A stretch of 33,937 nt of DNA from NCBI GenBank assembly GCA_003246895.1, contig QKCL01000042.1, forward strand, positions 1-33,937. The letters are read 5' to 3'. The position numbers and the translations under genes were made by a program. Source of the stretch: Spirochaetota bacterium (GTDB lineage Bacteria; Spirochaetota; UBA4802; UBA5550). The notes below the pieces were generated by a model. That model saw nothing but the letters and a program-made list of their open reading frames with translations, did not search any database and had not been told where the DNA came from. Positions 1 through 33,937 of this stretch are shown here, one piece after another (position 1 is the stretch's first letter; each line of letters begins with the position of its first letter).

Positions 1-69
1 AAAGAGTATTGTTATATAAAGTCATTTCTGATTAAATCCGTTAATAAACGAAAGAGGTATTTTTTCTTT

Positions 70-1278
70 ATGGCCACTGAATATGAAAGTGAAAAACTTG
101 TGCATGTAGAACTGGATGCTGGTTCCTTAAATAGCTCATTTAACGGAGATGATATAAATCTGCTGCGTGAAAAGACATTTAATAAGGAGCTGGGACAGCT
201 CATTGGCCAGATATTCAAGAATGAAGAGAAAAACCGTGTAGATCATGAAGATCCTTTGAATGAAACTGATGCCGGAGTAAATGAATTAACCGGAACAGCA
301 GATGTTTCTATTCCAAAGGAGGAGCTTCTTTTAGAGATTGAAAAACTTATCTACGAATATAAGTTTTCAGATTATGTTACCGCCATGGGTGCCTTTAATC
401 CGTTTCATGAAGATATAAATGTATATGATGATATCGATGACCTTGAATCATATCTGACAGTTTCCTTAAAACAGTGCGGATTTGATAGTTACAGTATTTT
501 AAAATTCAGCGTGGATGATTCTGCATTCAGGCCTCACTTCTCAACTTTTGATGAGACCTTTAATCAAAATATTTGCATAGGGATCAGGGATAAAATATTT
601 AAAAGAATAAACGCTTCATCAACAGGTTGTATTATCTTAAAGAACGAAATAGAAGCAAATTCATTTCTTTTTAAGCAGTACATGTATAATGCAGGTAATT
701 ATTATTTTGTAAAACTTTCATCATTATACGGAAACAGGGAATGTGAAATTTTTAAATCCCGAACTCTTGAACTTACAGATTTTTCTGAATTTCTTTCTCC
801 AGTTCTTGCAATTTTAATCCCTGAGGACATGGATGTGACGGAGAAGGAGATCCATGAGAGGCTTCTTAACTATTCATCTCTGCCAGTATCAATATATATG
901 TTAAGAGAAAGGATGTATATGGATCTGCAGGGGTATCCCTATGACACAATACTGAGGATGATTGATCTTTTTGCAAGGTTTTTTGTTGCGGAAGATATGT
1001 TCTGTATAATTCTTTCTTTGCACGATTTTTCATTGAAGGAAAACTTGTTTCTGTTTAAATACCTGCTTTCTAAAATAAAAAACATGCTCATTGGCAGCTC
1101 CATCATTATCAGGGCATCCATTGACAGGGTTATTATTCTGCCAAGAAACGGTGAGTTCGAAGAGATAAGTAAAGTCATAGATGAGTTCAGTCTGATAAAC
1201 GGTGACCTGGTAGAATACTATACTCTTGAAGAGCCGGAAAAATTCAGGAAATTTGACCTTATCAGATTCTTTGCCTGA
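70..1278 (+). CDS. Unrecognised 402-aa protein, possibly a degenerate GGDEF-like fold at the C-terminus
   Basis: I do not recognise this protein. It has no signal peptide or membrane segment, so it is probably cytoplasmic. Residues 1-85 are acidic and low in complexity, like a linker. Residues about 90-260 look like a mixed alpha/beta domain. Residues about 308-372 start with a hydrophobic strand (MFCIILSL), continue through a helix and end in paired strands (IIIRASIDRVIILP). That order resembles a GGDEF domain in which the GGDEF signature is absent; this is inference only. The ATG at 70 follows a Shine-Dalgarno AAAGAGG at 51-57. The gene stands apart from the following porin gene, which has its own promoter candidate. 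A similar pattern occurs in the minus-strand protein at 31781-32722. Confidence 0.75.
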   Translation: MATEYESEKLVHVELDAGSLNSSFNGDDINLLREKTFNKELGQLIGQIFKNEEKNRVDHEDPLNETDAGVNELTGTADVSIPKEELLLEIEKLIYEYKFSDYVTAMGAFNPFHEDINVYDDIDDLESYLTVSLKQCGFDSYSILKFSVDDSAFRPHFSTFDETFNQNICIGIRDKIFKRINASSTGCIILKNEIEANSFLFKQYMYNAGNYYFVKLSSLYGNRECEIFKSRTLELTDFSEFLSPVLAILIPEDMDVTEKEIHERLLNYSSLPVSIYMLRERMYMDLQGYPYDTILRMIDLFARFFVAEDMFCIILSLHDFSLKENLFLFKYLLSKIKNMLIGSSIIIRASIDRVIILPRNGEFEEISKVIDEFSLINGDLVEYYTLEEPEKFRKFDLIRFFA

Positions 1279-1309
1279 TGTACCATTGTTCTTTGCTGAA
1301 ATATATTAC

Positions 1310-1338
1310 TTGCATTTAACTCTCCAAAATAATATATT
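1310..1338 (+). promoter_or_regulatory. Sigma70-type promoter candidate for the PorV-like gene
   Basis: TTGCAT at 1310-1315 is separated by 17 bases from TATATT at 1333-1338. It lies in the 87-base gap before the ATG at 1366. The spacing is ideal and both boxes are near consensus, but the local sequence is AT-rich, so chance matches are possible. Confidence 0.45.
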
Positions 1339-1365
1339 AATTAAAAATGATAAATTAGAGAAAGT

Positions 1366-2568
1366 ATGCACAAATTTGTAATTATTTTGTTTTCAGGACT
1401 GTTGTTCTTTTTTCCGGTTCATCTTCGGGCGGAAGGTTCTATTGGTGTATCAGGTGCAGATTTTCTCGAGCTTGGTGTTGGTAGCCGTCCACTTGGAATG
1501 GGGGAGGCATTTACCGCACAAACAGATGATATTAATTCGATATACTACAATCCGGCAGGTATTGCCTCAATAAAATTTCCTCTTTTATCGATTGTGCACC
1601 AGGAGCTTATTCTTGATTCCAGATATGAAAATATAAGCCTTGCCCATCCTCTTTATGGCGGAAAATTTGCAGTTTCGAACTCATTTTTCTGGGTACCGCA
1701 GTTTGATAAAGTAGATATTGACGGTAATAATGACGGCAAGGTGCAGTTCTATAACGGCGTCCTCACAACAGCATACGCATACGATCTCGGACCGTTGTAT
1801 GTGGGAGGTTCATTAAAGTATATCTACCAGAAAATTGACACATTGTTCGTATCTTCATTTGCAATGGATCTGGGGGTTTTAAAGGGGCTGTACCTCTATT
1901 CTCCCTTTGACAGCCCCACACGGAACTTCCACATGGGAATGTCTCTTCTTAACATCGGTACAAAGGCAAAGGATGACCCTCTGCCGAGAATGCTCCGGAT
2001 GGGGGTCTCCTACAAACCTACACACTGGCTGGGAATAAATGTCGATGCCACTGAAAATTTCATAAACTCTTCGGATTTATATGACTTCACCTATCTATTT
2101 GAGGAGAGTTTCAGGGTTAATACCGGTTTTGAACTGAACTATCTTGAACTTGTATACCTGCGCGGCGGATGGAAATTTAATGACGCAGGAACCTATTCTG
2201 TGGGAATGGGATTTAACTACTCAATAGGGGATGTAGCATTTTCCGTGGATTCTTCCTATTCAGATAACGGAGTTTTCGGGCCTACATATTCCTTCAATGT
2301 GACCTTCAAGCTTATTCCGAAGGTTATTACCGTGGAGGACAGGATAAAGGCAGAATCTCACTATAAAAAAGGAATAAAGCATTTTGTTGCTGATGATCTT
2401 GACTCAGCCATTGAAGAGTTTAATATTACAAAGGATTATAATCCATATCACAAAAACATTGACAGAAAAATAAAGGATCTTAATGAAATTAAGGAACTGA
2501 GAAAGAAAAACAAGGAACTTGATAATGAAATTAAAAAGGATGAATTCCAGGACCTTTACTTCCAATAG
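1366..2568 (+). CDS. PorV/PorQ (UPF0164)-type outer-membrane beta-barrel with a helical C-terminal tail
   Basis: The first 22 residues form a Sec signal peptide with a long hydrophobic core ending LRA. The mature protein begins with the family hallmark: LGVGSRPLGMGEAFTA, then a YYNPAGIA motif about 25 residues later. Alternating strands follow to about residue 320, as in the PorV/PorQ/UPF0164 barrels. The last 75 residues differ: residues about 328-365 look like one TPR-type helical pair (AESHYKKGIKHF, then LDSAIEEFN) and the end is a charged helix rich in Lys and Glu. This tail should lie in the periplasm or form a soluble arm. The function is probably outer-membrane transport or assembly; the substrate is unknown. 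The 3' end overlaps the rph start by about 44 bases, which suggests translational coupling. Confidence 0.8.
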   Translation: MHKFVIILFSGLLFFFPVHLRAEGSIGVSGADFLELGVGSRPLGMGEAFTAQTDDINSIYYNPAGIASIKFPLLSIVHQELILDSRYENISLAHPLYGGKFAVSNSFFWVPQFDKVDIDGNNDGKVQFYNGVLTTAYAYDLGPLYVGGSLKYIYQKIDTLFVSSFAMDLGVLKGLYLYSPFDSPTRNFHMGMSLLNIGTKAKDDPLPRMLRMGVSYKPTHWLGINVDATENFINSSDLYDFTYLFEESFRVNTGFELNYLELVYLRGGWKFNDAGTYSVGMGFNYSIGDVAFSVDSSYSDNGVFGPTYSFNVTFKLIPKVITVEDRIKAESHYKKGIKHFVADDLDSAIEEFNITKDYNPYHKNIDRKIKDLNEIKELRKKNKELDNEIKKDEFQDLYFQ

Positions 2569-3235
2569 AGAAATAAGTGTAATACCCGATTTCTGCCCCA
2601 ATGCCGCAGGCTCAGTACTTTTTTCAACAGGTAATACAAGAGTTATATGTGCAGCAACATTATCTACAGATGTGCCGCCCTATGCAGAAAAGGACGGTAC
2701 AGGATGGCTCAGTGCGGAATATACAATGCTTCCGTACTCGACACAGACAAGGAAGCCCCGGGAATTTAAGAAGAGAGATGGGCGGTCTGTTGAAATTCAG
2801 CGTTTAATAGGTAGGTCTCTCCGTGCCGGTATTGACCTGTCAAAAATTCCGGGATATTCCATTGCCATAGACTGTGATGTCCTTCAGGCTGACGGAGGGA
2901 CAAGAACTGCATCAATCACGGGGGGATTTCTGGCCATGAAAATGGCAGTGGATAAAATGCTGAAGGAGAAGCTCATCGCCGAGAATCCTCTCCTTCCAAA
3001 TGTAGCCGCTGTTTCTGTTGGAATTGTTGATGGTGAAATACTTCTGGATCTTGATTACAGTGAGGACTCAAGGGCTGAAGTGGACATGAATGTTGTAATG
3101 AATTCACAGGGCAAGCTCATTGAAGTTCAGGGAACCGGGGAATCTTCGGTTTTTTCCATTGAAGAGCTCAACAGCATGATCGAAACAGCAAAATCAGGAA
3201 TAGAAAAACTCATTTCTGTCCAGAACATGTACTGA
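2525..3235 (+). CDS. rph: Ribonuclease PH
   Basis: RNase PH is a phosphorolytic 3'-to-5' exoribonuclease that trims the 3' ends of tRNA precursors. It is a single RNase PH domain of 236 residues, the usual family length. Visible motifs are the arginine-rich segment GRSVEIQRLIGRSLRAGID, the phosphate-binding Thr126-Arg127 in GGTRTAS and the acidic active-site segment DSRAEVD at 181-187. The start is uncertain. TTG 2519, ATG 2525 and ATG 2540 are in frame. I chose 2525 because AAGGA at 2512-2516 sits eight bases upstream. The N-terminus is shorter than the common MRPDGR form. The gene starts inside the PorV-like gene. The usual partner rdgB does not follow. Confidence 0.93.
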   Translation: MKLKRMNSRTFTSNREISVIPDFCPNAAGSVLFSTGNTRVICAATLSTDVPPYAEKDGTGWLSAEYTMLPYSTQTRKPREFKKRDGRSVEIQRLIGRSLRAGIDLSKIPGYSIAIDCDVLQADGGTRTASITGGFLAMKMAVDKMLKEKLIAENPLLPNVAAVSVGIVDGEILLDLDYSEDSRAEVDMNVVMNSQGKLIEVQGTGESSVFSIEELNSMIETAKSGIEKLISVQNMY

Positions 3236-3326
3236 TTCATTTCCCCTGTCAAATTACAGGCTAAATATTACATAATTATGAGCTTCTGGCCGATATAAAA
3301 AAGAAAACGGGCCATAATCAGGTAAT

Positions 3327-4061
3327 ATGAGAATTATAAGAACCAGCATTTTTTCACTTATTCTTTTGATGAATTTAAATTCAGCATTTGCACAGGGGAA
3401 GCAGACAACTGCCATTGATACTCCCACAGCCTTTACAATCGCCAGAGGGACATACAAGTTCTCTTTCCTGGCCTATGATATGGGCGGGGTTGAATTTAAA
3501 ACCTATCTGGGGCTCCATGATATTGTTTATCTGGGGGTATCTCTTGATGTTCAGCACGCAATAGGCAAGGAGGAGGCGAAATTCAATATTCCCGGTGCAA
3601 TCGGCAAGCTGAAGATTACCGACGGAAATGAGTATCTTCCCATCTCTATTGCTATTGGTTATGATTCTTTCTATATCGGCAACGAGGGGCTTGAGAAGAA
3701 TGAGAGTAATGTTCTCAATGAGATGATCTACGGCCCCTTTCTTGTGTTCACAGGTTCAATATACCTCTTTGATTCCGAGCAGTACCTGAGTGTGGGGATA
3801 CGAACTCCCACCCAGCCCTACTATAAACCTGATAATACATCATATTTTGCGTCCCTTGACATTCCGCTTGGTGAATTCTTCCGTTTCCTCCTTGAAACAG
3901 AGAGAATCTACTGGAATTTCAGGGATAATGATGACTGGCTCTACAATGTTGGCCTGAAGTATAACTATTTCGACCAGATAAACTTCACTGTGGGGGTAAT
4001 TTTTCAGGAGGATGAAAGGCCCAACAGGGTTTTCAGACTTGAATACCATTCACAATTTTAA
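3327..4061 (+). CDS. Exported protein, probable small outer-membrane beta-barrel
   Basis: The 244-residue protein starts with a clear signal peptide of about 22 residues ending SAFA before QGKQ. The rest is a run of amphipathic strands rich in Tyr, Phe, Gly and Asp, and it ends in phenylalanine (EYHSQF). A terminal aromatic residue is the usual recognition signal of BamA-inserted barrels. The length would suit 8-12 strands. I do not recognise a named family. It starts 91 bases after rph and ends 58 bases before hflX, so it may belong to the same transcript. A Shine-Dalgarno-like AGG at 3320-3322 precedes the ATG. Confidence 0.75.
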   Translation: MRIIRTSIFSLILLMNLNSAFAQGKQTTAIDTPTAFTIARGTYKFSFLAYDMGGVEFKTYLGLHDIVYLGVSLDVQHAIGKEEAKFNIPGAIGKLKITDGNEYLPISIAIGYDSFYIGNEGLEKNESNVLNEMIYGPFLVFTGSIYLFDSEQYLSVGIRTPTQPYYKPDNTSYFASLDIPLGEFFRFLLETERIYWNFRDNDDWLYNVGLKYNYFDQINFTVGVIFQEDERPNRVFRLEYHSQF

Positions 4062-4078
4062 TTTCTTGACCCTTGAGG

Positions 4079-4111
4079 CTGATTATTGTCAGATATGTAA
4101 AAAATAATCAG
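4079..4111 (+). promoter_or_regulatory. Inverted repeat in the hflX leader that would pair over the ribosome-binding site
   Basis: CTGATTATT at 4079-4087 is complementary to AATAATCAG at 4103-4111, with a 15-base loop. The right arm includes the first two bases of the AGG at 4110-4112, the only Shine-Dalgarno-like element before the ATG at 4120. A folded leader could therefore reduce hflX translation. The stem is AT-rich and weak, so a thermosensor-like or purely accidental origin are both possible. Confidence 0.3.
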
Positions 4112-4119
4112 GTTATTTA

Positions 4120-5241
4120 ATGGACGCATCGGTTAACAGAATACAATCCTCCAGGGATGAGAGAGCTCTTCTCATCGCAATCAGGAGCCACAACAGGAAA
4201 AGTGAAGAAGTTGAGTACTCACTTGAGGAACTTAAACTTCTGGTCAATACGGCGGGAGCTGTAATTGTAGATTCAGTGACAGTGAGAAGGGAAAGTCTGG
4301 ACGCTGCATTTATTGTTGGAAAGGGGTATGTCGATACTCTCCTTCAATTCATAGAGGAAAATGAAGTAAAACTCATCGTCTTTGATCTTAATGATATTAG
4401 GCCTGCACAGATCAGGAACCTTGAGGACAGGCTCAAATGCCGCGTCATAGGGCGTAATGAGGTAATTCTTGATATATTTGCCAGGAGAGCCAGAAGTTCA
4501 GAGGCGAAAATTCAGGTTGAGCTGGCCCAGCTGAAGTACATTCTTCCAAGGCTGAAGGGGCTCGGCGGTGTTCTCTCCCGTCTGGGAGGAGGTATCGGTA
4601 CCCGTGGCCCCGGAGAGAAGATGCTCGAAACAGACAGACGGCACATTCTCAGAAGAATATCAACCCTGAGCCAGAAACTTAAAAAATATGAGCAGCACAG
4701 GGAGAGGACTAGAAATTCCAGAAAGAGTGAGGCCCTTGGAGCTGTTGTGGGATATACAAATGCGGGTAAATCCACACTGATAAATCTCCTTGCAAAGGAT
4801 GATCTTTTTGTGGAGGACAGGCTCTTTGCCACTCTTGATTCATATACGAGAATCGTTTATCTCAATCCACTGCAGAAAACACTTCTGACAGATACTGTCG
4901 GTTTTATACAGAATCTTCCGGCCAATCTTATCGAATCATTCAGGTCGACACTTGAAGATATTGAAAATGCCGATTATATAGTCCACGTAGTAGACATAAA
5001 CGCCCTTGATCTGGAGCGCAATATTGAAACCGTTGAAAAAGAATTGAACAGCCTGAATATAGAGAATAAGCCGGTTATAATGTTTTTCAACAAAACTGAC
5101 GGGTCAGATGAACAGAAAATAAATATTGTAAAACTAAAATATCCGGGTGCTTTGTGCGGTTCGGCCCTGACAAATACAGGTATTCAGGACCTGAAAGACC
5201 GCATAGGCTTTCTGGTTGATAAAACCTATATCAATAACTGA
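4120..5241 (+). CDS. hflX: Ribosome-associated GTPase HflX
   Basis: HflX is a GTPase that binds the 50S subunit and splits stalled ribosomes under stress. At 373 residues the protein has the N-terminal HflX domain with the conserved segment KIQVELAQLKY and the glycine-rich GGVLSRLGGGIGTRGPGE, followed by a helical linker. The GTPase domain has the P-loop GYTNAGKS at 211-218, G3 DTVG starting at Asp258 and G4 NKTD at 324-327. The C-terminal extension is short. It lies 58 bases after a beta-barrel gene; the leader contains a possible SD-masking hairpin. The next gene, secA, has its own promoter. Confidence 0.95.
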   Translation: MDASVNRIQSSRDERALLIAIRSHNRKSEEVEYSLEELKLLVNTAGAVIVDSVTVRRESLDAAFIVGKGYVDTLLQFIEENEVKLIVFDLNDIRPAQIRNLEDRLKCRVIGRNEVILDIFARRARSSEAKIQVELAQLKYILPRLKGLGGVLSRLGGGIGTRGPGEKMLETDRRHILRRISTLSQKLKKYEQHRERTRNSRKSEALGAVVGYTNAGKSTLINLLAKDDLFVEDRLFATLDSYTRIVYLNPLQKTLLTDTVGFIQNLPANLIESFRSTLEDIENADYIVHVVDINALDLERNIETVEKELNSLNIENKPVIMFFNKTDGSDEQKINIVKLKYPGALCGSALTNTGIQDLKDRIGFLVDKTYINN

Positions 5242-5309
5242 CTGTAAATAAATAAATTCTTGATATATTCTTAAGCTGCATTGAATATGTTCAGAAGATC
5301 ATGGAATTA

Positions 5310-5318
5310 TGATATAAT
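5310..5318 (+). promoter_or_regulatory. Extended -10 promoter of secA
   Basis: TGATATAAT at 5310-5318 is a perfect TGnTATAAT extended -10 element, 31 bases before the secA ATG. No good -35 hexamer sits at the right distance; TTGAAT at 5281-5286 is too far away. Extended -10 promoters often work without a -35. A strong AAGGAAA Shine-Dalgarno follows just before the start codon. Confidence 0.6.
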
Positions 5319-5349
5319 TAGACAATAATAATAATCCGAAGGAAATCTG

Positions 5350-8073
5350 ATGTTAGAAAAAGTATTAAATACCGTTTTCGGTACAAAACCGGAAAGGGAC
5401 AGGAAAAAGCTGCAGCCCTATGCTCAAAAGATTAATGCCCTTGAAGGGGAAATTAAAAAACTTTCAAATGACGAGATGAGGGCCAAAACCGCAGAATTCA
5501 GAACCAGAATAGAAAAAGGGGAAAGCCTTGATTCAGTCATGCCTGAGGCATTCGCACTGGTGCGTGAAGCTGCAGTAAGAACTCTTGGCATGAGACATTT
5601 TGATGTTCAGCTTATGGGAGGAGTTGTTCTTCACCAGGGGCAGATCGCAGAGATGAAAACCGGAGAGGGTAAGACACTTGTTGCAACTCTTCCTGTATAC
5701 CTTAATGCAATTTCAGGCCGGGGAGTCCATGTTGTTACTGTAAACGATTATCTTGCCAAAAGGGACGCTGAGTGGATGTCTCCTATATATAAATTTCTCG
5801 GCCTTTCAGTGGGGATCATTCAGCACGATATGGAACCCCATGCAAGACAGAGTGCATATGCATGTGATATAACCTATGGTACAAACAATGAATTCGGTTT
5901 TGACTATCTCCGTGATAACATGGTTGAACACAAGAGCCTTAAAGTACAGAGGGAACTCAATTACTGTATAGTTGATGAGGTGGACTCAATCCTCATAGAT
6001 GAGGCAAGAACACCGCTCATTATTTCCGGTTCTGTTGAGGAATCAACAAAGAAATATTTTGAGATAAACAAGCTCATACCAAGGCTTCGTGAAGGTATTG
6101 ACTATGAGGTGAAGGAGAAGGACAAAAATGCTCTCCTCACAGAAGAGGGAGTTTCTCATATTGAGAAACTCCTGAAAATTGATAATCTCTACGATAACAA
6201 TCACATAGAGATGGTTCATCATATCAATCAGGCTCTTAAGGCACATACAGTTTTCCATGCAGATATAGATTATATTGTAAAAGACGGCCAGGTAATCATT
6301 GTAGATGAATTCACAGGACGACTTATGCCGGGAAGGCGCTTCAGTGACGGACTGCATCAGGCCCTTGAAGCAAAGGAAAATGTTACAATAGCACGTGAAA
6401 GCCAGACACTGGCTTCAATTACATTTCAGAACTATTTCAGAATGTACAATAAACTATCCGGAATGACCGGTACAGCGGAAACAGAATCCGTTGAATTTAA
6501 AAAGATTTATGATCTTGATGTTGCGGTTATTCCTACAAACAAGGATATGAGGCGGAAGGATCACCCGGATAAGGTCTACAAGACTGAAAAGGAAAAGTTT
6601 GATGCAATAGCGCAGGAGATAAAGGAATACAGTGCCACTGGACGTCCTGTCCTTGTTGGAACTGTTTCGATTGAGAAATCCGAAAAAATATCAAACATGC
6701 TTAAAAACAAGGGCGTTATACATAATGTTCTAAATGCCAAGTATCATGAAAGGGAAGCACAGATCGTTGCGGATGCGGGTGAGCCGGGTGCAGTTACAAT
6801 TGCAACCAATATGGCGGGCCGGGGTACAGACATCGTTCTCGGCGGCCACAAGAAATTTATTGATACAATGGACAAGTATGTTCCTGCCCATGACTTCAAG
6901 TTATGGGAAGAATTTAAACTTGCCATAGTAATGTCAGAGTTTGACAGAGCGGCAGAACTTGCGGAAAAGATGGAAGGCAAGGATCAGAAAACTGCAGATG
7001 AAATCGTTAAAAAAGGGCGGGAATGGATTGAAAGTCATAACCGGGTTCTTGAAGCGGGAGGTCTGCATATTCTCGGTACAGAAAGACACGAATCAAGGCG
7101 TATAGATAATCAGCTCCGCGGACGTTCGGGACGTCAGGGCGATATGGGGTCATCAAGATTTTTCCTTTCACTCGACGATGATCTCATGCGTCTTTTCGGC
7201 TCTGAAAGAATAAAGAGTGTAATGGACAGGCTCGGCATGGAAGAGGGGCAGGAGATTGAAAGCCCCATGGTATCACGGGCAATTGCAGGCGCCCAGAAAC
7301 GAGTTGAAGGGCGTAACTTCGAGATAAGAAAGCATCTCCTTGAATATGATGATGTAATGAATTCACAGAGAGAGTTCATCTACAAGGAGAGAAATGATAT
7401 CCTTGAAGGTGTTGATATTTCAGATAAAATCAAACAGTATTTTCACGATGTGGTAAACGGAAGAATTGAACAGTTCACCATGGGGGAAAGGCATCCTGAC
7501 CAGTGGGATATAAGCGGTATACATGACTGGCTTAGACAGAAGTTTCTTGTTGAAATTGACGAGGAGTCAGTGAACCCCTTTGAAATGTCATATGATGAAT
7601 ATGTTGATGCGGTAGCCGAGGCCCTTATTGCTGTCTATAACAGCAAGGAGGAGGATACAAGCCCGGAAGATATGAGGATAATAGAAAGACTTATATCGCT
7701 TCAGGTCATAGACAACAAATGGCGTGAACACCTGCTTGAGATGGACAGGCTCCGTGAGGGGATATGGACTGTTGGGTATGGAGAAAAAAATCCGCTTGTT
7801 GAATACAAGATTGAAGGTTCCAGGCTTTTTAATGAAATGCTTGGTGTCTTGAAAGAAGATATTATTGAGTATATGATGAAGGTAGAGTTTGAGAGAGTAT
7901 CTCAGGTAATACCGCATGATTATATTCCTGTGGGAGACGAATATCACCAGGAGTTTGAGCAGTTCGGTAACGGAGGCATTCCCATGTCTCTTGGGGCACA
8001 CGATGATAAATCTTCATCAAGGGCAACTGAGGGTGGAGTAAAGAGGAAGAAGACAAGAAGAAGCAGGAGATAA
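5350..8073 (+). CDS. secA: Preprotein translocase ATPase SecA
   Basis: SecA is the motor that pushes unfolded preproteins through SecYEG. The 907-residue protein shows the ordinary domain order: helicase domain 1 with Walker A MKTGEGKT at 102-109 and Walker B DEVD from residue 209, the preprotein cross-linking domain, helicase domain 2 with NMAGRGTDI and QLRGRSGRQGD, then the wing and scaffold domains. The C-terminus lacks the usual zinc-binding CxCxSGxxxxxCH segment. It ends instead in a lysine- and arginine-rich tail. It has a strong Shine-Dalgarno and its own extended -10 promoter. The downstream mutase gene starts two bases after the stop, so the two are co-transcribed. Confidence 0.98.
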   Translation: MLEKVLNTVFGTKPERDRKKLQPYAQKINALEGEIKKLSNDEMRAKTAEFRTRIEKGESLDSVMPEAFALVREAAVRTLGMRHFDVQLMGGVVLHQGQIAEMKTGEGKTLVATLPVYLNAISGRGVHVVTVNDYLAKRDAEWMSPIYKFLGLSVGIIQHDMEPHARQSAYACDITYGTNNEFGFDYLRDNMVEHKSLKVQRELNYCIVDEVDSILIDEARTPLIISGSVEESTKKYFEINKLIPRLREGIDYEVKEKDKNALLTEEGVSHIEKLLKIDNLYDNNHIEMVHHINQALKAHTVFHADIDYIVKDGQVIIVDEFTGRLMPGRRFSDGLHQALEAKENVTIARESQTLASITFQNYFRMYNKLSGMTGTAETESVEFKKIYDLDVAVIPTNKDMRRKDHPDKVYKTEKEKFDAIAQEIKEYSATGRPVLVGTVSIEKSEKISNMLKNKGVIHNVLNAKYHEREAQIVADAGEPGAVTIATNMAGRGTDIVLGGHKKFIDTMDKYVPAHDFKLWEEFKLAIVMSEFDRAAELAEKMEGKDQKTADEIVKKGREWIESHNRVLEAGGLHILGTERHESRRIDNQLRGRSGRQGDMGSSRFFLSLDDDLMRLFGSERIKSVMDRLGMEEGQEIESPMVSRAIAGAQKRVEGRNFEIRKHLLEYDDVMNSQREFIYKERNDILEGVDISDKIKQYFHDVVNGRIEQFTMGERHPDQWDISGIHDWLRQKFLVEIDEESVNPFEMSYDEYVDAVAEALIAVYNSKEEDTSPEDMRIIERLISLQVIDNKWREHLLEMDRLREGIWTVGYGEKNPLVEYKIEGSRLFNEMLGVLKEDIIEYMMKVEFERVSQVIPHDYIPVGDEYHQEFEQFGNGGIPMSLGAHDDKSSSRATEGGVKRKKTRRSRR

Positions 8074-8075
8074 AC

Positions 8076-9437
8076 ATGTCTGATGTTTTAATGAAAAGTG
8101 TTTCCGGAATAAGGGGAATTGTAGGCCGGGGAATGGATATCGGTCTTATTAACCAGACGGCTGGAGCCATGGCTTCTTTTACTAAAAAAGGTAAGATCGT
8201 TGTGGGCAGAGACAGCAGGCCGACCGGTGCTGCTATCTCCATGAATTTGATTTCCGCTCTTAATCTTATGGGGTGTGATGTAATTGATCTGGGCATTGTT
8301 CCCACACCTACAGTTCAGATTATGGTTGAAGAACTGAAGGCTCATGCGGGGATAATAGTCTCTGCGTCGCATAATCCGGTAGAATGGAATGCCTTTAAAC
8401 TGGTTAATTCTTCCGGAACTTTTTTCAGTCCGTCAGAAGTTAACCGTTTTTTTAAGTTAATGGAAAAATTTTATAAGACAGATACATGGGATAAGGTCGG
8501 TTCATGTGTTTTTAACACGGATTCAGCTTCTGTGCACATTGATAAAATATTAAGTCTTGTCGATGTTAAGCGTATTAAAAAATGTAAGTTTAAAGTGGCG
8601 CTTGATTCAGTAAACGGAGCAGGTTCCCTTATTACACAGACTCTTCTGGAGAAGCTGGGGTGTTTCGTTGTTCCGATAAACTGTGTTCCTGATGGAATAT
8701 TTCCCAGAGGCGCTGAACCGTTGCCTGAGAATTTACATTTACTCTCTGAAGTGGTCAAAAAGGAGAAGGCGCATATAGGTTTTGCCCAGGATCCTGATGC
8801 TGACAGACTTGCCATTGTGGACGAGACTGGATCTCCTCTTGGAGAGGAGTATACGGTTACACTTGCAGTTGATCATATACTTGCACGAAAAAAAGGCTCT
8901 GTTATTGCCAATATGTCCACAACTAAAGCAGTAGAGTTAGTTTCTGAAAAACATGGAGTTCCTTTTAAAAGGTCAAAGGTCGGAGAGATTAATGTCGTGG
9001 AGCTTATGAAAAAAGAATCTGCGGTAATTGGAGGAGAGGGTAACGGCGGTGTTATCTCTCCCGATGTACATTACGGCAGAGACAGTCTTGTTGGTATTGC
9101 ATATATACTTGAAATGATGGCGGAACGCAGGTTGTCTGTTTCCGGTTTAAAAAAATCAATGCCTGAATTTTATATGAAGAAAGGGAAAGTAACTCTTGGA
9201 AAAGGAGTTTCTGAAACAGCTATTTTAGAAAAAATAATGGGCCTCTATAAGTCAGAGAGTCTTTCGAGAGCAGATGGATTAAGGATTGATTTCATTAATG
9301 ATCAGAACTACAAAGGTTCATGGGTTCATTTGAGGTCATCTAATACTGAGCCGATTTTCAGAATAATTGCTGAATCCGATGCTCAAGATAAAACAGAAAA
9401 AATATTCATCGAATTTCAGAAACTTATCAAAAAATAA
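8076..9437 (+). CDS. Phosphoglucosamine mutase / phosphomannomutase family protein (GlmM-like)
   Basis: This is an alpha-D-phosphohexomutase of 453 residues, the normal size. It moves phosphate between C1 and C6 of a hexose or glucosamine phosphate, feeding cell-wall or surface-glycan precursors. The catalytic serine is Ser98 in SASHNP. The metal-binding loop is DPDADR at 239-244, with Pro in the place of the more usual Gly. The sugar-binding loop EGNGG and the C-terminal phosphate-binding loop RSSNTEP are present. The sequence is of the archaeal/Bacteroides GlmM-ManB type, so GlmM activity is likely but phosphomannomutase is not excluded. The Shine-Dalgarno AGGAG lies inside the end of secA, and a strong terminator follows. 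Confidence 0.9.
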   Translation: MSDVLMKSVSGIRGIVGRGMDIGLINQTAGAMASFTKKGKIVVGRDSRPTGAAISMNLISALNLMGCDVIDLGIVPTPTVQIMVEELKAHAGIIVSASHNPVEWNAFKLVNSSGTFFSPSEVNRFFKLMEKFYKTDTWDKVGSCVFNTDSASVHIDKILSLVDVKRIKKCKFKVALDSVNGAGSLITQTLLEKLGCFVVPINCVPDGIFPRGAEPLPENLHLLSEVVKKEKAHIGFAQDPDADRLAIVDETGSPLGEEYTVTLAVDHILARKKGSVIANMSTTKAVELVSEKHGVPFKRSKVGEINVVELMKKESAVIGGEGNGGVISPDVHYGRDSLVGIAYILEMMAERRLSVSGLKKSMPEFYMKKGKVTLGKGVSETAILEKIMGLYKSESLSRADGLRIDFINDQNYKGSWVHLRSSNTEPIFRIIAESDAQDKTEKIFIEFQKLIKK

Positions 9438-9466
9438 AACCGGCGTTAGTGCCGGTTTTATTTTTT
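9436..9466. terminator. Bidirectional intrinsic terminator between the GlmM-like gene and the CaCA exchanger gene
   Basis: A nine-base stem AAAACCGGC (9436-9444) pairs with GCCGGTTTT (9451-9459) around the loop GTTAGT. A T-run follows on the plus strand and an A-run precedes it, so it works in both directions. It begins within the stop codon of the plus-strand gene and faces the convergent minus-strand gene. Confidence 0.9.
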
Positions 9467-9494
9467 GATATAATATTCAGGTGAAAAAGATTAA

Positions 9495-10445
9495 CTAACC
9501 TTTTGCAAAAATTATAAGATAACTTATCAGGCTCAATAGAAGAAGCAGCGCCCCTTCAATTCGTGAAATCCTGTAATTTCTCCTCATGAAAATCAGAACA
9601 ACGAATGCCATGATGCATAAAATGTAAATAGAAGTCAGTGATTCCCTGGCAAGGCTTAGCGGCCTGAGGATTCCTGCAATGCCCAATACACCGAGAATGT
9701 TAAAAATGTTGCTTCCGATCAGGTTGCCGGCAGACATGCCGTGTCTTCCTTTCATTACCGCTGCGATTGATGTTGCCATTTCAGGAGACGATGTGCCCAT
9801 GGCTACAATGGTAACTCCGATAATCCACTCTGATAATCCTGCGGACCTTGCGATAAAGGTTGAGGAATCTACCAGGTAGTGCCCTCCGGCTATAACTGCA
9901 GCTATGCTGAGTGGAAGTATGATGTAGTCCGCTATACGCGCCTTGTGATGCGGTATTTCTTCGTCCGGCATTTCCCTCTTTATAAAGAGATAGAGCAGAT
10001 AAAGAATAAGGAGGATTATGAAAACAAGGGCCTCATAAAAGTCCAGTCTAAGATCGTGAAGGAACACAAGAAGTAAGAGGGAGATACAGAGCATGAATAC
10101 ACCGTCTCTGTATACAAGGTTACGTGAGGTTTTTATACCAGCAATCAGCGCAACAAGGCCAAGAATAAAACCTGTATTAAAAATATTTGATCCCACAATG
10201 TTGCCGACAGATATTGATGCCTGGTTTTTAAGCGAAGCAGAAACAGTAACCGCAAACTCAGGTGCGGATGTTCCAAAGGCCACAACTGTCAGGCCTATTA
10301 CAAGATCAGAAATTCCGAATCTGCCAGCTATAACAGAAGCTGAATCAACCAGAAAGTCCGCTCCCTTCCATAACAGACCAATTGAAAAGAGGAGGAGAAT
10401 TATATTAAACAACAGCCCCTGTGAAAGTTCTGCCAGCATACTCAA
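9495..10445 (-). CDS. CaCA-family sodium/calcium exchanger (YrbG type)
   Basis: This is an integral membrane cation/Ca2+ exchanger of about 316 residues with ten or so hydrophobic segments. It has the two inverted alpha-repeats of the family: GTSAPEFAV followed by GNIVGSNIFN in the first half, and GTSSPEMAT followed by GNLIGSNIFN in the second. These Glu- and Asn-containing motifs form the ion site. Ca2+ extrusion driven by Na+ or H+ is the expected role. The start may be TTG at 10445, six bases after GGAGAG and overlapping the previous stop (TTGA), or ATG at 10439. It is the last gene of a slyD-oxidoreductase-exchanger operon. Confidence 0.92.
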   Translation of the reverse strand: MSMLAELSQGLLFNIILLLFSIGLLWKGADFLVDSASVIAGRFGISDLVIGLTVVAFGTSAPEFAVTVSASLKNQASISVGNIVGSNIFNTGFILGLVALIAGIKTSRNLVYRDGVFMLCISLLLLVFLHDLRLDFYEALVFIILLILYLLYLFIKREMPDEEIPHHKARIADYIILPLSIAAVIAGGHYLVDSSTFIARSAGLSEWIIGVTIVAMGTSSPEMATSIAAVMKGRHGMSAGNLIGSNIFNILGVLGIAGILRPLSLARESLTSIYILCIMAFVVLIFMRRNYRISRIEGALLLLLSLISYLIIFAKG

Positions 10446-11440
10446 TCTATACTCTCCGGAATACCTGATTTTAATGACCTGTAAGCGGCCTCAACAGTCT
10501 TGAATTCTGTAACTATCTGTTCAAGTGACGGTGTCCATGGTCTGTTATCCATATAGTCAGCAATGAATGATCTTATCATGGACTTGTATCCAAGAAAATC
10601 ACTGAATTTCCCCAGAAATTTTTTCTTTTTTCTGCCGTAAACAGAGGTGAATATTCCGTTGCTTTCGAAAGTAATCACTCCATCGGTACCGAATATTTTT
10701 GAAAGTCCTATCCCCTTGTAGCGGTTTTTTATATACCATGAATGGAAAAGTTTACCCACTGAACCGTTTTCAAATTTTATCATAACTGTCAGTGAATCTT
10801 CAAATGGAATGTTTGTATTATATTCCACTTCAGGTTTATATGCAATTGCCGTGACCGGTTTCGAGTCTGCAAGTGTTACGAGAAGGTTTACCCAGTGCAC
10901 TCCTCCTTCCAGAAGAGCACCTCCGCCCATGAGTTCCGGATCACTTCTCCACCCCTTTATTTCGTCCCTGTTGTATTTGTTAACTTCAAGGAACATGGGT
11001 TTGCCAATGAGCCCCTTTTGGATCGAGTCTTTAATTCCTGAAACAAATGCTTTATACAGGTAGTTTTCCGCAACAGTACACCTGACCCTGTATTTTTTTA
11101 CTGCATCCTGAATTTTTTTTACCTCTCTCATGTTCCGGGCAATGGGTTTTTCAAGAATTATATCCTTTCCGGCTCTTGCAGCTGCTACGGCAATTTCCGC
11201 ATGAAATGCATGCGGGGTGGTTATAAAAACTATATCAACATCAGGGGAATCAAGTGCATATTCTATCTGGGAGAATGTCTTTTTCCCGGCGAATTTACTC
11301 CTGAGTTCAGCTGACTTTTTACCGTCAGTATCAAAAAAGAACAGATCAATAGTCTTGAAAAGTTTGCGGATATTTTTTGCATGGAGTGATGCGATTTTAC
11401 CGCAGCCGACAAAACATATTCCTGGTAATTTATTTGGCAT
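10442..11440 (-). CDS. Gfo/Idh/MocA-family NAD(P)-dependent oxidoreductase
   Basis: The family dehydrogenates or reduces sugars, inositols and related compounds. The 332-residue protein has a Rossmann fold with GCGKIASLH near the N-terminus, the catalytic EKPIARN motif in the position of EKP, and GGALLEGGVHWVN in the position of the conserved GGGxLxDxGxH segment. The His is kept, though Asp is Glu. The substrate cannot be inferred. The start at 11440 (MPNKLPG) is chosen because AAGAGG lies just upstream. An open frame extends to 11509 but would overlap slyD and has no ribosome site. It follows slyD by 35 bases, and its stop overlaps the start of the exchanger gene. Confidence 0.9.
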   Translation of the reverse strand: MPNKLPGICFVGCGKIASLHAKNIRKLFKTIDLFFFDTDGKKSAELRSKFAGKKTFSQIEYALDSPDVDIVFITTPHAFHAEIAVAAARAGKDIILEKPIARNMREVKKIQDAVKKYRVRCTVAENYLYKAFVSGIKDSIQKGLIGKPMFLEVNKYNRDEIKGWRSDPELMGGGALLEGGVHWVNLLVTLADSKPVTAIAYKPEVEYNTNIPFEDSLTVMIKFENGSVGKLFHSWYIKNRYKGIGLSKIFGTDGVITFESNGIFTSVYGRKKKKFLGKFSDFLGYKSMIRSFIADYMDNRPWTPSLEQIVTEFKTVEAAYRSLKSGIPESID

Positions 11441-11475
11441 ATTATCCTCTTGGTACAGGTGAGCTGCTGCATAGT

Positions 11476-12024
11476 CTAGCAGCAGCAGTTCCCTTCTGAA
11501 TCTCCACATCCACAGCCTTCGGAGTCATCTTCACAGCCGCATGATCCGCAGCCGCAACCTCCTGAAGAGTTAAGATCATCAAGCTCTTCCTGTGTGGCAT
11601 CTCTTACATCTGTAATTTCCACATCAAAATGGAGTCTCTCTCCTGCAAGCGGATGGTTTGCATCCAGGGTAACGTCGGTGTCAGTTACCTCTACTACGGT
11701 TAAAATCTGATTCATATGGCCGTCGCTTGCCTGGAGCTGCATACCCAGTTCTATATTATCAATATGTGCAAGCTGTTCACGGTCTATTTTTTTTATGAGT
11801 TCATCATATTTTATTCCGTATGCAAGTTCAGGCTCCACTGTAACATTGAATTTATCACCTGTAGATTTGCTTTCCATTTCGGATTCAAGTCCAGGAATTA
11901 TCTGGGCTGCACCATGAATATATGATAACGGAACGCTTTCTTTGGAGCTGTCGAGAACTTCTCCTGCATCATTTTTTAATGTATATTCGAAGGTTACCAC
12001 CTTGTTTTTTTCAACTTTTGACAT
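11476..12024 (-). CDS. slyD: SlyD-type FKBP peptidyl-prolyl cis-trans isomerase with a cysteine-rich tail
   Basis: The FKBP/SlyD domain starts at about residue 5 (VTFEYTLKNDAGEVLDSS) and is interrupted by the insert-in-flap chaperone domain from about residue 65 to 125, before the FKBP fold resumes with GERLHFDVEI. The last 30 residues are rich in Gly and contain nine cysteines, ending GNCCC; a metal-binding tail of this kind is known for SlyD, which delivers nickel to hydrogenase or urease. It acts as folding helper and metal store in the cytoplasm. The start has a strong Shine-Dalgarno (AAGGGG). It leads a three-gene operon. A terminator-like hairpin lies in its leader. Confidence 0.93.
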   Translation of the reverse strand: MSKVEKNKVVTFEYTLKNDAGEVLDSSKESVPLSYIHGAAQIIPGLESEMESKSTGDKFNVTVEPELAYGIKYDELIKKIDREQLAHIDNIELGMQLQASDGHMNQILTVVEVTDTDVTLDANHPLAGERLHFDVEITDVRDATQEELDDLNSSGGCGCGSCGCEDDSEGCGCGDSEGNCCC

Positions 12025-12047
12025 CTTTTTCCCCTTGGGTTTTTAAC

Positions 12048-12083
12048 AAAAAAAGATTTACCTTTACAGAAGGCAAATCTTTT
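12048..12083 (-). terminator. Intrinsic terminator-like hairpin in the slyD leader (possible attenuator)
   Basis: Read in the slyD direction, a stem of about 13 pairs with one A-C mismatch (12051-12064 with 12070-12083, five-base loop) is followed by a run of seven U residues and then the slyD Shine-Dalgarno. No minus-strand gene lies upstream for it to end, since purL diverges. It is therefore either a stop for stray antisense transcription or an attenuator of slyD. Confidence 0.55.
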
Positions 12084-12305
12084 AAGCTTAAATTTCAAAA
12101 ATATTTGATTTACTTAGTATAAACTTGTTTAAATTAATTCAAGAAGTTTTAAAAAAAAGTCGCTTTTATCTGCACCTGTCTCAATTAAAATAGACTTTTT
12201 AATGTTTTATTCTATATGTTGATTAATAAGGATGAAAGTCAGAAAAATTGTAGACAATAAGGCCTTTTTTTTTTAACAAAACCCTATATCTTACGGGAGT
12301 ATTTT
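12084..12305. other. Divergent slyD-purL regulatory gap
   Basis: This AT-rich stretch holds no gene. It should carry the purL promoter, but no clear -35/-10 pair stands out. A 12-base palindrome ATTGTAGACAAT at 12247-12258 is a possible operator. A long inverted repeat (AAAAAGTC near 12150, GACTTTTT near 12193) and a ten-T run at 12265-12274 are also present. I found no purine-riboswitch core. The purL Shine-Dalgarno GGGAG lies at 12295-12299. Confidence 0.4.
12116..12142 (-). promoter_or_regulatory. Weak promoter candidate for slyD
   Basis: On the minus strand TTGAAT (12142-12137) is followed after 15 bases by TATACT (12121-12116). The spacing is shorter than ideal. It would start transcription upstream of the leader hairpin. 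The whole region is AT-rich. Confidence 0.3.
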
Positions 12306-15302
12306 ATGTCACAGGAAAGCACTGCTAATCTAAGACTTGAAGTCTTTTATAAAAAACATGATCCAAGGGCCAATGCCATGGTTTCAAGGCTTGAAAAACT
12401 TGGGTATTCAACCGGAAGTGTCCATCTGGCTGATAACTATCTCATCAATGCTCCACTTGATGATGAATCTTCTTTGAAAATATCTGAAATGCTTGTTAAC
12501 CCTGTAATTCAGGATGTATTCATAAACCGTTGCTATGTTCCGGAAAAATTCAGTTATGCAGTAGAGGTTGGATTTCTGCCGGGGGTTACGGATAATATTT
12601 CCCACACTGTACGTGAATCTGTTGAGGATCTCTTAAAAACTGAGCTTGACCATGAAAAATCGGTTTTCTGTACCATTTCATATTTTTTTGAAGATATCGA
12701 CAGGGATGCTGCCTGTAAAATTGCTGCTGAACTGTATAATCCTCTCATTCAGAGGGTGAAAATTCTTTCAAAGGATGAATTTCTGCAGAATAAAGGGTTT
12801 GGATATTCAATACCAGTTGTGAAAATATCCGACCGCATGACAGCGGACATCATAGATCTGAATATCCCTGAAGATGAACTGATCTCTATGGGCAAGGACG
12901 GAATACCTGACAGTGACGGCACCAGAAGGGGGCCGCTTGCCCTGGACCTTCTTTCCATGGAGACAATAAAAGACTACTATGATAATGTTGAAAAGAGAAA
13001 GCCAACGGATATTGAAATCGAATCCATTGCCCAGACATGGAGCGAACACTGCAAGCACACAATATTCGCTTCCGCAATTGATGATGATATCCCTGAAGGC
13101 ATTTATAAGACTTTTATCCGCGAGGCTACCAGAAAAATCAGGAAGGACAAGGGGGCAGCCGATTTCTGTGTTTCCGTATTTACCGATAATGCCGGCGGAA
13201 TCAGATTCGATGACAACTATATTGTTTCAGATAAGGTTGAGACCCATAACAGCCCCAGTGCCCTGGATCCATTCGGCGGTGCCATTACAGGTATAGTTGG
13301 GGTAAACAGGGATGAAATTGGTTTCGGTATGGGGGCAAAACCCATAGCCAACCGTTACGGATACTGCTTTGCTGACCCTGAAGATGAGAAACCTCTCTAT
13401 AAAAATAAAACGGAAGATTCAAAACTGCTTTCACCAAGAAGAATAATGGAGGGAGTTGTTCAGGGGGTAAATGCGGGTGGTAATACTTCAGGAATTCCCA
13501 CTCCCCAGGGTTTTATATTTTTTGACAAGAGGTATAAGGGGAAACCGCTTGTTTTTGTCGGAACAATAGGACTCATTCCAAATGAAGTGAACGGCCAGCC
13601 TTCAGTTCAGAAAAAGGCCATGGCAGGTGACTATGTTGTAATGGTGGGCGGACGTGTAGGGCGTGACGGTATTCACGGCGCGACTTTTTCATCTGAGGCC
13701 CTGACCTCCGGAAGCCCGGCCACTGCGGTTCAGATAGGGGACCCCATAACACAGAAAAAGTTCTCAGATGCAATTGTGAAGGAGGCACGTGACCGAAATC
13801 TTTATAATTCCATAACTGATAACGGTGCCGGAGGGCTTTCCTGTTCAGTTGCGGAGATGGCGAAGGAGAGCGGCGGATTTGTGGTGGATCTTGAAAAGGT
13901 TCCGCTCAAGTATCCGGGACTTGCGCCATGGCAGATATGGATAAGTGAGTCCCAGGAGAGGATGACACTTTCTGTTTCAAAGGATAAAATTGATGAATTC
14001 ATCTCCCTCATGAAAAAGAGAGGGGTGGAAGCCACTGTAATCGGGGAGTTTAACGACACAACCAGGGCAGTGGTTAAATATAATGGTAAAGAGATATTTA
14101 ATCTGGATATGGATTTTCTTCATGACGGACTTCCCAAACGCACACTCTATACCAGTGATATAAACAGTAATAATCCTGAGTATTTATATGATGAGCCATC
14201 AGATCACGGTAAGGTGCTTTCTGACATGCTTGCAAGGCTTAATCTCTGCAGCTTCGAATTTATAACAAGTCAGTACGATTATGAGGTCCAGGCAAATTCA
14301 GCAGTGAAGCCGCTCCAGGGAAAGGGAAGGGTAAACGGAAATGTCTCTGTAATAAAGCCGGTTCTCAATTCTCCAAGGGGAGTAGTCCTTTCACAGGGGC
14401 TTTATCCGACATACAGTGATCTTGATACATACTGGATGGCCGCATGTGCAATAGACACTGCGATCAGAAATGCCATCTCTGCCGGTGCGAGCCTTGATCA
14501 TCTTGCCATACTTGATAATTTTTGCTGGTGTGATTCGAATAACCCTGAGAGACTTGGGCAGCTGAAAAAATCCGGCCAGGCATGTTATGATTTTGCAGTG
14601 GCTTACGGTACACCGTTCATATCCGGAAAGGACAGCATGTTCAATGACTTTAAGGGATATGATGAAAACTTCAAAGAGGTTGAGATCTCCATACCTCCGA
14701 CTCTTCTGATATCGTCAATTGGTGTTGTTGAGGATGTGCTGAAATGCCAGACCATGGATTTTAAATTCGGGGGAGACCTCATATATATTGTGGGAGAAAC
14801 TTCACGAGAGCTCGGTGGTTCTGAATATTCACTTTACAGGGGTGAGGCTGACGGGATTGAAGGCTTTGTGGGAGAAAATGTTCCCCAGGTGGACAGTGTA
14901 ATAAATAAAAAAATCTATACTGCAGTAGAAAGGGCAATAAAATCCGGTCTTGTTTCATCATCGACAAGTATTGAGCGCGGAGGTCTTGCTGTAGCTCTGG
15001 CAAAATCTTCAATTTCCGGCGGACTTGGTGTAAGAATTGACCTGAAAGATGTTGCCGTTTCCGGGACTCTCAGGGATGATGAACTGCTCTATTCGGAGTC
15101 TCAGGGCCGGCTGGTTCTTACCGTGGCTCCTGATAAAAAGACGGATTTTGAAAAGGCCTTTAGCGGTGTTTCCATCTCCATGATAGGTAATGTATCAGAA
15201 GATGAAGCCTTTGTCGTGAAAGGGCAGAAAGGGTCTACAATCATAGTGAGTGAAGTTAGAAGCCTGAATGAAAGTTACAGAAAAACATTAGGAAAGTATT
15301 GA
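12306..15302 (+). CDS. purL: Phosphoribosylformylglycinamidine synthase, synthetase subunit with fused N-terminal PurS-like domains
   Basis: PurL makes FGAM from FGAR, ATP and glutamine-derived ammonia, the fourth step of purine synthesis. At 998 residues it is longer than the small PurL (about 740) and shorter than the large one (about 1300). Residues about 8-160 look like two PurS-like modules; the second contains LPGVTDNISHTVRES. The catalytic body has THNSPSALDPFGGA, GRDGIHGATFSS and DNGAGGLSCSVAEMA. The C-terminal glutaminase of large PurL is missing and is encoded as a separate gene directly downstream. The gene therefore combines PurS and PurL but not PurQ. Confidence 0.95.
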   Translation: MSQESTANLRLEVFYKKHDPRANAMVSRLEKLGYSTGSVHLADNYLINAPLDDESSLKISEMLVNPVIQDVFINRCYVPEKFSYAVEVGFLPGVTDNISHTVRESVEDLLKTELDHEKSVFCTISYFFEDIDRDAACKIAAELYNPLIQRVKILSKDEFLQNKGFGYSIPVVKISDRMTADIIDLNIPEDELISMGKDGIPDSDGTRRGPLALDLLSMETIKDYYDNVEKRKPTDIEIESIAQTWSEHCKHTIFASAIDDDIPEGIYKTFIREATRKIRKDKGAADFCVSVFTDNAGGIRFDDNYIVSDKVETHNSPSALDPFGGAITGIVGVNRDEIGFGMGAKPIANRYGYCFADPEDEKPLYKNKTEDSKLLSPRRIMEGVVQGVNAGGNTSGIPTPQGFIFFDKRYKGKPLVFVGTIGLIPNEVNGQPSVQKKAMAGDYVVMVGGRVGRDGIHGATFSSEALTSGSPATAVQIGDPITQKKFSDAIVKEARDRNLYNSITDNGAGGLSCSVAEMAKESGGFVVDLEKVPLKYPGLAPWQIWISESQERMTLSVSKDKIDEFISLMKKRGVEATVIGEFNDTTRAVVKYNGKEIFNLDMDFLHDGLPKRTLYTSDINSNNPEYLYDEPSDHGKVLSDMLARLNLCSFEFITSQYDYEVQANSAVKPLQGKGRVNGNVSVIKPVLNSPRGVVLSQGLYPTYSDLDTYWMAACAIDTAIRNAISAGASLDHLAILDNFCWCDSNNPERLGQLKKSGQACYDFAVAYGTPFISGKDSMFNDFKGYDENFKEVEISIPPTLLISSIGVVEDVLKCQTMDFKFGGDLIYIVGETSRELGGSEYSLYRGEADGIEGFVGENVPQVDSVINKKIYTAVERAIKSGLVSSSTSIERGGLAVALAKSSISGGLGVRIDLKDVAVSGTLRDDELLYSESQGRLVLTVAPDKKTDFEKAFSGVSISMIGNVSEDEAFVVKGQKGSTIIVSEVRSLNESYRKTLGKY

Positions 15303-15309
15303 GGGTAAT

Positions 15310-16128
15310 ATGAGTACATCAAAACCAAAGGTCTTAGTTCTTACGGGATTTGGAATCAATTGTGATGAGGAGACTGCATATGCATTTCAGATATGCGGAG
15401 GAGATCCTTACATAATACATATAAACGATCTTATCGAGAACAGAAGTATTATTTCCCAGTTTCAGATCCTGATGTTTCCGGGGGGATTCTCATACGGAGA
15501 TGATACCGGAAGCGGGAAGGCATTTGCAAATAGAATAAAAAATAATTTAATGGATGAGATCAGTAGCTTCATCGAAAGAGATACGCTCGTTCTGGGAATC
15601 TGCAACGGTTTTCAGGTACTCACAAATCTCGGAATTGTTCCGGACCTCGGGAACCGATTTGAGGGGAAAGCGGAAGTTGCACTCGAGCATAACAATACAT
15701 TCAGGTATCAGTGCAGGTGGGTTGACCTCAATGTTAATCCTGATTCTCCTTCAGTATTTACAAAGGGCATCGAAAAGCTTCATATTCCAATAGCCCATGG
15801 AGAGGGTAATTTCTTTACAGAAGCTGATGTTCTTCAGCGAATTGAGGAGATGAATCTTGTTGCAATGAGGTATGCCGGTAAAGACGGAAAACCTGCTGAA
15901 GGGAAATTTCCGGATAATCCGAACGGTTCCCTGAATGACATCGCGTCAATATGCAGCCCAAATGGAAGAATAATGGGAATGATGCCGCATCCGGAAAGGG
16001 GCATGTTCTTTACTCAGCGCGATGACTGGACCTATCTTCTTGAGAAATATAAGAGAACCGGCCAGGAAGTTCCTGAGTACAGTGACGGTATAAAGATTTT
16101 TCAGAATGCCATAAATTATTTTAAATAG
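15310..16128 (+). CDS. purQ: FGAM synthase glutamine amidotransferase subunit PurQ
   Basis: PurQ releases ammonia from glutamine for PurL. It is a class I amidotransferase of 272 residues, longer than the usual 225-residue PurQ and closer to the glutaminase domain of large PurL. The nucleophile is Cys98 in LGICNGFQ. His227 and Glu229 in MPHPERG complete the triad. FPGGFSYGDD and HGEGNF are also typical. The ATG follows the purL stop by seven bases, and the Shine-Dalgarno GAGGG overlaps that stop codon, so the two subunits are probably made in step. Confidence 0.96.
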   Translation: MSTSKPKVLVLTGFGINCDEETAYAFQICGGDPYIIHINDLIENRSIISQFQILMFPGGFSYGDDTGSGKAFANRIKNNLMDEISSFIERDTLVLGICNGFQVLTNLGIVPDLGNRFEGKAEVALEHNNTFRYQCRWVDLNVNPDSPSVFTKGIEKLHIPIAHGEGNFFTEADVLQRIEEMNLVAMRYAGKDGKPAEGKFPDNPNGSLNDIASICSPNGRIMGMMPHPERGMFFTQRDDWTYLLEKYKRTGQEVPEYSDGIKIFQNAINYFK

Positions 16129-16145
16129 CCATAGAGGATGTCATA

Positions 16146-17198
16146 ATGAAAAGAATACTTTTTTTTCTGATTGCTTTTACTGTTGTATTTGCATGTTCCC
16201 AGTGGAAAGTAAACTCAATCAAATCTACGGCAATAGCTGAGATAAAAAACGGAACTACTCCCGGGAATATCCAGATAGCCAGGGACGAGTATGCTCTCAA
16301 TGACCTGACTTTCAAAATCGATATACTAAATGATAAAATTATAACCACAGACAATACCCTGAAAAGGCTTCAGGTCTTTGAAAAGGACGGGAAGCTTCAG
16401 ATGGTTATAGGTGAAACTGACAAGATTGACCGTACAAAGATCCATGCTGTCGATTTTAATTTCAGTATTCTTGGGTCCTGTACAATGGATGATAACAATA
16501 ATATTTATGTACAGAACAGGCTGGAGCCGAAGAAGGGGAAAAACGGTTACAGTGACGCAAATTTCCTTCCGTCATATATACTTGTTTTTGATAAGAAAGG
16601 ACAGCTTCAGTACACTCTTGGCAGAACAGGAACTCCGGATATCCCTTTTTTCTACATCGATAATCTCTTCGTTGACAGCAGTGACAGGCTCTTTGTTATT
16701 TCAAGAACCTTTAACAACTGGGAACTCTACAGGTTCAGGAACAAGCAGAGGGAAGTTTATATAGATTTTTCAAAAATTGACTTCAAAGAGAATGAAGGAA
16801 ATAACACATATTTGGGCAAAATTGAAAATCTTAAAGTATACAGGTCCGGGGATTCTATTGTTCTTTCCGTTGCGTACTACCATGATTTACGCTTCAAGTT
16901 CAGAAAAATTTATGAATTTTCAGTGGAGAAAAAGAAAGTTGTCCGTGAGATTACCACAATTCCGGACCCCAAGAATGTTCTTTTCAACATTGTGGATGAT
17001 AAAACCATTTATTTCTGGAACATTGACGGCAATGACATTAAATTCATGATTGTAAATGCAGAGGGAAATGTAATGAACAATATCAGACTAACCTTTGACA
17101 ACAGGAATTTCTTTTCCAAAATCATACACGACAACAAAGGGAATATCTATTCCTATCATGTAAACGGTGACTCGATAAAAATTCTGGAATGGGAATAG
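16146..17198 (+). CDS. Predicted lipoprotein, likely beta-propeller-like
   Basis: The signal sequence has a hydrophobic core and ends VVFAC, with Cys17 as the lipidated residue; this relaxed lipobox is usual for spirochaetes. The mature 334 residues contain repeated blocks of short strands with turns such as DDNNNIYVQ, DSSDRLFVIS and DNKGNIYSY spaced through the protein, resembling NHL or six-bladed propeller repeats. I do not recognise a function. AGAGGA precedes the ATG. It sits between purQ (17 bases) and the NAD(P)HX repair gene (one base), so it is transcribed with metabolic genes although it should reside in the envelope. Confidence 0.75.
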   Translation: MKRILFFLIAFTVVFACSQWKVNSIKSTAIAEIKNGTTPGNIQIARDEYALNDLTFKIDILNDKIITTDNTLKRLQVFEKDGKLQMVIGETDKIDRTKIHAVDFNFSILGSCTMDDNNNIYVQNRLEPKKGKNGYSDANFLPSYILVFDKKGQLQYTLGRTGTPDIPFFYIDNLFVDSSDRLFVISRTFNNWELYRFRNKQREVYIDFSKIDFKENEGNNTYLGKIENLKVYRSGDSIVLSVAYYHDLRFKFRKIYEFSVEKKKVVREITTIPDPKNVLFNIVDDKTIYFWNIDGNDIKFMIVNAEGNVMNNIRLTFDNRNFFSKIIHDNKGNIYSYHVNGDSIKILEWE

Positions 17199-17199
17199 C

Positions 17200-18741
17200 A
17201 TGAAGGCTGTTACGTCGGGAGAAATGTCATCAATTGACAGAAAGACAATTGATGAACTCTCCGTTCCGGGTGAGATTCTAATGAATAATGCCGGGAAGTA
17301 CGTTGCAGACTATATCCTTTCGGAAACGGATTACGGCAGTTTTCTTGTCTTCTGCGGAAAAGGCAATAATGGAGGAGATGGTTTTGCCGCAGCATATTAC
17401 CTGTGGGCAAGGTCAAAAAAGGTAAAGGTAGTGCTGACATCCTCTCCTTCAGAAATTTCTTCCACATCAGGTACTTTTTACAAAATGTGCCTTGCTTCAG
17501 GAATTGACATGGTCGATGTAGATGCGTTATCGATTGTAGATATTGATACTGATAATGTTTTGATTGTTGACTCGGTATTCGGCACAGGGTTCAAAGGTGT
17601 ACCTCATGGCAGTGCTCTCAGGGCAATAGAGCTGATGAATTCGTCGAAGTGCCCGGTGCTGGCTGTAGACCTTCCAAGCGGGCTTGAGTCAGATGGTGCA
17701 GTTAAACACAATTCAATTGTAAAGGCTCTCTGGACTGTTACTATTGGTTTGCCAAAAATTTCACTAGTCACATATCCAGGAAAGAACTATACCGGCAGGC
17801 TTGAAATCGCCGATATCGGTTTTCCATCCTTCCTGCTGAACTCTTCCGTTTTTAAAACAGAACTTATAGATTCAGTATTTGCAAAGTCAGTTTTAGAAAG
17901 CAGCCTTTCGGGAAATGCAGATATACACAAAGGTGACAGGGGCCACTGCGCGATTATCGGAGGCTTTCCGTCCATGGAGGGTGCCGGACTTCTCTGTGCA
18001 AATGGAATGTTCTCAGCCGGAATCGGACTTGTTACTCTCTTTACTCCGGAAGAATCAAGAAGAATCATTGCAGGCAGAATTCCCGAACTCATGACATTCT
18101 CAATTGACAGCTCCTCCATGAAAGATTTTACGGAATATGTCAAATGCAGAAAAATAAGGCATCTTGTAATCGGCCCGGGAATGGGCAGAAGTGAAGGTTC
18201 TCAAAAAATATTTAACTATGTCATCGAACATCTGGAAAGTATGGATTTAAAGTCTGTTGTCATTGACGGAGACGGTCTGTACTATTATTCAAAAATTTTC
18301 AGAAATAAAAAAACGGGTACCGGATGCAGCATAATCCTTACACCTCATCTCTTTGAGGCATCAAGATTTTTTGAAGGAGAGGCTCTGGATGAAATATCAA
18401 AAGACAGATATTCATATGCAGTTGAACTTTCAAGAATTACACGCACTCTTGTCCTTCTGAAGGGGCCCTGTTCTATCTGTACTGACGGTGAAAGAGTGCT
18501 GGTAAATACTTCCGGAAATTCCGGAATGGCAACTGCCGGATCCGGAGATGTGCTGTCTGGCATTATCTCCTCCATGATGTGCAGATATACTGAAAATGAA
18601 CTTCATGCACTTGCTTCGGCGGTGTTTGTTCACGGCCTGGCCGGTGATCTGGCATATGATAAATTTTCCTTTGACTGTTTCAGTTCAGGTTCTATATCTG
18701 AACACACAGGTGCAGCAATAAAAAAAATATTAAACGGTTAA
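17200..18741 (+). CDS. nnr: Bifunctional NAD(P)H-hydrate epimerase / ADP-dependent NAD(P)H-hydrate dehydratase
   Basis: The enzyme repairs hydrated NADH and NADPH. The N-terminal YjeF_N epimerase domain (about 1-215) has GNNGGDGFAAA with Asp60 and the VDLPSGLESDGA segment. The C-terminal ribokinase-like dehydratase domain (about 235-510) has HKGDRGHCAIIGG, VIGPGMG, VIDGDGLYY and the ATP-site GSGDVLSG at 447-454, where the first Thr of the usual GTGD is Ser. At 513 residues the fusion has its usual length. It starts one base after the lipoprotein stop and is followed five bases later by the YkgJ-type gene. Confidence 0.95.
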   Translation: MKAVTSGEMSSIDRKTIDELSVPGEILMNNAGKYVADYILSETDYGSFLVFCGKGNNGGDGFAAAYYLWARSKKVKVVLTSSPSEISSTSGTFYKMCLASGIDMVDVDALSIVDIDTDNVLIVDSVFGTGFKGVPHGSALRAIELMNSSKCPVLAVDLPSGLESDGAVKHNSIVKALWTVTIGLPKISLVTYPGKNYTGRLEIADIGFPSFLLNSSVFKTELIDSVFAKSVLESSLSGNADIHKGDRGHCAIIGGFPSMEGAGLLCANGMFSAGIGLVTLFTPEESRRIIAGRIPELMTFSIDSSSMKDFTEYVKCRKIRHLVIGPGMGRSEGSQKIFNYVIEHLESMDLKSVVIDGDGLYYYSKIFRNKKTGTGCSIILTPHLFEASRFFEGEALDEISKDRYSYAVELSRITRTLVLLKGPCSICTDGERVLVNTSGNSGMATAGSGDVLSGIISSMMCRYTENELHALASAVFVHGLAGDLAYDKFSFDCFSSGSISEHTGAAIKKILNG

Positions 18742-18746
18742 TATAA

Positions 18747-19130
18747 ATGGAAATTATGAACAAGCCTCCCTGCAGTGAATGCGGCGGGAGCTGCTGCAGG
18801 TATGTAGCAGTGGAAATTGACAAACCCACAAACAAGACCGATTATGACAATATTCGGTGGTATCTTGTTCACAGAAATGTGGGGGTATTTATTGATCATA
18901 ACAAAAAATGGTTTATAGAGTTCAGATCTGACTGTGAGCATCTAACCGACGCGGGGGCATGCGGAATATACAAAAAGAGACCGAAAATCTGCAGGGACCA
19001 TGGCAATTATGAAGGGGAATGTGAATACTATGACAATCCCTACCATGAATATTTTTCCACGGAGAATGATTTCCTGAAATACCTTAAAGCACGTAAAACT
19101 GAATGGAGATTCAAAAGTCTCAGGGATTGA
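18747..19130 (+). CDS. YkgJ-type cysteine-cluster protein
   Basis: The 127-residue protein belongs to the YkgJ/CxxCxxCC family, whose cysteines are thought to bind zinc or an iron-sulphur cluster. The N-terminal cluster is Cys9, Cys12, Cys16 and Cys17 (CSECGGSCC). A second set follows in CEHLTDAGACGIY and RPKICRDH, the normal family spacing. Its biochemical role is not established. ATG at 18747 or 18756 could start it; neither has a strong ribosome site. It is the last gene of the purL cluster, five bases after nnr. Confidence 0.85.
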   Translation: MEIMNKPPCSECGGSCCRYVAVEIDKPTNKTDYDNIRWYLVHRNVGVFIDHNKKWFIEFRSDCEHLTDAGACGIYKKRPKICRDHGNYEGECEYYDNPYHEYFSTENDFLKYLKARKTEWRFKSLRD

Positions 19131-19143
19131 TGCAGACTTTTGG

Positions 19144-19172
19144 GAAGCTTAATAAACGGGTTATTCTGCTTC
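19144..19172 (+). terminator. Weak hairpin after the purL cluster
   Basis: GAAGC (19144-19148) and AATAA pair with TTATT and GCTTC (19168-19172) around an internal mismatch and a five-base loop. The T-run that follows is poor (ATATTTCTC). It may act as a weak terminator between the purL cluster and the peptidase gene. Confidence 0.25.
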
Positions 19173-19214
19173 ATATTTCTCAAGTAACTGATAAAATATT
19201 CCGATTCTCATAAC

Positions 19215-20369
19215 ATGAAGATAAAATATTTACTGCTGCTGATTTTTTATATTTTCCTGTCGGGTGAGTTTCTTTTCGCCGGAGACCCGCTGTATAAATC
19301 ATTTATTATTAATTCTCTTGAAATGGAGACAGAGAATGCTCCAAAGGATGGAGATGAAGAAAAACAGGGTGAAAAAATTTTTGATGACAGTTTTTCCGGA
19401 TCTGAAGGTAAAAAGGTTAATAACTCCAGCCATGTAAAACCGGAATCCGATGCATTTCAGAAACTGAAAAAAGAGGACAGCAGATGGTATCTGAAAAGTT
19501 ACAGAGTCAGGAAAAATGATACGATCTGGGATCTGTCGCATAAATTCGGCATCAGTACAAGAATTATTGTGGAGCTTAATAATCTTAAAACTCCTTCATC
19601 AATCTATCCAGGAAAGATCTTAAAAATACCTTCACGTTCCGGCGCCAATTATGTAATCAAAAATGGTGATTCCCTGGGGAAAATCGCAGGAAATTTTAAA
19701 GTCTCCATCGGCGAAATAAAAAAGGCAAATCAAATAAACGGGTCAAGAATCATTGTGGGACGGACAATATTTATCCCCGGAGCTGCTAACATTAAGCCGG
19801 ATAAAAATGATGATACATCAGGTAAGAACAGATATATTGCAGCAAATCATTCAAACAGGAATATCCAGATAAAAAGCGAAGAAAGCTGCAGTAAAGAAAA
19901 AGAAGCAAAGGTGAATGAATATTCTCCGGTAATGAACAGAACTATAATTGAAAGCAAGAAGAATCTGAAAAAGAACAGAAGACTTGTGCTCTCCTGGCCC
20001 ATGAAAGGGCCCATTACCTCCGGTTTCGGTTTCAGAAGTCACCCCTTTACCGGTAAAAAAAGGTTTCACTGCGGACTTGATATCGGGGCGAACATAGGTT
20101 CCTCTGTAAGGGCTGCCGGAGATGGAAGAGTAATTTTCAGCGGCTGGAAGGGAGCGTACGGAAATGTAGTTGTCATAGCACACAGAGATGACTATATTAC
20201 AGTCTATGCCCATAACAGCAAACTGCTTGTCAATGAGGATCAGTTGATAAAGAAAGGCCAGGTAATCGCAAGGTCCGGAAAGACAGGAGCTGTTACCGGA
20301 GCACATCTGCATTTTGAAGTAAGGAAGGGAATAATACCGCTGAATCCAATGAGGTTTCTTGCAAAATGA
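19215..20369 (+). CDS. Exported LysM / M23-family murein endopeptidase
   Basis: This 384-residue protein cuts or binds peptidoglycan in the periplasm. It has a signal peptide of about 22 residues (core LLLLIFYIFL, ending FAG), an acidic linker, and two LysM domains at about 96-140 and 146-190. A charged linker precedes the C-terminal M23 lytic domain at about 260-380. The zinc ligands and catalytic residues are present: His285 and Asp289 in HCGLD, His333 in YAHNSK, and His364 and His366 in HLHFE. The domain is therefore expected to be active, like NlpD or MepM types. The stop overlaps the start of the TPR protein by ATGA. Confidence 0.93.
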   Translation: MKIKYLLLLIFYIFLSGEFLFAGDPLYKSFIINSLEMETENAPKDGDEEKQGEKIFDDSFSGSEGKKVNNSSHVKPESDAFQKLKKEDSRWYLKSYRVRKNDTIWDLSHKFGISTRIIVELNNLKTPSSIYPGKILKIPSRSGANYVIKNGDSLGKIAGNFKVSIGEIKKANQINGSRIIVGRTIFIPGAANIKPDKNDDTSGKNRYIAANHSNRNIQIKSEESCSKEKEAKVNEYSPVMNRTIIESKKNLKKNRRLVLSWPMKGPITSGFGFRSHPFTGKKRFHCGLDIGANIGSSVRAAGDGRVIFSGWKGAYGNVVVIAHRDDYITVYAHNSKLLVNEDQLIKKGQVIARSGKTGAVTGAHLHFEVRKGIIPLNPMRFLAK

Positions 20370-21406
20370 AAAAAATCCTGTTTTTTCTGCTTATATTTTT
20401 TTTCTATACTTCTACTTATGCAGGATACAGGTATGAATCCGATCAGTACAGGGCTACTGTATTCTTCAATCCGCATGACAAAACAGGTGTTGATGTAACC
20501 ATAAAAGGTAAAATCCTTTCACTCTCAACCAGTGAAGAACTTCAAAAAAATGACATGATAGGCGGAGTTCAGCCGAATACGAAAGTGACTGTAAGAGTTT
20601 TTTCAAACCAGGACGTTAAGGTAAATGATGAGCTGCTCGTAATAAACGACAAGAATCTTGTAGTATCAAGGTTCAGGGTCCGTCATGTCATGGATGCAAA
20701 ATCGTTCGGCACAATGGCAATTGGTTACGGGAATCTTATTCTAAGCAGAAGCGGATTCAGGGTTGTCAAAAAAGTAGAGAGTCTTGATGAGGGGGCCGCA
20801 TATCTTTATATTTCCAGAGGCAGGTATCATCTTCAGAAGGGAGATAAAGGCCGCGCCATAGAGAACTTCAAGAAAGCAATTGAACTTGAAAAAAGAAATC
20901 CGTCTGCACATATGAACCTCGGAATGGTCTATTATACTGACGGAATTTATAATTTTGCATATAGTGAACTGAAACATGCCTATGATGATCTCAATAACCT
21001 TTATGATAACCAGGATAAATTTCTGGTACTGAAAACACTGGCCGAAATCAGGTTTATTGAAACATACGATCAGTACAACATCATGAAGAATAAAGTTGCA
21101 TTCAGGAAGGAAGGTATTGATTTCTGTAAAAAGGCACTTAAGATAGATGAACAGTCAACTGACATGTTATATCTGCTGTCCGAGTACTATTACAGAGATT
21201 TCAGCAGGAAGGATGATAATCTTGCCAGAGAAACTCTGCTGAAGCTTCTAAAACAAAACGAATCCCATTCCAAAGGGGCTCTGCTTCTTGCCAGGCTGTA
21301 CATTAAACACGGTAATAAGGAGAAGGGACTGTTATATGCACGGCAGGCTCTTAAGTATTCACCGAATATGCCGGAGGCTGAAGAAATTATCAAAAGAAAC
21401 GAATAG
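20366..21406 (+). CDS. Exported TPR-repeat protein
   Basis: A 19-residue signal peptide (core ILFFLLIFFFY, ending TYA) leads a 346-residue periplasmic protein. Residues about 20-140 are a beta-rich domain I do not recognise. From about 145 on there are TPR helical pairs, clearest at DKGRAIENFKKAIELEKRN and PSAHMNLGMVYYTDG, then at about 250-346 as GIDFCKKALKID and KGLLYARQALKYSPNMPEA. TPR proteins scaffold other proteins. The ATGA overlap with the M23 peptidase gene and a GAGG ribosome site inside that gene argue for matched synthesis and perhaps a joint complex. Confidence 0.85.
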   Translation: MKKILFFLLIFFFYTSTYAGYRYESDQYRATVFFNPHDKTGVDVTIKGKILSLSTSEELQKNDMIGGVQPNTKVTVRVFSNQDVKVNDELLVINDKNLVVSRFRVRHVMDAKSFGTMAIGYGNLILSRSGFRVVKKVESLDEGAAYLYISRGRYHLQKGDKGRAIENFKKAIELEKRNPSAHMNLGMVYYTDGIYNFAYSELKHAYDDLNNLYDNQDKFLVLKTLAEIRFIETYDQYNIMKNKVAFRKEGIDFCKKALKIDEQSTDMLYLLSEYYYRDFSRKDDNLARETLLKLLKQNESHSKGALLLARLYIKHGNKEKGLLYARQALKYSPNMPEAEEIIKRNE

Positions 21407-22540
21407 TTACTTTTTCAGTTTGCCGATTAACTCGATGTGATGAGTGCATGGGAACATGTCAATCATTGTCAGTCCATCCAGTCTATAACCGTTTTTAATG
21501 AAGTCCCTGATGTCCCGTGAAAAGGTTGAAGGATTGCAGGAGACATATACAAGTATATCCGGTTCTATGAAATTGATAGTGTGTCTTGATTTTTTATGCA
21601 ACCCCGCTCTTGGCGGATCAGCGACTATGACATCTGGAAGGTCTTTGCCAGGTCTGTATTTCTCAAAGGGAATGCTTAAAAATCTGGTATTAGTAATATT
21701 ATTTATTCTGGCGTTTTCTTCTGCATATGATACAGACAATCTGTTTATCTCACAGCCTGTACCACCAGCTGAATTTTTTGCAAGATTTAATGCAAAAAAA
21801 CCACAACCCGAACCGATATCAAGAAATTTCGAATTACTATCTAGTTCACTGTATTCATATACTTTTTTAAGCATTTTTTCTCGGAGGAATTTGTTTGACT
21901 GAAAAAAATTCCATATTCCCCTTTTGTATGTAGTCCCATCTACACATTCTGTAACAGCAAAGTTATCATCTTCATTTATGGAGTGGAAGACGTTACCATT
22001 CCTATCCTCAGCAACTTTTAACTCACAATTGTCTGACATAGGTTTCAGTTCAGCGAGATATTTTTTTATACTTTCTGAAACAAGCAGGCATGAACTTTTC
22101 GGAAGTGGGACAAGAGTATTGGATCGCTTCCTGAAAAATCCTATCTCTCCATTTCTGATTTTTAAAGTGACGTGGCTCCTGTAACCCGATCTTTTTGAGC
22201 TTACAATATCAACCTCCGGTATTGAGGATGGAGATAACTTTCCTATTCTCAGGAGTTGATCAATTACAATGTTTTTTTTGAAAAGAAGTTCTGAGTCATA
22301 TTCAACATTCAGGTACGAACACCCTCCACATTGTGCAAATGCAGGGCATGCTGGATGTATCCTGAGAGGGGAAGGTTCAAGTATTTCAGATATTTCCGCC
22401 AATGAATAACTGCTGTAGTCTTCAAAGACATTGGCCTTTATAACGTCGCCTGGTATCGCGTATTCAACAAAAACAGCTTTTCCCGCGACTCTTCCCACTC
22501 CGGAACCGCCAAATGCAGGGTTTTCTATATGCAGCTTCAT
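21407..22540 (-). CDS. TrmA/RlmD-family 5-methyluridine methyltransferase
   Basis: The family uses SAM to methylate C5 of uridine in 23S rRNA or tRNA. The 377-residue protein has an N-terminal TRAM-like domain (about 1-55), a cysteine group Cys65, Cys71, Cys74 (PxFAQCGGC) that with a later cysteine should hold a 4Fe-4S cluster, the SAM motif DIGSGCG and the catalytic Cys335 in VSCNPSTF. RNA type (23S or tRNA) cannot be told from sequence; the Fe-S cluster favours the RlmC/RlmD branch. The start has GGAG just upstream. It converges on the TPR gene with zero bases between the stop codons. Confidence 0.9.
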   Translation of the reverse strand: MKLHIENPAFGGSGVGRVAGKAVFVEYAIPGDVIKANVFEDYSSYSLAEISEILEPSPLRIHPACPAFAQCGGCSYLNVEYDSELLFKKNIVIDQLLRIGKLSPSSIPEVDIVSSKRSGYRSHVTLKIRNGEIGFFRKRSNTLVPLPKSSCLLVSESIKKYLAELKPMSDNCELKVAEDRNGNVFHSINEDDNFAVTECVDGTTYKRGIWNFFQSNKFLREKMLKKVYEYSELDSNSKFLDIGSGCGFFALNLAKNSAGGTGCEINRLSVSYAEENARINNITNTRFLSIPFEKYRPGKDLPDVIVADPPRAGLHKKSRHTINFIEPDILVYVSCNPSTFSRDIRDFIKNGYRLDGLTMIDMFPCTHHIELIGKLKK

Positions 22541-22560
22541 ATTGCTCCTTTAAAATGTAA

Positions 22561-22589
22561 TTGACTCATATATTTAACAGTTGTACTCT
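22561..22589 (+). promoter_or_regulatory. Promoter candidate for the lipoprotein pair
   Basis: TTGACT at 22561-22566 is separated by 17 bases from TACTCT at 22584-22589, a four-of-six match to TATAAT. A better box TATAAA at 22592-22597 has no well-placed -35. It serves the lipoprotein gene starting at 22618. Confidence 0.4.
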
Positions 22590-22617
22590 ACTATAAAATT
22601 TCATTCAGGTATCGAAA

Positions 22618-24156
22618 ATGAAAAAAATTTTTTTTACAGTTATAATTGTTTTTCTTGTATTTTCATGCAATAAAAAAAATAATTCGGAAACAGAGCCAAA
22701 CGACAAAATGTCCCAGGCAAATCCCATTGAAATTGGGAAGACATATACCGGAAAATTGGAGACTGAAAGTGACATTGACAATTATTACTATAAGACCGGT
22801 TCAAACGAAGTACTTTCTATTTCATTGTCAGGGCTGAAAGGTGTTAACCATGCTGTAAAAATATGGAAAATTGTAAACAGTAATCCAGTTGCTATAAAAC
22901 TTATTGATGATAACAGAAAGTCATCTCCTGAAAATTTCGCAAATCTCAGTGTTGATCCAGGAGAATATATTTTTTCAATAATTCATGGCATGAAGGACCA
23001 GAAAAAAGGCAACAGTGAATCTTTTTATGAATTCACTGTTAATTCTATGGTTATACAGAATGATGAGCATGAGCCGAATGATTCTGCAGATAATGCATGC
23101 AGGATATCTCCCGGTGAGAAAAGGGGGGGATTCTTTTCTCCGGGGCTGAATTTTCTTAACAGCAGAGATAAGGATTTCAAAGAAGAGGACTGGTACTTTT
23201 TTGATATTGAAGGAGATGTGAAAGTTCCCCTGATTGTTAGTGCCGAAATATCTTCAGTGCCCTCTGTCGACTCTGTGCTTTTGCTCTACGATGAAAAATT
23301 CAATGAAATATACAGGGCGGATTTGAACATCACTGGCAGTGGGGAAAAAATTCCTGATATGACCCTGAAGAGTACTGGCAGATATTATCTGGTTGTTTAT
23401 TCAAAAAATTATCTCAGTAATACCATGAATCCATATGAGATAACAATGAATCTTAAAAGCCCGGAAACGGGCAGGGAAATGGAGCCAAATGATTCTCCAG
23501 AAAAGGCTAATATTATTGAAAATGATTTTATCAGCGGCACTGTTCTGTCACAGAACGATAAAGACTTTTTCAGACTGAATCTTCAGACCAATAAATTGAA
23601 GAAGATAATACTAAAAGGGGGAGTCGGTACAGGCATCAGGCTTGAACAGATACGTTCCGGTGAAGTTATCTCAAAATTTGATAAGACCGAAAGTGATATG
23701 AGTCTTCTGATTCCGAATATAATGATTTACCCCGGGGATAATTTTAAGATTACAGGTTCATTCAGTTCCGGAAAGGTAAATTCCTATGAACTTGCATTCT
23801 CCGATATTTCCGTCGAAGGCAACATGGAAATTGAAAATAATGATAATATTGAAAAATCAAATATTCTCAGGGATGACATTACAGGGTTCATCAGCAGGGA
23901 GGGGGACATTGATTATTTTAAAATGTTATCAGATAAAAAAGTAAAATATGAAATAACTGTTGTAGGGGTAAAGGACGGTAAGCTTTCTGTTTCCACAACA
24001 GATTCTTTGGGGTTCATTATCAGCACAATAGAGATTGACGGAGATAAAACAGCCAGATTCATTGAACTGATAAATCAGAAGGGGTATCTGGTTGTTGAGG
24101 CGAAAAGCCGGACCAGCGAAAATCCATATAAAATTACACTGAAGGAGATCAAATGA
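22618..24156 (+). CDS. Lipoprotein with four PPC-like repeats
   Basis: The signal sequence ends LVFSC with Cys17 as the lipidated residue, followed by a Lys- and Asn-rich tether. The mature part repeats a unit of about 120-135 residues starting EPND at 26-29, 152-155 and 289-292, with a degenerate ENND at 406-409. Each unit is followed by a segment with Asp-Asp/Asp-Tyr or Asp-Phe motifs (DIDNYYY, EEDWYFFD, DKDFFRL, DIDYFKM). That pattern is characteristic of bacterial pre-peptidase C-terminal (PPC) domains, jelly-roll modules that often sit beside secreted proteases. No catalytic domain is present. The stop overlaps the next lipoprotein start (ATGA). Confidence 0.8.
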   Translation: MKKIFFTVIIVFLVFSCNKKNNSETEPNDKMSQANPIEIGKTYTGKLETESDIDNYYYKTGSNEVLSISLSGLKGVNHAVKIWKIVNSNPVAIKLIDDNRKSSPENFANLSVDPGEYIFSIIHGMKDQKKGNSESFYEFTVNSMVIQNDEHEPNDSADNACRISPGEKRGGFFSPGLNFLNSRDKDFKEEDWYFFDIEGDVKVPLIVSAEISSVPSVDSVLLLYDEKFNEIYRADLNITGSGEKIPDMTLKSTGRYYLVVYSKNYLSNTMNPYEITMNLKSPETGREMEPNDSPEKANIIENDFISGTVLSQNDKDFFRLNLQTNKLKKIILKGGVGTGIRLEQIRSGEVISKFDKTESDMSLLIPNIMIYPGDNFKITGSFSSGKVNSYELAFSDISVEGNMEIENNDNIEKSNILRDDITGFISREGDIDYFKMLSDKKVKYEITVVGVKDGKLSVSTTDSLGFIISTIEIDGDKTARFIELINQKGYLVVEAKSRTSENPYKITLKEIK

Positions 24157-24584
24157 GACTGTTATCAATTTTACTGCTGACTACGTTCGTCAGCTGTACT
24201 TCTATAGAGAAAAAAATTACAAATAATAGTGAAAGTTTTGTCGGGAATAATTTCAGAATCACTATTGTCGATACGGATATAACAAATCCGGAAAAGGACA
24301 GGAGGTGTTTTTACTGGATATATATTGACAAACAGAAAGCTGGGAGAACTACTGTGGGACTTGAGTCACAGAACAAAGTTTTTGAATCAAATCTGGAACC
24401 AAATAATCATCTTGTGAGAATTGAAAAATGGATACTTGAGGATGAGCAGAAGAGATATGTTAAGCTTAATAATATTGAACAACCTAAACCGGATTTTATA
24501 TATGTTACTGTGGAAAAAAATAAAGCTTCATACATTCTTGTTAAATCGGGAAGGTACGGGAAATCTATTTTTCTGAAAAATTAA
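24153..24584 (+). CDS. Small lipoprotein of unknown function
   Basis: The 143-residue protein has a short signal sequence ending TFVSC (Cys15), a relaxed lipobox. The mature part is beta-rich (FRITIVDTDI, FYWIYIDKQ, FIYVTVEKN) and could be one small beta-sandwich domain. I do not recognise a family. A GGAG ribosome site lies in the end of the preceding gene and the start codon overlaps its stop, so the two lipoproteins are coupled and may work together. A terminator follows. Confidence 0.75.
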   Translation: MRLLSILLLTTFVSCTSIEKKITNNSESFVGNNFRITIVDTDITNPEKDRRCFYWIYIDKQKAGRTTVGLESQNKVFESNLEPNNHLVRIEKWILEDEQKRYVKLNNIEQPKPDFIYVTVEKNKASYILVKSGRYGKSIFLKN

Positions 24585-24605
24585 CAATAATTTGAATGAA
24601 TGTAA

Positions 24606-24637
24606 AAAAAGGCTGAAATGTTAATTCCAGCCTTTTT
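24606..24637. terminator. Bidirectional intrinsic terminator between lipoprotein and DUF4015 genes
   Basis: AAAAAGGCTG (24606-24615) pairs with CAGCCTTTTT (24628-24637) around a 12-base loop. The A-run before and T-run after serve both directions, fitting the convergent genes on either side. Confidence 0.85.
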
Positions 24638-24642
24638 GATTA

Positions 24643-25659
24643 TTACTGTTCCTTACCTGAATTGTCTGTGTTTTTCGCATATTTTTTGGAATAATACTGA
24701 CTCATGACCGAGAATGGGACCTTGTAATCCTGTCTTGCGTTCCAGAGAAGGTAGCCTTTTATGCCTGCAGCATGTACAGCTTTAATCTGTTCAATTACAT
24801 ATTTGCCATAGGGCATTCCATACAGTCTCATTTGGAATGCCTGGATATATGTTACGATTTCGGCCTTTTTTGTCCTCTCTTTTGCCCTCTTTGATGTAAT
24901 ATAAACTGTGTGATAAGGGTCTTTCTGGAGTTTTTTGCTCCATGTGTAATGGGACGGATATGCCATGGGGCAGATCACATCAATTACCTTATCAAGGCTT
25001 TCCATCTTCTGTCCAATAATATCATTTGTATTTAATGGAATTCTTCCGAATACATCTGCAGCAAATTTTACATTGTAATCTTTAAGTCTTTCCTTGGCTT
25101 TTTTTACAAAACCTTCTATGAAGGCATATCTTTCCTTGAATCCCAGGTGTCTGTTTCTGCCGGAGTCGTTAAATCTTATATAGTCAAACTGTATTTCTTT
25201 AAAGCCGGCTTTGCAAGCGCTTTCTGCAATTAAAAGTTTGTCCTCAATATATTCCTTTGAAATAGGCCATTTGCTTAAACCGTCGGGAAATATTACGATT
25301 CTCGCAATTGCATGGATTCCCTTTTCTTTAAGGAATTTGACATTTTCTGCCGGTAGAATGCATTTTTTCAGCTTTGAGCTCTGTACATCCAGTACAAATG
25401 TATTGATATTTGCTTTTTTTGCATTTTCAGTAAAATATTTGAGTTTATCCATGCTCATTGCAGATGCAACGGTAAGATAAATTCCCCTGTAGAATTCAGG
25501 ATATTTGTAATCTTCATTTTTTGCAGTCTTTTGCTCAAATGTTTTTATTTCAGGTTTCTGGGCAGAAGTCTTTGCATCTTCGGCCTTTATGTATGAAAAA
25601 GTAAAAATTCCACTGATGATAACCAGAAAGGCCGGTATTATTATCTTTTTTCTGAACAT
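24643..25659 (-). CDS. Exported DUF4015-type putative glycoside hydrolase
   Basis: The 338-residue protein begins with a signal peptide or anchor (core IIPAFLVIISGIFTF). Residues about 55-315 look like a TIM barrel with strands ending in conserved polar residues: FVLDVQSS, IARIVIF, EIQFDYIRF, FAADVFGR, VICPMAYPSHY and GYLLWNA. This pattern matches the DUF4015 family of putative glycosyl hydrolases; enzymatic activity has not been shown to my knowledge. A GAGG ribosome site precedes the start. It diverges from dnaG across a gap with promoters on both strands. Confidence 0.85.
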   Translation of the reverse strand: MFRKKIIIPAFLVIISGIFTFSYIKAEDAKTSAQKPEIKTFEQKTAKNEDYKYPEFYRGIYLTVASAMSMDKLKYFTENAKKANINTFVLDVQSSKLKKCILPAENVKFLKEKGIHAIARIVIFPDGLSKWPISKEYIEDKLLIAESACKAGFKEIQFDYIRFNDSGRNRHLGFKERYAFIEGFVKKAKERLKDYNVKFAADVFGRIPLNTNDIIGQKMESLDKVIDVICPMAYPSHYTWSKKLQKDPYHTVYITSKRAKERTKKAEIVTYIQAFQMRLYGMPYGKYVIEQIKAVHAAGIKGYLLWNARQDYKVPFSVMSQYYSKKYAKNTDNSGKEQ

Positions 25660-25690
25660 GTATTCCTCATTATTAAATTTATTTGTTTTG

Positions 25691-25720
25691 ATAATACTTT
25701 CACTCTATTTTTTTTGTCAA
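25691..25720 (-). promoter_or_regulatory. Promoter of the DUF4015-type gene
   Basis: On the minus strand a perfect TTGACA (25720-25715) is followed after 18 bases by TATTAT (25696-25691), a five-of-six -10 box. It lies 31 bases before the start codon. Confidence 0.6.
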
Positions 25721-25737
25721 ATTTATTTAGTCATACC

Positions 25738-25766
25738 TTGACAATAAATAGCAGTTATGAATTATT
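25738..25766 (+). promoter_or_regulatory. Promoter candidate for dnaG-rpoD
   Basis: A perfect TTGACA at 25738-25743 is followed after 17 bases by ATTATT (25761-25766), a weak -10 that has a TGA just before it, making it an extended -10. It precedes the dnaG TTG start by 38 bases. Confidence 0.45.
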
Positions 25767-25804
25767 TATTTATCGGATTATTCTGTGCTGATTAGAGAGC
25801 TAAT

Positions 25805-27562
25805 TTGTATATAGAAAAAGAAATAATTGAGTCTATCAGGGATAGGGCTAGAATTGAGGATGTTGTCATGCGATATGTCCCGTCTCTCAAGAAAAAAGGC
25901 AATAATTATGTCGGGCTTTGCCCGTTTCATAAGGAAAAAACTCCGTCTTTTACAGTTTCTCCGGATAAACAGATATTTCACTGCTTTGGCTGTAATGCAG
26001 GTGGAAATGTTTTTTCTTTTATATCAAAAATTGAAAACCTTGATTTTACTGAAAGTGTTGTATTTCTGGCAAGCCAGATGGGGATTGAAATATCCCGGGC
26101 GGATCAAAGCAGTTCCGGAATAATAAATGAGATTCGCAGAATTAATCTTTATGCACTTAAATACTATAACTCATTTTTAAAATCTCCTGCCGGAAAAGCA
26201 GGCATGGATTATATTATTTCCCGTGGTGTAAGTGTTGAGGCCATAGAAAAGTTCAAAATCGGCTATTCTCCTGACAGCTGGGATATGCTTTCCAGAAGCC
26301 TTAAAAAAAACAGGGCTGATATGTCAATTGTTGAGAAAATCGGGCTTTCTTCTCTCACGAAGGATAAAAGCAAATATATTGACAGGTTCAGGGGCAGGGT
26401 AATGTTCCCTATTTTTGATACATCTGAACATGTTGTGGCGTTTGGCGGACGTGTTCTGTCAGATTCCAGTCAGCCAAAATATCTCAATTCGCCGGATTCA
26501 GAGGTTTTTCACAAAAGGGATATTCTTTACGGTCTGAATTTTGCAAAGGAATCAATTCGAGAAAATGACAGGGTAATAGTGGTTGAAGGTTATCTGGATG
26601 TAATAGGATGCCATCAGAATGGACTCGAAAATGTTGTTGCTCCTCTTGGAACTGCTCTGACGGAGAATCATATAAAAAATCTTTCAAGGTTGTGCAATGA
26701 AATAATAATGCTCTTTGATTCTGATTCAGCCGGAATAAATGCCGCTCTTAAATCGATAAAAACAGGTAGTATTTTCAATACAGACATTAAGGTGGCAACG
26801 CTTCCAGAAGATGATCCATTTGATTATATTCAGAAAAAAGGCGTCATGGAGCTCATGATTATTATTGAAAATGCACAGAATCCTGTAGAGTTTCAGATCG
26901 ACACTGTTCTTAAAAACGGCAGAAACCAGGATGTTGTCAGGTTGATGAAGCAGATGGTTCCTGTTCTTGATTCTCTTGAACTTGATACTGAAAAAAACAG
27001 GTATTTAACATATATAGCACAGAAACTTAAAATTAATGAGATTGATTTAAGAAAAGACTATATGCATCTACGGTCAGGTGCATCAGGAACTGGAATATCA
27101 TCAATACCCGGCATGACTAAAATTGATTATTCAGCAAGGCTGTTTCGGGATTTGATATCCCTTATTCTTCATTACCCTGAAATTACCGGAGATGTTCTTA
27201 TAGATTTTTCTGTTGATGATATAAAAGACGAAACTTCCAGAAAAATTTACTTGAGGATCTCCGAGTTGTACCAATCTGAAAATAAACTCAAAATAGATAA
27301 AATATTTGACTTTTTCAGTGAAGGGATAGAAATGGAATTTTTGAAAGAAATAATTCAAAAAGAGATCAAGATTTCTGATCCAAAATCAGCATATACTGAA
27401 ATTTACGTGAATCTCAAGCTTCATTCAATAGACAGTAAACTTAACACTTATGCAGGACTGCTGAAGGAATCAAAAGATGACAAACTTGAATATCTTGCCG
27501 AGATTGAAATTCTAAGACGTGAAAAGGAAAAACTGAAAACGTATATCTATAATAAAGGGTAA
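25805..27562 (+). CDS. dnaG: DNA primase DnaG
   Basis: DnaG lays down RNA primers at the replication fork. The 585-residue protein has the N-terminal zinc domain (Cys39, His42, Cys60, Cys63), the catalytic TOPRIM core with Glu261 in VEGYLD and Asp305-Asp307 in FDSDSAG, and a C-terminal helical part that should bind DnaB. I use TTG at 25805, supported by AGAGAG five bases upstream and the conserved [15 protein letters not shown] start; no better ATG lies within 20 codons. It sits just upstream of rpoD, the classical macromolecular-synthesis order, but without rpsU. Confidence 0.97.
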
Positions 27563-27609
27563 CTGTCAGCCCGGTTGCCGAAAAATTGTTCTATAGGATT
27601 AAAAAAAAT

Positions 27610-29388
27610 ATGAGTAAAAATGATCTTGTTTTAGAAAATATCGCTGAAGTGAAAAAGTTGATCGAGCATGGTAAGGCCAACAATGAAATTACCTATGATG
27701 AAATCAACGAGATATTACCTGACAAACTGCTCAATTCAGATAAAATTGATGATATTTTTATACTCCTGAATCAGCTTGGGGTAGAGGTAGTTGAGGAATC
27801 TTCCAGTAAAAAGGGAGAGGAATTTGAAATAGAAGAGAAAAAAGTTCCTGTAAAAAAATCTACCAGAAAGGCATCCTCAGCAAATGAAGACACATCTCAT
27901 GTTGATGATCCTATCAGGCTTTATCTCAAGGAGATAGGAAAGGTGTCTCTGCTTTCAGGAGACCAGGAAGTAGACCTTGCAAAAAGAATTGAGGATGGGG
28001 AGATCCTCATTGAAAGAGCCGTTATTAATTCAGCTCTTCTTGTAAATGAATTGATAAAAAATCATTCCAAGGTTGTTACCGGAAAAATAAAACTTACGGA
28101 TATTTTAAGAATAAACAGGTTGTACTATTTTTCATCCGTTGACTTGAGTGAACTGGAAAAGAAATATACCGAGAAAATGAAAACCATCATAGATGAGGAT
28201 TCCAAATGTCTGAAACTTCAGAATAAAAAGAAAAAATATGAGGATAATTCGGCAGAGGTTTCAAAAATAGATGCCGAGATTGACGCTTCTAAAGAAAAAA
28301 TAATGCAGGCTGTTGTTGAACTTGAGATCAGTGAAGATGAAATCGGAAAACTTTCCAATAAAATTCAATCCATGGTTAAAAGAATTAAGGAGACCTATTC
28401 ATTCTTTAAAGAGATTGAAAACAACTATGGCAGGGATATAAAAGAGTTAAAGCATTTTTCAAGAAAGGTTGAGAAGGATGAAGATGTTGAGCAGATTGCT
28501 GATGAGCTTAACATAAAGAATATAGATGAACTTCTGGAAGTAGTTAAAGACATTCGTAATAATGAAAGAAAGATAAGAAGGATTGAACAGGAGGCTGGTG
28601 CGGAAGCTGATTTCATTCTGGAGTGGGGAAAACAGATTTCCCAGGGCCAGAGAAAAATTCAGCGTGCAAAGCAGGAGTTGATAAACGCAAACCTGAGACT
28701 TGTTGTTTCAATCGCAAAAAAATACGCTAACCGGGGCATGCATTTCTTTGACCTCATACAGGAGGGGAATATAGGCCTCATTAAGGCGGTTGACAAGTTC
28801 GAGTACAGAAAGGGATACAAATTTTCAACATATGCTACATGGTGGATAAGACAGGCCATAACACGGGCCATCTCAGACCAGGCCAGAACCATTCGTGTCC
28901 CTGTACACATGATAGAACAGATAAACAAGGTTATGAGGGAGACCCGTCTGTTCCAGCAGGAATTCGGAAGAGAACCCTCCGCTGAAGAACTTGCGGTCAG
29001 ACTTGGATGGCCTGAGGCAAAAGTCAAGGCTGTGAAGAATGTTGCGAGGGAGCCGATTTCACTGGAAACTCCTGTTGGTGAAGAGGAAGATTCACTGCTT
29101 GGTGATTTTATTGAGGACAAGGATGTTGATTCTCCTGCAAACACAGCAGCCCACAGACTTCTTAATGAACAGATAAACTCTGTATTAAGTACATTACCGG
29201 CAAGGGAGCAGAAAGTAATAAGAATGAGATTCGGTCTTGACGATGGGTATTCTCATACTCTCGAAGAGGTAGGTTATGTTTTTAAAGTTACCCGTGAAAG
29301 GATCAGGCAGATTGAGGCCAAGGCCCTGAGAAGGCTCAGGCATCCTACCAGAGCCAGAAAACTTAAAGATTATCTTGAATATATGTAG
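27610..29388 (+). CDS. rpoD: Primary sigma factor RpoD (sigma70)
   Basis: RpoD directs RNA polymerase to housekeeping promoters. The 592-residue protein has region 1.1, region 1.2 ([18 protein letters not shown]), a charged coiled-coil non-conserved region, region 2 with [10 protein letters not shown] and [20 protein letters not shown], region 3 and the region 4 helix-turn-helix ending [23 protein letters not shown] 27610 is preferred over an in-frame TTG at 27586 because AGGA (27595-27598) lies about 11 bases upstream. It follows dnaG by 47 bases and ends in a strong terminator. Confidence 0.98.
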
Positions 29389-29395
29389 GTTTTTC

Positions 29396-29428
29396 AATAA
29401 AGGGATTAAACAGATCCCTTTATTTTTT
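29396..29428 (+). terminator. Intrinsic terminator of dnaG-rpoD
   Basis: AATAAAGGGAT (29396-29406) pairs with ATCCCTTTATT (29414-29424) around a seven-base loop, followed by more T residues. It lies between the rpoD stop and the gpsA start. Confidence 0.85.
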
Positions 29429-29444
29429 AGTTTTAATATTTTGA

Positions 29445-31787
29445 ATGAGTGTAAAAATGTCAAATCATCCAAGAGTTAAAGTCGTAAGTGTTATTGGTGC
29501 AGGTTCATGGGGAACTTCTATTGCCAAGGTTATTGCAGAGACCAATCCTGGTGTTTCTGTAAAGATGTGGTCATATGAAAAAGCCACTGCATCATCGATT
29601 AACTCCAGGAATATGAATGACGAATATCTCCCCCTGATAAAACTTCCCGTGAATATTTCCGCCACGACTAACCTTAAGGATGCAGTTGAAGACAGTGACG
29701 GAATTATCCTTGCTCCTCCTTCCAAGGCTTTGCCGGATATAGTAGCAAGAATCGGGAAAAAGATGCAGAAAAAGGTTCCCATTGCATATCTGACCAAGGG
29801 ATTTTGCAGAATAAATAATGATATTCTTACAATATCCCAGACAATTGCGCAGATTCTTCCTGAATACAAAAACAGGGTAGTTTCAATATATGGTCCCAGT
29901 CATGCAGAGGAAGTGACTAAAAAATATCATACATGTCTGAATATAGCCTCGGATTCCAGTTTAGACGGCATGTTTTTTTATAATTTGCTGAATTGTGAAT
30001 ATCTGAAATGCAGAATTTCAGATGATATAATAGGTGTAGACGTGGGCGGCACATTGAAGAATCCAGCTGCCATTGCGGCAGGTATGATATCGATACTTCC
30101 TAACTGTGGAGATAATCTTTCAGGGGCACTTATTGCTGAGTCATTGAAGGAGATGATAGATCTCGGGGTCTCAATAGGTGCCAGAGCGGAGACTATAATT
30201 GATATTTCAGGAACAGGTGATCTTGTTGCCACGGCCCTGAGTGAACATAGCCGGAACAGAAGATTCGGCCAGGATATTGCCAGACAGATCATTGACAAGG
30301 GTACAAGCCTAAAATTTGCAGACAGACTTTATCTACGTTTTAAGCCGGAGTTTGTTCTTGAGAAAATGAGTAAAAACCTGCATTATCTGGCTGAAGGAGC
30401 ATATGCCATAGAGCCTCTTATTGAACTTGCCGAGAGGAACAATATTTCGATACCGGTTTACAGATCACTTTATGAGGTGCTGTTAAACAAAAAGGATCCG
30501 ACTCTTCTTATCGAGACCATTAAGGACCCTGAAAAGTTTGATGAAATATATAATGATATAAAGATTCATATAAAGGACAAAAAGAAAGGGCTTGAAGGAG
30601 TAAAGGGAAAGGCCTTTAAGAGAATTATCAAGCAGCAGATAATAAACAAGTATACTGGAAAACCTGATTCAGAGGAACAGTTGCAAATAAAAAAGAGTAT
30701 AATTCTCAATCTTAAAAATCATCTTGATGCCAACCAGGGGAAAGGGAATGCTGTGTTTTTTAAGGATGAAAAAGATTACCTGGAATCATTGAATGATGTT
30801 AATTATGAAAAGATAATCAGAAAACTGGTGTCAATTTATTTAAACGAGATTATGGATCATTACAATCCTCTGTTTTCAGAGTTAAACCTAAAATTCTATA
30901 ATTTTAAGTATTATCTGAACAAGATAAGGGGTATGAGAAATGAAATTACAACGGAAGGTGATTTTAAAGTCATAAATGACCTCAAAAACAGTGTTAATAT
31001 TGTTTATATTACAAAGTACAAAAATGCTATGGATAATGCCTACTATTTAAAGGAGATGAGAAAGAATAACCTTCCTGTTCCCAGATTTTTTATTTCAAAT
31101 GAAATACTGGGCAACAGGCTCCGGGTCTTTTTTAAGAGAAAAAGCGGCGGTTTCATGGTAAACAAAAATAAATTTGATAATGATATATACAGGGAATGTA
31201 TTGTTCATTACATATCGTCTCTTATCAGTCATGGCGTTCCTGTCCTTTATTCGCCGGATATTGAGACTCATTCCGGAGACATAAACGAAAGAATGAACGA
31301 GAGCTTTTTTTCACTTATCAATGAAGTTTTATATCGGGAAACAACTGAAATTGTTCTTTTTCCACTGCAGATTAAATACTCAGACAGGGTTAATGAGTCT
31401 CTCATTAGAAAACTGTTTATCGATCATGTGAACGTTAAATTCTCTTCTCCTCTTTTTTTATCCGATTTTACGAAAAAATCCACAAACAATGTTTCATTGT
31501 CAAAAATGATTGAAGATTCCTGGGAAAGTGACAGAATCATACTACCGTATCATATTGTGTCCAGGGTCGTGAAGGATTCAGGATACAGTATAAAACAGAG
31601 CAAGCTAAAAAAACATGTAGAACAACTCATTGATAGATATCATCTATCCTTTGAAAAGACACCGCGACAGATAGCCGGGGAAGGGGGTAAGTTCCTGGTG
31701 AAAAACAAACTCATGGCAAAAAACAATGATGATTATATTGTAATTGATAAGAGTAAAATTGATGATTATTCCTCATTGATTTACTGA
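29445..31787 (+). CDS. gpsA: Glycerol-3-phosphate dehydrogenase fused to a degenerate PlsB-like acyltransferase domain
   Basis: Residues about 10-365 form GpsA, which makes sn-glycerol-3-phosphate for phospholipids. Its NAD motif GAGSWGT (18-24), TKG (117-119), YGPSHAEE (149-156), Lys205 in GGTLKNPA and GTGD (256-259) with SRNRRFG are intact. The next 100 residues are a helical linker. Residues about 460-780 align by eye with PlsB: block I around 521-533 has Asp530 but Tyr525 in the place of the catalytic His; block II VFFKRK (561-566) is kept; block III PDIETH (604-609) replaces the EGxRSR-type motif; FPL (639-641) matches block IV. The second half should be inactive. Total length is 780 against about 335 for GpsA. 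Start ATG 29445 or 29457 is uncertain. Confidence 0.85.
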   Translation: MSVKMSNHPRVKVVSVIGAGSWGTSIAKVIAETNPGVSVKMWSYEKATASSINSRNMNDEYLPLIKLPVNISATTNLKDAVEDSDGIILAPPSKALPDIVARIGKKMQKKVPIAYLTKGFCRINNDILTISQTIAQILPEYKNRVVSIYGPSHAEEVTKKYHTCLNIASDSSLDGMFFYNLLNCEYLKCRISDDIIGVDVGGTLKNPAAIAAGMISILPNCGDNLSGALIAESLKEMIDLGVSIGARAETIIDISGTGDLVATALSEHSRNRRFGQDIARQIIDKGTSLKFADRLYLRFKPEFVLEKMSKNLHYLAEGAYAIEPLIELAERNNISIPVYRSLYEVLLNKKDPTLLIETIKDPEKFDEIYNDIKIHIKDKKKGLEGVKGKAFKRIIKQQIINKYTGKPDSEEQLQIKKSIILNLKNHLDANQGKGNAVFFKDEKDYLESLNDVNYEKIIRKLVSIYLNEIMDHYNPLFSELNLKFYNFKYYLNKIRGMRNEITTEGDFKVINDLKNSVNIVYITKYKNAMDNAYYLKEMRKNNLPVPRFFISNEILGNRLRVFFKRKSGGFMVNKNKFDNDIYRECIVHYISSLISHGVPVLYSPDIETHSGDINERMNESFFSLINEVLYRETTEIVLFPLQIKYSDRVNESLIRKLFIDHVNVKFSSPLFLSDFTKKSTNNVSLSKMIEDSWESDRIILPYHIVSRVVKDSGYSIKQSKLKKHVEQLIDRYHLSFEKTPRQIAGEGGKFLVKNKLMAKNNDDYIVIDKSKIDDYSSLIY

Positions 31788-32722
31788 TGCAGCGTGATGG
31801 AGTATAGTTTTTCAAAGATGTCATAGGAAGTTTTTATATCAGAATACGGAATTTTGGTGAAAGTATAAACAAGAATTATATCATTGAAAATGAAGTTCAA
31901 TGATGAATCAATTTTAAGATTTTCCTTCTCCTCCATATTATATTCTTCATTGCCTTTTTCCATACTGTTTTCTGAAACTACAATCACTATAAACAGCGTT
32001 AATGATAATTTAAAAATACCAGATCTGTTTTTGAAAAAGCTTTTCAGCTTGTTTTCAATAGATTCTGAAAATTCTATGGCTGTATTCAGGCCGGTTTCAT
32101 GAAGAAACGTATTGTGATCAAATTTAAAGATATAGATAGACCTTATGACTGCTTCATTTTTATGGAGAAATGAGTTGATTTGAACAGCTGAATCTTCAAA
32201 AAAATCATTAAAGTAAGGCTTTTCAACGGTTTCAGTAAGCCTGATGTATTCCATTAGAATGTCGGAGAGCATATGAAATTTTGAAGCTTTGAAAAATTTT
32301 GATTCACTAAAGCATACGAGAGAGTATTCCCTGTCATTGATATTCATTGTCTCATGATATGATCTGTAGATAATTGAATTGTATTTTATTGAGTCATAGG
32401 TTTTATAGAAATCCTTTCCATGATTGAGACGGAAGATTATATTGTTCAGGAGGTTTTGATCTCCAACAGCCTCTACTATTACCGAATGACCGTTTTCCTT
32501 CATGATAAGGATTGTAATATCACTGAAGTTGCTTTTATTGAATTCCAGAAATACCTTTTCAACATATCCGGTTATTTCATTGTTCCCCGGTATTTCATTG
32601 CGGATCTGTGTTTTGTATTCATTTAATGAGTCTAGAGCTTCATCCGGTCCAATTGTACCATCTGAAATATTTTTTTTCAGATCTGATAATTGATTAATTA
32701 TTTCTTTTTTTCCCATTCTCAT
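31781..32722 (-). CDS. Unrecognised 313-aa protein, possibly a degenerate GGDEF-like fold
   Basis: I do not recognise this protein. It has no signal peptide or clear membrane segment, though one stretch (FKLSLTLFIVIVV) is strongly hydrophobic. Residues 1-45 are a helical charged region. The middle looks alpha/beta. Residues about 190-252 run IYIFKFDH, a helix, then GIFKLSLTLFIVIV, an order resembling a GGDEF domain whose signature is lost; this is inference. ATG 32722 or 32716 starts it, overlapping the end of folC by up to 29 bases. Its end overlaps the convergent gpsA fusion by seven bases. Confidence 0.7.
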   Translation of the reverse strand: MRMGKKEIINQLSDLKKNISDGTIGPDEALDSLNEYKTQIRNEIPGNNEITGYVEKVFLEFNKSNFSDITILIMKENGHSVIVEAVGDQNLLNNIIFRLNHGKDFYKTYDSIKYNSIIYRSYHETMNINDREYSLVCFSESKFFKASKFHMLSDILMEYIRLTETVEKPYFNDFFEDSAVQINSFLHKNEAVIRSIYIFKFDHNTFLHETGLNTAIEFSESIENKLKSFFKNRSGIFKLSLTLFIVIVVSENSMEKGNEEYNMEEKENLKIDSSLNFIFNDIILVYTFTKIPYSDIKTSYDIFEKLYSITLHQ

Positions 32723-33937
32723 CTGTTTCCAGTTGTTTAGTAAGTTCTACTGCTGTCTCATATAAACGGAATGTCCCGGTAAATACAATGACTTCGTTCT
32801 CTTTGTTTGCACTTTTTAATATATTTAGCAAATCATTTTTACTTTTACAGGTTTTAAAAGTATCAGGTTCTGGATTGAAAACTCCATACATGGATCCTGT
32901 GTAATAGATGATACTGTTCCTGTGCACCGACAGTAAATCCCTGATTTCCGGAATTACCTTGTCATCGAGCAGAGAAATGATAAAAGTAATTTTAAAATTG
33001 CTGAAGATTTCTTCAACTGTGGAAAAAAGGTTAGACAGGCCGCTCAAATTATGAGCTGCATCATAATACACGAGAGGCCTTGAGCAGATTTTTTGGAACC
33101 TGCCTTGCAGTGTGTAATTATTTACGGTATTCTCTATTATTCTGTTTTCAACGGAATGATTCTCCTTATTTAAAAGATCTGTGTAAATAGACATTGCCAA
33201 AGATATATTCTTCAGCTGATGTTTCATTATCATTGGAGTATGGAGATCCAGAGAAACAGGCCCATAACGGTATTTGAAATCGATGCCTTCCATGGAGCAT
33301 GATGTAATTGAAAAGGTATAATCCTTTTCTTCTGAAATAATCATGGAATTATTTTCTTTTGCAAATTTTTTGATTATATTCAGTATCATAACTGATGTGT
33401 TATTTGTATAAACAGGAACCTGTGGTTTAATTATACCGCATTTTTCAGTGGTAATTGATTCTATTTGGTTTCCAAGAATTTTTGTATGATCAGGTGATAT
33501 TTCAGTTATTGCTGATATCTCCGGCGTAACAGCATTTGTTGAATCCAGCCTTCCTCCGAGCCCGGTCTCAATTATTGCAAAGTCAACGTGTTCATCACTG
33601 AAGTATTTAAATGCCATTGCAGTAAGAAAATCAAAGAATGTGGCATTTACATTATGTTTTGACAATATATCGTGAAGTTCGGCTGCATAGCTGTCAAGTT
33701 TATGATCAGGTATTGGCATGTCGCATATCTGTATTCTTTCGTTATATAATAAAAGGTGGGGAGAGGTGAAGAGACCTGTCTTATAGTTAGTTTCACATAA
33801 AAGTTTGTTGAGCAGGAACGCGGTAGTCCCTTTACCGTTTGTACCTGCAATATGGACCGATTTAAATGATTTTTGAGGGTTACACAGCAGGTTGAGAATA
33901 GTGGTAATCTGCGATAGATCGTATTTCCTGAATTCTC
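32694..33937 (-). CDS. folC: Folylpolyglutamate / dihydrofolate synthase FolC, 5' end outside the window
   Basis: FolC adds glutamate to folates and, in most bacteria, to dihydropteroate. The reading frame stays open to the window edge, with at least 413 codons visible; the true start lies beyond 33937. The P-loop is GTNGKGTT, followed by LFTSPHL. Then come the Mur-ligase-type ETGLGGRLDSTNA, SPDHTKILG and the EKCGIIKP segment. In the C-terminal domain YDAAHNLSGL matches the family's DGAHNP. The protein therefore has the expected layout. It overlaps the downstream unrecognised gene. Confidence 0.93.
   Translation of the reverse strand, partial: EFRKYDLSQITTILNLLCNPQKSFKSVHIAGTNGKGTTAFLLNKLLCETNYKTGLFTSPHLLLYNERIQICDMPIPDHKLDSYAAELHDILSKHNVNATFFDFLTAMAFKYFSDEHVDFAIIETGLGGRLDSTNAVTPEISAITEISPDHTKILGNQIESITTEKCGIIKPQVPVYTNNTSVMILNIIKKFAKENNSMIISEEKDYTFSITSCSMEGIDFKYRYGPVSLDLHTPMIMKHQLKNISLAMSIYTDLLNKENHSVENRIIENTVNNYTLQGRFQKICSRPLVYYDAAHNLSGLSNLFSTVEEIFSNFKITFIISLLDDKVIPEIRDLLSVHRNSIIYYTGSMYGVFNPEPDTFKTCKSKNDLLNILKSANKENEVIVFTGTFRLYETAVELTKQLETDENGKKRNN

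Follow-up and report, generated by a model that had tools for sequence, protein, structure and literature searches.

Phospholipid synthesis begins with two successive reactions, the formation of glycerol-3-phosphate (G3P) by GpsA and its acylation by PlsB. Studies of how bacteria match the supply of G3P to its acylation usually deal with two separate proteins. A natural glycerol-3-phosphate dehydrogenase covalently joined to another enzyme domain is found in DsGPDH of Dunaliella salina (PDB 6iuy), whose partner is an N-terminal phosphatase-type domain leading to glycerol, not an acyltransferase. No description of a natural GpsA-PlsB fusion was found in the open-access literature searched.

Here we analyze a fusion gene, GpsA-pseudoPlsB, carried by a Spirochaetota bacterium on contig QKCL01000042.1, of which a stretch of 33,937 nucleotides was examined (hereafter, the window). 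Like GpsA (PF01210/PF07479; Coxiella 3k96), the protein holds the full domain pair with intact catalytic and NAD residues, and its full-length model matches 3k96 with a target TM of 0.92, as its fold also matches DsGPDH; unlike GpsA, it carries a 39-residue segment before YLAEG and a 420-residue C-terminal extension. With PlsB/GPAT1 (TIGR03703; PDB 9vuq and 8e4y) it shares the fold, the order of blocks I-IV, the Asp of HxxxxD and the block IV proline, but it lacks the catalytic His and the EGxRSR motif, covers only part of the PlsB length and lies behind GpsA. We refer to the spirochaete order of the source organism, which includes families f3 and f5, as the home order. Another Spirochaetota family, f34, encodes fusions (L130-L141 and L149) that match GpsA-pseudoPlsB in domain order and in the length of the GpsA segment and differ from it in having intact HxxxxD and EGTRSR motifs, a faster-diverging GpsA half and, usually, an additional canonical GpsA in the genome. 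What is new here, judging by sequence motifs, is this f34 fusion of GpsA to an acyltransferase with an intact active site. A fusion that is intact in one lineage and has a dead acyltransferase in the other offers a direct handle on the coupling of GpsA and PlsB, and on the route by which one half of a fused enzyme becomes a regulator.

An intact GpsA half in a single open frame

The original prediction, of one uninterrupted frame with an intact GpsA half at its N-terminus, was borne out by Pfam, NCBIfam and fold matches (Table 1). Both Pfam domains scored well over their gathering cut-offs, the N-domain with an E-value of 3e-39 (134.8 bits against 23.1) and the C-domain with 4e-34 (118.5 bits against 25). 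The GxGxxG motif, K118, K205-N206, D259, T263 and R270-N271 (of SRNR) are all intact and are invariant in the 29 home-order members aligned; the GpsA half is predicted to be an active dehydrogenase. The fused gene is the sole GpsA found in the source genome, as well as in every fused home-order genome tested with the GpsA family.

Table 1. Features of the GpsA-pseudoPlsB locus, in window coordinates
Feature	Position	Strand	Remarks
dnaG and rpoD, upstream neighbours	25805..29388	+	adjacency to the fusion conserved
GpsA-pseudoPlsB fusion gene	29445..31787	+	780 codons and stop; single uninterrupted frame
Alternative start, Met5	29457	+	
GpsA half, residues 14-360	29484..30524	+	Pfam domain pair; invariant catalytic and NAD residues
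Longer GpsA segment, SRNRRFG to YLAEG, 39 residues, fusion-specific	30270..30383	+	common to the f34 intact fusions
Helical linker, residues 361-500	30525..30944	+	
Helix 475-494, immediately before the acyltransferase fold; possible membrane-contact helix	30867..30926	+	
Degenerate PlsB/GPAT-type acyltransferase fold, residues 501-666	30945..31442	+	profile, Pfam and predicted structure
Block I, residues 525-530, YKNAMD	31017..31034	+	Tyr525 for catalytic His; Asp530 kept
Block III position, residues 604-609, PDIETH	31254..31271	+	PEGTRSR-type motif in intact relatives
C-terminal helical or winged-helix-like tail, residues 685-780	31497..31784	+	shortened in some relatives

The segment from SRNRRFG to YLAEG spans 39 residues in the fusions compared to 18 in most measurable stand-alone GpsAs, lengths that were obtained by a motif search in which many stand-alone rows gave no match and two f3 values of 2 look spurious, the search motif apparently having matched too early in the sequence. 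Among the matches listed in a plasmid search with the protein, only ordinary GpsA was found.

A PlsB-type fold that lacks the catalytic residues

As a single query, the C-terminal half matched no Pfam or NCBIfam family and gave no convincing PDB match; detecting its relationship required a family profile, which we built from 27 homologous C-halves. This profile matched one PDB sequence, that of PlsB (9vuq_E, i-E 7e-6), and the alignment ran through blocks I-IV, just as had been proposed from the sequence. The Pfam Acyltransferase family was matched by 15 of the 27 C-halves (best 3e-9), and the predicted structure of the C-half (pLDDT 87) had human GPAT1, 8e4y, as its best match (E 8e-11, query TM 0.70). 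The profile and model matches together identify an LPLAT fold of the PlsB/GPAT type, and they rule out a chance resemblance to PlsB. Neither GPAT_C (PF19277) nor the PlsY domain (PF02660) was matched by the GpsA-pseudoPlsB protein; a weak GPAT_C match (E 0.0016) was seen in the tail region of one intact f34 relative.

The substitutions read from the sequence, namely Tyr525 in place of the HxxxxD His with Asp530 kept, and PDIETH in place of the G3P-binding EGxRSR, were confirmed letter for letter, and by the roles of their counterparts in E. coli PlsB the lost residues are those of G3P binding and catalysis. A shifted alignment does not account for this, since the intact f34 homologues place their His and EGTRSR exactly in the columns of Tyr525 and PDIETH. 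Among the 29 home-order members position 525 is occupied by F, Y, A, G, H, N, R, C or V, with His found in two close relatives (HKNIND and HKNVND), which makes the loss mosaic and not a fixed His-to-Tyr change. None of the 29 keeps the whole EGxRSR set or a complete active site (Glu is kept in 10 and the first Arg in 2, with the block III alignment being uncertain in the most diverged rows), and Asp530 is retained in 27. Other strongly kept positions are P546, R547, G568, Y582, Y589, G597 and P640.

That the half is still catalytic, as an altered acyltransferase or a thioesterase using other residues or another acceptor, is a reading to which we give little credence. It could call on the retained Asp530 and block IV proline and on the HxxxxD-like motifs of the two close relatives, but residue 525 is highly variable, block III holds no conserved replacement motif, and a new active site should display invariant polar residues of its own.

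The fusion is conserved across the home order

The fusion was found in 38 of 46 home-order genomes by a hand count (five of them, all f5, matching in two pieces), most genomes carrying a full-length relative of GpsA-pseudoPlsB. Of the other eight, four (f3) encode GpsA in unfused form, three yielded no GpsA with the fusion queries, and in one the locus is truncated where its contig stops. In the survey of homologues suggested with the original prediction, the fusion was conserved and Tyr525 was not, the residue being variable; the broader notion of a PlsB-type domain devoid of its catalytic residues, conserved together with the fusion across an order, is supported. A species-level genome collection contained 31 loci that could be found by name, all in metagenome-assembled genomes, with 30 titled Spirochaetes or Spirochaetota and one titled uncultured bacterium. 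The dnaG and rpoD genes lie directly upstream in 27 of these 31 (two with rpoD only, at a contig end; one partial locus), and folC is often found downstream. The GpsA-pseudoPlsB fusion is thus ancient and conserved.

The original prediction had further raised the question of which acyltransferases accompany the fusion. The source genome encodes a separate PlsB with catalytic motifs (HKSHLDY and EGGRS), and PlsX and PlsY were not detected in it, an absence that is not absolute given an assembly of 95 contigs at 96% completeness. Among the relatives, PlsB (GPAT_C) was found in 36 of 39 and PlsY in 10 of 39. Several home-order genomes (G011, G022, G031 and G035) each carry two full-length PlsB (GPAT_C) genes.

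Family f3 (L166-L169), a home-order family that is devoid of the fusion, has PlsB and an unfused GpsA, indicating that PlsB can function without the dead half. In the GpsA tree, this unfused f3 protein clusters with f34 stand-alone GpsA, which suggests that fused and unfused forms coexisted in an ancestor.

Intact fusions in family f34 and a probable common origin

A phylum-wide scan identified 16 f34 genomes encoding a GpsA-acyltransferase fusion, of about 800-840 amino acids. In all 13 of the f34 fusions that were aligned, His, Asp and EGTRSR are intact, and the NCBIfam plsB model matched their acyltransferase half with E-values of 1e-24 to 1e-26. Conservation of the two halves is reciprocal: within the home order, identity is 0.59 for GpsA, 0.31 for the acyltransferase fold and 0.24 for the linker, whereas within f34 it is 0.40 for GpsA and 0.61 for the acyltransferase. 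The GpsA half of the f34 fusions has lost T263 in five of 13 and K118 in one of 13; we considered whether it is dead and dropped the idea, as most of its catalytic residues are kept and it is under purifying selection. No stand-alone GPAT_C PlsB scored over the cut-off in the f34 genomes, and PlsY was not detected in nine of the 16, so that these nine, as judged by the PlsB and PlsY search, may have no G3P acyltransferase other than the intact fusion.

In phylogenetic analysis, the GpsA halves of the home order and f34 constitute one side of a branch with an SH-aLRT of 99, and the grouping held at 97-98 under stricter column filtering, which should remove the insert. The acyltransferase halves of the two group at 92, in a tree with long branches and modest support. 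With both trees in agreement and with the 39-residue GpsA segment and domain order common to the fusions of both families, a single fusion event is the simplest reading. We regard it as quite improbable that the two fusions arose independently and only appear related. The f34 GpsA halves do sit on a long branch, their grouping with the f34 stand-alone GpsA was rejected only at a p-AU of 0.046, and the f34 fusions were not adjacent to rpoD in the stretches examined; against this, the grouping is recovered from each of the two independent halves, and the same layout and long GpsA segment recur in both families.

Selection on the degenerate half and its possible role

Six close pairs were compared for dN/dS. 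For the degenerate fold it was 0.07-0.13 in five of them, where GpsA gave 0.04-0.10, and in the sixth (L030/L031, f5) it was 0.46, pointing to relaxed selection; these are counting estimates, and since dS was mostly 0.75-2.7 and thus partly saturated, the ratios are only rough. The degenerate half is under purifying selection, which argues for a retained function and against a decaying remnant that is being lost. Such decay would fit the low identity of fold and linker within the order, the shortened tails of several members, a TGA in one member and the relaxed f5 pair. It is mostly rejected by ratios of about 0.1 in the five other pairs, and the frame is open in nearly all home-order genomes, some positions are invariant and the fold is predicted with confidence, leaving decay with a slim chance.

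Considering that other spirochaetes carry the same fusion with an apparently live second half, the dead one has probably been retained to anchor or regulate. We lean, without strong conviction, towards an active GpsA whose pseudo-acyltransferase was kept from a once bifunctional fusion in order to position or regulate it. The ancestor would have been a GpsA-PlsB fusion, probably with both activities (DHAP to G3P to lysophosphatidate). In the home order, acylation of G3P would be carried out by the separate PlsB, and the fused acyltransferase half has lost its G3P-binding and catalytic residues while keeping the fold and a conserved set of noncatalytic residues. The fusion protein would serve as the cell's GpsA, supplying G3P, and the dead half would most likely hold GpsA at the membrane beside PlsB, tune it to lipid demand, or both.

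From these sequence features, we infer an anchoring, docking or regulatory role for the dead half, in which it would contact the membrane, PlsB or an acyl donor; the original prediction likewise named acyl-chain sensing, docking of a true acyltransferase and membrane anchoring as candidate roles. In most members, helix 475-494 combines hydrophobic, aromatic and basic residues and is among their most hydrophobic stretches, which fits anchoring, though in GpsA-pseudoPlsB itself it is only moderate, at the 75th percentile. Besides this moderate helix, the absence of the C-terminal tail from some relatives, the dN/dS of the L030/L031 pair, the f3 genomes with PlsB and an unfused GpsA, and the long branches and modest support of the acyltransferase tree speak against the explanation that we favor.

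A structural appendage folded onto GpsA, needed for solubility or oligomerization and having no tie to lipid synthesis, is unlikely, yet it is the strongest of the competing accounts of the dead half. The domain is present wherever this type of GpsA was found complete, the conserved P546, R547, G568, Y582, Y589 and G597 fall outside the catalytic motifs, and the pTM of the full-length model (0.68) would allow the two halves to be packed together. However, GpsAs that stand alone do without such a domain, and what is attached is a pathway-related enzyme and not an arbitrary fold.

A reversed fusion in family f34

Most f34 genomes encode a third gene, of about 690 amino acids (L150-L156), in which the acyltransferase is N-terminal and is followed by a GpsA-like half. 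HxxxxD (as NHxSHxD) is intact in the seven checked and EGTRSR is present in the four sequences inspected for it; in the GpsA-like half of these four, the glycine motif of the first strand is replaced (e.g., VGHSPAAT) and SRNR has become SKDR or ARDR. The acyltransferase of the reversed fusion groups with PlsC-like enzymes, apart from those of the GpsA-PlsB fusions, indicating a separate event.

A bolder scenario, which we consider possible but doubtful, is that the halves were fused once in spirochaete evolution and that the fusion then specialized in opposite directions, the home order towards GpsA with a pseudoenzyme regulator and f34 towards an acyltransferase-led fusion together with the reversed one. 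In this scenario the regulator would act on G3P supply through binding of an acyl donor or the membrane, and the reversed fusion would be a second event, its GpsA half devoid of the NAD motif. If it is true, physical coupling of the first two steps of phospholipid synthesis would be a repeated theme in the phylum, with one half acting as a sensor for the other.

Open reading frames flanking the fusion

Downstream of the fusion, on the minus strand, positions 31784-32722 encode a 313-amino acid protein with no Pfam or NCBIfam match, whose counterparts (26-33% identity) adjoin the fusion in three close relatives only. It is followed by a FolC-like open reading frame (32697-33719, minus strand), in which the first 67 positions of the family profile are unmatched and the match starts only at position 68; with the contig stopping at 33937, this folC-like gene probably runs on past it.
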